This document shows, piece after piece, positions 1 through 64,000 of a stretch of DNA of 64,000 nt; the stretch's first letter is position 1; each line of letters begins with the position of its first letter. The translations under genes were made by a program, and so were the position numbers. Under the pieces are notes generated by a model. It searched no databases and was not told the origin of the DNA. It was given only the letters and a program-made list of their open reading frames with translations. The stretch is from Archangium sp. (GTDB lineage Bacteria > Myxococcota > Myxococcia > Myxococcales > Myxococcaceae), in contig JALHMW010000011.1 of assembly GCA_022843845.1 (NCBI GenBank), positions 1 to 64,000 of the forward strand, read 5' to 3'.

Positions 1-552
1 GGCATCTCCTCGCCACCCTCGATGATGGCCACCAGTGTGGTGGCGCGCACCGCACCACCCAGAACGAGGGCCATCAATCAGACGGATCAGGCGGCCATCA
101 ACCAGCGAGCCTCGCAACAGCTCGAAGCGCGTCTCAGGCCGCGGCGGCTTCTCGACTTCCGGCGGCCGCGATTCGAGCAGGCCCTCCTCGTGCAGAATCC
201 GCCGCACCGTCGTCTCTGACACGCCCAGCCCCTCGAAGCGGCGCAGCACGTCGGCGATGCGACGCGTGCCCAGTGCTGGACTGTCCTGTTTCGCTCGCAC
301 CACAAGGGCGCGCCTCGCGTCCTCGACGCTCGGCGCGGCTCTTCGCGGCCCCGTCTGTCGCGGCGTCAGCGCAGGCTCACCGCCGTGTCGGAACGCTCGC
401 AGCCACTTCGCGATCGCCGACTCGCTCACCCCGAAGATACGTGCGACCTCCGCCGCGGGCGTCTTCTCTTCCAGCACCTCACGCAGCACCCGCAGCCGGA
501 ACTCTGGCGGGTAGCTCGACATGCGCTTCGTCCCTCGTCGTCTCTTGCTCAC
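1..552 (-). pseudogene. Truncated HTH-type transposase, runs off window start
   Basis: The minus-strand frame opens with GTG at 552 (a second in-frame ATG lies at 522) and stays open to the window edge. Residues about 12-60 form a helix-turn-helix of the kind at the N-terminus of IS481/IS3-like transposases (motif VARIFGVSESAIAKWL), and a second winged-helix segment follows (GTRRIADVL...VSETTVRRIL). After a conserved RPETRFE stretch, where family members normally lead into the WQ/D start of the DDE domain, the translation becomes unrelated. The gene therefore looks broken near base 120. No catalytic residues are present. The identity of the DNA at 1-115 is not clear. Confidence 0.6.
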
Positions 553-632
553 CTGTCGCTTCCTTTCTCGCCACGTGTCGGGCTGAGAAGGGAGGCAGGC
601 GCTAAGCCATTGGGGCCGTCGTCAGACGCTCA

Positions 633-871
633 TCAACTGGCGCGCATCGCAACCTCCGCCATCCCTTCGGCTTCGACGCGTGGTGGTTGGAGCGCATCGA
701 GAATCACCAGGGAGGCGCGGCGGACGTTCTCGCCTGCGGCGGCCAGTTCCTCCACGTCACCGTTCGCCCACGTCGCGACGTAGGGCAGGGCGAACGAGGC
801 CGTGTCCAGTCCGAGTGCATGGCAGACGACGAACGCGGTCGACTCGGCTTCGACTTCCTTGCGGGGAGCGG
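633..871 (-). pseudogene. ArdC-like antirestriction / ImmA-IrrE-type C-terminal fragment
   Basis: About 78 codons on the minus strand encode a segment starting APRKEVEAESTAFVV, followed by GLDTASF and YVATWANGD. This matches the C-terminal part of ArdC-type zincin proteins of plasmids and integrative elements, in which the Glu of EAES follows the metal-binding helix. The upstream domain, including the HExxH motif, is missing, and the fragment is fused in frame to degenerate Tn3 transposase sequence. It is a remnant and not a functional gene. The family assignment rests on motif memory only. Confidence 0.55.
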
Positions 872-1400
872 AATCCTGAACTGGTAGTCGACAAGACGAG
901 CGTTCGCGAGGCGAAGTGTCTCCGCCCGAATGTACTTCTGGCTGGCGTCCACGCGTGAGGGCAGGGGTGTCCTGGCGGACGACGGGCTCGAGGCCGATGT
1001 TGCAGGCCTCGGCAAGAAGGGCGGCGCACAGAGACGTCGACAGGTCCTCCACGCGCGCGCCGCTCCGCTCACGTGCGAGAACTCCTGCGTGAAGCCCGTC
1101 ATGGCGTCCACCTCCATGAGCAAGTCGGGGAGGTCAACGAGCGGGAGAAGGGCGGCTAGCCGAGCCGATCTCGAATCTCGACCGCGTGGTCCCACCGGAC
1201 CTCATCTCCGTAGCGCGAGAGACCGGAGGCGCCCACGACGCCAGCGGGCACTGCGTCAGCCCGGCTGAGGAAGGTCCCGAGGAAGCGCACGGTCGCGAGT
1301 TGCACAGCGAACCCGAGCTTGTTGTGGTCGCCGTGCCGGCGGTTGATGAGCCGGCGGTCGGCTGAGAGGCGGAGCACTGAGCGGAAGCGGACGGGGAGGG
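863..1400 (-). pseudogene. Tn3-family transposase remnant (N- and C-terminal ends only)
   Basis: Reading down the minus strand from about 1400, one frame gives the N-terminal Tn3 domain (DUF4158: RRHGDHNKLGF, then ATVRFLGTFL, then DHAVEIRDRLG), which stops at 1156. From 1195 a second frame gives PDLLMEVDAMTGFTQEFSH, typical of the C-terminal catalytic part. It shifts to a third frame for ALLAEACNIGLE and returns for QKYIRAETLRLANARLVDYQ. An intact Tn3 transposase is close to 1000 residues, so some 650 residues between the two ends are deleted and at least two frameshifts have accumulated. No inverted repeats or resolvase were recognised. Confidence 0.72.
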
Positions 1401-1494
1401 GGAAGCGTACGGTCACCGCCGGACCGAAACACCGGTCTTCCGTTCCATTGCTACTCGAGGGCCAAGTCGACAACACGAGCGCGGCGAGCGCGAG

Positions 1495-1734
1495 TTATCG
1501 ACAGCCCTCGGAAACGACCACGCAACCAGCATCGAGGAAGACGCCCAAGCTCGACGACGCGAATCGTTTGCAGCCCGCCCGACACCCGCTGCAGTTGGGC
1601 ACCACGAAGCACTCGCCCGCTGGCGACTGCTCAAGGCACCACGAACCGCAGTCCTCTGATCCATTGCAGCCAACCAGAAGACCGCAGAAGAGGAGAGCGA
1701 GAAGGCGCAAAGTGTTGCCCTTAGTCAAACGCAA
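1495..1734 (-). CDS. Small Cys-rich lipoprotein
   Basis: A 79-residue product starts with a short basic segment, a hydrophobic stretch and the lipobox LLVGC at residues 19-23, so it should be lipidated and exported. The mature part is small and cysteine-rich, with CxxC-like spacing (CSGCRAGC). The start is TTG at 1734; no better start is visible, so the N-terminus is uncertain. It lies at the edge of the decayed mobile-element region on the same strand as the Tn3 remnant. No family was recognised, and no function is proposed beyond envelope location. Confidence 0.5.
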   Translation of the reverse strand: MRLTKGNTLRLLALLFCGLLVGCNGSEDCGSWCLEQSPAGECFVVPNCSGCRAGCKRFASSSLGVFLDAGCVVVSEGCR

Positions 1735-1977
1735 ACGGGGTTGGCGACGATCTGCCCCGAGTCAGGGTCGACATCAGAGAGTTACCAATCGCGTACACTC
1801 GAAGAAGCATGGTGAGGAGATATCACTCCGTGAGCGCGGTGGCTTCGAGTTCAGCCCTCGTCGTCACGGAGCGCGTCCGTCCACCCGGTGCTGAGCTGAC
1901 TGCGCTGTTCTTCCTCTCCGTAGACGAAGTAGAGCGACGAGGGCGCTCGACCTTTCTCTGGTGGGACTGAACGGCTC

Positions 1978-2823
1978 GTGAACGGACCGCCTTTCGGCGA
2001 GGGTCCTGAAATGTGGCTCGAGCTGATGCAGGGGCCCCGGGGCCGTGCGCCACGGCACTTCACCAGGGCGACGCGCTTCCCGACGAAGCTCGACGGGGCA
2101 CGCTGGTCGTGCGCGGTCGCGAATTGGGAGTTCGGTGGAGCCCGCGTCGACGGGCAGTGGACGCTCGACATGCCCGCCCGAACGTTCTTGCGCAACGGCA
2201 AGCGCGTGCAACCCGGAAGCGCCCTCGAGCCGCTCGACGTGCTGTTGTTCGACGACGGTCTGGCGATTCGAGCGTACGCGTACCCCGTCAGGAGCGAGTT
2301 CGTCTTGCCCGACCGCTGGTGGGCGCTCGACACGGCCGCACTCTCCGTCCTCGGCGATCAGCTTCTCGAGGCAGGTGATCCACTCGGCGAGCTGCTGGTT
2401 GGAGCTCCAGTGTTGCGCTCGAAGTGGCTTGCGGCGCTGCTGTTGCCGTCGTCGACGGGCGACCTCGAGGCGACCTGGGCCGGGCCGGCGCTCGAGACGC
2501 TCGAAGTGCGCTTCACGAGCGGTGTTCGACTCGACCAGGTCGAGCACTGGCTCGAGCGTCTCCCAAGGCGACTTCACAGCGTGCGCCTTGGCGAGCCGTT
2601 GAGCGAGCTCCGCCTGGTCGCCTCGCACTTCGCGACGTCGACGTGGCGGGACGCTCTCGAGACACTGTCGAGGTCTGTCGCCGAACACCCGCTTCCATCA
2701 CTGCTGGTGTTGGACGTCGTGGGAGCTGGGCACGAAGCGCCGGCCCACCGGGTGACCCGCCATGCGACGTGGGAACGATTGGTTGCGGCGTGCCCACTGC
2801 TCGAGCGGCCTCCGACGCCGTGA
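1978..2823 (+). CDS. TIGR02996-like hypothetical protein
   Basis: This 281-residue soluble protein starts with GTG at 1978; an in-frame ATG at 2011 is equally plausible. Its centre contains LGDQLLEAGDPLGELL, which resembles the short ADxLLExGDPRGEFI segment of the TIGR02996 (repeat-companion) proteins common in myxobacteria. The C-terminal half has a leucine-rich, repeat-like pattern (LETLEVRF, LHSVRLGE, LLVLDVVG). Two clearer members of the family lie at 41058-42119 and 55970-56863. The function of this family is not known to me. No signal peptide or membrane segment is seen. Confidence 0.6.
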   Translation: MNGPPFGEGPEMWLELMQGPRGRAPRHFTRATRFPTKLDGARWSCAVANWEFGGARVDGQWTLDMPARTFLRNGKRVQPGSALEPLDVLLFDDGLAIRAYAYPVRSEFVLPDRWWALDTAALSVLGDQLLEAGDPLGELLVGAPVLRSKWLAALLLPSSTGDLEATWAGPALETLEVRFTSGVRLDQVEHWLERLPRRLHSVRLGEPLSELRLVASHFATSTWRDALETLSRSVAEHPLPSLLVLDVVGAGHEAPAHRVTRHATWERLVAACPLLERPPTP

Positions 2824-2896
2824 CACGGTGCCATCGCCTCTCGCGCGCACTCTCGCTTCGACTATGCTCGCACTCTTCCGCGCTTGAGGAGGTCGT

Positions 2897-3199
2897 ATGG
2901 AGTTGGGGAGCCTGGGTCCGTTCGGTGTCGTTGCGTTGCCCGTGCTCCTGGTGCTGGCGGCGTTCATCGCGCTCGGGCGAATCGCGCTCGCGGTCGAAGG
3001 CCTGCGCTGTCTGTGGGCGAAGCCGCGCCTCACTGCACAGCTCTGGCTGGGAGCGAGTCAGGTCGCGGTCGCCGGGCTTTCGATCGCGGCTGGAGCCGAC
3101 GGTTGGCTCGACGTCGCTGGAATGCGAGCGATCAATCTGCTCCAGCTCGCCCTGGGGCTCGCGCTCATCGCGAGGTTCGTCCTCAGTCCCGCGCGCTGA
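2897..3199 (+). CDS. Small integral membrane protein
   Basis: A 100-residue protein has three hydrophobic segments (about residues 8-30, 48-66 and 75-95) separated by short basic loops. A strong ribosome binding site, GAGGAGG, sits a few bases before the ATG at 2897, which supports this start. It follows the TIGR02996-like gene by about 70 bases and could be transcribed with it. No family was recognised, and the sequence shows no catalytic motif. Confidence 0.6.
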   Translation: MELGSLGPFGVVALPVLLVLAAFIALGRIALAVEGLRCLWAKPRLTAQLWLGASQVAVAGLSIAAGADGWLDVAGMRAINLLQLALGLALIARFVLSPAR

Positions 3200-3225
3200 T
3201 CGCCGCGCAAGGCCGTTTGGGTTCG

Positions 3226-3468
3226 ATGCGCATCACCGATGCCGACAGGATCGAGTTCGCCAGCCAGATGGCCGCGGTCGGCGCATCGTTCGAGGACACC
3301 TTCCTCGCATTCCGTCGCACGGGGACCGGCTCCATCCACGCCATCCTCGCAGTACGGACCGCGTTCCCAGAGTCCCTCTCTGACAACGTGAGTGAGACAG
3401 CGACCCCGGAGGAATTTACTGTGCAGGGCGATGGAGTTGTCTCTCATGTGTCGGTCTATCAGTCGTAG
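3226..3468 (+). CDS. Possible short hypothetical protein
   Basis: An 80-codon frame from ATG 3226 gives a non-repetitive acidic product (MRITDADRIEFAS..., ending VSHVSVYQS) with an amino-acid mix more natural than the overlapping frames. There is no convincing ribosome binding site, and it ends just before the IS3-type element begins. It may be a real small gene or the 5' part of a gene interrupted by that insertion. Confidence 0.3.
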   Translation: MRITDADRIEFASQMAAVGASFEDTFLAFRRTGTGSIHAILAVRTAFPESLSDNVSETATPEEFTVQGDGVVSHVSVYQS

Positions 3469-3534
3469 TCGTCAAGTTGTGGTCGGTCGTCCCGCCGGAG
3501 CGAAGCGGAGGCGGCCCTGTGGGCCGGAGTTCCG

Positions 3535-3927
3535 ATGATCGCGCCCGTCCAGGAGGTCGAGGTGATCGGGAAGGCGAAGCGGAGGCGATTCACCGCGAAG
3601 GAGAAGCTGCGCGTCCTGAAGGCCGCGGACGCCGCGACCGAGGTGGGTGGGGTTGGTGCGGTGCTTCGCCGAGAGGGGCTGTACTCGTCGCACCTCACAG
3701 AGTGGCGTCGGGCTCGGGCGGCCGGCGAGTTGGACGCGCTCACGCCCAAGAAGCGAGGTCGGAAGGCGCTCGACCCCAATCCGCTGGAGAAGGAGAACAC
3801 CGAGCTGAAGCGCGCGCTGGCGAAGGCGGAGCTGCGCGCGAAGCGGGCCGAGGCCCTCGTGGAACTCCAAAAAAAAGTATCGGAGCTGTTGGGCATCCAG
3901 CTGCCGAAGGAGGACGAGACGCCATGA
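3535..3927 (+). CDS. IS3-family transposase OrfA
   Basis: The product has 130 residues. Residues about 12-60 form a helix-turn-helix DNA-binding domain (RRRFTAKEKLRVLKA, then SSHLTEWRRA). A basic linker (PKKRGRKALD) and a leucine-zipper-like coiled coil of about residues 80-115 (LEKENTELKRALAKAEL) follow, as in IS3-group OrfA proteins that bind the terminal repeats. The stop at 3925-3927 overlaps the orfB ATG as ATGA. A run of eight A residues at 3869-3876 is a natural place for the -1 frameshift that would make an OrfAB fusion. OrfA itself appears intact. Confidence 0.85.
   Translation: MIAPVQEVEVIGKAKRRRFTAKEKLRVLKAADAATEVGGVGAVLRREGLYSSHLTEWRRARAAGELDALTPKKRGRKALDPNPLEKENTELKRALAKAELRAKRAEALVELQKKVSELLGIQLPKEDETP
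3869..3876 (+). promoter_or_regulatory. A8 slippery run, candidate -1 frameshift site
   Basis: Eight consecutive A residues near the end of orfA, followed by G, form a typical IS3-family slippery sequence. The orfB frame is the -1 frame and is open across this point and far upstream, so a slip here would give a continuous OrfAB transposase. Frameshifting is inferred from the arrangement. Confidence 0.6.
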
Positions 3928-4622
3928 TGGACACCATCAAGACGATCGGTCCCGAGCTAAGCGTCGTGGCCGCCTGCGCTGCGCTGGGACTCGCGCGAGC
4001 GACCTACTACCGGGAGCTCAACCCCATGCATGGACCCGCCGAGAAGAAGGCGTCGCCCAGGGCGCTTCCCGCGGACGAACGTCGCGCGGTGCTCGACGTG
4101 TTGCACGAGCCGCGCTTCGAGGACCTCGCGCCGGCCGAGGTGTACGCGACACTGCTCGACGAGGGGCGCTACCTCTGCAGCGAGCGGACGATGTACCGCG
4201 TGCTCGAGGAGAACCAGGAGGTGCGCGAGCGCCGCGCGCAGTTGCGGCACCCGAAGTACGCCGCGCCCGAGCTGCTCGCCACGAAGCCCAATCAGCTCTG
4301 GAGCTGGGACATCACGAAGCTGCTGGGCCCAACGAAGTGGACGTACTTCTATCTGTACGTCGTCCTCGACGTATTCAGCCGCTACGTCGTGGGCTGGTTG
4401 GTGGCCGACGCCGAGTCGTCGGCACTCGCCGAGAAGCTGATCAGCGAGGCGTGCGAGCGCCAGGGCATTGCCCCTGGTCAGCTCACCATCCACGCTGACC
4501 GGGGCTCGTCGATGAAGTCAAAGCCGGTCGCGATGCTGCTCGCTGATCTCGGCATCACCAAGACGCGTACACCACTCGTCTACCCTGCCTCCCAGTGCGA
4601 AACGCACGCTTCTTCAACCTAG
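3924..4622 (+). pseudogene. IS3-family transposase OrfB, 3' truncated
   Basis: From ATG 3924 (overlapping the orfA stop) the 232-residue frame gives the HTH_21 region (about residues 45-95) and the start of the integrase core. The first catalytic Asp is visible in WSWDITKL (D129) and the second in HADRGSS (D192). After residue about 214 (ITKT) the sequence departs from the usual HSRPHVSDDNPYSE block and soon stops, so the third catalytic residue (Glu) and the C-terminus are missing. The protein cannot be a complete DDE transposase. The break point near 4566 marks the lost right end of the element. Confidence 0.82.
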
Positions 4623-4681
4623 TACACATCCGCTGGTCGTGCGTTCTTGCTCGCTCCTGGCGCGTCGAGTACTCCGCGCAG

Positions 4682-4987
4682 GTGCACAAGTTCATCGGAG
4701 TGGGCCTGCTGGTCTCGAGTTGCGTGACGTTGGTCCCGAGGGATGGCTTCGAGCTCCAGGAGAAATGGTGGCTGCGCGATCAACAGACCCTTCGTTCACA
4801 GGCGTCGTTCGATCTCGAGTGCCCGCCGGAGTCGCTCACGCTGCAGGTCGTGACGACCTTGGATACGGTGTTCGCCGAGGTGGTGGTTGTCTCGGGGTGC
4901 GGGAAACGTGCGGCGTACAGCCGCGAGCCCCGGGTCGGTACTCTCCCGGACGACGACTCGAAGTGGAGACTGAGACCGGAGCCCTGA
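4682..4987 (+). CDS. Lipoprotein with repeated-Cys FDLxCP motif
   Basis: The frame is open from 4595, but the GTG at 4682 gives a clean lipoprotein signal (MHKFIGVGLLVSSC), so I chose it. The mature part contains TLRSQASFDLECP followed by a VVVSGCGKRAAY block. This pairing of ASFDL-C-P with V-x-GCGxRA-Y is a pattern I know from myxobacterial lipoproteins of unknown function. The product would be about 101 residues and envelope-anchored. The gene starts directly next to the truncated IS3 element, so its upstream region may have been altered by that event. Confidence 0.6.
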   Translation: MHKFIGVGLLVSSCVTLVPRDGFELQEKWWLRDQQTLRSQASFDLECPPESLTLQVVTTLDTVFAEVVVVSGCGKRAAYSREPRVGTLPDDDSKWRLRPEP

Positions 4988-5334
4988 CGCCTCTCCAGTT
5001 CTGTTTCAAGCTTCCCGCGGGCGCGTGCGGCCCTTTTCGTATTCGTCTTCGGGCCACGCGGCGTCGAGCTCGGCGAAGTCCTACCTGGGTGCGCGTTGCG
5101 TTGCCGGGTGCGTCGGCGGGGCTTCACGCCAGCTCCGGAGCTTCAACTGGCAGTGCCGCAGCGCCATCGCCACGTCGTCGTCTCTGCAGGTGACAGGCCC
5201 GAAGCGCTGTTGATGGAGAGGAATCGATTGATATCGCTCACGTTTTTGACTGACACCTGAAAAGCGCGGGGCCATTCAACGCGGTCTGACGGTGAGGTGT
5301 TTCTCCGAAAACCGCAGTTCAGGAGAAACCGCCA
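4988..5334. other. Intergenic stretch without recognisable gene
   Basis: No reading frame here has a family motif, a convincing start or a ribosome binding site. A short plus-strand frame ending near 5213 contains spaced cysteines and could be decayed lipoprotein sequence, but the resemblance is too weak to call. Confidence 0.5.
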
Positions 5335-5388
5335 TGACTCGCCTTGCCCTCACCCTTGCTTCGCGAGCATCCAGGCCGCGGTGCTGAC
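5335..5388 (+). pseudogene. Truncated gene start (signal-peptide stub)
   Basis: A good ribosome binding site (CAGGAGAAA) precedes ATG 5335. The first codons read MTRLALTLA, like the start of an exported protein, but the frame then turns Arg-rich and stops after 17 codons. The break coincides with the truncated end of the minus-strand fragment at 5350, so this looks like the 5' end of a gene left at a deletion or insertion junction. Confidence 0.45.
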
Positions 5389-5544
5389 GGCGTCGGACCC
5401 ATAGGCCTCCGCCGTCCACACGCTGTCGTAGCCGAGGCGCTCGGCCTCGAGCACCTGGTCCATCTGCTGGTCGGTGAAGCGCTCGGTGAGTTCGTGCTGC
5501 AAATCGTCCGGGGTGAAGTCCTTCAGCGTCTTCTTGCGTGTCAT
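5350..5544 (-). pseudogene. Chimeric fragment with LLM-type flavin oxidoreductase N-terminal segment
   Basis: From ATG 5544 (an upstream in-frame start at 5619 is possible) the 64-residue product has two parts. Residues 1-31 are an unplaced acidic helix ([11 protein letters not shown]...TDQQMDQ). Residues 32-64 contain [21 protein letters not shown], a hallmark of the N-terminal region of F420-dependent luciferase-like oxidoreductases, which are normally around 300 residues. The frame stops immediately after this block. The rest of the enzyme is missing, so it is a remnant. Confidence 0.5.
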
Positions 5545-5756
5545 GCGCGCGCAGAGATCACACCTGACCGTCGGGTGTCGATCCGCCGAAGAAAGTTCGG
5601 GCTGGCCCGCGGAGTTCACCGATCAGCCCGTATGCGCCAGCCGCGGAAGATCGGCTTCGCGCGCAGGCCGACTGATCAGCCGACGTAAAATCCCCTCACA
5701 CTCGTCGTGCGCCCCGCGGGGAGCGATGTCAGCCCCCCCTGCTACACCCTGTTCTC

Positions 5757-6545
5757 ATGAAACAGGCGTACTCACTCCGAGAGGTCGCAGGGCTGTTGGG
5801 CACCACGCCGGAGTCGGCGCGCAGCCTCGTCGAGCTCGTCTGGGGCCTGCAGCGCGACCTCTTCACGTTTCAGGATCTCGTGTTGCTCCGCACCGCCCGC
5901 GGCCTGATGGAGCGACGCGTCTCGCGCTCCCGCATCGCTCGCGCCCTCGAGAAGCTGCGCGCGCAGCTGACGTCGGAGCGGCCGCTCTCCTCCGTCGCGC
6001 TCCAGCAGGAAGGTGACGAGATCGTCGTCGGCGTCGGCGCCGCGCGGTGGAACGCCGAGACCGGCCAGTCGCTCCTCGACTTCAAACACACGCCCCGCGC
6101 CGCCACCTGGCTCAAGGCGCCTGCGCAGCGCGATGCCGACACGTTGTTCGCCCGCGGCGTCGCGCAGGAAGGCGACAACTCCCCCGACGCGCTCAGCAGC
6201 TACACCGAGGCGCTCGCCGTCAACCCGCTCCACGCCGACGCGCACGTCAACCTCGGGCGGCTGCTCCACCAGCGCGGTCAGCACCAGGAGGCCGAGGCGC
6301 ACTACGTCGCGGCCCTCGTCGCCCGCCCCAGCGACGTCACCGCCACCTTCAACCTCGCCGTCGTGCTCGAAGATCAAGGCCGCATCGACGACGCCATGGC
6401 GCGATACCGGGAGGCGATCGAGCTCGACCCCTCCTGCGTCGACGCGTACTTCAACCTCTCGCGGCTGTACGAAAAGAAGGGCGAGAAGATCGCCGCGATT
6501 CGCCACCTGAAGGACTACCGAAGGCTGTCGCAGACTCCCGCGTAG
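5757..6545 (+). CDS. MerR-like HTH / TPR fusion protein
   Basis: The 262-residue protein begins with a MerR-type winged-helix segment (YSLREVAGLLGTTPESARSLVE; residues about 4-70, including a LMERRVSRSRIARALEKL helix). A short linker region follows, then TPR repeats over about residues 125-255 (DALSSYTEALAVNPLHADAHVNLGRLL and two further units). MerR-type DNA binding joined to TPRs suggests a regulator whose output depends on a protein partner rather than a small effector; this is inference. No effector-binding cysteines are seen. The ATG at 5757 is the natural start. Such fusions occur in myxobacteria, but I know of no tested function. Confidence 0.72.
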   Translation: MKQAYSLREVAGLLGTTPESARSLVELVWGLQRDLFTFQDLVLLRTARGLMERRVSRSRIARALEKLRAQLTSERPLSSVALQQEGDEIVVGVGAARWNAETGQSLLDFKHTPRAATWLKAPAQRDADTLFARGVAQEGDNSPDALSSYTEALAVNPLHADAHVNLGRLLHQRGQHQEAEAHYVAALVARPSDVTATFNLAVVLEDQGRIDDAMARYREAIELDPSCVDAYFNLSRLYEKKGEKIAAIRHLKDYRRLSQTPA

Positions 6546-6737
6546 CGCGGGCGAGCAGGTCGAAGCGCTGCAGGTTTCGCCTTCCATGCCTGCCCGAGCG
6601 CTGCTGCCACGGCGCAGACCACAGCTTCATCGGGTTCCCGGGACCTGCAGCGTGACTGAGGGCCCGGAAGGTCGGCTCGGTTTCATCTGCAGCGCCCGAG
6701 CGACTGCACGTCGACACAGCCAGAGTTCTGCGCGGGC

Positions 6738-7103
6738 CTACTGCCGGCCGGGCGTCGGGCGCAGGCAGACCGAGACCGCGCCACCGTCGGACGCAGGCAC
6801 CGTGCTGTCGCACCGCATCGCGCCAACCGACGACATCGGGCACGAGTTCATCGCGCCGCACGGCGTCGAGCAGTAGCCCTGTGGCGGGCCGCCATCGACC
6901 AGCTCGAGTTCAGTCACACAGAGCTGCTGATCGCACTCCGGCGAGTTGAACTGAATCACCCGACGGTTGCTGGCTCCGACCGGCGCCGGCTGGAGCACCG
7001 CGCACCTGCCGTCGATGCCGCGCGGGCAGCACGGGCTGTCGATGACGTCGGTACAGGCGAGCCCGAAGCACGCGAAGAGCACTGCTGTGATGGCCGGCCT
7101 CAT
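6738..7103 (-). CDS. Cys-rich lipoprotein
   Basis: From ATG 7103 the 121-residue product starts MRPAITAVLFACFGLAC, a lipoprotein signal with lipobox FGLAC. The mature domain has about twelve cysteines in pairs (SPCCPRG, GYCSTPCGAMNSCP) and ends PTPGRQ. Disulfide-stabilised small lipoproteins like this are frequent in myxobacteria and have no known role. The frame is open further upstream to 7136, but the signal peptide fixes the start. It follows the membrane-protein gene 7130-7696 on the same strand. Confidence 0.65.
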   Translation of the reverse strand: MRPAITAVLFACFGLACTDVIDSPCCPRGIDGRCAVLQPAPVGASNRRVIQFNSPECDQQLCVTELELVDGGPPQGYCSTPCGAMNSCPMSSVGAMRCDSTVPASDGGAVSVCLRPTPGRQ

Positions 7104-7129
7104 CAGACGCTCACCCGAACACGAGCGGG

Positions 7130-7696
7130 TCACCATCTCAAGTCCGCCCGCACCCCGGCGCCTCCACCAGGCATCACGTCGACCCCCAGGAGCAGCTCAT
7201 CGGTCAGCCGGCCGGACAGCACCGCGAGCGTGATGTCGAAGCCCAACAGGAACGCGCCCTGAATCAACAGCGCCTGTCCCAGCCCGACCAGCCGCGCATC
7301 TGACGTCGCGTCACCCCGCTGCCAGAGGAACGCCGCCGTCGCCAGGTACGCCACGTCGAGGCCCGCGTTCACCAACAGCACCTTCGTCTGTTTTTCGCTC
7401 TCCACCAGGCTCTGCTTCGCGTCGAACGACTTTGGATCGCGCCCCCAGTCGGAGATGAGCCCCACCACCGCGAGCCCCAGGTTCACCACGTTCCACGCCG
7501 CGTTCCCGAGGTGCAACCACCGCAGCCGCTCGTCACGCTCCAACGCGTAGCCGATGCTTCCGACCGCGATGTTCCCGACGGCCCAACTTCCCAGCACGAA
7601 CATCGCCGTGCGGTTCGTCGAGAGCCGCTTCGTGTTCCACGACTCGAGATCGATCGGCGCCGCCGTCATCACCAGACACATCGCCACGGAGAGCAT
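7130..7696 (-). CDS. Exported multi-span membrane protein, hypothetical
   Basis: The minus-strand frame is open far upstream, antisense to mutY, but only the last 188 codons look like protein. From ATG 7696 it starts MLSVAMCLVMTAAP, a signal or first membrane helix, followed by four hydrophobic segments (for example TAMFVLGSWAVGNIAVGSIGY, and VVNLGLAVVGLI). The product appears to be a small inner-membrane protein of a kind annotated DUF6992 or similar; that label is tentative. It is divergent from mutY and co-directional with the lipoprotein gene at 6738. Confidence 0.62.
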   Translation of the reverse strand: MLSVAMCLVMTAAPIDLESWNTKRLSTNRTAMFVLGSWAVGNIAVGSIGYALERDERLRWLHLGNAAWNVVNLGLAVVGLISDWGRDPKSFDAKQSLVESEKQTKVLLVNAGLDVAYLATAAFLWQRGDATSDARLVGLGQALLIQGAFLLGFDITLAVLSGRLTDELLLGVDVMPGGGAGVRADLRW

Positions 7697-7759
7697 GAGC
7701 GCACGGAGTAACGAGCCTGCTTGTCGCCGGCCGCTGGTTCTGCTGTGTGGGCGCCGCCG

Positions 7760-8881
7760 ATGCCCGCCACCCCGCTCGAGATCGTCGAGGCCGCGAAGGC
7801 CAACCGACGCACGCTCCGCCCTGCCCTGCTCGCCTGGTTCGATCACAACAAGCGCGAGCTGCCCTGGCGTGACACCCGCGATCCGTACGCGATCTGGGTC
7901 AGCGAGGTGATGCTCCAGCAGACGCAGGTCGATCGCGTCATCGCCTACTACCAGCGCTTCCTGGAGCGCTTCCCCACCGTGAAGTCGCTCGCCTCGGCCG
8001 AGGTCTCCGACGTGCTCAGCCTCTGGAGCGGCCTCGGCTACTACTCGCGCGCGCGCAACCTTCACAAAGCCGCGGTGGAGCTCGACGCGAAGCACCAGGG
8101 CACGCTCCCGAGCACCGTCGAGGCGCTGCGCACGCTCCCCGGCTTCGGGCGGTACACGGCCGGCGCCGTCGCCTCCATCGCCTTCGACCAGGAGGCCCCG
8201 CTCGTCGATGGCAACGTGGCCCGCGTGTTGTCGCGGCTGTTCGAGATCGACGGCGCGCCCCAGGACAAGACCCGCGAAGCGACGCTCTGGGAGCTCGCGA
8301 CCCTGCTCGTGAAGGGTGAGCGGCCCGGCGACTTCAACCAGTCCCTCATGGAGCTCGGCGCGACCGTCTGCACGCCGGCGTCTCCCACCTGCCTGCTGTG
8401 CCCGGTGCAGACGCACTGCCGCGCCCTGGCCGCTGGCCGGGTCGACGAGCTGCCGCCACCTCGAAAGCTCCCGCCGCGCAAACGCCTCGAGCTCGCCGTC
8501 GCCTTGAGTCACCGCGATGGCAACGTGCTGCTCGCCCGCCGGCCGGAGTCGGGGCTCTTCGGTGGCCTGTGGGAGATGCCCGGCCTCGTGCTCGAGAAGG
8601 GCACCAACCCCTACGCCTCGCTCAAGGCCCTCTTCGGAAAACGCGCCGTCATCGGCCCCGAGATGCTGGTGCTCGAACGAACGCTCACCCATCGGGATCT
8701 CGTCTTGCGTCTCTTCCCGGTCGACCTGCCGCCCCGGCTCAAGGCCCCGCCCGATCAGTACCTCGAGTGGCGTTGGATTCCGCGCGACCAGACGCACGCG
8801 CTCGGTATGAGCTCCGCGATGGAGTCGGCCCTCGACGAGGTGTTCCCGCTCGAGGTGAAGAAGGCCCGCAAGCGCAGGTGA
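7760..8881 (+). CDS. mutY: A/G-specific adenine glycosylase MutY
   Basis: MutY removes adenine mispaired with 8-oxoguanine in DNA. The sequence shows the HhH-GPD glycosylase fold with the catalytic Glu in WVSEVMLQQTQV, the helix-hairpin-helix LPGFGRYTAGA, the catalytic Asp in VDGNVARVLSR, and the [4Fe-4S] loop C-x6-C-x2-C-x5-C (CTPASPTCLLCPVQTHC, about residues 197-213). A C-terminal NUDIX-like domain for 8-oxoG recognition follows (LLARRPESGLFGGLWEMPG). The length of 373 residues is usual for the family. TTG 7721 and GTG 7745 are alternative starts; I prefer ATG 7760, from which homology to the family begins soon. Confidence 0.95.
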   Translation: MPATPLEIVEAAKANRRTLRPALLAWFDHNKRELPWRDTRDPYAIWVSEVMLQQTQVDRVIAYYQRFLERFPTVKSLASAEVSDVLSLWSGLGYYSRARNLHKAAVELDAKHQGTLPSTVEALRTLPGFGRYTAGAVASIAFDQEAPLVDGNVARVLSRLFEIDGAPQDKTREATLWELATLLVKGERPGDFNQSLMELGATVCTPASPTCLLCPVQTHCRALAAGRVDELPPPRKLPPRKRLELAVALSHRDGNVLLARRPESGLFGGLWEMPGLVLEKGTNPYASLKALFGKRAVIGPEMLVLERTLTHRDLVLRLFPVDLPPRLKAPPDQYLEWRWIPRDQTHALGMSSAMESALDEVFPLEVKKARKRR

Positions 8882-8936
8882 GCATCAGAAGAAACGCTTT
8901 GACCCGCGCAGGGCCTCGTCTTTAAGGTGATTTTCA

Positions 8937-9305
8937 ATGGAACACCCGCTCACGCAGTACCTCCCGATCGCCGTCGTGTTCGGGCTCGCCGGAGTGATGG
9001 CCGTCGCGATTCCCTTCCTCGCCGGAATCCTGGGCCCGAAGTCGCAGAGCACCATGAAGGGCGAGGCGTTCGAAGGCGGCAACGCGCCGATGGGCTCGGC
9101 CCGGCAGCGCTTCGCGGTGAAGTTCTACGTGGTCGCCCTGCTCTTCATCGTGTTCGACATCGAAGCGGTGTTCCTCTACCCGTGGGCGGTCAACTTCCAG
9201 GCGCTCGGCTGGTTCGGCTACGTCACCATGCTGGTCTTCGCGGCGACGCTGATCGTCGGGCTGGTATACATCTGGAAAAAGGGCGCGCTGGACTGGGAGA
9301 GCTGA
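8937..9305 (+). CDS. nuoA: NADH-quinone oxidoreductase subunit A
   Basis: NuoA is a three-helix inner-membrane subunit of complex I, near the quinone channel. The 122-residue product has three hydrophobic helices (about residues 9-32, 62-84 and 91-112) and the family signature RFAVKFYVVALLFIVFDIEAVFLYPW with the conserved Asp-Glu pair. It is followed after 26 bases by nuoB. Further nuo genes do not follow, so the rest of complex I must be encoded elsewhere. Confidence 0.95.
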   Translation: MEHPLTQYLPIAVVFGLAGVMAVAIPFLAGILGPKSQSTMKGEAFEGGNAPMGSARQRFAVKFYVVALLFIVFDIEAVFLYPWAVNFQALGWFGYVTMLVFAATLIVGLVYIWKKGALDWES

Positions 9306-9331
9306 GGGCTCCCGCCCCTGGGAAAAGAACC

Positions 9332-9892
9332 ATGGCTTCCGATACCGACATCGCTCCGATTCTCACCACCCGCCGCGACGAGGCGACGGGCTTCTTTCAG
9401 AAGGTCGTCTCGAAGGGCCTGGGCTGGGCGCGCAAGTACTCGCTCTTCACCTACCCGTTCGCCACCGCGTGCTGCGGCATGGAGTACATGTCGGTCGCGG
9501 CCAGCCGCTACGACATCTCGCGCTTCGGCGCCGAGTTCCCCCGCTTCTCGCCGCGCCAGGCTGACCTGCTGATGGTGGTGGGCACGATCAACCTGAAGCA
9601 GGCTCCGATTCTCAAGCGCGTCTACGAGCAGATGACCGAGCCCAAGTGGGTCGTCAGCTTCGGCGTGTGCGCGTCTTCGGGCGGCTTCTACGACAACTAC
9701 GCGGTGCTCCAGGGCATCGACCGCATCATCCCCGTCGACGTCTACATCCCCGGCTGCCCGCCACGCCCTGAGCAGGTGCTCGACGGCTTGATGCTTTTGC
9801 AGGACAAGATCCAGAACGAGAAGCACAGCCTGGGCAACAAGCAGAAGATCCCCGAGCGCCCGGGCTATCGCGACATCGTCTTGTCGAAGTGA
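9332..9892 (+). CDS. nuoB: NADH-quinone oxidoreductase subunit B
   Basis: NuoB carries the terminal [4Fe-4S] cluster N2 of complex I and passes electrons to quinone. The 186-residue sequence shows the adjacent cysteines in TACCGMEYM, a third in FGVCASSGGFY and a fourth in GCPPRPEQ, all needed for N2. The start is ATG 9332 with GGGAAAAG upstream; the longer open frame reaching back into nuoA is an overlap artefact. The stop overlaps a GTG that begins a signal-peptide-like remnant (see 9889). Confidence 0.95.
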   Translation: MASDTDIAPILTTRRDEATGFFQKVVSKGLGWARKYSLFTYPFATACCGMEYMSVAASRYDISRFGAEFPRFSPRQADLLMVVGTINLKQAPILKRVYEQMTEPKWVVSFGVCASSGGFYDNYAVLQGIDRIIPVDVYIPGCPPRPEQVLDGLMLLQDKIQNEKHSLGNKQKIPERPGYRDIVLSK

Positions 9893-10257
9893 CGAGCTTG
9901 GGCCTCCGGTTCCCCCGGCCGGCCCACGTCGTCATCGCGGCGCTGCTGGTGATCTGTGGCCCCTGCTCGTCCGTCGCGGGGCGCTTCACCCGAAGTTCAA
10001 CTCGGGCTCATCGAACCGGCTCATCCGCAGCGGCGTTGGCGTGAAAGACCCCCAGACCGTCCTTGCTGGCGATCTCGAGAGACGAGGTCAGCTTCTTCGA
10101 CTTCGCGTCCTTCTTCGGTGACGAGCTCGGCTGCGCCGACGCCTTGTACCTCGACGGGATCATCTCGGGCCTGGCCGTCAGCCCCGGAGCCCTGGACGAT
10201 GACACCGGACCGTTTGCCGCCGCCGTCGTCGCAGACCCACGGAACCCGATGCCCTGA
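9889..10257 (+). pseudogene. Broken phosphodiester glycosidase family gene
   Basis: GTG 9889 overlaps the nuoB stop and opens a signal-peptide-like stretch (HVVIAALLVICGPCSSVAG). The sequence then continues in another frame from about 9957 as PLLVRRGALHPKF and [14 protein letters not shown], and returns to the first frame at 10063 as [17 protein letters not shown] and [14 protein letters not shown]. These blocks are the C-terminal part of the phosphodiester glycosidase (NAGPA/DUF2233) family. The N-terminal and middle portions are gone and at least two frameshifts are present, so the gene is not functional. Confidence 0.65.
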
Positions 10258-10299
10258 GTGACCGCAAGCGCCCGGAACACCTCGCGGAGGCAGTCCGCC

Positions 10300-10327
10300 T
10301 TGCTTCTCCAACGCGCCGCGTTATATG
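10300..10327 (+). promoter_or_regulatory. Candidate sigma-70-type promoter of phasin-like gene
   Basis: TTGCTT at 10300-10305 and TATATG at 10322-10327 are separated by 16 bases. Transcription would start near 10334, just before an excellent ribosome binding site (AAGGAGGAG) for the gene at 10353. Both hexamers are only partial matches to consensus. Confidence 0.4.
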
Positions 10328-10352
10328 CAGTGCGTCAAGGAGGAGTACCGCA

Positions 10353-10718
10353 ATGAAGACTGCCACCAAGAAGCCCGTGACCGCTGTTGCCGCCCAACGC
10401 CTCAACGAGGGACTCGAGGCTGCCAAGAAGCAGCTCGCCGACGTGGAGAAGGACATCGTGACCGAAGCAAAGAAGCAGCGGAAGTCGATCGAGAAGGTGC
10501 TGACCCGCGTTCGCAGCGGCAACGATCTGAAGCAGCTCGAGAAGCGCATCGCCTCGACCGCGACCGACCTCCGCAAGCGCGTGCTGCTGATGCCGCGTGA
10601 GGTGCTCAGCGCGCTCGGCGTCGCGACCTCTGACGACATGACGAAGCTCACGAAGAACCTCACGAAGCTGTCCAAGCGCGTCGACGAACTCGCCAAGTCG
10701 CGCCAGACCTTCAGCTAA
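10353..10718 (+). CDS. Phasin-like coiled-coil protein
   Basis: The 121-residue, Lys- and Ala-rich, almost wholly helical protein (KQLADVEKDIVTEAKKQRKSIEKVL; LTKNLTKLSKRVDELAK) resembles phasin or PhaF-like proteins that coat polyhydroxyalkanoate granules. The Lys-rich N-terminus (MKTATKKPV) could contact nucleic acid. A strong AAGGAGG site precedes the ATG. A second, related protein follows at 10799, suggesting a pair that acts together. The granule role is inferred from family resemblance; no PHA synthase gene is in the window. Confidence 0.6.
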   Translation: MKTATKKPVTAVAAQRLNEGLEAAKKQLADVEKDIVTEAKKQRKSIEKVLTRVRSGNDLKQLEKRIASTATDLRKRVLLMPREVLSALGVATSDDMTKLTKNLTKLSKRVDELAKSRQTFS

Positions 10719-10798
10719 CCTCCTGTTCTTCCGGTCGGTTTGGCAGCTTCGGTGGCCCTTCCGCTCGGGTCGGTTAATGTGGTTAGAGGCCCTACTTC

Positions 10799-11146
10799 AT
10801 GGACACCCGACCACCACAACCGCCTCATGACCGGCGCTCCATCGCTGAATTCTTCCAGCAGGTGTGGAGCCAGGCGCTGGTCACCGTGTCAGGCGCCGAG
10901 GACGAAGCGGCCAAGCTGTTGGCGCGCGTTCAGGGCATGGCCGGCTGGAGCCAGGACGAGGTCAAGAAGCAGGTTCGGGAGTACTCCGACCGCCTCACCT
11001 CCCAGCGCCGCGACATGGAGAAGAAGGTCGAAGAGGCCGTGCGCGTCTCGCTCCAGCGCATGCGCGTGCCCCGCAAGGAAGAGATCGCACAGCTCAACTC
11101 GCGCCTCGACACCCTCAACAAGCGCATCGAGCACCTCGCCAAGTGA
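10799..11146 (+). CDS. Phasin superfamily-like protein
   Basis: The product has 115 residues and ends in a leucine-zipper-like segment (KEEIAQLNSRLDTLNKRIEHLAK) very like the C-terminus of the preceding protein and of PhaF/PhaI-type phasins. The N-terminal half carries FFQQVWSQALVTVSGAEDEAAKLLARV, a helix typical of poly(3-hydroxyalkanoate)-associated proteins. The stop overlaps the GTG of the lytic transglycosylase gene (GTGA), so the two are translationally coupled. Confidence 0.6.
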   Translation: MDTRPPQPPHDRRSIAEFFQQVWSQALVTVSGAEDEAAKLLARVQGMAGWSQDEVKKQVREYSDRLTSQRRDMEKKVEEAVRVSLQRMRVPRKEEIAQLNSRLDTLNKRIEHLAK

Positions 11147-11907
11147 CCGCAACTCTTGCCACCGACGTGCAGACGAGCCGGGCCTCCAGGCCTGTGGTTC
11201 GTCGCGCCCAGCGGTGGCTGGTGCGGCTCGGCCCCGGCGCGTCGACCGCCAGCGCGATGGCTGTGCTGTCTGCGATGGCGCTGGCCTGGTCCGTCGCGCC
11301 CCTCGTCCAGCCGGTGACGCCCGTCGTCCGGTTCGAGCCGATGGGCGTTCAGGTCGTCAGCCACCCCGACTCGGAGCGCATCGACGCCGTGCTCGCCCGC
11401 CGCGGGCCCGGCCTTGGCCTTCGCCTTCGCCAGCAGCTCGCCGTCGCCATCTCGGAAGAAGCCCGCGCCGCCAACTTCGATCCGCTCCTCATCCTCGCCA
11501 TCATCGACGTCGAGTCCGAGTTCCGCGAGACCGCGGTGTCGAACATGAACGCCCGTGGCCTGATGCAGATTCAGCCGGTGACGCTGCAGTACGTCGCCGA
11601 GCGCGAAGGCATCAAGCTGACCGCCAGGGAGATCGAAGCAGACCCCGCCCTGCGCGTTCGCCTCGGCATCCGGTACCTCAAGTACCTCGCGTCACGGTTC
11701 GGCAACGATCTCGATGTCGCCCTGATGGCCTACAACGCCGGCCCCACCCGGGTGCAGCTGGCGGCCCGACAGCGTGGGGAGCTCGAGCAGTTCCGCAACT
11801 ACGTGCGCGCCGTTCGCCGGGAGTACGCGGTGCTCAAGCGCGAACACGGCGAGGCCGGTGACTGGGCCTTCGCGGCCCGCGAGTCGGCGAGCAGGCCCCA
11901 GCAATGA
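11143..11907 (+). CDS. Lytic transglycosylase (SLT domain)
   Basis: Lytic transglycosylases cleave peptidoglycan between MurNAc and GlcNAc. The start is GTG 11143, overlapping the previous stop. A basic segment and one membrane helix or signal anchor (about residues 35-55) precede a single SLT domain at about residues 100-215. It contains the catalytic Glu in DVESEFRETAVS, the SxxGxMQI-type block NARGLMQIQP, and AYNAGPTRV. The length is 254 residues. The gene is packed between the phasin-like gene and a thioesterase gene with 4-base overlaps on both sides. Confidence 0.88.
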   Translation: MTATLATDVQTSRASRPVVRRAQRWLVRLGPGASTASAMAVLSAMALAWSVAPLVQPVTPVVRFEPMGVQVVSHPDSERIDAVLARRGPGLGLRLRQQLAVAISEEARAANFDPLLILAIIDVESEFRETAVSNMNARGLMQIQPVTLQYVAEREGIKLTAREIEADPALRVRLGIRYLKYLASRFGNDLDVALMAYNAGPTRVQLAARQRGELEQFRNYVRAVRREYAVLKREHGEAGDWAFAARESASRPQQ

Positions 11908-12368
11908 CCGAGAAGTGCCTGCAGGAGACGTACGCCCCACACAACGCGTGCTTCGGCTGTGGCCCGTCGAACGAGAAGGGGCTGCGCATCCGCTCCTTCG
12001 CGAAGGGTGAGCAGGTCGTCGCCGAGTGGAAACCCGAGCCGCACCACGAGGCGTTTCCGGGCGTGCTCAACGGCGGCATCATCGGCTCGCTCCTCGACTG
12101 TCACTGCAACTGGACCGCAGCGTGGCACCTGATGAACGAGCGCAAGGCTGGTAGCCCGCCGTGCACCGTGACGGCTGACTACGCGATCGTGCTCAAGCGC
12201 CCCTGCCCGACCGATGTCCCGCTCTCGATCTCGGCGAAGGTCGTCGAGTCCGACGGCACCAGGGTGGTCGTCGAAGGGGTGCTCGAGGCCGGTGGCAAGG
12301 TGCGCGCGACGTGCAAGGGCACCTTCGTAGCGGTCGAACCAGGGCATCCCGCGTACCATCGCTGGTAG
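11904..12368 (+). CDS. Hotdog-fold thioesterase (PaaI-like)
   Basis: The 154-residue protein has the hotdog thioesterase pattern: FPGVLNGGIIGSLLDCHCNWTA, with the Gly-rich start of the long helix, then VTADYAIVLKRPCP, and a C-terminal strand with ATCKGTFVAV. Such enzymes hydrolyse acyl-CoA or aryl-CoA thioesters; the substrate cannot be read from the sequence. The N-terminal CFGCGPSNEKGLRI block is typical of one subgroup. The ATG overlaps the previous stop (ATGA), which places it in the transglycosylase operon. Confidence 0.8.
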   Translation: MTEKCLQETYAPHNACFGCGPSNEKGLRIRSFAKGEQVVAEWKPEPHHEAFPGVLNGGIIGSLLDCHCNWTAAWHLMNERKAGSPPCTVTADYAIVLKRPCPTDVPLSISAKVVESDGTRVVVEGVLEAGGKVRATCKGTFVAVEPGHPAYHRW

Positions 12369-13031
12369 GTGACGACCGCCACGCTCCTCGCGCTCGTGTT
12401 GACGGCGGCTCCTCCCGAGCCCGGGCGCTGGTTTCCCGTCTCGGCGCGCGGCGGCTTCACGGCGTTCCTCTCGACCGCGACCGGCAGCCCGACCATCGGC
12501 GCCGATCTCGAGGTGCTGGCGAACGTTGGGACGCCGGGGACCGGTCCACTCCCCTTCGCGCACCAGGGCTTCGTCTTCTCCGCAGGCCTGCGCGGCTTCT
12601 TCGGCGGCTCCCCGTGGACAGCGTGTGACTGGTGCCTCTCCCGGCTGACGGTGGGCCCGGTGGCGCGGCTGAGCTACGTGGTGAGCGATCGCCTCGAAGG
12701 CGCGACCGTGCCCGACGCCGCCCTCTGGCTGCAGGTCAGCCCCCAGCTCGTGCGCGAGAGCCTGCCTGACGCGCCCCTGATGCCTGGAGGCAGCCGCCTC
12801 GCCTTCGCCGTGCGCGTCGATCTCGGCGTCACCCTCGTCGCGTGGACGCTCTCGCTCTTCAAGCTGGTCGGCCTCATTCACGACGAAGGCTCGGTCGAGG
12901 TGGGCGCGGCGACGTTGCCGCTGTTCGCCCTGGCCTTCATCAACCACCTGGCGCTCTCGTGGGAGTGGTCCGGCGCGGCCGTTTCCATGAGCAGTCACCG
13001 GTTCGGGGCTACCATCGGCTCCAGCTTCTAA
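12369..13031 (+). CDS. Hypothetical exported protein
   Basis: GTG 12369 directly follows the thioesterase stop. The first 13 residues form a short signal peptide (MTTATLLALVLTAAP). The mature part alternates small and aromatic residues (GGFTAFLSTATGSPTIGADLEVL, VGPVARLSYVV), consistent with outer-membrane beta strands, and ends in GSSF with a C-terminal Phe. An outer-membrane beta-barrel is a reasonable guess. No family was recognised. Confidence 0.62.
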   Translation: MTTATLLALVLTAAPPEPGRWFPVSARGGFTAFLSTATGSPTIGADLEVLANVGTPGTGPLPFAHQGFVFSAGLRGFFGGSPWTACDWCLSRLTVGPVARLSYVVSDRLEGATVPDAALWLQVSPQLVRESLPDAPLMPGGSRLAFAVRVDLGVTLVAWTLSLFKLVGLIHDEGSVEVGAATLPLFALAFINHLALSWEWSGAAVSMSSHRFGATIGSSF

Positions 13032-13045
13032 AAACCGGAGAGCCC

Positions 13046-15184
13046 ATGGCCAACCCCCGCGCCGACGTCACCAGCCGCAGCCGCGCTGAAGACACCTTCG
13101 AGGCCGGCGTGCACGCTGACGCCGAGATCGGCTCCATCGACGTCGGCCTCGCGGTGCAGCCCGACGCGATCGGCATCGTCATCGACGCGCCGGTGGTCGG
13201 TCAGCTCAAGGTGGCCCTCGAGATTCAGCCCGACGGCACCACCCGGCTGGCCTCGATGCAGCGCCGGCTCGCCGACGGGAGCCAGGCCAACGTCCCGCCC
13301 GTCGTCGTCGTCGACGAGACCCGGGTGCTCCAGCTCGAGGGTCAGCTCGACCAGCAGCGGCAGGAGCTGGTGACGGCGCTGGAGCGCTTCGAGAAGGTGC
13401 AGGCGCAGACGCTCACCGAGCGCGATGACGCCCGCGAGCGCGCGGAGGTGCACCACGAGAACGAGACCGAGCTGCAGACCACCATCGACGAGCACCTGCG
13501 CACCATCGCGCGCCTCGAGGGTGAGCTGACGTTGGCCCGGAACCAGGTGGCGGAGGAGAAGGAGACCCGCCTGCAGGTGCTCGGTGAGCGCGAGAAGGCG
13601 CGGGCCGAGCTCGATCGGATGCGGCAGGAGCAGGACGCGGGCTCCGCCGTGCTGATGCGCGAGGTGTCGGAGGCGCGGGCCGCTCGCGACGCGGCAGAGG
13701 GCGAACGGGGCCTGATCTCGAAGGAGCTCACCGAGCTCTCGGCGGCCCTCACCGTGCGCAGCGACGAGCTCAAGACGCTGACGACCGAGCGAGACGAGCT
13801 GGTGCTCCAGCTCTCGACCGCGACTGGCGCCCTCGAGCGACTGCGCGCCACCCAGGATGCCGGTGAGCGTCAGAAGTCAGAGCTGCAGGCCCAGCTCGAC
13901 GCGCTCACCAGCAGCCTGACGCAGGCCGAGGGGGCGAGAGATCTCGCAGGTGAACGCCTCGCGGCGCTGGAGCAGCAAGCCGAGTCGACGATCGCCGAGC
14001 TCACCACCGCGCGCGCCGAGCTGCGGGCCGCGAACGAGCGCATCACCACGTTGGAGACCGATCTCCAGCAGACCCGCGCGACGCTGGAAGAGAAGTCGTC
14101 GTCGCTGGAGCAGGCCTTCGCGCAGGCGGCGGAGCTCGAGCAGGTGCGCACGCAGGTCGAGGAGCTGACCGCGGAGCTCGCGCAGAAGAATGAGCAGCTC
14201 ACCGCCACCGAGTCTGGCGTCACCGCGACGTCGGAGCAGGTCACCGCGCTGACGGCCCAGGTGACGCAGCTCGAAGCCGACCTGGCGGAACGAGCGCAGG
14301 CACTGGCCGAGGCCGTCGCCCAGCTGGAGGCGACCCGCGCCGAGCTCGACCAGGGACGGCAGGCGGTCGCCGACGTCACCGAGCAGCGCGACACCGCCCT
14401 CGCCGAGCGGGAGGCCGTTCGCGCGGAGCTGGCCGACGCGGTGGCCCAACGAGACACCGCCCTCGCAGAACGCGACGCAGTCCGGTCCGAGCTCGATCTG
14501 GGCGCCACCGACGCCACCGCGCAACGAGACGCCGCGATCGCCGAACGTGACGCCCTCCGCGCCGAGCAGGAGCTGGGAGCGCAGGCCCTCGCCGACGCCA
14601 TCGCGCACCGTGACGCCGCGCTCGCCGAGCTCGAAGGGAGCAAGGCCGAAGCGGCGACCGCCATCGCCGAGTGGCAGGCCGCGCTCGAGAAAGAGAAGGC
14701 CGACCTCGAAGAGGCCCGCGGCGTCGCCAAGACGTTGAAGGACCGCGCCGAGAAGGCCGTCACCGAGCGCGACGAAGCCCGCACCGTCGCCAAGACGCTG
14801 CACCAGCGCATGGGCACGGGGGGCGCTCCGGCCGACGCGTTCAAGAAAGAGATCAAGGAGCTCCGCGACACGCTCGATCACGAACGCGCGCTCGCCGCGA
14901 AGCTCGTCACGGAGCGGGATCGCGCCACCCAGCAGGTCGAGGCGCTCCAGCGCATGATCGAGCAGGAGCGCAGCAACCGCGTGAAGGCCGTCGCCGAGCG
15001 TGACGAGTACAAGAGCCGCTTCCGCGCGCTCACCTCGGAGGCCCCGCCGCGCACGCCCGCCGACAGCGGAGAGACGACGCAGAGCTACGTCCTCTCGGCC
15101 ACCGATCCCAACGTGCCCATTCAGAGCGTCGAGCACCCCGAGACGCCCACCTCACCGATGCCCGCGACGCCGCGGAAGAAGTAA
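13046..15184 (+). CDS. Long coiled-coil protein
   Basis: The 712-residue product has a globular N-terminal region of about 90 residues (IGSIDVGLAVQPDAIGIVID, LKVALEIQPDGTTRL). About 590 residues of heptad-rich Ala/Glu/Gln/Arg sequence follow, then a low-complexity C-terminus (TPTSPMPATPRKK). Between residues about 430 and 540 a unit of the type RDTALAERDAVRxEL recurs several times. Proteins of this shape in myxobacteria include cytoskeletal and motility scaffolds, but I can identify no named family. The ATG at 13046 starts 14 bases after the previous gene. It is cytoplasmic by composition. Confidence 0.8.
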   Translation: MANPRADVTSRSRAEDTFEAGVHADAEIGSIDVGLAVQPDAIGIVIDAPVVGQLKVALEIQPDGTTRLASMQRRLADGSQANVPPVVVVDETRVLQLEGQLDQQRQELVTALERFEKVQAQTLTERDDARERAEVHHENETELQTTIDEHLRTIARLEGELTLARNQVAEEKETRLQVLGEREKARAELDRMRQEQDAGSAVLMREVSEARAARDAAEGERGLISKELTELSAALTVRSDELKTLTTERDELVLQLSTATGALERLRATQDAGERQKSELQAQLDALTSSLTQAEGARDLAGERLAALEQQAESTIAELTTARAELRAANERITTLETDLQQTRATLEEKSSSLEQAFAQAAELEQVRTQVEELTAELAQKNEQLTATESGVTATSEQVTALTAQVTQLEADLAERAQALAEAVAQLEATRAELDQGRQAVADVTEQRDTALAEREAVRAELADAVAQRDTALAERDAVRSELDLGATDATAQRDAAIAERDALRAEQELGAQALADAIAHRDAALAELEGSKAEAATAIAEWQAALEKEKADLEEARGVAKTLKDRAEKAVTERDEARTVAKTLHQRMGTGGAPADAFKKEIKELRDTLDHERALAAKLVTERDRATQQVEALQRMIEQERSNRVKAVAERDEYKSRFRALTSEAPPRTPADSGETTQSYVLSATDPNVPIQSVEHPETPTSPMPATPRKK

Positions 15185-15195
15185 AGACGTCGCCC

Positions 15196-16209
15196 GTGCG
15201 CCTGCCCCTCGCCTTCGCTCTCGTCGCTCCGCTGTGTGCCTTCGCCGACGCGCCCACCACCCAGGACGAATGGGAGGAAGCGGCGCAGTTCGACTGCATC
15301 GGGCCCGTCACCCACTTCGCGACGCCTGACGTGAAGGAGAAGGACGGCTTCCGCTACGAGTACACGGGCGCGACGGTGAAGCTGCGCCGCACCACACCGA
15401 AGGCTGGCAAGCAGGTGCGCCTCGGGCTGCTCGCCGGCATCAAGGATCTCGACCCAGAGACCGTCGCCAGCGTCGCCCGCTTCCTCGCCGACTTCGAGAA
15501 GGCCGACGTCGACGCCGTGGTGATCGGCGGAGACACCTCGAGCGAACCGCAGATGCTGGAGACCATCTACGCCCACCTCGCGAAAGCCACGAAGCGGCCG
15601 CTCCTGGTGATCGCCGGCAACATGGAGCGTGGTGCCTCGCTCAACTACGCGCTGACCAAGGTGCGCAAAGACACCGCCGCGACGAACCTGGTGAACATGG
15701 ATCTCGTGCGCCGCGCCGACTTCGACGGCGCCGACGTCGTCAGCCTCGGCGGGTACCACGACAAGGCGTTCCTCCACCTCGCGGGTGGCTGCATCTACGC
15801 CGACAAACACATCGATCAGCTCGAGACCCTCGCGAAGGCTGCCGATGACGCGGTGGTGCTGCTGACCCATGGGCCGATGCGCCAGAAGGGCCAGCAGGCG
15901 CTCGACTACGTGCCTGGCGCCGAGAACGTCGGCGACCCCCGCCTCACCGCGATCGTCCAGAGCGCGAAGATCGCCTTCGGCATCACCGGCCACATCCTCG
16001 AGGCCGCCGCGAAGGGCACCGACGTCGCCGGGAAAGTGCTGCCGCCGAAGAAGCCGCACCCTGCGCTCTTCGTGAACCAGGGCTCGGCCAACCCGCTCCC
16101 GTGGAAGATGAACGACGGCTCCACGGCGTACGGCCTCGCGGCGATCCTGACCATCGAGGGGAAGAAGGGCTCCTACGAGGTGCTGCGTGGGCCGAAACCG
16201 GCGAAGTGA
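15196..16209 (+). CDS. Exported calcineurin-like metallophosphoesterase
   Basis: GTG 15196 starts a signal peptide (MRLPLAFALVAPLCAFA), so the enzyme is periplasmic or surface-exposed. The metallophosphoesterase motifs are visible in order: a possible first motif region LGLLAGIKDLD, then VVIGGDTSS (GD), VIAGNMERG (GN), VLLTHGPM (H) and FGITGHILEA (GH). The typical first D-x-H motif is unclear, which is unusual. The length is 337 residues. The substrate is unknown. It follows the coiled-coil gene by 11 bases and is probably co-transcribed. Confidence 0.68.
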   Translation: MRLPLAFALVAPLCAFADAPTTQDEWEEAAQFDCIGPVTHFATPDVKEKDGFRYEYTGATVKLRRTTPKAGKQVRLGLLAGIKDLDPETVASVARFLADFEKADVDAVVIGGDTSSEPQMLETIYAHLAKATKRPLLVIAGNMERGASLNYALTKVRKDTAATNLVNMDLVRRADFDGADVVSLGGYHDKAFLHLAGGCIYADKHIDQLETLAKAADDAVVLLTHGPMRQKGQQALDYVPGAENVGDPRLTAIVQSAKIAFGITGHILEAAAKGTDVAGKVLPPKKPHPALFVNQGSANPLPWKMNDGSTAYGLAAILTIEGKKGSYEVLRGPKPAK

Positions 16210-16252
16210 GGTATGTGGTGACGGCGAGGTCCGAGCCGGTCGGAACAGACGC

Positions 16253-16981
16253 ATGATGATTCGAGCAGGGCTGACCTCACTCCTCCTGGGCCTGGCCGCG
16301 TGTACGCCTGCACCGATCGGCGACTGCAGCCCACGCAACTGTCTGGGCTGCTGCGACGCTCTTGGCCAATGCAAAGGCGGCACGGCGAACGACGCGTGTG
16401 GCTCCGGCGGGTTCAACTGTCTGGCCTGTGGTGCTGGCCAGCGCTGCGGCGCCATGACGTCGTGCGAGTTCGATCCCAACGCGCCCCGAGCGGGAGGGAG
16501 CGCAGGCTCCGGCGGTGGAGCCGGTGGTGGCGGCGTCGCGACCTTCGAGCAGGAGTTCGTCAACGCGCACAACGCAGCTCGGCGAATCGCCACGCCGGTG
16601 CCCAACCCTGCCCTGCCCGACGTCTCGTGGGACACGGCGACCGCCGCGTTCGCCAGAGAAGGCGCCGACCGCTGCATCTTCAGTCATCGGCAACAGAGCC
16701 AGTACGGCGAGAACCTGTACGCCGGCACCGCTGAGCCAACCCCCACCGAGGTCGTCGAGGCGTGGGACAGCGAGAAGAAGGACTACACCTACGCGACGAA
16801 TGTCTGCCGCGCCGGCGCCGTCTGCGGGCACTACACACAGGTGGTGTGGCGAACGAGCGTGAAGGTCGGCTGCGCCACCGCGCGCTGCACTGCCAACTCG
16901 CCCTTCGGGAATGGGCCCTGGTACCTCTCGGCCTGCAACTACTCCCCGCCTGGCAACTACGTGGGCCGGAAGCCGTACTGA
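16253..16981 (+). CDS. CAP/SCP-domain lipoprotein
   Basis: From ATG 16253 (a second ATG follows at once) the product has a lipobox (LLGLAAC), a Cys-rich segment (SPRNCLGCCDALGQC...CLACGAGQRCG), a Gly/Ser linker, and a CAP (PR-1/SCP) domain at about residues 100-242. The CAP signatures are VNAHNAARR, SHRQQSQYGENLY and GHYTQVVWRTSVKVGC, including the two His and two Glu positions of the cleft. CAP proteins are secreted and often bind lipids or act in envelope interactions; the specific role is unknown. Confidence 0.88.
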   Translation: MMIRAGLTSLLLGLAACTPAPIGDCSPRNCLGCCDALGQCKGGTANDACGSGGFNCLACGAGQRCGAMTSCEFDPNAPRAGGSAGSGGGAGGGGVATFEQEFVNAHNAARRIATPVPNPALPDVSWDTATAAFAREGADRCIFSHRQQSQYGENLYAGTAEPTPTEVVEAWDSEKKDYTYATNVCRAGAVCGHYTQVVWRTSVKVGCATARCTANSPFGNGPWYLSACNYSPPGNYVGRKPY

Positions 16982-16982
16982 G

Positions 16983-17789
16983 ATGAGCGAGCTCTTCAGC
17001 AGCAAGTACGGGCCGTGGGCCCTCGTGTGTGGCGCGTCGGAAGGGCTCGGCGCAGAGTTCGGAAAGCAGCTCGCGCGACGCGGGTTGAACGTCGTCCTCG
17101 TTGCCCGCCGCGCCGACGTGCTGGAGCAGGTGAAGGCGTCGATTTTGAGCGAGACGAAGCAGGAGGTCCGCTGCGTGACGGCTGACCTCTCCAGCGCTGA
17201 CGCGGTGAAGCTCGTCGCCGAGGCCACCGCGTCGCTCGACATCGGCGTGGTCGTCTACAACGCGGCCCTCTCTCCACTGGGCCCGTTCCTCGAGCAGTCG
17301 GTCGACGAGAGTCTGCGCGCCATCGACGTCAACGTGCGTGGGCCGATCGCGTTCTCGCATCACTTCGGCACGCGTATGGCCGCGCAGGGCCGTGGAGGCC
17401 TGGTGCTGCTCTCGTCGCTCACCGCGTTCCAGGGCTCACCGTTCGTCACGACCTACGGCGCGACCAAGGCGTTCAACCTGACGTTCGCCGAGGGGCTCTG
17501 GTTCGAGCTGAAGCAACGCGGCGTCGACGTGCTCTCGGTGTGCGCCGGCGCGACGCGCACGCCCAACCTGATGAAGGCCGCCCCCGACGGAGCACCCGGC
17601 ATGCTGGAGCCTGCGCAGGTCGTCACCGAGGCGCTCGATCGGCTCGGTGGTGGGCCCACGATGATCCCCGGCGTGTTCAACCGGTTCGCCTCGTTCATGA
17701 TGCGTCGCGTGCTGTCGCGCCGGATGACCATCTCGATCATGGGCGAACAGACTCGCAAGCTGCAGAAGCCGAAGGAGCTCCCCCGATGA
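16983..17789 (+). CDS. Short-chain dehydrogenase/reductase
   Basis: The 268-residue protein has the Rossmann cofactor motif CGASEGLGAEFG (a variant of TGxxxGxG), VVYNAAL for NAG, the catalytic Ser in LLSSLTAF, and Tyr-x-x-x-Lys in TYGATKAF. It is a classical NAD(P)-dependent SDR related to enzymes that reduce 3-oxoacyl or keto groups; the substrate is not predictable. The ATG at 16983 follows the CAP gene stop directly. The stop overlaps the next gene's ATG (ATGA). Confidence 0.88.
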   Translation: MSELFSSKYGPWALVCGASEGLGAEFGKQLARRGLNVVLVARRADVLEQVKASILSETKQEVRCVTADLSSADAVKLVAEATASLDIGVVVYNAALSPLGPFLEQSVDESLRAIDVNVRGPIAFSHHFGTRMAAQGRGGLVLLSSLTAFQGSPFVTTYGATKAFNLTFAEGLWFELKQRGVDVLSVCAGATRTPNLMKAAPDGAPGMLEPAQVVTEALDRLGGGPTMIPGVFNRFASFMMRRVLSRRMTISIMGEQTRKLQKPKELPR

Positions 17790-18364
17790 TCGCGACGTTG
17801 ATCACTGCCCTGCTCGCCGCCGAGCCAGCCTACGAGAAGGTCTCCGAGACCGATGGCATCACCATCGAGCAGCGCGCCGTCGCGGGCTCGAAGTTCGTCG
17901 AGCTGAAGTTCACGAAGGCGTCCGACAAGAGCCCACGCTCGCTCTGTGACGCGGCGTTCGGTGACGGCACGTTCGACGCGGCGGAGCCGGACCTGAAGTC
18001 ACGCGCCATCGTCCAGGAGTCGGCCGACGAGCGCGTGACGTACGAGCAGATCACGCCGCCCATCGTCAGCAACCGCGACTACGTGGTGCGCGCGCGGCGG
18101 ATCATGGAGGGATCGAGCTGCCGCATGACGTTCGAGGCGGCGAACGATCTCGGCCCCAGGCCGCCCGAGGGCTGGGTTCGCGTCAGCAAGCTCAAAGGCC
18201 ACTGGCTCTTCGAGCCGATGGAGGGCGGCAAGACGAAGCTCACCTACGTCGTCTTCACCGATCCAGGCGGCTCGATTCCACCGTTCCTCGTCGAGGGCAA
18301 CCGCCGGAAGCTGGGCGTCAACTGGGTGAAGATGATCGAATCGCGGGGGAAGACGGCGCCGTAG
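17786..18364 (+). CDS. START/SRPBCC-like domain protein with signal peptide
   Basis: The 192-residue product starts with a short hydrophobic leader (MIATLITALLAAEPA). A single START-type lipid-binding domain follows: GITIEQRAVAGSKFVELKFT, then PPIVSNRDYVVRARR, then LKGHWLFEPMEGGKTKLTYVVFTDPGGSIP. START domains hold hydrophobic ligands, so a periplasmic lipid or polyketide carrier role is possible. It overlaps the SDR gene by 4 bases; the pair could act on the same ligand (inference). Its 3' end overlaps the convergent EamA gene by 47 bases. Confidence 0.78.
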   Translation: MIATLITALLAAEPAYEKVSETDGITIEQRAVAGSKFVELKFTKASDKSPRSLCDAAFGDGTFDAAEPDLKSRAIVQESADERVTYEQITPPIVSNRDYVVRARRIMEGSSCRMTFEAANDLGPRPPEGWVRVSKLKGHWLFEPMEGGKTKLTYVVFTDPGGSIPPFLVEGNRRKLGVNWVKMIESRGKTAP

Positions 18365-19238
18365 GCGTTCTCCCGACGACGACCATCGCGGTCGCGCCGA
18401 CGATCAGCAGCACCGCGACGATCACCTCGGGGCCGATCGACTCGCCGCCGAACAGCGTGCCGATGAGCACCGCGATGGCAGGGTTCACGTACGAATAGCT
18501 CGTCGCCACCGCCGGCCGCGTCGCCCGCAGCAGGTACGTGTACGCGGAGTACGCCACCAGCGAGCCGAAGATGCAGAGGTAGACCCACGCGAGCGCGACC
18601 TTGAGCGGAATCTCGGTCGGGGCCCGTTCGCCGATCGCCAGGCTCACCAGCCCCGTCGCGACGCCGCCGGTGATCATCTGCGTCGCCGCCGAGGTCAGCC
18701 CTCTGGGGAGCGGGAGCTTCCTCGCCAGCATCGAGCCCGCGGCCCATGCGATGGGCGCCACCAGGAGGATCGCCGCCGCAAACGGCTCGGCGCGAAGCTC
18801 CTGCCCGAAGCCGAGCACTGCCACGCCCGCGAAGCCGAGGGTCAGGCCGATCCACTCCCGCGGCGTCGTCTTCTCACCGAAGAGCGGCCCCATCGCCGCA
18901 GCGCACAGCGGCATCGTGCCGCAGACCACCGCCGCGATGCCCGACGAGATGTGCTTCTCGGCGTACGCGACCGTGCCGTTGCCCAGCACGAACATGAGGA
19001 TGCCGACCGGTGCCGAGAGCAGCCACTCCTTGCGAGTCGGCCACGCGGCGCCGCGGCTCTTCATGAAGACCAGCAACACCACGCCGACGAGCACGAAGCG
19101 CGCGCACGCCATCATGAACGGCGGGAGCACCTCGACGGCGATACGCATCGCCAGGTAGGTCGACCCCCAGACCAGGTACACCGCGCCGAGGGCGGGGATC
19201 ACGAAGCGGGTGTCAGGTGCTGAAGGCGCCAACGACAT
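18318..19238 (-). CDS. EamA-family (DMT) transporter
   Basis: The 306-residue membrane protein has ten predicted helices in two EamA repeats (VYLVWGSTYLAMRIAVE in the first; WVYLCIFGSLVAYSAYTYLLR in the second), close to the YedA/RhaT-like drug/metabolite exporters of the inner membrane. Substrates of such proteins are often amino acids or metabolites, but nothing here specifies one. The gene starts with ATG 19238 and converges on the START-domain gene, overlapping it by 47 bases. Confidence 0.88.
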   Translation of the reverse strand: MSLAPSAPDTRFVIPALGAVYLVWGSTYLAMRIAVEVLPPFMMACARFVLVGVVLLVFMKSRGAAWPTRKEWLLSAPVGILMFVLGNGTVAYAEKHISSGIAAVVCGTMPLCAAAMGPLFGEKTTPREWIGLTLGFAGVAVLGFGQELRAEPFAAAILLVAPIAWAAGSMLARKLPLPRGLTSAATQMITGGVATGLVSLAIGERAPTEIPLKVALAWVYLCIFGSLVAYSAYTYLLRATRPAVATSYSYVNPAIAVLIGTLFGGESIGPEVIVAVLLIVGATAMVVVGRTPTAPSSPAIRSSSPS

Positions 19239-19277
19239 GGGCGCCTCACCTAACGGCTGAGGCGAGCAGAGTCTCCT

Positions 19278-20297
19278 CTAGAAGCGCCCGACGAGCGCGG
19301 GCCCGACCGCGACGGCCTCGTTGCGCCAGCCCGACGGCATCATCGTGATCGTCGGCTGCACGGCCACTGCCGGCGGCACTGGAGCGTCGGGATCGTCGGC
19401 CGTGAGGAAGTACGTGATGCCGAAGGTGCCGATGGTGGTGATGAGCGTCGCCGCCGAGACGATCTGCAGGTTGCCACCGCCCAGCAAGAGCCCCAACATC
19501 AGCGTGAGCGCCCCGACGCCGAGGGGGAGCGCCGTGAGCTTCAAGATGCGACCGGCCACGAGATCCGGTCCGAGCGCCCAGAGCGCGCCGAGCGCCATGC
19601 CGAAGGCCGGCGCGAAGAGGATCGCCGAGACCCGTGCGTTCGGGTCGATTCCAGCGAAGAGCAACGACGCGAGCGCCGTGATGACGAAGGCGTACGTCGA
19701 CGTCATGCCCATCAGCGCCAGATCTTCGCCCGAGATGTCCTCGGTGCTCCAGAGCGCGATCAACGGCACCAACATGCCGATCTGCGAGCCAGCCAGCGCG
19801 ATCAGGCTCGCGATGGAGAACTGGCTGACGACCAGGGCCGTCGAGAGCCCGAACCCGGCCAACGCGCCGACGCCAAGGCCGAGCGCGATGGTGCCGGCGG
19901 TGGCGACCCCGATCGGGTGCGCGTACTGGAGCGCCGTCGCCGCTCCACCCAGCACCACCCCACCCAGCAGCGCCCCGATGAACGCGCCGCCACTGCCGCC
20001 ACCACCGATGCCCGTGCCGGCCAGCGCGCCCAGGATGAGACCATCAACCGCCTCCGAGAACGCGAACAACGCGCCGCCCGGGCCGGCCGAGAACCGGCTG
20101 AACCGGCCGCCCTTCGTGACCCGATCCGACGCCTTCGGCCCCGGGGGCGTTGGCGTGGTGGCTTCAGGCTCGGCGGGCGGCGGTGGTGGCGCGGTGACGG
20201 CGTCGGGAGGCGCGCTCGGGGGGCTCTCTGCCGTCTGCGCGACTGCCAGCTGGGCGAGCAAGACGACCGGAAGCATCCATCGGAGGAGTTGGATCAT
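19278..20297 (-). CDS. Proline-rich multi-span membrane protein
   Basis: A signal peptide (MIQLLRWMLPVVLLAQLAVA) is followed by a Pro/Ala/Glu-rich linker (residues about 22-55) and then by about eight glycine-rich hydrophobic segments to the C-terminus. Glycine-dense helices (GTGIGGGGSGGAFIGALLGGVVLGG) stand out. No family was recognised. It could be an inner-membrane protein with a periplasmic Pro-rich N-terminus; the start at ATG 20297 fits the signal peptide. Confidence 0.62.
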   Translation of the reverse strand: MIQLLRWMLPVVLLAQLAVAQTAESPPSAPPDAVTAPPPPPAEPEATTPTPPGPKASDRVTKGGRFSRFSAGPGGALFAFSEAVDGLILGALAGTGIGGGGSGGAFIGALLGGVVLGGAATALQYAHPIGVATAGTIALGLGVGALAGFGLSTALVVSQFSIASLIALAGSQIGMLVPLIALWSTEDISGEDLALMGMTSTYAFVITALASLLFAGIDPNARVSAILFAPAFGMALGALWALGPDLVAGRILKLTALPLGVGALTLMLGLLLGGGNLQIVSAATLITTIGTFGITYFLTADDPDAPVPPAVAVQPTITMMPSGWRNEAVAVGPALVGRF

Positions 20298-20381
20298 CAG
20301 GGGTGCGAAGAAAGCACACCCCGTGCCCGATGGAGAGAATGTCGAATCAGTGACTTCGCGACGGGGCGCCTCGAAAAACCG

Positions 20382-21164
20382 TCACTCGACCGTGCTTCGG
20401 CCCCAGTAGACGAACGCGTTGGCGTGCGGAGCGACCGGCTCGAGCCCCAACGCCGGGAAGAGCGCTGGGTCGGAGCTCTTCATCAGCACCATTCGTCGGG
20501 CGACCCGGCGGGCCTCGTCGACGGCAGCGCGAGTAAGCGGACGGGAGTTGGCAAAACGCCGCAGCTCGTCGAACGCTGGTGACGCCTTCTTCGTGCGCTC
20601 GAACATCGGGTCGAAGAAGACGACGTCGACGCTCCGGGACGGCTGCGCACGGAGCCACGTCTCGGCGTCGGCGTGGTGCACCTCGATGGGCCCGCTCGAA
20701 GGCCACGGCGTCTCGAGCGGCAGGCCCTCGGCGAGCAGCACCGCGAGCGGCTTCGACGCTTCGAGGCCGATCACGCGCCCGCCAGGGCCCGCCGCGCTCG
20801 CCAACACCCGCGCATCAGCACCAAGCCCGCAGGTCGCGTCGACGACCACCTCTCCGGGACGGATGCCGGCCTCGAGCAGCAGGCGATCGGGCATCTGCGT
20901 GCCTCGACCGAGCCGCTTCAGCCGCAGCATCGCGAGCCCGGGAGAGACGCCGAGCGCGCCCGTGGCATCGACGAGCGACCAGCCCTGCCCGCCTCTCACC
21001 AGGAACGCGTTCGCGACGACGCCAAGCTGCGGCCCGAGCCCTCGTTTGTGGGGCCGCTCGAACAGCGGCAGCGCCCACGTCGCAGAGACCCGTCTGGCGT
21101 CGGCGATGAACTGGGGTGACGGCTCATTGCTCCACGTCACCGCGAGCGGCTCAGGGCTTCGCAT
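20382..21164 (-). CDS. RsmJ-like SAM-dependent methyltransferase
   Basis: The frame is open from 21218, but ATG 21164 gives a 260-residue product. It shows the SAM-binding motif VVDATCGLGADARVLA and the block DVVFFDPMFERTKKA, which matches the DPMF(P) motif of RsmJ, the 16S rRNA guanine-N2 methyltransferase. The N-terminal region (residues 1-90) differs from E. coli RsmJ, so a related methyltransferase is possible. The start overlaps the 3' end of the PhnD-like gene by 14 bases. Confidence 0.72.
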   Translation of the reverse strand: MRSPEPLAVTWSNEPSPQFIADARRVSATWALPLFERPHKRGLGPQLGVVANAFLVRGGQGWSLVDATGALGVSPGLAMLRLKRLGRGTQMPDRLLLEAGIRPGEVVVDATCGLGADARVLASAAGPGGRVIGLEASKPLAVLLAEGLPLETPWPSSGPIEVHHADAETWLRAQPSRSVDVVFFDPMFERTKKASPAFDELRRFANSRPLTRAAVDEARRVARRMVLMKSSDPALFPALGLEPVAPHANAFVYWGRSTVE

Positions 21165-22068
21165 CCCACGCCCCGACCTCGGCCGCGACCTTCCGCACGC
21201 CGTCGTACGCCGCGTCATCAGGAGGCTGGAAGCCGTTGACGCTCATCGGCGACAGGAGCTCCCGGCCGACGCGATCACGCACGGTCAGCACCATCAACAG
21301 CCGCTGGATCTCGGTGCGCACCACCTCGGGCAGCTCGGGGCGCGCGCAGAGGATGTCGCGCGGCGTGCGCTCCGTCTTCGCGATGATGCGAAACGAGAGC
21401 GGGTCGATGTCCTTCGAGCGTTTGAGCGACACGAGAGAGCCCTGGTAGGTCGCCCCGGCGTCGATGCGGCCTTCGAGCACCGCGAGCAGCACCGCCTCGT
21501 GATTACCGAGGAACTCGATCGGCCCGAGGTGCTTCTTCGGGTCGATGCCCTGATCGAGCATCGCCTTGACGGCGTAGATGTAGCCCGACGTCGACGCGCG
21601 ATCGACGAAGCCGAACCGCGCTCCCGGCAGATCCGCCACGCTGCGAATCGGGCTGTCCTCGCGAACGACGATGTAGCCGGCAGACGTCGCCGAGCCGTCA
21701 CCGATCATCTGCACGAGGCATGGCAGAGGGCGCTGCTCGTGCGCGAGCGCGTAGGTGTACGGGCTCAGCATCACCACGTCGAAGTCGCCGGCGGCCGTCT
21801 TCGCGACGACGTCTTCATAGCTCTCGCCGATCACCAGCTCGACCGGCACGCCCAGCTGCCGGGAGAGGTAGTCGACGAGCTTCGCGTAGCTCTTCTCGAG
21901 CGACTCTCTCTCGAGGACTGGCGGCACCAGCATGCGCAGCCTGGTGAAGCCTGCGGGCGCAGCGAAGATCGACTGTCGAACCGGCGCCTGGCGAGGCCTG
22001 ACGGGGGCTGGCGCGATGGGCTGCGCGCACGAGGCCAGAACCAAAAGCCCCAGCGCCAGGCCCCTCAT
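21151..22068 (-). CDS. PhnD-like periplasmic binding lipoprotein
   Basis: The 305-residue protein has a lipobox (LLVLASC, residues 8-14) and the phosphate/phosphonate-type binding fold: YAKLVDYLSRQLGVPVELV, DVVMLSPYTYALAH, GFVDRASTSGYIYA, and AGATYQGSLVSL. PhnD-family proteins bind phosphonates or phosphite for ABC importers, but no permease or ATPase is nearby. Instead the ATG overlaps the stop of a membrane diguanylate cyclase gene. A sensory role, presenting a ligand to that cyclase, is a plausible inference; a transport role with distant partners cannot be excluded. Confidence 0.82.
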   Translation of the reverse strand: MRGLALGLLVLASCAQPIAPAPVRPRQAPVRQSIFAAPAGFTRLRMLVPPVLERESLEKSYAKLVDYLSRQLGVPVELVIGESYEDVVAKTAAGDFDVVMLSPYTYALAHEQRPLPCLVQMIGDGSATSAGYIVVREDSPIRSVADLPGARFGFVDRASTSGYIYAVKAMLDQGIDPKKHLGPIEFLGNHEAVLLAVLEGRIDAGATYQGSLVSLKRSKDIDPLSFRIIAKTERTPRDILCARPELPEVVRTEIQRLLMVLTVRDRVGRELLSPMSVNGFQPPDDAAYDGVRKVAAEVGAWDAKP

Positions 22069-23345
22069 GCGGCCTTTGCTCCGACGACCTTGTTTCGGCC
22101 CTGACGCTTGGCGACGTAGAGCGCCTGATCGGCGGCCTCGAGCACCGTCTCGGCCGTCGCGCCGTCTTCAGGGAAGGTCGCGACGCCGACGCTGACGGTG
22201 ATGCGCTGGGTCCACCTCGTGCCCTCGTTGATCTTCAGCTCGACCGACTCCCGCATGCGCTCGGCGACCTGTATCGCCTCGGCCTTGGTTGTCTCGGGCA
22301 GCAACACGGCGAACTCTTCTCCACCGTAGCGGGAGATCAGATCGGTCTGGCGAAGGTCGGCGCTGAGCACCTCGGCGAGCCTGCGCAGCAGCTCGTCACC
22401 GGCCGGGTGCCCCATCGAGTCATTCACCTTCTTGAAGAAGTCGACGTCGAGCATCAGCACGGCGAGCGGCCGCTTGTGGCGCTCACAGCGCAGCAGCTCC
22501 GAGTGGAGCGTCTCCTGGAACCGGCGGTGGTTGAAGAGCCCGGTCAGCCCATCGGTCACCGCGAGGCGCTCGAGCCGCGCGTTGGCCTCGGAGAGCTCGC
22601 GCGTGCGATCGGCGACGGTGTGCTCGAGGTTCTCACGCTCGCTCTGCAGCGCCGTGGCCATGCGGTTCACGATGTCGGAGAGCTCGGCCATCTCACGTCC
22701 GGGGAGCGAGGGCACGCGGGTCGACAGGTGCCCTTCTCCCATGCGGCGCACCGAGTGCTCGAGCACGCGCACTGGCCGAATCACCACGCGGTTGAGGCCG
22801 AGGAACAACGCGCCGGCGATGAAGAAGAACAGGCCCGCCGTGCCCATCGCCCACCGGCGACGCACCACCGCGAACGCCTCTTCCATCTGCGCGAGCGAGA
22901 ACCGGGCCGTCACCGTCGCCCAGCGAATGCCCGAGGTCGCCGGCGTGGCGATGCGCAGCACGTTGCCCTCGCGCACCCACGTCGGTCCCTCGGAGCCGAG
23001 CGCCTGCTGGGTGAAGGGATCGGTCAGCACCCGGTTGAACTTCTCAGGGCTCGAGTGCGCCATCACGCGGGCGTCGTCGTCGATCACCGCGAGCTCGAGC
23101 AGGCCATGAGGCGAGAGCCGCTCGGCGGTGTGCGCGACCACGGTGTCGAGGCCCGCCATGTCGTTCTGCGCGACCGAGGTCGCCACGGTGACGCTCAGCG
23201 CTTCGAGCGCGGTGAGGTTGAGCTCCTTGAATTGCTCGAGCTCGTCGCGATTCGAGGCACGCACGGCGATGAAGGCGACCGCAGTCAGCGCGATGGCGAC
23301 GACGCCGGGTACCAGCAGCGTCAGCTGTCCGCGGATGCCGATCAC
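22065..23345 (-). CDS. Membrane diguanylate cyclase (periplasmic sensor-HAMP-GGDEF)
   Basis: The 426-residue protein makes c-di-GMP from GTP. One membrane helix (about residues 10-27) and a second (168-186) enclose a periplasmic sensor region of about 140 residues. A HAMP segment (residues about 187-240), a short coiled coil and a GGDEF domain follow. The active site is GGEEF at 341-345, preceded by an RxxD inhibitory site (R332-D335) at the usual five-residue spacing, so product inhibition is expected. It overlaps the PhnD-like gene by 4 bases and follows a second cyclase gene on the same strand. Confidence 0.92.
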   Translation of the reverse strand: MIGIRGQLTLLVPGVVAIALTAVAFIAVRASNRDELEQFKELNLTALEALSVTVATSVAQNDMAGLDTVVAHTAERLSPHGLLELAVIDDDARVMAHSSPEKFNRVLTDPFTQQALGSEGPTWVREGNVLRIATPATSGIRWATVTARFSLAQMEEAFAVVRRRWAMGTAGLFFFIAGALFLGLNRVVIRPVRVLEHSVRRMGEGHLSTRVPSLPGREMAELSDIVNRMATALQSERENLEHTVADRTRELSEANARLERLAVTDGLTGLFNHRRFQETLHSELLRCERHKRPLAVLMLDVDFFKKVNDSMGHPAGDELLRRLAEVLSADLRQTDLISRYGGEEFAVLLPETTKAEAIQVAERMRESVELKINEGTRWTQRITVSVGVATFPEDGATAETVLEAADQALYVAKRQGRNKVVGAKAA

Positions 23346-23373
23346 GCTGTGTGTTCCTCCAGACCCGCGCGTT

Positions 23374-25542
23374 TCAGCTGGCCTTCTGCGCCTGCAGCTG
23401 AGCCACCGTCACCGACTGGTTTCGCCCGTGGCGCTTCGCAAAGTACAGGCACTGGTCCGCGAGGTCGATGAGCGTCTGCTTGGCCTCGCCATGATCCGGG
23501 AACGTCGCGACGCCGAGCGACATGGTGATCTTCAGCGGACCCTGCTCTGTCTGGAAGACCTCTTTGAGCACCCGCTCACGAATGCGCTCGGCGATCGCGT
23601 GCGCGCCCTTCATGTCGGTCTCGGGCATGACGATGCAGAACTCCTCGCCGCCGTAGCGGGCCACCACGTCGGTGTCCCGCGCAGTCTCACGCAAGATGCG
23701 CGCGACGCCCTTGAGCACCTGATCGCCCGTGGGGTGGCCGTAGGTGTCGTTGACGCTCTTGAAGTGATCGACGTCGGTGAGCACGACCGAGACCTTCCGC
23801 CCGTACCGCTTGGCGGTGGCCATCGCGTCGTCGAAGCGGCTCTGGAAGGTGCGGTGGTTGAGCAGGCCGGTGAGCCCGTCGGTCGTCGCCATGCGCTCCA
23901 TCTGCTCGTACAGCTGCGCGCGGAGCACCGCCTGGGCGGCCTGAATGGCGATCACCTCGAGCATGCGCAGCTCGTCGTCGTCGAAGGCGGCCTTGCGGCG
24001 TGAGCCCGAGACGAGCGTCCCGAGAATGCGGTTGCCGGCGACGAGCGGGAAGATCTTGAGGCTCTGGAGCCCACGGATCTGCGTGTCGTCGTCGAAGATG
24101 ATCTGCCGATCCATCGCGCCGACGTCTCGCCCGGGGAGCGGCGCCCCGTAGCGCACGACGTTCGCCACCAGCCCGTTGTTGTCGGGGAAGGTCTGGCCCT
24201 CGAGCGCGCGGCCCGCAGAGGTGACGCCGCTCATGCGCACGATGCGGTGCTGTCGCGCGCCGTTCTGCTCGGCGACGAGGGTGACGGCGCAGAAGTCGAG
24301 CTGGGCCACCTGACGCGCGCTCTCGAGCACCGCGAGGAAGACCTGCTCCGGAGAGCTGGCGCGATTGAGCTCTTCGATGGCGCGGAAGAACCGGTCCTTC
24401 TCGTCGCGCGAGCGGCGAATGTAGCCCATCACCCGCTCCACCTCGATCGCCCGCAAGACCTCACCGGCGATCGTCGAGAGCAGCTTCTCGTCTTCTTCCG
24501 TGAAGGGGTGGTTCTCGATGCGATCGGCCACCAGCACGCCGCGCACCAGGCCCGTGCCCTCGAGAATGGGCACCGCCACCACCGCGCGCACCGTCGGCCC
24601 GCCGGACTCGTAGTGGGTGACGCCCTTGAGGCCCGCCTGGCCGTTCATGCGCACCGGCACGCTGCGCTTGAGGAGCGCGCCGAAGATGCCCTCGCCTGCC
24701 GCGAAGCGCTCGCGCTGCACGTGCTCACTCGCCGAGCGGCAGTCATGGAGCTTGAGCGAGCGATCGTCCGACGTGAGCAGGAACGCGCCGACGCTGTGGG
24801 CCTTCAGCGCGACCTCGGCGACCTCGAGCGCGCTGCCCGTGGCGCCTTCGATCTCCTTCACGGCGGCGAGCAGCCACTTCTCGTGATCCTTCACGCCGGG
24901 CATCGAGTCGTGCGTGCCGCTCGAGACGAGGCGGAAGGTGCGCGCGCGCTCCTCGACCTCTTTGAGGCGCAGCTTCACGGCCTCGTCTTCGGCGGTGCGC
25001 GACACCGCGAGCCGGGCCGAGAGCACCACGTGGTAGAGCACGGCGAACAACCCGATGAAGGTGACGCGCGCGAGGAACGTGCCCCAGCGATCGGGCAACG
25101 TCAGCACCGCGTCGAACAACACCGCCGTGCCCAGCAACGTGACGCCGGCGGTGCGCGAGAGGAACGACACCAGGAACGCCATCAACAGGTAGACGACTGG
25201 GAAGAGCAGCTCGCTGCTCAAGGCGACGGCGACGAAGGCCACCGCGAGGCCCGTCGCGCCGAGCTCCAGTTCGTCGCGCAGGCTGACCGCCACGTGCAGC
25301 ATCGAGCGCCGCACCCGGCGAATCGTCGACAGCGTCGTGGCGAGCAGCAACAACCCGAACACTGCCGCGTCGGCCCACTCGAGCCCCTCGAACGAGCGGA
25401 ACCGGCCTCGCGCGAGGAACGCGAACGTCATCAACACCGAGACCGCTGGCACCAGCCGCACCAGGCTCTGGGCCCACTTCGCGGGCGTGAAGCTCATCGA
25501 GCGCGGCGCTTTGAAGCGTGGCAGTGAAGACACCGGCGTCAT
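23374..25542 (-). CDS. GAF-GAF-GGDEF diguanylate cyclase with membrane N-terminus
   Basis: The 722-residue protein has about five or six membrane helices (residues about 25-180), two GAF-type sensory domains (about 225-385 and 400-555) and a C-terminal GGDEF domain (about 560-715). The active site is RYGGEEFCIVMPE and an RxxD site (RDTD) precedes it by five residues. Hence an active, feedback-controlled cyclase is expected. GAF domains bind small ligands or chromophores; no bilin or heme motif is evident. The ATG overlaps the stop of the FtsB-like gene. The arrangement suggests one transcript with the downstream cyclase and PhnD-like genes. Confidence 0.9.
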   Translation of the reverse strand: MTPVSSLPRFKAPRSMSFTPAKWAQSLVRLVPAVSVLMTFAFLARGRFRSFEGLEWADAAVFGLLLLATTLSTIRRVRRSMLHVAVSLRDELELGATGLAVAFVAVALSSELLFPVVYLLMAFLVSFLSRTAGVTLLGTAVLFDAVLTLPDRWGTFLARVTFIGLFAVLYHVVLSARLAVSRTAEDEAVKLRLKEVEERARTFRLVSSGTHDSMPGVKDHEKWLLAAVKEIEGATGSALEVAEVALKAHSVGAFLLTSDDRSLKLHDCRSASEHVQRERFAAGEGIFGALLKRSVPVRMNGQAGLKGVTHYESGGPTVRAVVAVPILEGTGLVRGVLVADRIENHPFTEEDEKLLSTIAGEVLRAIEVERVMGYIRRSRDEKDRFFRAIEELNRASSPEQVFLAVLESARQVAQLDFCAVTLVAEQNGARQHRIVRMSGVTSAGRALEGQTFPDNNGLVANVVRYGAPLPGRDVGAMDRQIIFDDDTQIRGLQSLKIFPLVAGNRILGTLVSGSRRKAAFDDDELRMLEVIAIQAAQAVLRAQLYEQMERMATTDGLTGLLNHRTFQSRFDDAMATAKRYGRKVSVVLTDVDHFKSVNDTYGHPTGDQVLKGVARILRETARDTDVVARYGGEEFCIVMPETDMKGAHAIAERIRERVLKEVFQTEQGPLKITMSLGVATFPDHGEAKQTLIDLADQCLYFAKRHGRNQSVTVAQLQAQKAS

Positions 25543-25820
25543 GAACCCTCCAGGCTGAAGACGATCTCACCGGGCTTCACGAGCCCAAGCTCTTCACGTG
25601 CGGCGCGCTCGAGGGCGCGGGGATCATCACGCAGCGCTTCCACTTCACGGCGCAGCCGCACGTTGTCGTCGCCGAGCCGCTTGTTGCGCTCCTTGAGCGA
25701 CTTGACGTCTTGCGACAGCCGCAGATAGCGCCGGAAGCCACCCTCAGCGGCCGCCGACGCCGCAGCCAGGGTCAGGGCGACGAACACGCAGGCCCAGAGG
25801 AGCTGTTGACGGCGCATCAT
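25539..25820 (-). CDS. FtsB/DivIC-like septum formation initiator
   Basis: From ATG 25820 (two tandem ATGs) the 93-residue product has one membrane helix near the N-terminus (LLWACVFVALTLAAASAA). A coiled coil follows (LRLSQDVKSLKERNKRLGDDNVRLRREVEAL), then the FtsB/DivIC signature DDPRALERAAREELGLVKPGEIVF. FtsB-type proteins connect the division machinery in the inner membrane. The stop overlaps the start of the diguanylate cyclase gene (ATGA). The longer open frame upstream has no protein-like character. Confidence 0.85.
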   Translation of the reverse strand: MMRRQQLLWACVFVALTLAAASAAAEGGFRRYLRLSQDVKSLKERNKRLGDDNVRLRREVEALRDDPRALERAAREELGLVKPGEIVFSLEGS

Positions 25821-25961
25821 CACGAGCGACGGTACCAGTGAGCGACTCACCAGCAAGAAAACCGCTACAGGGTGCAACGCGCCTGAAGGCCCTGAAAAGA
25901 CGACGGGCGCGCCAGGCGTTTTGCCCGACACGCCCGCCTTCGACCCCACCTCGGGGACGAC

Positions 25962-26825
25962 TCAGCCGCCGTCGCGCGTGCCCGCGTCTCGAACGCCGGC
26001 ATCGACGACCCCCGCATCGGCCGGCGCATCGGGCCACACCGCGCGAAACTTCAGCTCGCCCACCCTGAAGCACGCTGAGCCGTTGGGCCGATCGGTCACG
26101 AGGTTCCACTTGCGGAACACGAGGTTGGTGCCGCCACCGACGAAGACGCCTGCGGTCTCGTTCCGGGTGCTGCTGCTGAACGAGTAGCTCCCAGAGGTCG
26201 CCAGGTACTCGCCTTCGCAGTTCTCGCCGTTGTCGTCGCAGCCGAGGTACGCCACGAAGCACTCGAGGCACCGCGCGACGTTGGTGTTGGCGGGGAGGTT
26301 GCCAGCGTGCGGGAAGGTCGGCGGCCCGTCGGCGGTCTCGAAGAAGAGCTCGGTGTCGAAGAAGTCGACGCGGTTCATCGGCGCCTCGAGGCCGACACTC
26401 GAGTACCACCACTCGAAGCCTTCGTACCCTCCGTCGGGCTCGCCGATGTTGAAGCTGCCAGCGACGTCCTCCATCACGTCGATGTCGCCGAAGTCCATGC
26501 AGCCGGCGTCGACGACAGCAGCGCCTCCTGCTGCGCCACCGGCCGCCGCGAACCCGCCGCCCGTGCCAGCAGAGCCCCCGCCGGTGCCCATCGGCCCGCC
26601 GCAGATCTGCAGCGTGCAGGCCTGACCGGGAGCGCAGGAGCCACACGCCTCGCCGGCCTTCCCGCAGACCGTCGTCGTGGTGCCGGGCTGGCAGCGATTC
26701 ATCGAGTCACAGCAGCCCGTGGAGCAGTTGGTCGCGTTGCAGGTGCCTCCGCCACACGAAGGCGCGAAGGCGACCAGCAGCCCAGCCACACCGCCAAAGG
26801 CCCAGGCCTGAAACGCACTCTTCAC
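25962..26825 (-). CDS. Cys-rich lipoprotein, tandem paralogue B
   Basis: GTG 26825 overlaps the stop of the upstream paralogue (GTGA). A signal with lipobox (FAPSC) is followed by a Cys-rich segment (CNATNCSTGCCDSMNRCQ), a Gly/Thr linker, and a beta-rich domain. That domain has the blocks PANTNVARCLECFVAYLGCDDNG and EYLATSGSYSFSSSTRNETAGVFVGG. The same domain occurs in the neighbouring gene. The product ends in a run of DAG repeats. It is an envelope lipoprotein of unknown function; similar proteins are common in myxobacteria. Confidence 0.78.
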   Translation of the reverse strand: MKSAFQAWAFGGVAGLLVAFAPSCGGGTCNATNCSTGCCDSMNRCQPGTTTTVCGKAGEACGSCAPGQACTLQICGGPMGTGGGSAGTGGGFAAAGGAAGGAAVVDAGCMDFGDIDVMEDVAGSFNIGEPDGGYEGFEWWYSSVGLEAPMNRVDFFDTELFFETADGPPTFPHAGNLPANTNVARCLECFVAYLGCDDNGENCEGEYLATSGSYSFSSSTRNETAGVFVGGGTNLVFRKWNLVTDRPNGSACFRVGELKFRAVWPDAPADAGVVDAGVRDAGTRDGG

Positions 26826-27529
26826 ATGCCACCGTCGCCGGTACCGCCGTCGAGCACGAATGGCCAGACCGCGGTGAAGCTGACGGTTGGAACGGTGAAG
26901 CACGCGCCTGATGCTGCGGGAACGTCGGTGCCGAAGTTCCACTCGCGGTACGTCACGTTGGTGATGCTGCCGACGAAGCGACCCGCGTCAGGGCTCTGCG
27001 TGCCTTCCGTAAAGCTGAACGTTCCGCTCGTGGCGAGGAACTGGCTCTGGCAGCCGTTGCCCATCTGATCGCAGCCCAGCGCCGCCTGCAGGCACACCTG
27101 GCAGTTCATGAAATTCGTGTTGGCCGGCATCACTCCGGCAAACGGGAAGGTCACGCGGTTGGGAGGCTGCTGGTACAGCTCCGAAACGAAGATGTTGAGC
27201 CGATTGTTGGTGGTCAAGAGGGGGACGTTGGCCGTCCAGAACTCCAACCCAGCCGTATTGCCACTGCCGATCGTGAACAGACCTGGGACCGTGAAGTTTG
27301 GTGAGATCGCCGCGACCGGCATGCAGGTCACTCCCGCATCGGCCGAGCCACCGCCCGTCGCTGAACCGCCACCCGTCACGGAACCGCCACCAGTGCCAGA
27401 GGTGCCGCCGCCCGTGCCAGCGAGGCCACCACCCGTCACCCGGCCTGCATCAGGAACTGGAACCGTGGGACCGCACGACGAGCCAAAGAGAACGACGAGA
27501 CACGACGCTGCGACGACGAACCGGGCCAT
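26822..27529 (-). CDS. Lipoprotein, tandem paralogue A
   Basis: The 235-residue protein has a lipobox (LFGSSC), a long low-complexity linker of GTGGG and VTGGGSATGGG units (residues about 30-65), and the same beta-rich domain as its downstream neighbour. The shared blocks are PANTNFMNCQVCLQAALGCDQMG and QFLATSGTFSFTEGT, followed by TYREWNFGTDVPAASGACF. The pair arose by tandem duplication and is translationally coupled. No enzymatic motif is seen. Confidence 0.78.
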   Translation of the reverse strand: MARFVVAASCLVVLFGSSCGPTVPVPDAGRVTGGGLAGTGGGTSGTGGGSVTGGGSATGGGSADAGVTCMPVAAISPNFTVPGLFTIGSGNTAGLEFWTANVPLLTTNNRLNIFVSELYQQPPNRVTFPFAGVMPANTNFMNCQVCLQAALGCDQMGNGCQSQFLATSGTFSFTEGTQSPDAGRFVGSITNVTYREWNFGTDVPAASGACFTVPTVSFTAVWPFVLDGGTGDGGM

Positions 27530-27593
27530 GCGTGATTCCTCTCAGGAGGAGACGAGTTCCCCTCGTTGGGCGGCCGCCGATATCACGATCACG

Positions 27594-28982
27594 TCACGAG
27601 AGAAACCCGGGGGCCATGAGCGCGTGGCGCAGCAGCTTGCCCGACGCGTTGCGGGGCAGCTCGGCCGAGGCCACCAGCCGACGAGGCACCTTGAAGCCGG
27701 CGAGCCGGGCGCGCGCGAACGCAAACAGAGCGGCCTCGTCTGGCGGCCCCTTCCACACCACGATCGCGACGGGCACCTGGCCCCAGGTGTCGTCCGCGAC
27801 GGGCACGACCGCGACGTCGTCGACGAGGCCGCTCTCCCGGAGCACGGCCTCGATCTCGGCCGGGTAGACGTTCTCGCCGCCCGACACGATGAGATCGACC
27901 CGCCGCGCGTGAACCGTCAGGCGCCCACGCTCGTCGAGGCTGCCGAGATCCTTCGTCGCGAGCCACGAGCCCGCCGCCGGAGTGACAGTCTGCCCCTTCA
28001 CGCGGATCTCTCCGACGACGCCTGGCATGACGACGCGGCCCTCTGCGTCGACGATCTGCACCTCGAGCCCCGCCAGCGCGCGACCAGCGGTCGTGCCATC
28101 GGCCTCGCCGCGCCGCTCGGTCGTCACCTGCGAGCACGCCTCGGTCAGGCCGTACGTCTGGAGCACCGGCAACGAGAGGCTCCGCGCGCTCGCGAGGAGC
28201 GCAGCGCCCATCGGCCCGCCGCCGATCAAGATCGCCTCGAGACGCTCGCCAAACGGCTCCCCGCTCACGTCGAGCACGCGCAGCAACGCCGTCGGCACCA
28301 GGCTGCCGTGCGTGACATCGCTCCGGCGAAGCAGGCGCGCGACTCGGAGCGCCTCGAACTGACGCTCCAGCACCAGCCCGGCCCCCATCACGGCACAGCG
28401 AAACGCCATCGCCAGGCCACCAACGTGAAACAGCGGCAGCGTTCCGAGCCAGCACTGCGTCTCGCTCGCGCCCAGGTTCCCTGCGTTCGCCTCGTGTGAG
28501 GCCAGGAAGTTCTGCACCGTGAGCGGGATCAGCGACGGCGTGCCCGTCGTGCCCGACGTGAAGAGGCCTGCGAGCTCGGCTTCGCTGTCGAGGCCTCCTT
28601 CTTTCTCACTCGGCACCGTCGGCGACGGAAACGCTCTCGCGCCCGCGACCCGCTCCTGAAGCGACGCGTCGGCGACGACGAACCGGGCCTTCGATCGATC
28701 GACCAGCGGGAGCAACTCCGCCGGCGTCAGGCGTGCGTTCAACGGAATCATCGAGGCGCCACGCCGCCCGAGCGCGAACCAGAGCCAGAGCAGCTCGGGC
28801 CGATTCCACGAGAGCGTCGCGACCCGATCGCCGGGGCCGATCTCCTCGTCGTGGAGCCACCGCTCCCACCGCGACACGGCCACGGCGGCCTCGCGCCACG
28901 AGCTGCGCTGACCGTCGAACTCCACGGCGAGGCGCTCGGGGAATCTCGCCGCAGCCGACGCGACGGGGCACGGCAGCTTCAC
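27594..28982 (-). CDS. menE: o-Succinylbenzoate-CoA ligase MenE
   Basis: MenE activates o-succinylbenzoate with ATP and CoA in menaquinone synthesis. The 462-residue sequence shows the adenylate-forming P-loop AGLFTSGTTGTPS, LQTYGLTEACSQVT, the DLGSLDERGRL and RRVDLIVSGGENVYPAEIE blocks, and the catalytic Lys region PRNASGKLLRH. GTG 28982 overlaps the menC stop by 4 bases and is preferred; GTG 28991 is an alternative. It is the last gene of the men operon; MenB, the next enzyme, is not encoded in the window. Confidence 0.9.
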   Translation of the reverse strand: MKLPCPVASAAARFPERLAVEFDGQRSSWREAAVAVSRWERWLHDEEIGPGDRVATLSWNRPELLWLWFALGRRGASMIPLNARLTPAELLPLVDRSKARFVVADASLQERVAGARAFPSPTVPSEKEGGLDSEAELAGLFTSGTTGTPSLIPLTVQNFLASHEANAGNLGASETQCWLGTLPLFHVGGLAMAFRCAVMGAGLVLERQFEALRVARLLRRSDVTHGSLVPTALLRVLDVSGEPFGERLEAILIGGGPMGAALLASARSLSLPVLQTYGLTEACSQVTTERRGEADGTTAGRALAGLEVQIVDAEGRVVMPGVVGEIRVKGQTVTPAAGSWLATKDLGSLDERGRLTVHARRVDLIVSGGENVYPAEIEAVLRESGLVDDVAVVPVADDTWGQVPVAIVVWKGPPDEAALFAFARARLAGFKVPRRLVASAELPRNASGKLLRHALMAPGFLS

Positions 28983-30016
28983 ACGCCCCACCCTGCACGC
29001 TCCGGCAGCGTGATCACACCGTCCTTCGGCGTGAACGCGTCGGCGCCTGCGTTCTCGAACAGCTCGACGGTCGACAAGCCGTGCGCGTGCGGCTGCGCCG
29101 GAAGCACGGCCGCCAGGTGCGTCGCGGCCGCGCGGGCGATGGAGCCGTCCAACATGGTGGTGACGTACGAGCCGACACCAACGGCGTGCGCAGCCTTCGC
29201 GAGCGCCAACGCCGGCACCAGGCCGCCGAGCACCGCGGGCTTGAGCACCAGCACCTTCGCGGCCGGGTGTGGATCAGCCTCGAGCAGGCGTGCACGAACC
29301 GCGCGATCGGCGAGCGCCTCGTCCGCAGCGATCGGCATCGGCGCGAGGTACGACACCCTCCGCAAGGACTCGATGTCGTGCGCCGCGACGGGCTGCTCAC
29401 AGAGTTCGAGCGCGAGCGACTCCAGCCCACGCAGCGTCGAGCGCGCAGTGCCCTCGGTCCACCCACCGTTTGCGTCGATGCGAAGCGCGACGGCCGGGCC
29501 CACGGCCAGGCGAACCCCATGCAACCGCTGCGCGTCGACCGACACGCTCTTCGAGCCGACCTTGATCTTGAGCGTACGGAACCCCGCGTCGACCGCGCGC
29601 TTCGCCTCGTCAGCGAGCGACGACGCATCGGGCCCTTCGATGAGCGCGTTCACCGCGACGTCGGCCCGGCCTTCACCGAGCAGCAGCGCGACCGGAATGC
29701 CCCGCTTCTTCGCCAGCCACTCCAGCAACGCACACTCGATCGCGAACCGCGCTGCAGGCGTCGCCTCGAGGCTCGACAGCGCCCGGGTGAGTTCGTCGAT
29801 CTGCTCGAACGGCTTCGGTTCGAACGAGCGCACCGCGGCCTCTGCCTGAGCGAGCGACTCGGTGCCGAACGCCGGAAGGGGGAAGGCCTCGCCTCGACCG
29901 ACGATCCCCTCGTGAGAGAGCTGCACCTGAATGCCGGCGCGTTCCTGCAGCACGGCCCGCGAGGTCGTCACCTTCCGCGCCAGACGAAGACTGGCGAGCG
30001 TCACGTCGAGCTTCAT
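28979..30016 (-). CDS. menC: o-Succinylbenzoate synthase MenC
   Basis: MenC dehydrates SHCHC to o-succinylbenzoate. The 345-residue protein is an enolase-superfamily member: the catalytic Lys pair is in LKIKVGSK, metal ligands are in RIDANGGW (Asp), LCEQPV (Glu) and IAADEAL (Asp), and the opposite Lys is in VLVLKPAVLGG. Genomic position between menA and menE supports OSB synthase over dipeptide epimerase. The start ATG overlaps the menA stop and the stop overlaps menE. Confidence 0.9.
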   Translation of the reverse strand: MKLDVTLASLRLARKVTTSRAVLQERAGIQVQLSHEGIVGRGEAFPLPAFGTESLAQAEAAVRSFEPKPFEQIDELTRALSSLEATPAARFAIECALLEWLAKKRGIPVALLLGEGRADVAVNALIEGPDASSLADEAKRAVDAGFRTLKIKVGSKSVSVDAQRLHGVRLAVGPAVALRIDANGGWTEGTARSTLRGLESLALELCEQPVAAHDIESLRRVSYLAPMPIAADEALADRAVRARLLEADPHPAAKVLVLKPAVLGGLVPALALAKAAHAVGVGSYVTTMLDGSIARAAATHLAAVLPAQPHAHGLSTVELFENAGADAFTPKDGVITLPERAGWGV

Positions 30017-30915
30017 TGGGCGAGCCCCACCGAGAAGAGAACGCCGTAGATCAACTGGAGCCGCGCGGTGCCCGCGAGCGCCTGATTCAGCACGGGCCCC
30101 GACTGCGTCATCACGAGGCGAAGCGGAGGGACGGCGAGCACCAACGCAGCGATCGACGTCATCACCCAGGGCGACGCGAGGCCGAGGGCCCAGATGATGA
30201 TCGGCATGGCCGCAGCGAGCACCAGCATGGCGACGTACTCCGCGCGCCCGAAGCCGACGCCGAGCCGCACCACCAGCGTGCGCTTGTTCGCCGCCGTGTC
30301 GGTCTGCACGTCACGCACGTTGTTCACCGCGAGCAATGCGACACCCAGCGCTCCAACGGGGACGCCGGCCAGGAGCGCGAGCGGCGTCACCGTCTGCGTC
30401 AAGACGAACGACGTACCGCCCACCGCGACGAGACCGAAGAAGACCAGCACGAAGAGGTCGCCGAGCCCGTGGTACGCGAGCGGAAACGGTCCTCCCGTGT
30501 ACGCGTAGCCGGCGAGCAGCGAGACCAGCCCCACCACCAGCAACGGCCAGCCCGCGACGCTGACGAGGTAGAGGCCGACCACGAACGCGAGCACGAAGCA
30601 GATCACCGCACCGCGCATCACCGCTTCGGGCGTCAGCCAGCCCCGCTGTGTCGCTCGAGGAGGGCCGAGTCGGTCGCCCGTGTCAGCCCCGCGCTTGAAG
30701 TCGTACGCGTCGTTGAAGAGGTTGGTGCCGATCTGAATGAGCAGCGCGCCGATGAGGGCACCCAGCGCAGGCAACAGTGAAAATTTTCCGTCTCGCCAGG
30801 CGACGGCGCTGCCGACCGCGACGGGAACGAAGCCGGCGACGAGCGTCCGGGGACGCGTCGCGAGCGCCCACGCGGCGAACGGTGACGGAGGTGCAGACGT
30901 CATGGCAGCGGTCAT
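30013..30915 (-). CDS. menA: 1,4-Dihydroxy-2-naphthoate polyprenyltransferase MenA
   Basis: MenA attaches the polyprenyl chain to dihydroxynaphthoate in the inner membrane. The product from ATG 30915 has 300 residues and about nine helices. It shows the prenyl-diphosphate-binding Asp motifs NLFNDAYDFKRGAD and NNVRDVQTD typical of the UbiA family, with a GYAYTGGPFPLAY loop. The ATG overlaps the menH stop (ATGA), and an in-frame ATG at 30903 is an alternative. The longer upstream frame is antisense noise over menH. Confidence 0.92.
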   Translation of the reverse strand: MTAAMTSAPPSPFAAWALATRPRTLVAGFVPVAVGSAVAWRDGKFSLLPALGALIGALLIQIGTNLFNDAYDFKRGADTGDRLGPPRATQRGWLTPEAVMRGAVICFVLAFVVGLYLVSVAGWPLLVVGLVSLLAGYAYTGGPFPLAYHGLGDLFVLVFFGLVAVGGTSFVLTQTVTPLALLAGVPVGALGVALLAVNNVRDVQTDTAANKRTLVVRLGVGFGRAEYVAMLVLAAAMPIIIWALGLASPWVMTSIAALVLAVPPLRLVMTQSGPVLNQALAGTARLQLIYGVLFSVGLAQ

Positions 30916-31715
30916 CGGCTCACCTCGGAAGCAGGCTCGTGCGTCCACGGCGAACCAAGGAAGGAGCGCACCTCGGCAGCCCACGCCTCTGGCGCCTCGA
31001 GGTTGGGGGCATGACCGACCCCTCGAAACGCGACTCGCCACGCGAGCGGGAGCTCCGTCGCCATTCGACGCGCGAGCCGCGTGTACTTCGCGTCGAGCGA
31101 GCCGGTCAGCAGCAGCGTCGGCACCCGGAGCGTCGGCAGCGTGGGCCAGAAGTCTGGCTGCGCGCCCTGCCCCATCACCCGCAACGCCGCGGCCAGGCCG
31201 GCCGGCGAATGCGAGACCCGGCGCTGACGCAGCTGCGCCTGCACCTGCCCCGGCAGAGAACGAATCCCGGAGAAGAGCGGGAGCTGCTCCCAGAAGGCGA
31301 TGAACGAATCGACGCCGTCGGCCTCGATGAGCGAGGCGAGCGCTTCGTCCGCGCGACGACGCAGCACGCGATCGTGACGGCGGTGCAGGCCAGGGGAGCC
31401 GCTCTCGAGCACCAGGCGGTCGACGAGGTGGGGATGACGAACGGCCAGCCCAAGCGCCAGCCTCGCGCCTTGCGAGTAGCCGATGATCGTCGTGGGCCGG
31501 GTCAAGCGTGCGGCGAGGCGCTCGATGACGTCGGAGAAGTCAGCGACGTCGACCCTCCCCTCCCCATGGCCCGGGAGCTCGACGCAGTCTGCAGTCAAGA
31601 CGTCACCGACGAGCGGCTCGAGGTGATCGAACGAGAACCGGCTTCCCGTGAAGCCGTGCAGCAGCAGCGCGTGCATTGGGCCGTTGCCCCAGCGACGTGA
31701 GGGGAGCGAGGTCAT
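30912..31715 (-). CDS. menH: SHCHC synthase MenH (alpha/beta hydrolase)
   Basis: MenH eliminates pyruvate from SEPHCHC. The 267-residue alpha/beta hydrolase has the oxyanion segment LLLHGFTGSRFSFDHL, the nucleophile elbow GYSQGAR, the Asp in LTGSLDAKY, and the His in GVGHAPNLEAPEAW. Many MenH-like hydrolases exist, but the overlap with menD (4 bases) and menA makes this assignment firm. Confidence 0.88.
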   Translation of the reverse strand: MTSLPSRRWGNGPMHALLLHGFTGSRFSFDHLEPLVGDVLTADCVELPGHGEGRVDVADFSDVIERLAARLTRPTTIIGYSQGARLALGLAVRHPHLVDRLVLESGSPGLHRRHDRVLRRRADEALASLIEADGVDSFIAFWEQLPLFSGIRSLPGQVQAQLRQRRVSHSPAGLAAALRVMGQGAQPDFWPTLPTLRVPTLLLTGSLDAKYTRLARRMATELPLAWRVAFRGVGHAPNLEAPEAWAAEVRSFLGSPWTHEPASEVSR

Positions 31716-33406
31716 GACGACGCCTCCACGGCGGCGACGAGCGCGGCGTTCAAGGCGCGGTGCGCTTCGACGTTGGCCTTTCGCTCGGTGCGCACTTCGA
31801 CGAGGTGAAGCCCGCCGCTCTCGACCGCCGCCCGAAGCGTGCGCGAGAGCTCGGCCAGGTGCTGCGGCCGGTGGAGCGACGCCTTCGCCAGCGCGGCCAC
31901 ATGCGAGAAGTCGACGCCGGTCGGCGTCCCGAAGAAGCGCTCGAAGTGCGGGGTGCGTGCAGCCACGGGCAGGAAACTGAAGATGCCGCCACCGTCGTTG
32001 TTCACCACCACCACCACCAGCGACGCGCGCGAGGACTGCGCGATCAACCAGCCCGAGAGATCGTGCAGCGCCGCGACGTCTCCGATGAGGAGCACGGTGG
32101 GCCGCTTCGTCGAGGCAGACACGCCTGCCGCAGTCGAGACGACCCCGTCGATGCCGTTGATGCCACGGTTCGAGAACACCCGAAGGCGAGTCGGGCCGGG
32201 CACCGCAAAGGCGTCGACATCACGAATCGGCATCGAGCTGGAGAGCACGAGGTTCGATTCCGGAGGAAGGGCCTGGCAGACGGCTCCCGCGACGAGCGGC
32301 TCATTGATGTCGGCCGGCGTGCGCTCGAGCGCGGCTCGAACTCGACCCTGTGCGGACTGTATGAGCTCCACCAGCTCGCCTGGCCGCCGGGGCTCCGCGA
32401 GCGTCAGCGCCTTCACCATGCCGGCGACGTCACCCGAGAAATACGCCTCGACCCGATGGTGGGGATCGAACTGCTGACCGTCGTCGGAGAACGCGAAGAT
32501 GCGGGCGCGAGAGGCGTCGAGCCACGCCTGCGGTTGTTTGAGCGTGAGGCCACCACCAAACCGCAAGACGACCTCGGGGCGCAGCTGCTCCGAGAACCTG
32601 GAACTCCGCACCTGCGCGTCGAACGACCAGATCGCGTCGTCGAAGCCGAACCGGGCGTTCGAGGCGGCCTCTGCGATCACCGGGAAGCCGAGCGATCGAC
32701 CGAGCGCGTGAACTGCTGAGGCGAAGTCGTCGTCTCGTTCGCGCGGGCCGACGAGGATCAGCCCACGGCTCGTCTGGGCGAGCACCTGGCGGAGGTCCGA
32801 CAGCTCAGGCACGCCGTGCGCCGCGACGAAGCGTGGAACGGTCGGCGTGATGACGGGCCCGGGGAGACCCTCGGGGTGCGCGAGCGGCTCGCGGAACGGC
32901 ACGTTGAGGTGCACGCCTCCACGCGACGGAGCGCACGAACGGTGCACCAGCCTCGCGACGATCGCCACCACGTGATCGAGCCCGCCTTCGAAGGGCTCCG
33001 ACAGTGAAGCAGCGTCACGCACATACCCACCGAAGAGCCCGCGTTGCTCGATCGTCTGCGGCGCACCGAAGCCGTGCAGCTCGTCGGGACGGTCGGCGGT
33101 GATCGCGATCAGCGGCGTCGCGCCCTCGCGTGCCTCCATGAGCGCCGGCAAAAAGTGAGCGCCCGCCGTCCCCGAGGTGCAGACGACCGCCGCAGGCGTC
33201 TGGGTGCCCTTGGCGAGGCCAAGCGCGAAGAACGCCGCGCTCCGCTCGTCGAGGCACGACCAGCACTCGAGCTCGCTGCGATCCGCGAAGGCCAGCGCCA
33301 GCGGCGTCGATCGTGAGCCCGGCGCGATCACCACGTGCTTGACACCACACGCGACGAGCGTGCCCGCGATGGTGGCTGCCCACCGCTGGTTGAGCGTCTC
33401 AGCCAC
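31712..33406 (-). CDS. menD: SEPHCHC synthase MenD (ThDP enzyme)
   Basis: MenD joins 2-oxoglutarate to isochorismate using thiamin diphosphate. The product of 564 residues from GTG 33406 has the N-terminal GVKHVVIAPGSRSTPLALAF block, VVCTSGTAGAHFLPALMEA, and ITADRPDELHGFGAPQTIEQ. In the C-terminal ThDP-binding domain lie VLLIGDVAALHDLSGW and VVVVNNDGGGIFSFLP. The GTG overlaps the menF stop by 8 bases. The longer open frame upstream of it overlaps menF and lacks homology. Confidence 0.93.
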   Translation of the reverse strand: MAETLNQRWAATIAGTLVACGVKHVVIAPGSRSTPLALAFADRSELECWSCLDERSAAFFALGLAKGTQTPAAVVCTSGTAGAHFLPALMEAREGATPLIAITADRPDELHGFGAPQTIEQRGLFGGYVRDAASLSEPFEGGLDHVVAIVARLVHRSCAPSRGGVHLNVPFREPLAHPEGLPGPVITPTVPRFVAAHGVPELSDLRQVLAQTSRGLILVGPRERDDDFASAVHALGRSLGFPVIAEAASNARFGFDDAIWSFDAQVRSSRFSEQLRPEVVLRFGGGLTLKQPQAWLDASRARIFAFSDDGQQFDPHHRVEAYFSGDVAGMVKALTLAEPRRPGELVELIQSAQGRVRAALERTPADINEPLVAGAVCQALPPESNLVLSSSMPIRDVDAFAVPGPTRLRVFSNRGINGIDGVVSTAAGVSASTKRPTVLLIGDVAALHDLSGWLIAQSSRASLVVVVVNNDGGGIFSFLPVAARTPHFERFFGTPTGVDFSHVAALAKASLHRPQHLAELSRTLRAAVESGGLHLVEVRTERKANVEAHRALNAALVAAVEASS

Positions 33407-34595
33407 GATCGACTCCCAGCGCCGCGAGCATCGTCTCGGCCTTTCGTTCGGTCTCGAGCCACTCGGACTCGGGGGTCGAGCCACGCACCACGCCCGCCCC
33501 GACGAAGACGGTCGCCCTGTTCCCTCGAAGGAGGGCGGAACGAAGCCCCACCGCCAACGTCACCGACTCCGCGCCGACCGCGCCCACGGCGCCGCAATAC
33601 CACCCACGCGAGAAGCCCTCGTTCGCGCGCAGCCACTCGAGAGACGTCGTGCGCGGAGCGCCCGCCACCGCCGCCGTCGGGTGCAGCGCGCGGGCGACTT
33701 CGAGGGCCGACTGCCCGTCACGGAGCGTCGCGGTGATCGGCGTGTGCAGGTGAACGATCGACGCGAGGCGTTTGAGCTGCGGCGTCGCAGGAACGTCGAG
33801 CTTCGTCACGAAGCCGTCGAGGCGCGCGCGCAGATCGTCGACGACCGCCTGGTGTTCGCGACGATCCTTCTCCGAAGCGAGGAGCTGCTCCGACCGATCG
33901 GCTGGCGCCGTTCCTGCGACCGCGTCCGTCGAGAACGCGCGCCCGCTCGCTTCGCACAGCAACTCCGGAGACGAGCCGACGAACGCCGAGCCATCACGGC
34001 CGCGAATCAAGAACGTCCAGCACTGCGGGTTGCGCGCCTCGAGCGCCTTGAGCACCACGCGCTCCGGGATCGCGACGTCACTCTCGACCTCGATGGTCCG
34101 GGCCACCACGAGCTTCGAGAGCTCCGGGCCCAGCGCGCCGACGGCCTTCGAGACGAGCGCCTCGTAGTCCGCGCGGCCGTTCCCGAGCCGGCGAACCGGA
34201 GCGCGAGAGGTGATCGGCTCCTGCTCCTGCACGGCGTCGAGCTTCCGCTCCAGCTCGTCGAGCGGCGTGCCTTCGGGTCCGAACGCGAGCCACGACGTCT
34301 GACGCCCGTTCCACCAGGCCAGCACCTCGGGCAACACCCAGCGCTCCTGATCGAAGCCCGGCCACCCGCGCTGCGCATCGAAGGCCCAGCCGCCGAACCA
34401 GGGGCCAGCCGGCGGTGCCACCGGGAGTCGCACGTCGCCCCCGCCTTCCGCACACACCCCAAGGCCCACCATCCACACCGAACGGGATGGATTGACCCAG
34501 ACCACGGAGAGCTCGGCGCCGAAGCGGAGCAGGGCCCCCTCGTCGGAAACCCGCGAGACTGCGACAAACCGCTGGGTGTTGCGGGTCTGGAGCAC
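33399..34595 (-). CDS. menF: Isochorismate synthase MenF
   Basis: MenF converts chorismate to isochorismate, the first step of classical menaquinone synthesis. The 398-residue protein carries the chorismate-binding fold: KLVVARTIEVESD with the general-base Lys, FVGSSPELLCEASG, the catalytic STDAVAGTAPADRSEQLLASEKDRREHQ stretch (positions about 235-262), LHTPITATL, and EGFSRGWYCGAVGAV. The start is GTG 34595; no clear ribosome binding site is visible. As the first gene of menF-D-H-A-C-E it shares an intergenic region with the divergent DAHP synthase gene. Confidence 0.9.
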   Translation of the reverse strand: MLQTRNTQRFVAVSRVSDEGALLRFGAELSVVWVNPSRSVWMVGLGVCAEGGGDVRLPVAPPAGPWFGGWAFDAQRGWPGFDQERWVLPEVLAWWNGRQTSWLAFGPEGTPLDELERKLDAVQEQEPITSRAPVRRLGNGRADYEALVSKAVGALGPELSKLVVARTIEVESDVAIPERVVLKALEARNPQCWTFLIRGRDGSAFVGSSPELLCEASGRAFSTDAVAGTAPADRSEQLLASEKDRREHQAVVDDLRARLDGFVTKLDVPATPQLKRLASIVHLHTPITATLRDGQSALEVARALHPTAAVAGAPRTTSLEWLRANEGFSRGWYCGAVGAVGAESVTLAVGLRSALLRGNRATVFVGAGVVRGSTPESEWLETERKAETMLAALGVDRG

Positions 34596-34602
34596 GGTCG
34601 TG

Positions 34603-34630
34603 TTGTCTTCTAAGGCATTCTCGCTATAGA
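34603..34630 (+). promoter_or_regulatory. Sigma-70-type promoter for DAHP synthase-menG
   Basis: TTGTCT at 34603-34608 and TATAGA at 34625-34630 are 16 bases apart and form the best promoter match seen in the window. The predicted transcription start is near 34637, which rules out the upstream in-frame ATG at 34630 as the translation start. Confidence 0.6.
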
Positions 34631-34639
34631 TGCACCACA

Positions 34640-34661
34640 GAGTTCAAAACAGCTTGAACTC
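34640..34661. promoter_or_regulatory. Perfect 8-bp inverted repeat, candidate operator
   Basis: GAGTTCAA (34640-34647) and TTGAACTC (34654-34661) are exact reverse complements with a 6-base spacer. A further TGAACT half-site lies at 34664-34669. The repeat sits at the predicted transcription start of the DAHP synthase gene and between it and the divergent men operon, a usual position for a repressor site. A role as RNA hairpin is possible too. Confidence 0.5.
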
Positions 34662-34680
34662 AATGAACTGTGAGGGACGG

Positions 34681-35541
34681 ATGGGTGCGACGGGGCCGAA
34701 ACAGGTGCTGCGAGAGCCGGGTGAGGCCACGCGCCGCGTGCGGTTTGGCAACGTCGAGGTGGGTGGTGACTTCGTCGTCATCGCCGGCCCCTGCGCGCTC
34801 GAGAACCAGGAGCAGGTCGACCAGGCCGCCAACGCAGTGAAGGCGGGCGGTGGCCACGCGCTGCGCGGCGGCGCCTTCAAGCCCCGCACGAGCCCGTACA
34901 CGTTTCAGGGCATGGGCGAGCCTGGCCTCAAGCTGCTCACCGAAGCCGGCCGGCGCCTGCGCATGCCAGTCGTCTCGGAGATCATGGACGCGGCGCAGCT
35001 GCCCACCATCGTCGAGTACGTCGACGTGCTGCAGGTCGGCGCGCGCAACATGCAGAACTTCTCGCTCCTGCGTGCGCTCTCGAAGATCGATCGGCCCGTG
35101 CTCCTCAAGCGTGGCTTCGGCGCGACCATCGACGAGTGGATTCTCGCGGCCGAGTACCTGCTCGACGGCGGCAACGATCAGGTCGTGCTGTGCGAGCGCG
35201 GCATTCGCAGCTTCGACAACACCCTGCGCAACACGCTCGATCTCGCAGGCATGGCGTACGTGAAGCAGAAGGTGAAGCTACCGATCCTGGTCGATCCGTC
35301 CCACTCCACCGGCATGTCGTGGCTGGTGACGCCGATGGCGCTCGCGGCTGCGGCTGCCGGTGCAGACGGCCTGCTCGTCGAGGTGCACCCGACGCCCGAG
35401 ACGGCGCTGTGTGATGGGCCCCAGGCGCTCACGCCGCAGGCCTTCGACGCGATGATGAAGGGTGTCGGCGCCGTGCTGGCCGCGACCGGTCGACGCTTCG
35501 CCGACGTCAAGCCGCTCGCCGCGGTGGGAGGCGTGCGATGA
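34681..35541 (+). CDS. aroF: 3-Deoxy-7-phosphoheptulonate (DAHP) synthase, type I-beta
   Basis: DAHP synthase condenses PEP with erythrose 4-phosphate, the first step to chorismate. From ATG 34681 the 286-residue protein shows VIAGPCALENQEQ, RGGAFKPRTSPYTFQG, LQVGARNMQNF, VLLKRGFGATIDEW, ILVDPSHSTG and VEVHPTPETALCDGPQ, the metal and substrate signatures of the class. No ACT or chorismate-mutase domain is fused, so feedback control by an attached domain is absent. Earlier in-frame starts at 34630 and 34663 are less likely given the promoter position. Its stop overlaps menG (ATGA). The symbol follows common usage and could also be aroG. Confidence 0.9.
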   Translation: MGATGPKQVLREPGEATRRVRFGNVEVGGDFVVIAGPCALENQEQVDQAANAVKAGGGHALRGGAFKPRTSPYTFQGMGEPGLKLLTEAGRRLRMPVVSEIMDAAQLPTIVEYVDVLQVGARNMQNFSLLRALSKIDRPVLLKRGFGATIDEWILAAEYLLDGGNDQVVLCERGIRSFDNTLRNTLDLAGMAYVKQKVKLPILVDPSHSTGMSWLVTPMALAAAAAGADGLLVEVHPTPETALCDGPQALTPQAFDAMMKGVGAVLAATGRRFADVKPLAAVGGVR

Positions 35542-36227
35542 GCGAGCAGGTCCACCAGATGTTCACGCAGATCGCGCCGCGGTACGACGTCGCCAACGAC
35601 ATCCTCTCGATGGGCACGCACCGCTTGTGGCGGAAGACGGCGGTGAAGCTCTCACGCGCGAAGGCCGGCGACGCGGTGCTCGACTGTGCGACGGGCACGG
35701 GCGATCTCGCAATCGACTTCAAGCGGGTGGTCGGCGCGACGGGCTCGGTGCTCGGCACCGACTTCAACGCGGCGATGCTCTCGACGGCACCAGCGAAAGC
35801 GAAGGCGAACGGCTTCGAGATCGCCTTCGAGGTGGCTGACGCGACGAAGCTCCCCTACTCCGCTGCCCGCTTCGACGTCGCGTCGATCGCCTTCGGCATT
35901 CGCAACGTCGACGATCCAAAGCAGTGCCTGATGGAGCTCTCTCGCGTCGTGAAGCCCGGGGGCCGCGTGGTGGTGCTCGAGTTCGGCCAGCCCACCGGCG
36001 TCTTCGGTGCCTTCTTCTCGCTCTACTCCCGCTTCGTGATGCCGCTCATCGGCCAGGCCCTGACGGGAAACCGCGCCGCGTACGAGTACCTGCCGCGCAC
36101 CGCCGCCGCCTTCCCAGCCGGAGCGCGGTTCGTGAGCCTGATGCGCGAGACCGGCCGCTTCGCCGAGGCCACCTCGCACCCGCTCATGGCCGGCCTCGCG
36201 TACGTCTACGTCGGCGTCGTCGGCTGA
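35538..36227 (+). CDS. ubiE: Demethylmenaquinone methyltransferase MenG/UbiE
   Basis: This enzyme methylates demethylmenaquinone with SAM, the last step of menaquinone synthesis. The 229-residue sequence has the family start FTQIAPRYDVANDILSMGTHRLWR, SAM motif I LDCATGTGDLAI, FDVASIAFGIRNVDD, and the C-terminal LEFGQPTGVFGAFFSLYSRFVMPLIG block. The ATG overlaps the DAHP synthase stop, coupling chorismate entry to the last menaquinone step. Its 3' end overlaps the convergent TVP38-like gene by 22 bases. Confidence 0.92.
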   Translation: MSEQVHQMFTQIAPRYDVANDILSMGTHRLWRKTAVKLSRAKAGDAVLDCATGTGDLAIDFKRVVGATGSVLGTDFNAAMLSTAPAKAKANGFEIAFEVADATKLPYSAARFDVASIAFGIRNVDDPKQCLMELSRVVKPGGRVVVLEFGQPTGVFGAFFSLYSRFVMPLIGQALTGNRAAYEYLPRTAAAFPAGARFVSLMRETGRFAEATSHPLMAGLAYVYVGVVG

Positions 36228-36895
36228 ACCGCGCGTCGCTTCCGAAGGAGGCCCAGCACCAGACGGGTGCCGACGGCGACCAGCACGAGCGAGCCTCCCG
36301 CCATCGCGGCTCGCACGAAGGCCGCTTCCTTCGCGCCTTCGACACCCTCCGCCACCGCCGCCGAGAACCACGTCGACACCACCACGCCCGGCAGCAGGCC
36401 GATGAAGTGGCCGATGAGGAACTGTCTCCAGGTGATCGGCGAGGCCCCGCAGACGAGGTTGGTCGCCATGAAGGGTATCGGCGTCTGACGCAGCACCAGC
36501 ACCGTCACCACGCCAGAGTGTTCGAGCTCTGCAATCGCAGCCGTCCACTTGCGGCGGATCAAGAGCTGACGCATTCGCTCCCGGCCCAACCACCGCCCGA
36601 GCCCGAAGTGCAGATGCCCGACGACATTCGAGAGAATCAGGTTCGGCCACAGCCCGCCCCAGAACCCCCACATGGCGCCTGACACGACGTTGAGCACAGC
36701 GGACGGAAGAAACGCTGACGTCGAGAGCACATACAGGGCCGCGAACGCCGGAAGCGCGCCGCCCTGGCCCCCCAGACGCTTCAAGGTCTCGATGAGGACC
36801 TTCGGTTCGAACGATGCGCCCAGGAACGCGCGGCCCGCGAGGGCGAGCCCGAGCAGCGCGAGCAGAACAACCACGGGGACGAAACGTCGGTTCAC
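36206..36895 (-). CDS. TVP38/TMEM64 (DedA-like SNARE-associated) membrane protein
   Basis: The 229-residue integral membrane protein (start GTG 36895; an in-frame ATG at 36955 would overlap citrate synthase) has about five helices. It carries the SNARE-assoc/VTT signature AFLPSAVLNVVSGAMWGFWGGLWPN, and LRQTPIPFMATNLVCGASPITWRQF. Related proteins act as lipid scramblases or in membrane homeostasis; a specific role here is not known. It converges on menG and is divergent from gltA. Confidence 0.85.
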   Translation of the reverse strand: MNRRFVPVVVLLALLGLALAGRAFLGASFEPKVLIETLKRLGGQGGALPAFAALYVLSTSAFLPSAVLNVVSGAMWGFWGGLWPNLILSNVVGHLHFGLGRWLGRERMRQLLIRRKWTAAIAELEHSGVVTVLVLRQTPIPFMATNLVCGASPITWRQFLIGHFIGLLPGVVVSTWFSAAVAEGVEGAKEAAFVRAAMAGGSLVLVAVGTRLVLGLLRKRRAVQPTTPT

Positions 36896-36953
36896 CGCTC
36901 GGGCTTGTACTCTTTTTCGTTGAAATAGCTGGGGGCTGGTGCGACTCAAAGGC

Positions 36954-38246
36954 ATGGAAAACGACACGCTCTCAGTGACCGATAACCGGACCGGCAAGAA
37001 GTTCGAGCTGAAGATCGAGAACGGCTGCATTCGCGCGATGGACCTTCGCCAAATGAAGGTCGACGCCGAAGACTTCGGCCTGATGGCGTACGACCCCGCC
37101 TTTCTGAACACGGCGAACTGCAAGAGCGCGATCACCTTCATCGATGGCGACAAGGGCATTCTCGAATACCGCGGGTACCCGATCGATCAGCTGGCCGCGA
37201 AGTCGACGCACCTCGAGACGGCATACCTGCTGATGAACGGTGAGCTGCCGAGCAAGTCCCAGCTCGACGAGTTCGTCAGCCGCATCACGATTCACACCTA
37301 CGTCCACGAGAACATCAAGGCGTTCATGGACGGGTTCCGGTACGACGCACACCCCATGTCGATGCTCGCGTCGACGGTCGCGGGGCTCTCGAGCTTCTAC
37401 CCAGAGGCCAAGCAGGTGAAGAGCAAAGAGGTGCGCCGAAACCAGATGATTCGGCTCATCGCGAAGATGCCCACGCTCGCGGCCTTCTCGTATCGCCACA
37501 GCCAGGGCCTGCCGTACATCTACCCAAACAACGATCTCTCCTACACCGAGAACTTCCTCACGATGGTGAAGAGCATCGGCAAGCCGAACTGGCGGCCGCA
37601 CCCGGCGCTGGTTCGCGCGCTCGACGTGCTCTTCATTCTGCACGCCGATCACGAGCAGAACTGTTCGACGACGGCCGTGCGCGTCGTCGGCTCGTCCGAG
37701 GTCGACCCCTACTCCGCCTGCGCCGCGGGCATCACCGCGCTCTACGGCCCGCTGCACGGTGGCGCCAACGAAGCGGTGCTCCGCATGCTGCGCGAGATCG
37801 GCGACAAGAAGAACGTCCCCGCCTTCATCAGCAAGGTGAAGGAGAAGGACGGCGACAAGAAGCTGATGGGCTTCGGCCACCGCGTCTACAAGAACTACGA
37901 TCCGCGCGCGAAGGTCATCAAGAAGGCGTGCGACGAGGTGTTCGAAGTGACGGGCAAGAACCCGCTGCTCGACATCGCCGTCGAGCTCGAGCGCATCGCC
38001 CTGCAGGACGAGTACTTCGTCTCGCGCAAGCTCTACCCGAACGTCGATTTCTACTCGGGCCTCATCTACGAAGCGATGGGCTTCCCGATGGAGTTCTTCA
38101 CCTGCTTGTTCGCGATTCCGCGCGCGGTGGGTTGGGTCACCCAGTTCGAAGAGATGATCACCGACAACGAGCAGAAGATCGCTCGCCCCCGGCAGATCTT
38201 CACCGGCCCGAAGAAGCGCGACTACGTGGCCGTCGAGAATCGGTAA
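36954..38246 (+). CDS. gltA: Citrate synthase
   Basis: Citrate synthase condenses oxaloacetate and acetyl-CoA. The product from ATG 36954 has 430 residues, usual for the type II bacterial enzyme. An upstream in-frame GTG at 36939 is an alternative start. Signatures are LYILHADHEQN-type FILHADHEQNCSTTAVR (catalytic His), GPLHGGANEAVLRML (catalytic His), MGFGHRVYKNYDPRAKVIKK, and YSGLIYEAMGFP with the catalytic Asp region (NVDFYSG). The gene stands alone; mdh and icd lie 6-8 kb downstream on the other strand. Confidence 0.95.
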   Translation: MENDTLSVTDNRTGKKFELKIENGCIRAMDLRQMKVDAEDFGLMAYDPAFLNTANCKSAITFIDGDKGILEYRGYPIDQLAAKSTHLETAYLLMNGELPSKSQLDEFVSRITIHTYVHENIKAFMDGFRYDAHPMSMLASTVAGLSSFYPEAKQVKSKEVRRNQMIRLIAKMPTLAAFSYRHSQGLPYIYPNNDLSYTENFLTMVKSIGKPNWRPHPALVRALDVLFILHADHEQNCSTTAVRVVGSSEVDPYSACAAGITALYGPLHGGANEAVLRMLREIGDKKNVPAFISKVKEKDGDKKLMGFGHRVYKNYDPRAKVIKKACDEVFEVTGKNPLLDIAVELERIALQDEYFVSRKLYPNVDFYSGLIYEAMGFPMEFFTCLFAIPRAVGWVTQFEEMITDNEQKIARPRQIFTGPKKRDYVAVENR

Positions 38247-38258
38247 TCGACACGGACG

Positions 38259-40079
38259 TCAGGCGGCGTGGCTCCCAGCTGCGGGGCCCGCCACCGAGTA
38301 CATCGCCTCGATCTGCGCGGCGTACTTCTGCTCGCACACCTTCCGGCGCACCTTCAGCGTCGGCGTCAGCTCGCCAGTCTCGATCGAGAAGTCCTTCTCC
38401 AGCACGGTGAAGCGCTTGATCGTCTCGAAGCGGGCGACCTTCGAGTTCACTTCGGTCTCGATGCGGCCCTCGAGCCACTCATGGAAGCGCGGGTCGGCGG
38501 CGAGGAGTGCTGCGTCGGCAGAGAAGCCGTGCGCGCTCGAGAACCCCGCGAGCTTCTCGGCGTCGAGCGTCACCAGGGCCACCAGGTACGCGCGGTTGTC
38601 GCCGATGACGACGGCCTGACCCAGCGGCGCGATGCCCTTGAGCAGGCCCTCTAGCGTCGCTGGCGGCGTCTTCTTGCCGCCCGAGGTGACGATGATCTCC
38701 TTCTTGCGCCCGGTGATGCGCAGGTAGCCCTCGGCGTCGAGCTCGCCCACGTCGCCCGAGTGCAGCCACCCGTCGGCGATCAGCTCGGACGTCGCCGCCG
38801 GCTCCTTGAAGTACCCGGCGCAGACGTTCTCGCCCTTCACCAGAATCTCGCCGTCGGCTGCGATGCGCACCGCCACGCCCTGCAGCGGCCGCCCGAGCGA
38901 GCCCAGGCGCGTGTGCTCGGCGGTGTTCGTCGACGTCGGCCCGGTCACCTCTGACTGCCCGTAGAGCTCGCGCAAGACGACGTCGATCGACGCGAAGAAG
39001 TCGAGCACGTCTCGGGCGATGGGCGCGGCGCTGGTGACGTGCACGTGGCAGCGATCGAGCCCGATGCGGCGCTTGAGTGGCTCGAAGACGAGCCGCTGCG
39101 CGAGGGCGTACTGGGCGGCGAGCCGAAGCGTCGGCTGGCGGTGCTCCATGGTGGTGGTGTGAAAGCGCAACGCGACACCCCGCGCCCATCGCAGCACGCG
39201 CTGGCGGGCCTGTGGCAGCTGCGCCATCGACGCCTCGGCCTTCGCCTTGAACTTCTCCCACACCCGCGGCACGCCGAAGAAGACCGTCGGGCGCACGTCG
39301 CGCAGATCGTCCCCGAGCTTCTCGAACGACTCGGCGAACGACACCTGCATCCCGCAGAGCAGCGGGCCTGAGATCGACGCCGTCTGCTCCGCGATGTGCG
39401 AGAGCGGCAGGTACGAGAGGAGCCGTTCGTCGTCGCCGACCTCGAGCGCATCGGCGAGCCGCGCCGCCGTCCAGGTGACGTTGCGGTGCGTCAGCATCAC
39501 GCCCTTGGGCTGACCGGTGGTGCCCGAGGTGTAGATGAGCGTCGCGAGATCGTCGGGCCGGGCTGTGTCGAGCCGTTGGTAGTACGGCGCGTCGGGCAGC
39601 CTGGCGCCGCCGGCCAGCAGGTCTTCGTAGCGCAGCGCGCCAACCGGGAGCGCAGGCACGGGGTCCATCACCACGACGTGCTTCAGCGCCGGCAGCCTCG
39701 GGCGAATCGCCTCGATGGTGGCCAGGAACCCGGCGTTCTCGACCACCACGATCGACGCCGCGCAGTGCCCGAGCACGTACGCCACCTGATCGGGCGAGGA
39801 CGTCGTGTACACTCCGACGGGCACGCCTCCTGCTGCCGTCGCCGCGAGCGCGCTGACCACCCACTCCTCGCGGTTGAAGCCGATGATGCCGACCGCCTGG
39901 GTGCGCTCGAGGCCGAGCTCGATGAACGAGAGCGCCAGGTGCCGCACCCTGCTGGCGTAGTCGCGCCACGAGGTCGGCACCCACGTTCCTGCCCGCCGTG
40001 TCCACAGGGCCGGCCTGTCTTTCAGCCGTTCTGCCTGGGTCTGAAGCTGGTGAACCATCGTCCTGGGCACGGAACGCAT
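38259..40079 (-). CDS. Long-chain acyl-CoA synthetase (FadD15-like)
   Basis: The 606-residue enzyme activates fatty acids with ATP and CoA. It shows the P-loop TLIYTSGTTGQPKGVMLTH, LPLSHIAEQ, ELYGQSEVTGPTSTN, GWLHSGDVGELDAEGYLRITGRKKEIIVTSGGKK, and a C-terminus ending in SVAGPAAGSHAA. The length and the GRKKE...KKTPPA motif place it with the FAA1/FadD15-type long-chain ligases. ATG 40079 (MRSVPRT) is the likely start; the frame remains open further, over the divergent gene's region. It probably feeds the beta-oxidation genes near 59-64 kb. Confidence 0.9.
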   Translation of the reverse strand: MRSVPRTMVHQLQTQAERLKDRPALWTRRAGTWVPTSWRDYASRVRHLALSFIELGLERTQAVGIIGFNREEWVVSALAATAAGGVPVGVYTTSSPDQVAYVLGHCAASIVVVENAGFLATIEAIRPRLPALKHVVVMDPVPALPVGALRYEDLLAGGARLPDAPYYQRLDTARPDDLATLIYTSGTTGQPKGVMLTHRNVTWTAARLADALEVGDDERLLSYLPLSHIAEQTASISGPLLCGMQVSFAESFEKLGDDLRDVRPTVFFGVPRVWEKFKAKAEASMAQLPQARQRVLRWARGVALRFHTTTMEHRQPTLRLAAQYALAQRLVFEPLKRRIGLDRCHVHVTSAAPIARDVLDFFASIDVVLRELYGQSEVTGPTSTNTAEHTRLGSLGRPLQGVAVRIAADGEILVKGENVCAGYFKEPAATSELIADGWLHSGDVGELDAEGYLRITGRKKEIIVTSGGKKTPPATLEGLLKGIAPLGQAVVIGDNRAYLVALVTLDAEKLAGFSSAHGFSADAALLAADPRFHEWLEGRIETEVNSKVARFETIKRFTVLEKDFSIETGELTPTLKVRRKVCEQKYAAQIEAMYSVAGPAAGSHAA

Positions 40080-40101
40080 ATGTCGACCTTCGTGGATGGT
40101 C

Positions 40102-40115
40102 GTTGACACGTCAAC
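40102..40115. promoter_or_regulatory. GTTGAC-AC-GTCAAC palindrome between divergent genes
   Basis: Two exact 6-bp arms with a 2-base centre lie in the 63-bp gap between the acyl-CoA synthetase gene and the zinc-ribbon gene. A TTGACA hexamer is embedded in it (40103-40108). A site of this size at a divergent promoter could be an operator for a dimeric regulator; the regulator is not identified. Confidence 0.4.
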
Positions 40116-40142
40116 GCTCCCGAAATTACTTCCGGTCCCGTC

Positions 40143-40505
40143 ATGACCATCGAGTTCACGTGTCAGAAGTGCGAGGGGACGTTCGAGATCGACATGCAGG
40201 CGTTGATCGACGGCAGCGAACCGCTGGAATGCCCCCACTGCAGCAACAAGGCGACGAAGGCGATGGGAGAAGACCTCATCGCGGCCCTCGTCGAGCTGCA
40301 GGCGCAGATCACCGCGCTCGCGAAGAAGTTCACCCTCACCGTGGAGCTCGATACCGAGGAGCTCGCGTCGGCCAACCTCGAAGAGGAGGAAGAGGACGAC
40401 GATGAAGATGATGACGACGATGATGACGATGACGACGATGATGATGACGACGACGATGATGATGACGACGACGATGACGAGGAAGATGTCGAAGAAGACG
40501 CCTGA
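40143..40505 (+). CDS. Zinc-ribbon protein with poly-Asp tail
   Basis: The 120-residue protein has an N-terminal zinc ribbon with CxxC pairs at residues 7/10 and 30/33 (FTCQKCEGTFEIDM, LECPHCSNKA). A helical middle (LIAALVELQAQITALAKKFTLTVEL) follows, and a tail of about 40 residues is made almost only of Asp and Glu, including more than 20 Asp in a row. The tail is encoded by a GAT/GAC microsatellite at about 40395-40480. A highly acidic tail could bind basic proteins or metal ions, or mimic nucleic acid. A bidirectional terminator follows. Confidence 0.75.
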   Translation: MTIEFTCQKCEGTFEIDMQALIDGSEPLECPHCSNKATKAMGEDLIAALVELQAQITALAKKFTLTVELDTEELASANLEEEEEDDDEDDDDDDDDDDDDDDDDDDDDDDDDEEDVEEDA

Positions 40506-40545
40506 GTCGTCGCGCTGCTGAGGCGTCGAGAGTCTTCAAACGCAC

Positions 40546-40582
40546 GAAAGCCCGGCCCCCCTCCGAGGGACGCCGGGCTTTC
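40546..40582. terminator. Bidirectional intrinsic terminator
   Basis: GAAAGCCCGGC (40546-40556) and GCCGGGCTTTC (40572-40582) are exact reverse complements over 11 bases. Inside, CCCTC and GAGGG extend the hairpin. A-rich and T-rich ends on both sides suit termination in both directions, between the convergent zinc-ribbon and DUF4870 genes. Confidence 0.8.
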
Positions 40583-40607
40583 TTGTCTCAGCAAAGACGC
40601 TGCGACT

Positions 40608-40991
40608 TCAGAACTTGTCGGCGAGGTCGGCGATCACCGGCACGCGCCAACGCTCGCCGTTGAGGCTCTTCACGAGCCCCATGATGCTGGCGACGAGCCC
40701 GCCGATGCCGACGATCGGCATCAGGCAGAAGCCGATGACGACGAACGAGAGTACGAACGAGATCATGAACAGCACGAGCGTCGCGCCGAAGATCACCAGC
40801 GCCTGCTTGGCGTGCCACTTGATGAAGTCGTCATCCTTCACCGTGAGGAGCGGGATGAGCGCGAGGGGGATGCCGAAGACGTTGCCGAGGTAGGCAAGGA
40901 AAAGATGAATCTTGTTCTCTTCCTTCACCGTCTCGCGCGTCGGCACGGATTGAATCGGAGCCTGCTGTTGCTGCTGGTCCTGCGGCGTCAT
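40608..40991 (-). CDS. DUF4870 membrane protein
   Basis: The 127-residue product starts with a Gln-rich N-terminus (MTPQDQQQQQAP), then has three hydrophobic segments and the DUF4870 pattern FLAYLGNVFGIPLALIPLLTVKDDDFIKWHAKQAL, with the conserved W-H-AKQAL loop. The C-terminal NGERWRVPVIADLADKF block is also typical. DUF4870/Tic20-like proteins are small inner-membrane proteins of unknown function. It converges on the zinc-ribbon gene with a shared terminator. Confidence 0.82.
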   Translation of the reverse strand: MTPQDQQQQQAPIQSVPTRETVKEENKIHLFLAYLGNVFGIPLALIPLLTVKDDDFIKWHAKQALVIFGATLVLFMISFVLSFVVIGFCLMPIVGIGGLVASIMGLVKSLNGERWRVPVIADLADKF

Positions 40992-41057
40992 TCACACTCC
41001 AACGTAGGGGGAATTCAGCTCGACGGCGGTCAGTCGTAGGGCGCGCTCGATCGCTCG

Positions 41058-42119
41058 TCAAGGCACCAACGCCTCTCCTCCCATCGTGACGGTCGCGCCA
41101 CGCAGGCGACGCGCGGCTGACTTGATCGCGTAGCGGTGCGCACGGGTGGGCGTCAGGTGCTTCGGGATCTCGATCGTCACCGTCTCGAGCTCGGCAGGGC
41201 CCAGCAGCACCAGCACCGAGGCCAGGCGGGAGACATAGTCGTCGACGTCGCGCATGCCTTCGCCGCCCACCGTCACGTCGAGTTCGGGCCAGCCGCCGTC
41301 TCGCCCTCGCTTCAACGTGAGCCGCAGCCCGGGAGCGTCGATGCTGAAACGCACGCCGCCCGGCCAGCGACGCTTGAAGAGATCATGGTGCTCGGCAGGC
41401 AGGGTCAACCACGTGCCGACGCCCTCGAAGACGCCGTACGGCGCGACGAGCCGCAGCTCGGGCACGGCCTGGCAGATGGTGAGCTGATCGCGCAGCGACA
41501 GGAAGGTCGCCTGGGCGTGAACCGACGCGAAGAGCAGCTGCGACATGAGCTCCCAGCGTGGCGTCGCCGTGGCCAACGGCAGTGCGTCGAACGCCTCGAA
41601 GGCCCCTTCGAGCGTGCCGGTGTCACAGACGCCCAGCGCCTCGAGCACGAAGGGAACGCTCGCGCCGCGCAACGCCTCTGCCGCCTTCGGGTGAATCACG
41701 AGCCGCGTGAGCGACAGGAACGCCGGCTGCCTGATGAACTGCCCCAGCGGCTGTGGCGAGCGCAGCGCCGAGGCGTCGAGCGAGCGAACGGTCGCCAGCC
41801 GTGGCTCGTCGCACATCGACAGCAGATCGGCCGAGCGCGCATTGAACGCCAGCTTGAGCGAATCGAGAAAGCCCCACGCGAACGTCGAATCCCTCGGGTC
41901 CGCGATCGACTCCAGTGGCCCCAGCCAGCGCCGGCCGTGATCCTTGATGACGCCCTTCACGCGGCGGCGCTCTGCCAGCGTCAGGTCGCCACGGGCGCCG
42001 AGCGAGATCACCTCGGCGCGGGGGTCACCCTGCTCCGCCAGGAAGTCGGCGTAGACGAGGCGAGGCTCGAGCTCGAACGGCCTGACCGCAATCTGTCGGA
42101 GGAGCTCCTCTTCCGTCAC
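41058..42119 (-). CDS. TIGR02996 domain-containing protein
   Basis: The 353-residue protein opens with the TIGR02996 domain (EEELLRQIAVRPFELEPRLVYADFLAEQGDPRAEVISLGAR; residues about 3-43). A weakly leucine-rich region follows (LATVRSLDASALRSPQPLG, FLSLTRLVIHPKAAEALR), ending with two beta-rich segments. TIGR02996 domains are found at the N-terminus of leucine-rich-repeat-like proteins in myxobacteria and planctomycetes; function is unknown. It has no signal peptide. Related proteins are at 55970-56863 and, less clearly, at 1978-2823. Confidence 0.8.
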   Translation of the reverse strand: MTEEELLRQIAVRPFELEPRLVYADFLAEQGDPRAEVISLGARGDLTLAERRRVKGVIKDHGRRWLGPLESIADPRDSTFAWGFLDSLKLAFNARSADLLSMCDEPRLATVRSLDASALRSPQPLGQFIRQPAFLSLTRLVIHPKAAEALRGASVPFVLEALGVCDTGTLEGAFEAFDALPLATATPRWELMSQLLFASVHAQATFLSLRDQLTICQAVPELRLVAPYGVFEGVGTWLTLPAEHHDLFKRRWPGGVRFSIDAPGLRLTLKRGRDGGWPELDVTVGGEGMRDVDDYVSRLASVLVLLGPAELETVTIEIPKHLTPTRAHRYAIKSAARRLRGATVTMGGEALVP

Positions 42120-42148
42120 CGCGAAGAGGTTACCGCAGTCAGCTCACG

Positions 42149-42568
42149 TCAAGGCGCTGGTGCAGCGGCCGGTGCCGGCGCCGCGACTTCAGGGGCCGGA
42201 GCGGGAGCCGGAGTAGGAGCCGCCTCCGGTGGCGCAGCAGCGGCGGCCTCAGCGGCCTTCTTGAGCGCGGCCTCGGCCTCGTCGGCGAGGGGGCACGGGC
42301 TGATGCCCTCGGCCGCGGCCTCTTTCCGCAGCAGCTCGAGCTTCTCTGCGTTTCGCATCGAGCCGAGTGACAGGAAGACCTTCTTGCCCTTCGGTGAGTG
42401 AATGTTCACGAAGAGGTGCGCCTTGATCAGCTCGGCCTCGTCGTCGACCTTCGTCCCCGGCGGGATCTGCGCGCGCGTGCGAGCGTTGCAGACCAGCTCG
42501 ACGTCGTTCTTGTAACCGCTGCATCCCACCACGAGGAGCATCGTCACCAGCGTCAGGAGAGGTCTCAT
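42149..42568 (-). CDS. Ala/Pro-rich lipoprotein
   Basis: The 139-residue protein has a lipobox (LLVVGC) at residues 11-16. The mature N-terminal domain of about 80 residues (NDVELVCNARTRAQIPPGTKVDDEAE, LFVNIHSPKGKKVFLSLGSM) is followed by a low-complexity tail of Ala, Pro and Glu (AAPTPAPAPAPE). Pro/Ala tails often span the periplasm or cell wall. No family with known function was recognised. Confidence 0.7.
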   Translation of the reverse strand: MRPLLTLVTMLLVVGCSGYKNDVELVCNARTRAQIPPGTKVDDEAELIKAHLFVNIHSPKGKKVFLSLGSMRNAEKLELLRKEAAAEGISPCPLADEAEAALKKAAEAAAAAPPEAAPTPAPAPAPEVAAPAPAAAPAP

Positions 42569-42687
42569 GAGCGCCCCTTATCAGCGCGCCCCGGCGACGT
42601 ACGTTCCTGTCCTGGGCGATCGCGCTCGAATGACGCGAGCGCCCTCGACTCTGCGTCGATTCAGGAAGTTCGTTTCACGGGCACCTG

Positions 42688-43965
42688 TCACCAGCCGAGC
42701 GTCTGAAACGACTCCGACGCACGTTTCGCCTCGGCGACGGCGCGGCCCGCGAGGGCTCCGTCATCGGTCAACTCGAAGCGAGTCTCTCCATGCGCCATCG
42801 GCCCGGTGATGCGAGCGCCCGTGGGCCCATGGCACGCCAGGCACGTGGAGGCTGACGGCAGCCTGCTGGTGAAGTCCGGCATGCAGGTCGCTCCGACTGG
42901 AAGGAGGGCGGCACGGTCGAGGCGCTCCAGGCCACCCGAGTCCGAACTCATCCGCGTCAACGCGGCACGCGAGCCCTCGAGCACGTCGTGCTCCAGCGTG
43001 CCGAGCTGCGAGGGCATGAAGCCCTCGGCGCGGGCCTGGCGCGTCTCGAGGAGCGTGATGAAGGGCGCAGGCTCGATCGAGCCATCGGTGAGCAGCGCCA
43101 TCGGGGCGCCGGTGATCACGAACCGGGTGCCTACAGGCAGCGGCTCGGGCCAGCGGGTCAGCGCCTGCGAGAGCGCCGCCCTGCCCTGCGCGTGGTGAAT
43201 GAAGACGCGGAAGACCATTCGGTGGCCATGGCGCTCGGCGTGCCTCGTGGTGCGTTGCCAGACGGTGGACCCGCGGTGCTCGGTCGACTGAGACACCAGC
43301 TCGGCCCAGCCGTCGCGTTCGCCAAAGCCCGCGAGCAGCTCAGGGTATCGACGCGTGACGGCGCCCTCGTTCGAGGCGATCGTCGCCAGCTGCGCCCTGG
43401 TGAGCGCGACCCGCCGCATCAGCGCGACGAGCTTCTTCTTGAGGCCTTCGAGCACCGCCCAGTCGGCCCCGGGCTCGTTGCGAATGGCGGCGGTGATCGC
43501 GTCGACGCGCTCCCAGAGATCGTTCTGAAAGAGCACCGCCGCGAGCGGCGCAGTCGCCGGATCGATCGTCATCGCGTCCGTGATGGCCTGCTCCAGCCGG
43601 GCGCGGCGGTCGGGCGCCTCGAGGAAACTCACCTGCTCTCCGATGAAGGCGAGGGGCTCGTCTCGCCCGAGGATCATCTCCTGCGACACCATCGGCGCTC
43701 CGCGCAGCTGCAGCGGGTCGATGCCGAGACAGCCCCCTTCGACGTGACACGACGGCACGCCGATCGAGATCTTCCGCTCGAACGCCAGCGCGAACACCTT
43801 CGACCACGCTGGCACGCCGTAGACGTCGTCGGGAACGGCCGCGACCTCGTGCGGCGCCCACGTCGTCGTCACGCGAGGCACCTTCGGCGCGGCGGGCACG
43901 TCGAGCGCCTTCTCCTTGCAGCGACAGCCGCACAGCGTCAGCAGGACGACGAGCACGAAGCGCAT
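42688..43965 (-). CDS. Lipoprotein with single CxxCH heme-type motif
   Basis: The frame is open from 44028, but ATG 43965 gives a clear lipoprotein signal (MRFVLVVLLTLCGC). The 425-residue mature protein is mostly helical, with no recognised domain until STCLACHGPTGARITGP near its C-terminus. That contains a CxxCH motif, as in c-type cytochromes. A distal Met ligand cannot be assigned with confidence. It may be a monoheme lipoprotein of the periplasm, but a chance CxxCH is possible. Confidence 0.65.
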   Translation of the reverse strand: MRFVLVVLLTLCGCRCKEKALDVPAAPKVPRVTTTWAPHEVAAVPDDVYGVPAWSKVFALAFERKISIGVPSCHVEGGCLGIDPLQLRGAPMVSQEMILGRDEPLAFIGEQVSFLEAPDRRARLEQAITDAMTIDPATAPLAAVLFQNDLWERVDAITAAIRNEPGADWAVLEGLKKKLVALMRRVALTRAQLATIASNEGAVTRRYPELLAGFGERDGWAELVSQSTEHRGSTVWQRTTRHAERHGHRMVFRVFIHHAQGRAALSQALTRWPEPLPVGTRFVITGAPMALLTDGSIEPAPFITLLETRQARAEGFMPSQLGTLEHDVLEGSRAALTRMSSDSGGLERLDRAALLPVGATCMPDFTSRLPSASTCLACHGPTGARITGPMAHGETRFELTDDGALAGRAVAEAKRASESFQTLGW

Positions 43966-44049
43966 GAGCGGCCCCCGAAAATGACGAAGCGGAGCGACCC
44001 GGACTCTGGAGCGCTCCGCCTCGCACATGTGTTCAACCGGGTTTCAGTT

Positions 44050-44997
44050 TCAGCCGAGGAAGCCGCGGGCGATCGTCATCAGCTCGACGTTCGCAGCGAC
44101 CGACTTGCCGAACGCTTCCTTCTCGCTCGCCGACAGCTCGAACTCGAACACCTTCTCGGCGCCCTTCGCCGACAGCACCACGGGCACGCCGACGAACGCG
44201 TCCTTCACGCCGAACTCACCCTGGAGCTCGACCGAGCACGGCAGCACGCGCTTCTGGTTGCGCACGATCGCCTCGACCATCAGGCACGTGCCAGCGCCAG
44301 GCGCCAGCCAGGCCGACGTCCCCATGAGCGCGGTCAGCGTGGCGCCGCCCTTCTTGGTGTCGTCGACGACCTTCGTGAGCTGCTCCGGCGTGAGGAACTT
44401 CGAGACCGGCACGTTGCCGATGGTGGCCGTCGACAGCACCGGCACCATGTCCTTGTCGGTGTGCGCGCCGAGGACGATCGCGTGCACGTCTTCCACGCTG
44501 ACGCCGGCAGCCATCGCCAGGTACGTGCGGAAACGGGCCGAGTCGAGCACGCCGGCCGAGCCGATCACGCGCTCGCGGGGGAAGCCCGTCATCTGCTTCG
44601 CCACGAAGACCATCGCGTCGAGCGGGTTCGAGACGACGATCAGCACCGAGTCAGGCGCGTGCGTCTTCACGTTCTTGCAGATGTCGCGAACGATGCCGGC
44701 GTTGATGTTGATGAGCTCTTCACGCGACTGGCCCGGCTTGCGGGGCACGCCGGCCGTCATCACGACGACGTCGGCGCCAGCCATCGCCTCGACCTTGTCG
44801 GTCGCGACGAAGTTGGTGTTGTTGAAGCCTTCCCATGCGCCGCACTGGGTGAGGTCGAGCGCACGGCCTTCGGCGGCCGGCGCCTTCAGATCGATGAGGA
44901 CGAGATCGCCCAGCTCCTTCAGCACTGCCCACTGCGCGACCGCCGCGCCGACGTTTCCACCTGCTCCGACAATCGCAATCTTGGGACGCTTGATCAT
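44050..44997 (-). CDS. mdh: Malate dehydrogenase
   Basis: MDH oxidises malate to oxaloacetate with NAD. The 315-residue protein is of the lactate-dehydrogenase-like type: NAD motif IAIVGAGGNVGAAVAQ, TAGVPRKPGQSREELI with the substrate Arg residues, VSNPLDAMVFVAKQ, the Asp in GVLDSARFRTYLA, and catalytic His in VLGAHTDKDMVP. A strong ribosome site (AAAGGAGA) precedes the start. It lies 40 bases downstream of icd on the same strand, so the two TCA genes probably form an operon. Confidence 0.95.
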   Translation of the reverse strand: MIKRPKIAIVGAGGNVGAAVAQWAVLKELGDLVLIDLKAPAAEGRALDLTQCGAWEGFNNTNFVATDKVEAMAGADVVVMTAGVPRKPGQSREELININAGIVRDICKNVKTHAPDSVLIVVSNPLDAMVFVAKQMTGFPRERVIGSAGVLDSARFRTYLAMAAGVSVEDVHAIVLGAHTDKDMVPVLSTATIGNVPVSKFLTPEQLTKVVDDTKKGGATLTALMGTSAWLAPGAGTCLMVEAIVRNQKRVLPCSVELQGEFGVKDAFVGVPVVLSAKGAEKVFEFELSASEKEAFGKSVAANVELMTIARGFLG

Positions 44998-45037
44998 GGT
45001 GTTGTCTCCTTTGGGTTTTCGATGAGCGAAGAGCCGC

Positions 45038-46354
45038 TCACATGTTGGCGATGATCGCCTTGCCGAACTCGCTGCACTTCACCTCGGTCGGGCTCTGGCC
45101 TTCCTGCTTCATCAGACGCGCGAAGTCGTAGGTCACCGTGCGCTTGCTGATCGCGCCGTCCATGCCCTTGATGATCAGGTCGGCCGCCTCGTTCCACGTC
45201 ATGTGACGAAGCATCATCTCGGCCGAGAGGATCACGGAGCCCGGGTTCACCTTGTCCTGGTTGGCGTACTTGGGCGCGGTGCCGTGGGTCGCCTCGAAGA
45301 CGGCGTGGCCGGTCACGTAGTTGATGTTGCCGCCGGGCGCGATGCCGATGCCGCCGACCTGAGCCGCCAGGGCGTCAGAGAGGTAGTCGCCGTTGAGGTT
45401 GAGGGTGGCGATCACGTCGAACTCGTCGGGGCGCGTCAGCACCTGCTGCAGCGTGATGTCGGCGATCGAGTCCTTGATGACGAGGCCGGCGCCCGGCTTG
45501 CCCTCGGGGATCTTGCACCACGGGCCGCCGTCGAGCAGCTCGGCGCCGAACATCTCGCGCGCGACCTTGTAGCTCCAGTCGCAGAACGCGCCTTCGGTGT
45601 ACTTCATGATGTTGCCCTTGTGGACGATGGTGACGCTCTTGCGCTTGTTGGCGATCGCGTAGCTCATCGCGCTGTGCATCAGGCGCTCGGTGCCGAGCTG
45701 GCTGACGGCCTTGAGGCCGACGCCGACGTTGATGCCGACCTCGCGCTTGCCCATGCCGATGCCCTCGAGCGCGCCCTGCCACTCGGTCGACGCCTTCTGG
45801 GTGCCGAAGCGGATCTTCGCGAAGTCCTTCGGGAACTCCTTCGCCCAGAACTCGAGCACTTTCTGCGCCTCGGGCGAGCCGGCCGGGTAGTCGATGCCTG
45901 CGTAGATGTCCTCGGTGTTCTCGCGGAAGATCACCATGTCGACCTTCTCGGGGGCCTTCACCGGCGACGGCACGCCCTTGAAGTAGCGAACCGGGCGCAG
46001 GCAGACGTACAGGTCGAGCATCTGGCGCAGCGCGACGTTCAGCGAACGAATGCCGCCTCCGACGGGCGTGGTGAGCGGGCCCTTGATGCCGATGAGGTAC
46101 TCGCGGAACGCGGTGATCGTCTCGTCAGGCAGCCAGTTGTTCGTCTGCTTGAACGCCTTCTCGCCGGCGAGCACTTCTTTCCACTCGATCTTGCGCTCGC
46201 CCTTGTAGGCCTTCTCGACCGCGGCATCGACGACCATCTGCGAGGCGCGCCAGATGTCGGGGCCCGTGCCGTCGCCTTCGATGAACGGGAGGATCGGGTT
46301 CCTGGGGACGTTGAGCTTGCCGTTCGAGATCGTGATTTTTTCGCCGGTGGCCAT
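45038..46354 (-). CDS. icd: NADP-type isocitrate dehydrogenase
   Basis: IDH converts isocitrate to 2-oxoglutarate. From ATG 46354 the product has 438 residues. It contains [12 protein letters not shown], the substrate motif [46 protein letters not shown], the catalytic [28 protein letters not shown], and [19 protein letters not shown]. The HGTAPKYA segment with downstream pattern fits the NADP-preferring bacterial enzyme. The AAGGA site before ATG supports the start. It is followed closely by mdh and diverges from the FHA activator gene. Confidence 0.95.
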
Positions 46355-46518
46355 GCGTGTGTTCCTTGGGGAAAAAGGTTGGCGCACCATGTCAGCGGCG
46401 CAGGAGTTTTCAACGAGAACCGGCGCGCCGGCGGGCAGGCCGCTGCGAAGGAACCGTCGCTCCGGTCACCTGCGCTGATGGGCAGCGCTCCGACGCGGCG
46501 GGACCACCCCCCAACGTC

Positions 46519-46547
46519 GCGTTGTACCGGTGGCGTGATGCGTTGTA
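46519..46547 (+). repeat. Direct repeat GCGTTGTA, 21-bp spacing
   Basis: GCGTTGTA occurs at 46519-46526 and again at 46540-46547, exactly two helical turns apart, just upstream of the FHA sigma-54 activator start at 46560 and in the gap to the divergent icd gene. Such spacing places two protein-binding sites on the same DNA face. Confidence 0.4.
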
Positions 46548-46559
46548 GGCACTCGGTCG

Positions 46560-47897
46560 ATGCCCCAGGCCACCGAACGTCTGCAGACCCCCGGCGCGCT
46601 GCTGCGCCTGGATCGATCGTCGAACACCCTCAAAGAGCGCAAGTACCAGGTCACGGTCACCGCGGGGCCCGACGCGGGCAAGACGCGCGCCATCGATGGC
46701 CGCGTGGTGGTCGGCTCGCACGAAGACTCCGGGCTGCCGCTCACCGACACGACGGTCTCGCGCTACCACGTCGAGCTCGACGCGCGGCCTGACGGCGTGC
46801 TCGTGCGCGACCTGGAATCGACGAACGGCACGTACCTGTCTGGCAACCGCATCACCGAGATGATCGTCGAGGACCAGGCGACGGTGACGATCGGCAAGAC
46901 GACCTTGCGCATCGGCATGGTCGAGGCTGATCTCGGGCTCCCGCTCGCGCAAGCGTCGTTCGGCCCGGCCATCGGCGCGGCGCAGTCGATGAAGCAGCTG
47001 TTCGGCATTCTCGAGAAGGTGTCTCCGACCGAGTCGACGGTGCTGCTGCTGGGCGAGACGGGCACCGGCAAAGAGGTGCTGGCCCGCGCGATCCACACCA
47101 AGTCGAAGCGCGGCACGCGGCCCTTCGTGGTGGTCGACTGCGGAGCGGTGGCGCCGACGCTCATCGAGAGCGAGCTGTTCGGTCACGTGCGCGGCTCATT
47201 CACGGGCGCGATCGGCGACCGCAACGGGGCGTTCATCGAGGCTGACGGCGGCACGATCTTCCTCGACGAGATCGGAGAGCTCCCGCTCGAGCTCCAGCCC
47301 AAGCTCCTTCGCGTGCTCGAGGCCGGCACCGTTCGGCGCGTGGGCGAAGACAAGTACCGCCGGGTCGACGTTCGCGTCGTCGGCGCTACGCACCGCGATC
47401 TCGAGAAGGAGGTCGAAGCCGGCCGTTTCCGCCGCGACCTCTACTACCGCCTGGCCGTCGTCCTCGTGACCGTGCCGCCGCTGCGCGATCGCCTCGACGA
47501 CATTCCGATGCTCACGCACCACTTCGTGCAGGGCATGGGGCGCGGCGACTTCGAGCTGCCCCGCGGCCTGCTGGCGCGCTTCTCGGCCTACCACTGGCCG
47601 GGCAACGTTCGTGAGCTGCGCAACCTGGTGGAGCGCTCGCTCGCAGGCGCCGATCTCGAGACGATGCCGCAGGAGACGAACGTCGCGGCCCGCACGCTGA
47701 GCTCGACCGAGAACATCACCGACCTGCCCTTCAAGGAGGCCAAGGAGCGCCTCGTCGAGTCGTTCACGAAGGAGTACCTCGTGGCGCTGCTCGAGAAGTG
47801 CGAGGGCAACATCAGCCAGGCGGCGCGTGAGGCAGGCATCGCGCGCAACTACGTGCATCGGTTGGTGGCGAAGTACGGGCTGAAGGGCCACGACTGA
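46560..47897 (+). CDS. FHA domain sigma-54-dependent transcription activator
   Basis: The 445-residue activator has an FHA domain at about residues 35-120 ([27 protein letters not shown], then [13 protein letters not shown]), a sigma-54 AAA+ domain at about 140-365, and a Fis-type HTH at about 405-445 ([26 protein letters not shown]). Walker A is GETGTGKE, Walker B is [13 protein letters not shown], and the sigma-54 contact loop reads GSFTGA rather than the usual GAFTGA. FHA domains bind phosphothreonine, so activation through a Ser/Thr kinase, abundant in myxobacteria, is likely (inference). It diverges from icd. Confidence 0.92.
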
Positions 47898-47899
47898 CG

Positions 47900-49417
47900 T
47901 TGGGGCTTCCGCGCACGCTGGTGGTGTTCACCGCGTTGGCCCTGGTGCTGTCGACCGTCCTCGGCTCGGCGGTCGGCGATCTCGGCGCCTTCCGCTACCC
48001 CCACTTCATCATCACCGGCTTCGCGCTCTGGGCCGGGCTCACGTGCCAGGAGCGGCACCCGCTGGGCCCGGCGCACCTCGTCACCGCGGCGAGCCTGCTC
48101 TGGTGCGTGTGGACGTCGTTCTCGCGCCACCTCGGCTTCGGCATCAACGGCGTCGACTTCTCGATCTTCGATTGGCAGGTCGCCAGCACCGCGACCGGCA
48201 ACTTCGGGTATTCGCCGATCTACGAGGTCAACCACTTCGCCGTTCACCCGACCTTCCTGTTGCTGGCGCTCGTCCCCTTCCACGCCCTCGCGCCGTCGCC
48301 GTACTGGCTGCTGCTGCTCGGAGCGTTGTCAGTCTGGGCCGGCATCTTCCCGCTCCGTCGCATCCTCCGGGTCCTGATGGGCCCTGACACCGACGGCCTG
48401 TTCGAGCTGCTGATCATCCTCGCGTGGCTCGACAACGCGTGGACCGGCCGATTGCTCAACGCGGGCTTCCGCATCGAGTCGCTGACCCCGTTCCTGCTGC
48501 TGTGGTTCGTGGCGGGGTGGCTCGAGAAGAAGCGCTGGCTCGTCGTGGGCGCGACCGTCGCGTTGCTGCTGGTGAAGGAAGACCTCGCGTTGATCCTGCC
48601 GGCGTTCGCCATCGCGGCGTCGCTTCGTGATCGGCCGATGCGCGCGCTCGCGGCCACCGTGACGGCCTGCTCGGTGGTCTGGCTGTGGCTGTACGTCGCG
48701 AAGCTTCAGCCGGCGCTCGCCAGCGCAGGGCCGACGTACCTGTCGTTCTGGGCCGACTTCGGGAGCACGCCGAAGACCATCGTGCTCGGCGTGGTGATGC
48801 ACCCGCTCCGCTTCGCCCAGCTCATGATCACGTCGGGCTGGTGGACGATCGCGCTGCCCTCGCTCTTCCTGCCCTTCCTCTCGTTCCGCGCGCTCGCCGG
48901 GATGCTGCCGACGATCGTCATGCTCGGCGCGTCGTCGAACCCGTCGATGCACGAGTACTGGACGTACTACCCCGTCGCGATGGTGCCCTTCGTCCTCCTC
49001 GGCATCATCGAGGCGCGCGCGAAGGGCGGCCGGTGGGCGAACGCGGCCCTCGTCGCCGCCGGCATCATGCCGCTGTTCTGGTACGGGTATGCGCGATCGA
49101 TCGCGCCGAAGCTCGACCTCGAGCGCGCGGTGCAGTCGCAGCTCGAGCAGTCGAACGCCGCCCCGCGCATCGTCGTGCAGACGATTCTCTTCCCCCACGT
49201 CGGCTACGGAAAGAACCTGCGCCCGTTCCTGAAACACGACGATCTGCGTGCCTCGGAAGGCGACGTCTTTTTCCTCGCGCCGGCGCTCGACAGCTGGCCG
49301 TTCGAGTTCGACGCGCCTGCGACGTTCGTCACCCGCCTCGCCGAATGTGGTGAACGCACGAGCGACCCGTCAGGCCTCGAGACCATCAGGATCACGAAGC
49401 CCTGCGACGCGCGTTGA
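47900..49417 (+). CDS. DUF2079 membrane protein
   Basis: The 505-residue protein has about twelve hydrophobic segments and the DUF2079 pattern: DFSIFDWQVASTA, then YSPIYEVNHFAVHPTFLLLALVPFHALAPSPYWLLLLG, then LVKEDLALILPAFA. A soluble C-terminal stretch of about 100 residues follows. DUF2079 proteins resemble GT-C membrane glycosyltransferases; the Asp and His residues of the first loop are in the expected place. The start is TTG 47900, two bases after the activator gene's stop, which suggests co-transcription. Confidence 0.82.
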   Translation: MGLPRTLVVFTALALVLSTVLGSAVGDLGAFRYPHFIITGFALWAGLTCQERHPLGPAHLVTAASLLWCVWTSFSRHLGFGINGVDFSIFDWQVASTATGNFGYSPIYEVNHFAVHPTFLLLALVPFHALAPSPYWLLLLGALSVWAGIFPLRRILRVLMGPDTDGLFELLIILAWLDNAWTGRLLNAGFRIESLTPFLLLWFVAGWLEKKRWLVVGATVALLLVKEDLALILPAFAIAASLRDRPMRALAATVTACSVVWLWLYVAKLQPALASAGPTYLSFWADFGSTPKTIVLGVVMHPLRFAQLMITSGWWTIALPSLFLPFLSFRALAGMLPTIVMLGASSNPSMHEYWTYYPVAMVPFVLLGIIEARAKGGRWANAALVAAGIMPLFWYGYARSIAPKLDLERAVQSQLEQSNAAPRIVVQTILFPHVGYGKNLRPFLKHDDLRASEGDVFFLAPALDSWPFEFDAPATFVTRLAECGERTSDPSGLETIRITKPCDAR

Positions 49418-49421
49418 ACGA

Positions 49422-50507
49422 CTACCGGAAGAGCTTCTTCACCTGCGCCGGCGTGATCGCTTCCCACTCGAACTCCGCCGCCGTCTCGAGGGCGTTCGAG
49501 AAGCGCACCTTCGCGGCTTCATCCGACGCCAGCGTCACCACGTTCACCAGCTCGCCGAACGAGGTGCCAGCGGTGCCCATCGCGGACCAGACGGTGTCTC
49601 CGCGCAGCGCAAAGCCGCGCACGATCTTCAGCTTGCCGCGCTTCTCGACGAAGTACTTCGCGTCGGCAGGCAGCGGGCCGACGAAGTCTCCCGAGTAGCT
49701 CGCCAGCGCTTTGGCCTCGTCGCTCGAGATCGGCTTGAAGCCCTCGGCGAGCCAGCCCGCGACGAGCGCCTTCGCGAAGGCCGCCGTGCGCGCCGCGTCG
49801 GGGAACGCGTGCAGGGTGAACTCCTTCACCGTCTTCGACTCGCGATCGATGCTCAGGCCCGTCTCGGCCACCTTGATGGCGCGCGCCTCGCCATTGCGTC
49901 CGAAGACCTCCCACTCGTGTTCAGGCGGAGGCGGAGGGGTCGGCCGGGCCGCGTCGCGCTCCTTGCGCTGCGCCGTCGCCGCCTTCAGCCTCGAGCCGTC
50001 GAAGAGCTCGAGCTGTTGGCCAGCCGCCTTCACCAGCTTCTTCACCTGGGCGAGCTTCTTCCGGCCGAACAGCACGAGGTTGTATTCGTCAGACGCGGTG
50101 TCGAGCGACGCCAGCTGTTTGCCGCTGGCCTTGAGCTCCTTCCCCGCCAGCTCGAGGAGCTCTGCCGTCGAGCGATCCTCGAGCGCGCCATCCTTCAGCC
50201 ACTTCGGCTTCTTCGGGCCGCCAAGCTTGTGCACCGCGTAGACGACGTCTTCTGCAGGCGATTTCCAGTCGATGCCGGCGCAGCACTTCGCACCCGCGAG
50301 GGCGTCGATCAGCGCGAGCCAGGGCAACAACGGGATTGGGCCCGTGACGTTCCGTACCTTCAACGCCGCCGCGTGCTGCTTCAGGTACTGGGCGGGCTTC
50401 TCGAAGGCCTGCGTCAGCTCGGGCGCGAGCTTCTTGCCTTTGGCTCCAGCGAAGATGGTCGCGAGCTCGAGTGTCGCTGCGAGCTGCTTCGTCACGGCAG
50501 AAGACAT
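49422..50507 (-). CDS. Hypothetical protein, possible DUF6630 N-terminal region
   Basis: From ATG 50507 the 361-residue soluble protein has an N-terminal segment (IPLLPWLALIDALAGAKCCAGIDWKSPAEDVVYAVHKL) reminiscent of DUF6630, a Lys/Ala-rich middle with a Pro run (RPTPPPPPEHEW), and a C-terminal region beginning WEVFGRNGEARAIKV that could be a second domain. The assignment is tentative. It converges on the DUF2079 gene with almost no gap, and shares the strand of the CoA-transferase gene upstream. Confidence 0.62.
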   Translation of the reverse strand: MSSAVTKQLAATLELATIFAGAKGKKLAPELTQAFEKPAQYLKQHAAALKVRNVTGPIPLLPWLALIDALAGAKCCAGIDWKSPAEDVVYAVHKLGGPKKPKWLKDGALEDRSTAELLELAGKELKASGKQLASLDTASDEYNLVLFGRKKLAQVKKLVKAAGQQLELFDGSRLKAATAQRKERDAARPTPPPPPEHEWEVFGRNGEARAIKVAETGLSIDRESKTVKEFTLHAFPDAARTAAFAKALVAGWLAEGFKPISSDEAKALASYSGDFVGPLPADAKYFVEKRGKLKIVRGFALRGDTVWSAMGTAGTSFGELVNVVTLASDEAAKVRFSNALETAAEFEWEAITPAQVKKLFR

Positions 50508-50539
50508 AGGGCGCTGATGTAGCACCCGCCTCGGATGGA

Positions 50540-51697
50540 TCACGCGGTCTTCGTCAGCCGCCCGATCTCGTCATTCGTGAAGCCCGCCTCGCGGAGCACG
50601 TCGGCGGAGTCAGCGCCGAGCGCTGGTGGAGGCCTCGTCGGAATCGCGCCGAAGTGTAGCGGCGTCTTCACGTGCATCACGTCGCCGGCCTTCACGAACA
50701 TGCCGCGCGCGACCAGCTGGGGATCGCTCAGCACGTCATCGCCTTCGTTGACCGGCTCGACGCACAGATCGTGTTGGCGCAGCAGCGCGACCCAGTGGGC
50801 CTGCGGCTTCGACGCGAAGATCGCCTCGAGCTCGCGCCGGGTCTTCGCGCCCTCCTCCGCCGTGTCGTACCCGCCGGCCATGAGGTCGGGCCGCTCCAGC
50901 ACCGCGCAGAGGCCCGAGAAGAACTTGGGCTCCAGCGAGCCGACGGCCATCCACCGATCGTCCTGCGTTCGGTAGAGCCCGTAACAGGCGTAGCCACCGT
51001 TGAGCGCCTCGGCTCCACGCAGGAGCGGGCCACTCTCGGCGCCCATCATCAGCCGTGACGCGAGGTGCATGTGGAGGAACGCCAGCGAGCCTTCGGTCAT
51101 CGAGATGTCGACGTACCGGCCGACCCCGGTGCGCTGTCGTTCATGGAGCGCGGCGAGGACACCGACGAGCGCGAACAGGCTGCCACCGCCGATGTCGGCG
51201 ATCTGCACGCCAGGCATCGCAGGTGCGCCATCTCGTCGGCCGCCGTACGCCAGCACCCCTGAGCGCGCGATGTAGTTGAGATCGTGCCCGGCCTTGAGCC
51301 TGTCAGGGCCCGTCGCACCGAAGCCCGAGATCGAGCACATGATGAGCCCCGGGTGCTCCTTCGAGAGCACGTCCCAACCGACGCCGAGCTTGTCCATCAC
51401 GCCTGGGCGAAAGCTCTCGATCAGCACGTCGTAGTGCTTCACCAGCCGCTTCAGCGCCGCCACGCCCTCGACTGACTTCAGATCGAGGGTGAACGAGCGC
51501 TTGTTGCGGTTGAGGCCCAGGAAGAGCGCCGAGGTCTCGCCCTTCAGCGGCGGCATGTGGCGCGTGTAGTCGCCGCCTTGCGGCTCCTCGAGCTTGTCGA
51601 CGGTCGCGCCGAGATCGGCCAGCACCAGCGTCGCGTACGGCCCCGGCAACAGCCGCGACAGATCGAGCACCTTCAGGCCTTCGAGCGGCAACGCCAT
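50540..51697 (-). CDS. CaiB/BaiF family CoA transferase, alpha-methylacyl-CoA racemase-like
   Basis: The 385-residue protein is a class III CoA-transferase: KVLDLSRLLPGPYATLVLADLGATVDKLEEP, LNRNKRSFTLDLK, ISGFGATGP, and KAGHDLNYIARSGVLA. The Asp after GH is the catalytic position in alpha-methylacyl-CoA racemase, and GVQIADIGGGSLFALVGVLAAL completes the fold. Racemase activity on branched acyl-CoAs fits the fatty-acid context, with an SCP2 protein gene next upstream, but a CoA-transferase role cannot be excluded. Confidence 0.85.
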   Translation of the reverse strand: MALPLEGLKVLDLSRLLPGPYATLVLADLGATVDKLEEPQGGDYTRHMPPLKGETSALFLGLNRNKRSFTLDLKSVEGVAALKRLVKHYDVLIESFRPGVMDKLGVGWDVLSKEHPGLIMCSISGFGATGPDRLKAGHDLNYIARSGVLAYGGRRDGAPAMPGVQIADIGGGSLFALVGVLAALHERQRTGVGRYVDISMTEGSLAFLHMHLASRLMMGAESGPLLRGAEALNGGYACYGLYRTQDDRWMAVGSLEPKFFSGLCAVLERPDLMAGGYDTAEEGAKTRRELEAIFASKPQAHWVALLRQHDLCVEPVNEGDDVLSDPQLVARGMFVKAGDVMHVKTPLHFGAIPTRPPPALGADSADVLREAGFTNDEIGRLTKTA

Positions 51698-51782
51698 GAC
51701 GAGCCTCCAGACACGACTCGGGGCCCGCGCGCTCCAGTCATGGAGACACCGGACCCCGAAGAAGAAAGAGAGACGGTGAGAC

Positions 51783-52109
51783 TCAGCCCATCAGCTTGGC
51801 GAGCTTCATCGCCAGCGCCATGTCCATCGGCTTGAACTTCAGCTTGCCCTGCATGGCCGCCATCTGCGCGTTCATCTGCTTGTTGATGATCTTCTCGAAG
51901 TCGGCCGAGGCCGCCATGATCGTCATCTTCGACTCCCCGACCTTGCCAGCCGTGACCCAACCCTCGGTCTTGGTGCAGTCGAGCGTCCAGTCGCCGCCGC
52001 CGTCGCCGCTGATGCTGAAGTGCACGACCGCGTTGATGTCCTTCGCGAGCTCGGGCTTGTCGGTCAGACGCTTGGGGATCTCAGTCTCGAGGATGTCCTT
52101 GACGGCCAT
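51783..52109 (-). CDS. SCP2 sterol-binding domain protein
   Basis: From ATG 52109, with a good AAGGAAA site, the 108-residue protein forms a single SCP2 domain: AVVHFSISGDGGGDWTLDC, then EGWVTAGKVGESKMTIMAASADFEKIINKQMNAQMAAMQGKLKFKPMDMALAMKLAKLM. SCP2 domains bind lipids and acyl-CoAs. It lies directly upstream of the racemase-like gene on the same strand, so the pair may work on the same substrates. Confidence 0.88.
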   Translation of the reverse strand: MAVKDILETEIPKRLTDKPELAKDINAVVHFSISGDGGGDWTLDCTKTEGWVTAGKVGESKMTIMAASADFEKIINKQMNAQMAAMQGKLKFKPMDMALAMKLAKLMG

Positions 52110-52157
52110 GGCGGTGTTTCCTTGGTGCGGGTGAGAGTTGACTGCTGAATCAACGAA

Positions 52158-52186
52158 TCGGGGCGGACCGTAACGATCCGCCCCGA
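52158..52186 (-). terminator. Hairpin after thrS
   Basis: TCGGGGCGGA (52158-52167) and TCCGCCCCGA (52177-52186) are exact reverse complements with a 9-base loop, placed 16 bases after the thrS stop and upstream of the SCP2 gene. The following sequence on the minus strand (TTCGTTGATT) is only moderately T-rich, so termination may be partial. Confidence 0.55.
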
Positions 52187-52201
52187 GCCGGTCAAACCGA
52201 A

Positions 52202-54151
52202 TCACGCAGGCTTCGGAGCGGCGCCCGTGGGCCAGTTCGCCTCTTTGCGGAAGAGCGCAGCGAACTCGTCGAAGGGCATCGCCTTGAGATCGGCTCCGCC
52301 ATAGCGGCGCGGCGCCACGGCGTTCGTCTCGACCTCGCGATCGCCGATCACCAGCGTGAAGGGGATCTTCTGCACCTGGGCCTCGGCGATCTTCTTCTGC
52401 ATCGACAGGCCACGATCATCGACCTCGACGCGGAAGCCCTCGGCCCCGAGCTTCGCCTTGAGCGAGTTCGCGTACTCGAGCTGGCGATCGGCCACCGTGA
52501 CGATGATCGCCTGCACCGGCGCGAGCCACGTGGGGAACGCGCCCGCGAAGTGCTCGATCAAGATCGCGATGAAGCGCTCGAACGAGCCGTAGATGGCGCG
52601 GTGGAGCACGACGGGCCGGTGCTCCTTGTTGTCTTCGCCGATGTACGAGAGCTCGAACCGCTGCGCCGCGTTGTAGTCGAGCTGCACCGTGCCCAGCTGC
52701 CACTTGCGACCGATGGAGTCGGAGACGTCGAAGTCGATCTTCGGGCCGTAGAAGGCGCCGTCGCCCGGCTTGAGCTCGTACTCGACCTTCATCGACTCGA
52801 GCGCGACCTTCAGGCCGTTCTCGGCCTTGTCCCAGAACTCGTCGGAGCCGATCCGCTTCTCGGGCCGCGTCGACAGCTTGGCCTGGTACGTCAGCCCGAA
52901 CGCGCCGTAGACCTGATCGAGGAGCTTCACGAAGCGTGAGACCTCCGAGCCGATCTGATCCTCCGTGCAGAAGATGTGCGCGTCGTCCTGCGCGAACTGA
53001 CGCACCCGCGTGAGGCCCGAGAGCGCGCCCTGCGCCTCGTTGCGGTGGAGCACGTCTTGCGTGTGCAGCCGCATCGGCAGATCGCGGTACGAGTGCTTCT
53101 TCATCGCGAAGTAGAGGTAGTGCGACGGGCAGTTCATCGGCTTGAGGCCGTAGGTGAGCTCACCCGACTCCGAGTCCTTCACCAGGAACATGTTGTCCTG
53201 GTACTTGTCCCAGTGGCCGCTGATCTCCCAGAGGCCCTTGTTGAACAAGAGCGGCGTCTTGATCTCGACGTAGCCCGAGTCGAGCGCGAGCTTGCGCATG
53301 AAGCCCTGCAGCGTCGTGTAGAGCGCCGTGCCCTTGGGCGACCAGAACGCCGAGCCGGGCGCGAACGGGTGGAAGTGGAAGAGATCGAGATCCTTGCCCA
53401 GTCGGCGGTGGTCGCGTTTGGCGGCCTCTTCCTTCTGCTTCGACCACGCATCGAGGGCCTTCTGATCGAAGAACGCGATGCCGTAGATGCGCTGCAACAT
53501 CGGGTTCTTCGCGTCGCCACGCCAGTACGCGCCCGAGCTCGAGAGGATCTTGATGACGCCGATCTTCCCCGTCGAGGGGCCGTGGGGCCCGAGGCAGAAG
53601 TCGACCCAGTCGCCGTGTTTGTAGAGCGTCAGCGTCTTCGCGCCCTTGTTCACGATGTCGTGGATGATCTCGATCTTGAACTTCTCGCCCTTGCCCTCGA
53701 AGAGCTTCACCGCGGCTTCCGGAGAGACCTCCTCACGCACGAAGGCGACGTCCTTCTGGACGATCTCGTTGGCGCGCTTCTCGATCTGCTCGAGCTCTTC
53801 GGGCGTGAACGGCTTCTCGCGGAAGAAGTCGTAGTAAAAACCCTCTTCGATCGTCGGGCCGATCGTCACCTGCGTGCCCGGGAAGAGCTGCTGCACGGCA
53901 TCGGCGACGACGTGGGCCGCGTCATGACGAGCGACCTCGAGCGCCTCGGGGTTCTTCGACGTGAAGATCTGCAGCGACGCGTCGGCGTCGATGGCGCGCG
54001 ACAGATCGACCTCGGCACCGTTCAGCTTCGCGAAGACGGCAGCCTTGGCCAGGCCTGCGCCGATGCTGTTCTTCACGAAGTCGGCGATGCGCGTGCCCTG
54101 CGGCGTCTCTTTTTTGTCTCCGTTGGGGAGCGTGACGATGACGTTCGACAT
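52202..54151 (-). CDS. thrS: Threonyl-tRNA synthetase
   Basis: ThrRS charges tRNA-Thr. The 649-residue protein has the TGS domain (residues 1-65), the editing domain with [16 protein letters not shown] and GYYYDF-like [13 protein letters not shown], the catalytic core ([13 protein letters not shown], with the zinc Cys; [31 protein letters not shown]), and the anticodon-binding domain ([18 protein letters not shown]). Its length and order are complete. ATG 54151 ([12 protein letters not shown]) is the start; an upstream in-frame ATG at 54181 is less likely. tRNA-Val lies 155 bases upstream on the same strand. Confidence 0.97.
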
Positions 54152-54232
54152 GATGGTGTTCTCCGGTTCGCTCACGCACACGAGGCGTGCAGCGCGAGCG
54201 GTGTGTAGTGGGGAAATGAGAAGTCAGGAGCC

Positions 54233-54284
54233 AAAAAGCGAAGGCCGCCGCGCGCCCGGTGCTGCTGGGACATTCGCGACGGCC
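54233..54284 (-). terminator. Probable terminator after tRNA-Val
   Basis: Reading the minus strand, GGCCGTCGCG (54284-54275) pairs with CGCGGCGGCC (54252-54243) with one G-T wobble, and TTCGCTTTTT follows. It is placed after tRNA-Val and before thrS and could end the tRNA transcript or attenuate thrS. Confidence 0.5.
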
Positions 54285-54305
54285 ATCAAGTCTTCGTGCT
54301 GCCTG

Positions 54306-54377
<72 letters not shown>

Positions 54378-54455
54378 GTTGTGCAACGGCGGGCGCTTGT
54401 ATCGGCCGCTGTTCATGACTGTCAAGGACACAGTACACGCCCGGCTCGACGGCCC

Positions 54456-55055
54456 ATGAGTCTCCTCCCTGACGACGCCACGTTTCACGAACGGGTTCAG
54501 GATCTGTTCACTGCCTACCGCGGGCGTGGCGTCTCGCTGAGCAGCGACGACGTCGACCTCGTCCAGCAATGGGCCGACGCCGAGGTGCCGTTCGAGGTGG
54601 TGGCGAGGGGTATTCGCACGGCCGCTGAGCGGGCCTTGTTCGACGCTCCAGAGGGTCAGGGAAACCTGCGGTTCCTTCGTGCCTGCCGAAAGACGGTCGA
54701 CGCCGAGCTCGCGAAGTACCTGAAGCGGGCGGCCGGAAAGACCGAGCCGGCGAGCGCCGAAGAGGCCCTCCACGTCGCGCGGCACAGAAAATTGTCGAAG
54801 GTAGCGAAGAAGCTGGGGCTCGAGCGCCTCACCCTGCCCGTTCCGCGAGACTTCGCCGAAGCCGACCGGCAGGAGCACCTGGTGCTGGCCGTGCTGGTCC
54901 GCACGCTCCCGTTTCCCGAGCGGTTGGGCCTGTTGAAAGAGGCGCGGCGCCTGCGTGGTGGAATGCACGTGAGCGCCAAGGCCCGCCGGGAAGCGCTGCG
55001 CTTTCATCGGGGCGCGTTGCTCCGGCACCGGCTCGACGTGCCTTCGTTCTGGTAG
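54456..55055 (+). CDS. Hypothetical protein upstream of DnaC-like ATPase gene
   Basis: From ATG 54456 the 199-residue helical protein starts SLLPDDATFHERVQDLFTAYRGRGVSLSSDDVDLVQQW and includes VARGIRTAAERALFD and FLRACRKTVDAELAKYLKRA. The composition is basic and alpha-helical, with no membrane segment. It precedes a DnaC-like ATP-binding protein gene by 38 bases on the same strand. A replication-initiation or helicase-loading partner is possible from context only. I do not recognise the family. Confidence 0.65.
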   Translation: MSLLPDDATFHERVQDLFTAYRGRGVSLSSDDVDLVQQWADAEVPFEVVARGIRTAAERALFDAPEGQGNLRFLRACRKTVDAELAKYLKRAAGKTEPASAEEALHVARHRKLSKVAKKLGLERLTLPVPRDFAEADRQEHLVLAVLVRTLPFPERLGLLKEARRLRGGMHVSAKARREALRFHRGALLRHRLDVPSFW

Positions 55056-55093
55056 CCCTTGCGCGAAATGCCCACCTCGGAAATGAACGGTTC

Positions 55094-55966
55094 ATGACTT
55101 CGCCACGCGCCTGCGAGACGTCTGGGTATTCCGTGGAGCGGCGTGGGGACTTCGCCGTCGCGACCGTCACCCAGAAGGTCCAGGACTGCCCTGACTGCGC
55201 GGGCACGGGCCTCATCCGTGATCGGGTGACCGAGAACGGGCGCAGCTACGACGTCGTGCAGCCCTGCCCTCGCTCGCGAATGATCACCCGCGCGAGCGCG
55301 TTCTCGGCGGCCCACCTGCCGGCGGTGCACGCCCAGGCCAGCTTCGACACGTTCCGGCCGTCGAACGTCGAGCAGGCGCGAGCGGTACAGCTGGCTCGGG
55401 AGTTCGCCGGCAAGTACCCCCAGACGCGCGGCTTCGTGTTGAGCGGGCCCGTCGGCACCGGCAAGACGCACCTGCTGTGCGCGACGCTCAAGCACCTGGC
55501 GCTCGAGCTGGGCGCCCGCGTGGCGTACGTCGAGATCAGCCTGCTCTACGCCCAGATTCGCCGCGGCTTTCAGGACGGCAAGTCGGGCGGAGAGATCATT
55601 CAGCCGCTCTCGCAGGTCGACGTGCTGGCCATCGACGAGCTGGGCAAAGGCCGCGGGAGCGCCTTCGAGCTCGACACCCTCGATGAGCTGATCGCCCGTC
55701 GCTACAACTCGGGTCGCGTCACGCTGTTCGCGACGAACTATTCGCTCAAGTCACCTGAAGATCGTGCGCAGCGTGGCTACCTCGGCACCGACGCGCTGGT
55801 CGACGCGGCGAAGGAGTCGAAGATCCTCGCCGACCGCGTGGGCGATCGCATCTACAGCCGGCTGTGCGAGATGTGCGAGTTCGTCGAGTTCCCCGGGAAC
55901 ACGGCCGATCAGCGGCGCACGAAGTCGATCACCGACCGAGTGCCGAACGGGCCACCGCGCCGCTGA
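55094..55966 (+). CDS. DnaC/IstB-like ATP-binding protein with Zn-finger-like N-terminus
   Basis: The 290-residue protein has an N-terminal region with DCPDCAGTGLI and, later, CPRSR, possibly a partial zinc site. A AAA+ ATPase domain of the DnaC/IstB type follows: Walker A GPVGTGKTHLLCA, Walker B VDVLAIDELGKG, sensor TLFATNYSLKS and a C-terminal RIYSRLCEMCEFVEFPG. DnaC-like proteins load replicative helicase onto DNA. No insertion sequence genes adjoin it, so IstB of a transposon is less likely. A chromosomal helicase-loader role is probable but unproven. Confidence 0.8.
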   Translation: MTSPRACETSGYSVERRGDFAVATVTQKVQDCPDCAGTGLIRDRVTENGRSYDVVQPCPRSRMITRASAFSAAHLPAVHAQASFDTFRPSNVEQARAVQLAREFAGKYPQTRGFVLSGPVGTGKTHLLCATLKHLALELGARVAYVEISLLYAQIRRGFQDGKSGGEIIQPLSQVDVLAIDELGKGRGSAFELDTLDELIARRYNSGRVTLFATNYSLKSPEDRAQRGYLGTDALVDAAKESKILADRVGDRIYSRLCEMCEFVEFPGNTADQRRTKSITDRVPNGPPRR

Positions 55967-55969
55967 CGT

Positions 55970-56863
55970 TCAGCGCAGCCAGCGATGAAACGACTCAGGC
56001 ACGAGCGCATTCGCGGGCTTTCCCGCGGCGATGAACTCGAACTGGCGAAACGTCGACGGCACGTTCACCCGAACGGTGTCGAGCGCCCGATCGCTCAACG
56101 AGACGGCGAGTTCCTGCGAGAGGAACGAGACCTTCAGCACGCGCTCGCGGCCGAACTCAAACGTGACGCCAAGGTACGTCTCGATGCTCACCAGCGGCTG
56201 CGTGGCGGGCGCGAGGGCGTGCGCAAGCGCGGAGAGGTCGAGTGCTTCTCCGAGGACCGCACGGAGCCGGAGCTGCTGCACGGTCGACAGGAGGTCGGAA
56301 CGGAATATCGCTGCGGTGGTGAACGGGGCCGTCGCCCTGCACGAGACCTCGGTCACGCTCGGAATCGTCGCGAGGTGCTCGAGCGTTTCGACGTCGAGAT
56401 CGTGTGAGAGGTGGACCGCGCGCAACGAAGGCAGGTTCGCGCTGCTGCAGCGCAACAGCGTCTGGGTATCGACGTTCATCAGCCGCTCGAGCGAGGTGAG
56501 CCATCGGCTCGAGCCGAGAAACGGCGCGAGCGTGTGTCCCGTCGGCAGAATCAGGACGGCCACCGTCGCCCACTCTGGCTGATCGTTGGCGGTCGGCGCC
56601 TCGACGAGCCACGGGAAGCCACGCCCGAAGCGCACGCGCGAGATGGGAGAGATGCCTGCCCAGTCGCGCCCGAACCGACGCTCCAGCGCGGAGGCGCGAT
56701 CCATGTGCTTGAACGTGCCTCGAGCGACAGCCAACTGGAGCGAGATGAACTCTCCTCGCGGGTCGCCCTGCTCCATCAACGCATCGGCGACGACCTCTCT
56801 CAGGTGATCGTCTTTGGGGTTGTCGAAGACGGCCTGCAGGAGTGGGTCAATCGCGCGCGGCAC
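55970..56863 (-). CDS. TIGR02996 domain-containing protein
   Basis: From GTG 56863 the 297-residue protein starts with the TIGR02996 domain (DPLLQAVFDNPKDDHLREVVADALMEQGDPRGEFISLQLAVARG). It continues with a FGRDWAGISPISRVRFGRGF block common in the family and a weakly leucine-rich region (LPSLRAVHLSHDLDVETLEHLATIPSVTEVSC). It is the clearest of the family members in the window. Function unknown; it is not adjacent to any partner with a defined role. Confidence 0.82.
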   Translation of the reverse strand: MPRAIDPLLQAVFDNPKDDHLREVVADALMEQGDPRGEFISLQLAVARGTFKHMDRASALERRFGRDWAGISPISRVRFGRGFPWLVEAPTANDQPEWATVAVLILPTGHTLAPFLGSSRWLTSLERLMNVDTQTLLRCSSANLPSLRAVHLSHDLDVETLEHLATIPSVTEVSCRATAPFTTAAIFRSDLLSTVQQLRLRAVLGEALDLSALAHALAPATQPLVSIETYLGVTFEFGRERVLKVSFLSQELAVSLSDRALDTVRVNVPSTFRQFEFIAAGKPANALVPESFHRWLR

Positions 56864-56972
56864 CTTCCGATGATAGCGCCACCGACGTCCCCACACGCCG
56901 AGGGTCCGATGCGGCCGGCGCGAACGGACGTTGGCTGGAGGGTCGGTAGTGGGTAGCGCAGCAACCGGGCGT

Positions 56973-58331
56973 TCAGGGCTCGCGGTAGATCGTCACGCCG
57001 CCACGGACGAGATCGGTGGCGCGACGATCGTAGAAGAACGCCAGCGTCACCTTGTTCGGCGCGTGGCTCCACATCGACAGCCAGTCACCGGCGAAGTTGA
57101 GCGGCGTGTTCATCGGAGAGCAGGTCATGAAGCTCATGCCGTTGTCCGACTTCGCGAGCTTCGGCCCGCCGGCGCAGAGCGTGTTCACCGTTCCGCGGGA
57201 CAGGAAGGCGCCGCCGATCGTCATGCTGCCGTTCGGGTGCACGACGAGCCCCTGGTACCACTGGGTCGTGTTGAAGCGCATGGCCACGAAGTCACCGTTG
57301 CGAGGCACGCCCACCGGCATGCTCCACGTCGAGCCCGAGGCGTCGGTCGCGACCGAGGTCCACAGCTCGGCGTTCTGGTCGGTCATCATGCCCATCAGGA
57401 CGGGGTCGGCGCGGAGCAGATGTGCCGCAACGCGCGGCGTGGTGCCAACGAAGACCAGCGAGACCGAGGGCCGGCGCTCCACGGGCATCAAGACGTCGGT
57501 CATGTCGGAGTTCGCGATCTCAATCGCCGTCGAACCCGACGGCCGCCAGAACGCGAGCGTCGCGCGCAGGGAAGCGCCCTTGGTGAAGTACGCGAGGCCA
57601 GGGTTCCCTTCGCCGTCGAGCGCGAGGGAGATCGGGCCCAGCGCAGACGCCTGTCCTGCGGTGATCGGCGCGGCCGTCTCGGTGAAGGCGCCGGTCGTCC
57701 CGGCGCGCGTGCGGTACAGCACCTGCTCGGTCGAGGTGACGTACGCCACGTGGGCGGTGCCGTTGCGAAGCGCGACCTGCGGGAACGTCGAGTCACCAGC
57801 GCCGGGATCCATGCCGACCGTCGCGAGCGAGAAGTTCGCGCCTTCGTCGTCGCTGTACGCGTACCGAATGCCCGCGCCCGCCTTCACGTACGCGATGCCG
57901 ATACGCCCCGTGACCGAGTCGCGAGCGATCGACACCTGCCGGAGCGGCGGCGTCAGATCGATCTCTCCGACGACCTCGATCGTCTTGATCGGCTCGTACT
58001 CCTTCTTCTCGCCGTTCCACCGGGTGAAGAACACGCGCGTGTCAGCGCGGCTCCCGTCACCGTTCGGGTCGTCCCACACGGCGGCGATCAACGGCTGGTT
58101 GAACTGATCGCCGACCGCCGAGACCGACACGCCAAACCGGGTGCCGCCATCAGGGGGAATCTCTGCCGCGGTCGAGAAGCCAGACGGGGGATCCATGCCG
58201 CGCTGCCGGCCCGCGTCGGGGATCTCCATCACGATGCCGGCGTCCTCCTCGAGGACCATCGGCCGGGGACGAGGGCCGCAGGCCGTGCCCACGACGAGGA
58301 AGGAGACGACGACGAGGGCGCGTTGCATCAC
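56973..58331 (-). CDS. Sialidase-like (BNR) repeat lipoprotein
   Basis: The 452-residue protein has a lipobox (VVGTAC; residues 13-18), a short Pro/Asp-rich linker, and a beta-propeller-like region (RIGIAYVKAGAGIRYAYSDDEGANFSLATVG; TAHVAYVTSTEQVLYRTRAGTTGAFTE) with BNR-like S-x-D-x-G-x-x-F turns. It lacks the Arg-triad hints expected of true sialidases. It probably binds or displays a ligand at the cell surface. It is divergent from the Hint lipoprotein gene. Confidence 0.72.
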   Translation of the reverse strand: MMQRALVVVSFLVVGTACGPRPRPMVLEEDAGIVMEIPDAGRQRGMDPPSGFSTAAEIPPDGGTRFGVSVSAVGDQFNQPLIAAVWDDPNGDGSRADTRVFFTRWNGEKKEYEPIKTIEVVGEIDLTPPLRQVSIARDSVTGRIGIAYVKAGAGIRYAYSDDEGANFSLATVGMDPGAGDSTFPQVALRNGTAHVAYVTSTEQVLYRTRAGTTGAFTETAAPITAGQASALGPISLALDGEGNPGLAYFTKGASLRATLAFWRPSGSTAIEIANSDMTDVLMPVERRPSVSLVFVGTTPRVAAHLLRADPVLMGMMTDQNAELWTSVATDASGSTWSMPVGVPRNGDFVAMRFNTTQWYQGLVVHPNGSMTIGGAFLSRGTVNTLCAGGPKLAKSDNGMSFMTCSPMNTPLNFAGDWLSMWSHAPNKVTLAFFYDRRATDLVRGGVTIYREP

Positions 58332-58401
58332 AAGGAGGCTCCCAGACTGACGGCTCGCCCGGCGCGAGTCCGGTGGGCGTCATACAGAATCCCGGTGCAA
58401 G

Positions 58402-58417
58402 TGGCACACCGCTCGCA
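58402..58417 (+). promoter_or_regulatory. Candidate sigma-54 promoter of Hint lipoprotein gene
   Basis: TGGCACACCGCTCGCA fits the sigma-54 consensus (TGGCAC, five bases, TTGC) at 9 of 10 defined positions with correct spacing, GG at 58403-58404 and GC at 58415-58416. Transcription would begin about 12 bases after the GC, near 58428, only about two bases before the ATG at 58430, so the message would be nearly leaderless. Confidence 0.42.
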
Positions 58418-58429
58418 CTGGCCCTTCAC

Positions 58430-59080
58430 ATGAAGAAGCTGCTGATGGGCCTTGGCGTGGCGTCGTCAATCGCAGCATGCGGTCCGTTTCCCTTCTGCGT
58501 CGCGCGCGGGTCGAGGGTGCGGACCCCGACCGGCCCCAGACTCATCGAAGAGCTCGAGGTGGGTGACGAGATCGTCGTGGCTGATCCAGCGACAGGCCTG
58601 ACAGCGGTGTCGCGACTCGAGGCCGTCCTCAAGAGCACCCGGGAGTGCGGCACGCTCCGGTTCTCAGGCCGAGCCCTCTCGGTGACGTCTGACCACCCGC
58701 TCTACGATCCGCAGGCGCACGGCTTCTTCCCGGCCGGCGACTGGCTGCTCGGCCTCCGGACTCACCTGTTCGAGATCACCGACTCCGGAGCGACCGTGGT
58801 GCGGGTCGAGAACTTCGAGGCCTTCACGCGCATCGACGACGTGTTCGATCTCACCGTCGCGCACGAGTGGCACACGTTCGTCGCCGAAGGCGTGCTGGTG
58901 CACAACAAGCAGCCCGCCAACTGTTCGATTCCCGATGGGGGCTTCACCACGCTGGGCACACCGGACGAACTCCGCCCGGGCTGCACGTGCATGGACGGGG
59001 GCGTGGGCCGATGGACGTGTGGTGGCTCAGGCGGCCTGGCCCTCTGCCAGTTCTGCGCGGCGCAAGACGGCGGGCCGTGA
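58430..59080 (+). CDS. Hint-domain (bacterial intein-like) lipoprotein
   Basis: The 216-residue protein has a lipobox ending at C17 (SSIAAC) and, from C23, a complete Hint domain: block A CVARGSRVRTPTGP, LEVGDEIVVADPATG, block B TSDHPLYDPQ (residues 86-94) with LLGLRTHL, and the C-terminal block VFDLTVAHEWHTFVAEGVLVHNK ending in H158-N159. K160 follows, so there is no Cys/Ser/Thr nucleophile for splicing. A 57-residue tail with six cysteines completes it. Hint domains self-cleave at their ends. Release of the tail or of the whole protein from its lipid anchor is the likely use (inference). A sigma-54-like promoter lies just upstream. Confidence 0.85.
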   Translation: MKKLLMGLGVASSIAACGPFPFCVARGSRVRTPTGPRLIEELEVGDEIVVADPATGLTAVSRLEAVLKSTRECGTLRFSGRALSVTSDHPLYDPQAHGFFPAGDWLLGLRTHLFEITDSGATVVRVENFEAFTRIDDVFDLTVAHEWHTFVAEGVLVHNKQPANCSIPDGGFTTLGTPDELRPGCTCMDGGVGRWTCGGSGGLALCQFCAAQDGGP

Positions 59081-59221
59081 AGCCCCTGACCAGCCCATGC
59101 GCGACGTCGAGCGTTTGAGCGGTCGGCGGCTTGAAGACGCGGCGCCGTCTCTGCAAAGTGGTTCTCTTCGGCGCGGTGCTGGCCGTGGCGGGTGCCGGCT
59201 GCGTCGTCGCGGCACCGTGGT

Positions 59222-60367
59222 TCAGGCGAGCTGCTTCAAGACTTCACGCGCGATCACGATGCGCTGAATCTCACTGGTGCCCTCGTAGATCGTCTGCACC
59301 CGCGCATCGCGCAGGTACCGCTCGACGGGGAACTCGTCGATGTAGCCGTAGCCGCCGTGAATCTGCACGGCCCTGTCCGCGGCACGGTTCGAGAGCTCCG
59401 ACGCGAACAGCTTGGCCATCGACGCCTCGCGAGTGAACGGCACCTTCGATTCCTTGAGGAACGCCGCGCGCAACGCCAGCAACTCTGCAGCGCTCGTCTG
59501 CGTCTGCAGGTCGGCCAGCATCCACCGAATCGCCTGGAAGTCGCCGATGGGGCTGCCGAACGCCTTGCGGTCCTTCGCGTACTTCACCGACGCCTCGATG
59601 GCGGCGCGCGCGGTGCCGACGGCCTGCGCCGCGATGCCGATGCGGCCTCCGTCGAGCGCGATCATCGCGAGCTTGAAGCCCTCACCGAGCTTGCCGAGCA
59701 GGTTCTCCTCGGGGACTTCGCAGTTCTCGAAGGTGAGCGGCACGGTGTTGGAGCCGCGCAGGCCCATCTTCTCTTCGTGTTTGCCCGCGGTGAGCCCTGG
59801 CGTGCCCTTCTCGACGATGAAACACGACAGGCCCTTGTTGCCGTCGTTCGACGTGCGCGCCCAGACGACGATCACGCCTGCATGCGCGCCCGAGGTGATC
59901 CACTGCTTGGTGCCGTTGAGCACCCAGCGATCGCCCTTCTTCACTGCGGTCGTGTAGCCCGCGCCCGGATCGGAGCCTGCGTGCGGCTCTGAGAGCGCGA
60001 ACGCTCCGGCGATGGCTTCACCGCTGACCAGCCTGGTCACGTGCTTCGTCTTCTGGGCCTCGGTGCCGAATTGGGTGATCAGCTCGGCGCACATGTTGGT
60101 GACGCACATGCCGACCGACGTGGAGCAGCACGCCTGCGAGATCTCCATCACCGCCAGCGCGTAGCTGATGACGCCTGCGCCAGCCCCGCCGTACTCCGCG
60201 GGCACGTTCACGCCGAGCAGGCCGAGCTCGCCCATCTGCCGGTACGTCTCGGCGGGGAAGATCTCGTTCCGATCGGTGTCGCGCGCCTTCGGAGCCACCA
60301 CGTTCTTCGCGAACGTGCGGGCGGTGTCACGAATCAGCTTCTGGTCATCCGAGAGTTCGAAGTCCAC
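59222..60367 (-). CDS. Acyl-CoA dehydrogenase
   Basis: The 381-residue FAD enzyme oxidises acyl-CoA to enoyl-CoA. Signatures are FALSEPHAGSDPGA (FAD/substrate loop), KQWITSGAHAG, GRIGIAAQAVGTARAA, and the catalytic Glu in TIYEGTSEIQRIVIAREVL near the C-terminus. It resembles short-chain or butyryl-CoA dehydrogenases. It is one of two such genes here, separated by an AgmX-like gene, all on the same strand as the enoyl-CoA hydratase gene. Its 3' end is overlapped by a signal-peptide-like plus-strand frame that is probably not a gene. Confidence 0.93.
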   Translation of the reverse strand: MDFELSDDQKLIRDTARTFAKNVVAPKARDTDRNEIFPAETYRQMGELGLLGVNVPAEYGGAGAGVISYALAVMEISQACCSTSVGMCVTNMCAELITQFGTEAQKTKHVTRLVSGEAIAGAFALSEPHAGSDPGAGYTTAVKKGDRWVLNGTKQWITSGAHAGVIVVWARTSNDGNKGLSCFIVEKGTPGLTAGKHEEKMGLRGSNTVPLTFENCEVPEENLLGKLGEGFKLAMIALDGGRIGIAAQAVGTARAAIEASVKYAKDRKAFGSPIGDFQAIRWMLADLQTQTSAAELLALRAAFLKESKVPFTREASMAKLFASELSNRAADRAVQIHGGYGYIDEFPVERYLRDARVQTIYEGTSEIQRIVIAREVLKQLA

Positions 60368-60374
60368 GACGGCC

Positions 60375-60842
60375 TCAGTGCACGGCCTTGAGGTTGAACG
60401 GGAACTCGATCGGGTGCGCCTTGCCGTCGGGCGGCGCCGGGAACTGCATCGTCGAGAGCACCGCGATGACGCAGTCGTGCAGACGGGGGTCCTTCAGGCT
60501 GCTCGCCTTCTTGTCGACCTTCGAGAACGCCGTCATGCCGTCGCCGGTGATCGAGAACGAGGTCTTGAGCGAGCCCTCGACCGCCTTGTCTTTGCCCGCG
60601 AGCGTCTCTTCGTAGCAGGCCTGGATCTGCGGCTGGTACGACAGCACCACCTGCTTGATCGAGTCGGGCGTGAACGGGAGCTTCGAGAGATCGATGCCGT
60701 TGACGACCGAGGCGCTGGTGCCCCCGTCAGCCGAGGCGGAGCTGCTGGCGCCAAGGCCCTTCACGAGGCCCTTCATCGTCGAATTGCCACCCTTGGGGTC
60801 GGCGTGCAGCGTCAGCGCGATCAACGTCGAGAGGAGGATCAT
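60375..60842 (-). CDS. AgmX/PglI C-terminal domain-like exported protein
   Basis: From ATG 60842 the 155-residue protein has a short leader (MILLSTLIALTLHA) and a C-terminal domain of the AgmX/PglI type. That domain is VLSYQPQIQACYEETLAGK, then GSLKTSFSITGDGMTAFSKVDKKASS, then LHDCVIAVLSTMQFPAPPDGKAHPIEFPFNL. AgmX and PglI are gliding-related proteins of Myxococcus; this domain is TonB-like and is shared by many envelope proteins. The gene lies between the two acyl-CoA dehydrogenase genes, 4 bases after the upstream one and 7 before the downstream one, although no metabolic link is apparent. Confidence 0.75.
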   Translation of the reverse strand: MILLSTLIALTLHADPKGGNSTMKGLVKGLGASSSASADGGTSASVVNGIDLSKLPFTPDSIKQVVLSYQPQIQACYEETLAGKDKAVEGSLKTSFSITGDGMTAFSKVDKKASSLKDPRLHDCVIAVLSTMQFPAPPDGKAHPIEFPFNLKAVH

Positions 60843-60846
60843 TGGG

Positions 60847-61989
60847 TCAGTCCTTGAGCATGTTGGCGGAAATGACGATGCGCTGAATCTCGCTCGTCCC
60901 CTCGTAGATCTCGGTGATGCGGGCGTCGCGCACGTGGCGCTCGGCGTCCATCTCCTTCGAGTAGCCCATGCCACCGAAGATCTGCAGGGCCTTGTTGGCG
61001 ACCCGGCTGGCCATCTCGGAGGCGTAGAGCTTCGCCATGGCGGACTCCTGCGAGTTGCGCTGGCCCTTGTCCTTCATGACGGCGGCGCGGTGCACAAGCA
61101 TGCGGGCTGCGTCGAGCTCGGTGCCCATGTCAGCGATCATGAACTGAATCGCTTGGTGCTCGCGAATGAGCTTCCCGAACGACTTGCGCTCACCCGAGTA
61201 CCGCACGGCCTCCTCGAACGCCGCGCGCGCGATGCCGAGTGCCTGCGCGGCGATGCCGATGCGGCCACCATCGAGCGTCGACATGGCCACCTTGAAGCCT
61301 TCGCCCTCTTTGCCAAGCATGTTCTCGGCGGGCACTTCCATCTCTTCGAAGTACATCGTGCAGCTCCACGCCGCGCTGATGCCCATCTTCTTGTCGGGCG
61401 GCATGCGCCTGAAGCCCTTGGTGTCGGTGGGCACGATGAACGCGGTGATGCCCTTGTTGGCGGCGGCCTTGTTGGTCATCGTGAAGAGCACCATCGCGTC
61501 GGCCTTGGGGCCAACCGTGATCCAGTTCTTCGAGCCGTTGATGATGTACCGATCGCCCTTCTTGACGGCGATCGTCTCTTGCGCGGCGGCGTCGCTGCCG
61601 GCCTGCGGTTCGGTGAGGCCGAAGCAGCCGAGCTTCTCGCCACGAGCGAACGGCGCGAGGTACTTCTCCTTCTGCGCGTCGGTGCCGAACTTCAGGACCG
61701 GGTCGCAGTAGAGCGAGTTGTTCACCGACATGATGACGCCGGTGGAGGCACAGCCTCGGCTGATCTCCTCCATCGCGAGGGCGTAGCAGACGGTGTCGAG
61801 GCCAGCGCCGCCCCACTGCTCGGGCACCGCGACCCCCAGGAGCGACAGCTCGGCGAGCTGCTTCACCGCATCGGTCGGCCACTCGTGGTGCTCGTCCCAC
61901 TTCCGCGCGTTGGGGATGAGCTCTCGCGCGGCGAACTCCCGCGTCATCTTCTGAATCTCTTTCTGGATGTCAGACGGCTCGAAGTTCAT
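60847..61989 (-). CDS. Acyl-CoA dehydrogenase
   Basis: The 380-residue protein shares the architecture of its neighbour: FGLTEPQAGSDAAAQ, KNWITVGPKADAMVLF, GRIGIAAQALGIARAAF and the catalytic Glu in EIYEGTSEIQRIVIS. The two enzymes are clearly different in sequence, so they may serve different chain lengths. It is transcribed toward the AgmX-like gene and could head a three-gene unit (dehydrogenase, AgmX-like, dehydrogenase). The start ATG 61989 is the only good candidate. Confidence 0.93.
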   Translation of the reverse strand: MNFEPSDIQKEIQKMTREFAARELIPNARKWDEHHEWPTDAVKQLAELSLLGVAVPEQWGGAGLDTVCYALAMEEISRGCASTGVIMSVNNSLYCDPVLKFGTDAQKEKYLAPFARGEKLGCFGLTEPQAGSDAAAQETIAVKKGDRYIINGSKNWITVGPKADAMVLFTMTNKAAANKGITAFIVPTDTKGFRRMPPDKKMGISAAWSCTMYFEEMEVPAENMLGKEGEGFKVAMSTLDGGRIGIAAQALGIARAAFEEAVRYSGERKSFGKLIREHQAIQFMIADMGTELDAARMLVHRAAVMKDKGQRNSQESAMAKLYASEMASRVANKALQIFGGMGYSKEMDAERHVRDARITEIYEGTSEIQRIVISANMLKD

Positions 61990-62110
61990 GCGCAGGCAGA
62001 TACCAGCCCAACCCCGCCCGGTACAGGCACGGCAGCAGGCGCAATAGCCCGACTTTCCAGAGGTATGAGTGGGCGCGGAACCGGCCCTGGGTCCGAGGTG
62101 TCAGGCCGGC

Positions 62111-62680
62111 ATGCCTGACGTCAGCGAGCTGTGGTTCGACAGCCCACCCGGGGCGACCTGCGTGTCTCACGGCCGAGGAGCCGACAGCGTCTGCAGCCGA
62201 TGTGGCGCGTTTCAGTGCGAGCTCTGCATCACGCCGACCGCGAAGTCGTTCTGCCAGCCGTGCGCGGTGGTGCTGACGAACCAGTCGCTCCCTGCGCTCT
62301 CGACCCGCGCCGCGTGGAAGCTCATCTTCCTGCCGCTGGTCGGCATCGCCTGTCTGCTGACGCTGGCTGCGAAGGGCGCCCCGCTGCGCTCACTCAATCA
62401 GGAGCAGATCGGCTTCCTCCTCGCGTGGTTGATTCCGTTCGCGTGCGGGCTGGGCCTGGTGCTCCGGCCGTTCGCGCCGCTCGCCTTCCTTGGGAGCCTC
62501 GTCGCGATCGCTCTCGTCAGCGCCGCGTTGGTGCCGCCGCTCGTCGCCGACTTCTCAGGTCAGCGGGTGCTCGATCTCGTGCTGCTGGGCGCTGCGCCGC
62601 TGGTTGCGCTGCGTGACGCATTCGCGATCGATCGGGCGCATCGCCACCGGGTGCTGCTGGCGTCGATGGCGACGGCTTAG
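62111..62680 (+). CDS. B-box-like zinc-finger membrane protein
   Basis: From ATG 62111 the 189-residue protein starts with a compact Cys/His region (CVSHGRGADSVCSRCGAFQCELC, then FCQPC) like a B-box or LIM-type zinc finger, residues about 17-55. Four hydrophobic segments follow (for example LIFLPLVGIACLLTLAA, and LLAWLIPFACGLGLVLRPF). Bacterial zinc-finger plus membrane proteins of this sort have no known role. Its 3' end overlaps the convergent enoyl-CoA hydratase gene by 4 bases. Confidence 0.65.
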   Translation: MPDVSELWFDSPPGATCVSHGRGADSVCSRCGAFQCELCITPTAKSFCQPCAVVLTNQSLPALSTRAAWKLIFLPLVGIACLLTLAAKGAPLRSLNQEQIGFLLAWLIPFACGLGLVLRPFAPLAFLGSLVAIALVSAALVPPLVADFSGQRVLDLVLLGAAPLVALRDAFAIDRAHRHRVLLASMATA

Positions 62681-63459
62681 GCGTTCTTGAACGCGGCTTT
62701 TCGCTTCTCGAGGAAGGCGCGCATGCCTTCCTTCTGATCGTCGGTGCCAAAGAGCAGCGCGAAGGCCTGGCGCTCGAGTTCGTTGGCGTCCTTGAGCGGA
62801 AGATCGGCGCCGGCCTCGATGGCCCGCTTGGCCTGCGCGACCGCGACGGGACCACGTGAGGCGATCTTCAGCGCGATCTCCTTGCAGCGGGGCAGCAGCG
62901 CCTCGGGCGCGAGCACCTCGAGCGCGAGCCCGATCTCCTTCGCCTTCGCCGCGTCGATGGGATCGCCGGTGAAGATGAGCTCCTTGGCGCGGGACCGGCC
63001 CAGGAGGCGCGTCAGTCGCTGCGTTCCACCGAAGCCGGGGATCACCGCGAGGCTCACCTCGGGCAACCCGAGCTTCGCCTTCTCGCTCACGTAGAGCAGG
63101 TCGCACGCCAGGGCGAGCTCGAGGCCACCACCGAGCGCGAAGCCGTTCACCGCCGCGATGGTGGGAATCGGGAGCGCCTCGAGGCGGGCGAGCACTGCAT
63201 GGCCCCGGGTCGCGAACGCGAGCGCCTGGGTCGTCGAGTAGCCGCTCATCTCGGCGATGTCGGCGCCAGCCACGAAGGCCTTCTCGCCACCGCCCGTGAT
63301 GATCAACGCACGCGCGTCGGGGTGCGCGACGATCTGCGAGATGGCCGCGTCGAGCTCGGTCAACACCTGCTGGTTGAGCGCGTTCAACGCCTTCGGCCGA
63401 TCGATGGTGATCAGCGCGATGGGGCCTTCGATGTCCAGCTTCACGAACTCGTTGGTCAT
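62677..63459 (-). CDS. Enoyl-CoA hydratase (crotonase)
   Basis: The 260-residue enzyme adds water to 2-enoyl-CoA. It shows AFVAGADIAEM, the oxyanion-hole sequence VNGFALGGGLELALACDL with the first catalytic Glu, and GLPEVSLAVIPGFGGTQRL with the second. Length and motifs are those of standard short-chain hydratases; it is not MenB, which lacks the first of these Glu residues. It is 8 bases downstream of the 3-hydroxyacyl-CoA dehydrogenase gene on the same strand. Confidence 0.92.
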   Translation of the reverse strand: MTNEFVKLDIEGPIALITIDRPKALNALNQQVLTELDAAISQIVAHPDARALIITGGGEKAFVAGADIAEMSGYSTTQALAFATRGHAVLARLEALPIPTIAAVNGFALGGGLELALACDLLYVSEKAKLGLPEVSLAVIPGFGGTQRLTRLLGRSRAKELIFTGDPIDAAKAKEIGLALEVLAPEALLPRCKEIALKIASRGPVAVAQAKRAIEAGADLPLKDANELERQAFALLFGTDDQKEGMRAFLEKRKAAFKNA

Positions 63460-63467
63460 GGGTGCCC

Positions 63468-64000
63468 TCAGTAGGTGAAGAAGCCGCGGCCCGACTTCTT
63501 CCCGAGCCAGCCGGCGTCGACATACTGCTTCAGCAGCGGGCTCGGGCGGTACTTGTCGTCACCCAGGCCCTTGTGGAGCACCTCGGCGATGGCCAGCACG
63601 GTGTCGAGACCGATGAAGTCGGCGAGCGTGAGCGGGCCCATGGGCTGGTTGGTGCCGAGCTTCATGGCGGTGTCGATGTCGGCCGGGCTCGCGAGCCCTT
63701 CGTGCAGCGCGAAGCACGCCTCGTTCAACATGGGGATGAGGATGCGGTTGACGATGAAGCCCGGGAAGTCCTTCGAGACGACCGTCGTCTTGCCCATCTT
63801 CTCGGCGAGCGCCTTCGTGGTGGCGTAGGTCGCGTCGCTCGTCGCCGCGCCACGGATGAGCTCGACCAGCGCCATCAGCGGCACCGGATTCATGAAGTGC
63901 ATCCCGATGACGGCGTCGGGGCGCTTGGTGACGGCGGCGATGCGGGTGATGGGGATCGACGAGGTGTTGGTGGCGAGCACGCCGCCGGGGCGAACCACGG
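63468..64000 (-). CDS. 3-Hydroxyacyl (3-hydroxybutyryl)-CoA dehydrogenase, C-terminal part
   Basis: The visible 177 residues begin inside the protein and end at the true C-terminus ([11 protein letters not shown]). They contain [38 protein letters not shown] with the catalytic His region, [22 protein letters not shown], and [18 protein letters not shown]. This is the NAD-dependent 3-hydroxyacyl-CoA dehydrogenase family. The Rossmann N-terminal half lies beyond the window, so the start is not seen. It follows the hydratase step in beta-oxidation or acts in butyrate-type metabolism. Confidence 0.93.

Follow-up and report, generated by a model that had tools for sequence, protein, structure and literature searches.

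The gene at 58430-59080 of the window (the whole 64-kb stretch of Archangium sp. DNA analysed here) raises the question of what a Hint domain does when it is placed between a predicted lipoprotein signal peptide, almost adjoining it, and a short cysteine-rich tail. The natural role of Hint domains of the bacterial intein-like (BIL) type is largely unsettled, and the family described below retains their catalytic set in a minimal arrangement of predicted lipid-bearing cysteine, Hint domain and Cys-rich tail.

A small predicted lipoprotein

The ORF shows the G+C distribution of a coding frame (0.66, 0.53 and 0.84 at the three codon positions) and its product is predicted to be a small lipoprotein. 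The sequence-only reading had proposed a lipobox cysteine, five residues, a Hint domain running from Cys23 to H158-N159, Lys160 and a tail with six cysteines, an order that is confirmed in the ORF (Table 1). A signal peptide ending in a lipobox cysteine, which defines bacterial lipoproteins, is recognized by motif rule and conserved in homologues. In M. xanthus, a lysine at position +2 of the mature lipoprotein directs it to the inner membrane and an alanine at +7 to the extracellular matrix (PMC3222651). The protein carries Gly at +2 and Cys at +7, and thus neither signal, suggesting that it would be located in the outer membrane by default.

Table 1 Features of the Hint lipoprotein gene and its upstream region (window positions)
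Feature	Position	Strand	Remarks
Divergent lipoprotein gene sharing its intergenic region with the Hint gene	56973..58331	-	Conserved neighbour
Candidate sigma-54 (-24/-12) element, TGGCACACCGCTCGCA	58402..58417	+	28 bp before ATG; putative function
Lipobox-Hint-Cys-tail lipoprotein gene, 216 aa	58430..59080	+	ORF from ATG to TGA
Predicted lipoprotein signal peptide, residues 1-17, MKKLLMGLGVASSIAA-C17, lipobox SIAA-C17	58430..58480	+	Lipobox by motif rule, kept in homologues
Spacer GPFPF (G18-F22), five residues from the predicted lipid Cys17 to Hint Cys23	58481..58495	+	0-7 residues in homologues
Hint domain, residues 23-159: Cys1 = C23, T86xxH89, D140, H148, terminal H158-N159	58496..58906	+	Profiles, alignment and predicted model
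Residue +1, Lys160	58907..58909	+	Invariant in the 16-sequence family alignment
C-terminal tail, residues 160-216 (57 aa from Lys160)	58907..59077	+	Six Cys; CxC and CxxC motifs; DGG-P end

Assignment of the Hint domain

Profile searches with the window protein gave a Pfam Hint_2 match just under the curated cut-off (E 2.6e-6) and a PT-HINT match (PF07591, E 2.5e-5) of 25.0 bits, to be compared with a curated cut-off of 27.7. The NCBIfam profile for intein C-termini (TIGR01443 intein_Cterm) exceeds its cut-off, while that for N-termini (TIGR01445 intein_Nterm) does not. In the PDB, the closest sequence is that of 2LWY, a BIL domain, which aligns with residues 26-159 (E 1e-7). An AlphaFold model of residues 18-164, built from seven sequences, reaches a pLDDT of 91.8 and a pTM of 0.86. 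Foldseek ranks BILs and inteins highest (lowest E 1.7e-9), and the model superposes on the inteins of Mtu RecA and Ssp DnaB with an rmsd of 1.7-1.9 Å. The model therefore predicts a fold of the Hint superfamily, and the Hint identity put forward in the sequence-only reading holds at both the sequence and the fold level. The full-length model is poor (pLDDT 65, pTM 0.41) and no claim on the fold of the tail is drawn from it.

Among the known classes, type-A BILs are the nearest in predicted fold and in residues: the domain has Cys1, a block B T..H (here T86-S-D-H89), a C-terminal His-Asn and no nucleophile at +1. Its host context is not the usual one: BILs sit in variable regions of larger proteins that are not conserved, whereas this domain makes up most of a predicted lipoprotein of 216 aa. 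The Lys at position 160 separates it from class 1 inteins, which have Cys, Ser or Thr at +1. Pretoxin Hints are set apart by the PF07591 score below cut-off, by the lack of any Pfam domain in the tail and by the lack of a recurrent neighbour. The relative L015/L084 scores above the curated cut-off of that profile. The sterol-recognition region that follows the Hint domain of Hedgehog Hog proteins is replaced here by the Cys-rich tail.

Distribution and conservation of the family

The protein search identified matches in 14 of 195 Myxococcota genomes, 13 of them in the taxonomic family of the window. Six further loci came from a contig collection scanned with peptide patterns taken from the window protein, an approach that recovers only close relatives; their titles read Myxococcaceae, Archangiaceae, Myxococcales or Myxococcota, and some of them correspond to the same contigs. 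A plasmid search returned weak matches only, mostly to pretoxin Hints. In the open-access literature, searches joining Hint with lipoprotein, lipobox, pretoxin or myxobacteria revealed no description of this architecture.

The 16 aligned family sequences, all from Myxococcota, share 36-80% identity with the window protein. C23, T86, H89, H148, V157, H158, N159 and K160 are invariant and D140 is nearly so; the Cys, TxxH and HN residues on which the sequence-only reading was based are thus kept in the aligned homologues. In addition, dN/dS values of 0.16-0.43 among five close homologues indicate that the Hint domain is under purifying selection. Every complete member has a lipobox cysteine 0-7 residues ahead of the Hint Cys1, and the two cysteines are adjacent in three members, L008, L009 and L011. 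The lipobox assignment is less secure in L008, as are the start positions in L011 and L019. Outside the family, the phylum set contains 23 Hints with Cys1, and no lipobox-like motif lies near any of them; together with the short spacing kept within the family, this argues that the arrangement is not due to chance. The majority of these other Hints are of the pretoxin type and form the C-terminal part of RHS-like ORFs some 2000 aa long.

The invariant Lys+1 is rare elsewhere, being found in one of 23 non-family Hints ending in HN in the phylum set. This one, L043/L085, lacks a nearby lipobox, so that Lys+1 is not exclusive to the family. The residue might assist Asn cyclisation, matter for the released peptide or take part in ligation.

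A Cys-bearing tail is present in 15 of the 16 aligned homologues. It evolves faster than the Hint domain but keeps the cysteine pattern C...CxC.DGG.G...C...C..C. Across 96 family genomes (with up to 68 candidates scored per genome), all 11 matches of the tail model lie in ORFs that also hold a family Hint, and no free-standing tail domain was found. In L011 and L019 the tail is long and its 24 Cys fall in repeated CxC units, which suggests a tail expansion; L007 bears an extra C-terminal region.

A distant member, L029, has the same architecture with a different C-flank, devoid of Cys in its aligned part, and groups nearer to the pretoxin Hints in the tree. The lipobox-Hint arrangement may therefore have arisen more than once. 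In genome G153, a frameshift near residue 57 interrupts one member (L022/L023, L028), which may reflect an assembly error or a pseudogene, and an unaligned fragment (L024) reads HNE.

Copies lacking the lipobox

Three copies (L012, L020 and L021) have no lipobox. The terminal HN is missing from all three as well, and so is the Cys tail: LLVGDA (VGD) closes L012 and L020, and L021 has RN. L021 is found at the locus of the window gene, flanked by the divergent lipoprotein gene on one side and the acyl-CoA dehydrogenase gene on the other, and lies on a long branch (1.21) of the tree beside L004 (0.18), its close relatives having branches of 0.03-0.24. The probability that HN, tail and lipobox are lost together by chance among 20 copies is about 0.0009 when kinship is ignored, and the co-loss corresponds to only about two independent events. 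This coincidence suggests that HN is kept in order to cut off the tail. Cys1 and T..H are retained in all three copies; these residues are therefore not specific evidence for N-terminal cleavage.

Genomic context and upstream region

The genes are ordered thrS, an ORF, an IstB/DnaC-like ATPase, the divergent lipoprotein, the Hint gene and an acyl-CoA dehydrogenase, and this order is wholly or partly kept in L025/L002, L027/L004 and L013. In the syntenic copy of genome G150 (L013:1501-1800), most of the Hint domain has been deleted, indicating that the gene is dispensable there. What is left encodes a signal peptide and, beyond a stop but in the same frame, the remains of a DAG-rich tail. Family copies outside this type of locus share no neighbour. 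An all-against-all comparison of the ORFs around the 20 copies identified no recurrent partner, receptor or immunity gene; apart from the Hint gene itself and frames antisense to it, only the conserved locus of the window and isolated chance similarities came up.

A polymorphic toxin was rejected as an identity for this gene, there being no RHS region, toxin or immunity neighbour. A defence system was rejected as well: the only PADLOC match was weak (E 0.04) and paired a homing endonuclease model with the C-terminus of the intein.

The candidate sigma-54 element reads TGGCAC-N5-TCGCA and differs from TGGCAC-N5-TTGCW by one mismatch, in the -12 part. It is the sole match in the window, where 0.07 are expected, with a search pattern that admitted Y at the changed base and was set after the site had been seen. 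The site is kept in four syntenic orthologues (L001, L002, L004 and L013), with one variable base in N5. Its distance to the ATG is 45-51 bp in the three others, leaving space for a ribosome-binding site, compared with 28 bp for the window gene. Relative to its nearest orthologue, L002, the window gene has a deletion of about 19 bp between the candidate site and the ATG (58402-58430). This deletion took away the GGGAGG ribosome-binding site, and a transcript starting from the candidate site would consequently be nearly leaderless. Conditional control by sigma-54, as put forward in the sequence-only reading, is thus only tentatively retained: conservation of the site in four orthologues is in its favour, while the deletion of the ribosome-binding site speaks against it. 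The region 58330-58430, between the divergent lipoprotein and Hint genes, also contains an inverted repeat (GGCTCGC-CCGGC-GCGAGYC) and a GTCATACAGAATCC block, both kept in four genomes.

Possible release of the tail and alternative readings

By analogy with type-A BILs, the protein may be a BIL-like lipoprotein that cleaves itself between N159 and K160 and releases its Cys-rich tail, a reading to which we assign a probability of about 0.5. Export, lipidation at Cys17 and removal of the signal peptide, as expected from the lipobox, would be followed by folding of the Hint domain at the membrane, which would place Cys23 just five residues away from the lipid. Helped by His158 and block F, Asn159 would then cyclise, cutting the N159-K160 bond and freeing the six-Cys tail. 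In a second, less certain step, the thioester at Cys23 might also hydrolyse and free the Hint domain from the lipopeptide. Type-A BILs, which have HN and no +1 nucleophile, mostly cleave and can also ligate their flanks (PMC4031507). They mainly yield cleavage products according to another report (PMC7664689), and a third source considers them unable to ligate (PMC7765530). Cleavage at N159/K160 would thus be expected by analogy, and self-release of the tail is plausible. Against this reading, N-terminal cleavage, if rapid, would set the Hint domain free ahead of sorting and make the anchor pointless, and the co-loss of HN, tail and lipobox represents only about two independent events. The gene is also dispensable in G150 and has no recurrent partner, receptor or immunity gene.

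The protein might instead be a stable lipoprotein whose Hint domain is a binding or scaffold fold, cleaved slowly or never, with the tail remaining attached. Such a function would agree with a +1 lysine in place of a nucleophile, with an N-terminal intein profile under its cut-off and with the persistence of copies without HN in three genomes. It is nevertheless rather unlikely given that HN and T..H are invariant over the 16-sequence alignment and that HN is absent only where the tail is absent too. A further possibility is that the protein descends from a polymorphic toxin, as a decaying pretoxin Hint whose toxin is gone. Against it stand the purifying selection on the Hint domain, the tail's own conserved Cys pattern and the position of the family, except L029, apart from the pretoxin Hints in the tree. 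We consider this origin very unlikely, even though pretoxin Hints prevail in the phylum and the G150 copy is broken.

Other readings give the Cys23 thioester a nucleophile other than water. The sequence-only reading had held splicing to be unlikely on account of the +1 lysine, which proves too strong, since type-A BILs without a +1 nucleophile can ligate their flanks through attack of the kind envisaged here: the α-amine of Lys160 would resolve the thioester, excise the Hint domain and leave a lipid-CGPFPF-KQPANC... peptide. The contrast between the invariance of Lys+1 in the aligned family and its rarity in other Hints of the phylum is also consistent with splicing. We still regard it as unlikely, because known type-A BILs chiefly cleave (PMC4031507, PMC7664689), or cannot ligate at all if PMC7765530 is followed, and because a spacer of zero would reduce the N-flank to a single lipidated Cys. 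In a broader form, which appears distinctly unlikely, a BIL-like Hint at the membrane interface, its thioester 0-7 residues from the lipidated Cys, would transfer or splice the lipopeptide onto the invariant Lys+1 and produce a small lipidated Cys-rich peptide; if true, this would represent self-catalysed lipid relocation in bacteria. Finally, the thioester could pass the lipopeptide to a lipid, sugar or protein nucleophile in the manner of Hedgehog. Cys1 should indeed sit at the membrane interface, and the predicted fold also matches the Hedgehog Hint 1at0 (Foldseek E 4e-6), but there is no sterol-recognition region, no acceptor is known and HN and the tail would be superfluous, making this transfer extremely improbable.

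Natural variants have lost HN along with the tail, and since only one small protein has to be produced and assayed, the question whether envelope peptides are released or relocated by Hint autoprocessing in bacteria is directly testable.

Comparison with known systems

Hedgehog Hog proteins also link Hint thioester chemistry to a lipid context, and in some nematode Hog proteins only 15-34 residues separate the signal peptide from the Hint domain (PMC2362128). The window protein differs from them in the absence of a sterol-recognition region, in its predicted lipid, which would be carried by the lipobox Cys ahead of the Hint domain, and in its terminal HN and C-terminal tail.

The pretoxin Hints (PF07591) of polymorphic/RHS toxins and MafB are likewise Hint domains of secreted bacterial proteins, to which the window protein has a weak PT-HINT match, and the Hint domain of MafB is thought to release a C-terminal domain (PMC7738311). 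In contrast, the window gene is a short ORF without RHS/DUF1020 region, toxin domain or adjacent immunity gene, and has a lipobox beside Cys1. The MXAN_6253/STIAU_1829 group of myxobacteria and gammaproteobacteria (Buerglin 2008) also comprises bacterial, partly secreted Hint-like proteins. However, their Hint-like domain is C-terminal, behind an upstream region, while that of the window protein is N-terminal at the predicted lipid anchor. Three Myxococcaceae ORFs of about 650-700 aa (L086, L087 and L089), with a C-terminal Hint-like domain ending in VVGD rather than HN, may correspond to this group.

A different N-terminal Hint arrangement occurs in two small genomes of 1.6-1.8 Mb (L045/L076 in G175, L048/L075 in G173), where a secretion-signal-like N-terminus is soon followed by a Hint domain that lacks Cys1 and ends in HN, and then by long C-terminal regions. 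In L050 (G058), an intein-like insertion lies right after the DEAH box of a helicase-like ORF (ICDEAHHA-C...VVHN-C) and is probably a true intein with an internal domain.

Class 1 inteins, such as the Mtu RecA and Ssp DnaB mini-inteins, share fold and catalytic residues with the window Hint, which differs by its Lys+1 in place of Cys, Ser or Thr and by the absence of a conserved host protein and of an endonuclease. The closest system is the type-A BIL of Clostridium thermocellum (PDB 2LWY), which among PDB entries ranks first by sequence and second by fold. It has the Hint fold predicted for the window protein, as well as Cys1, T..H, a C-terminal His-Asn and no nucleophile at +1. Known BILs lie in variable regions of bacterial proteins, whereas the window Hint is flanked on its N-terminal side by a lipobox Cys with 0-7 residues and on its C-terminal side by a short Cys-rich tail. 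The window Hint is classed as a new architecture of BIL-like Hint rather than as a canonical BIL, an intein or a pretoxin Hint.
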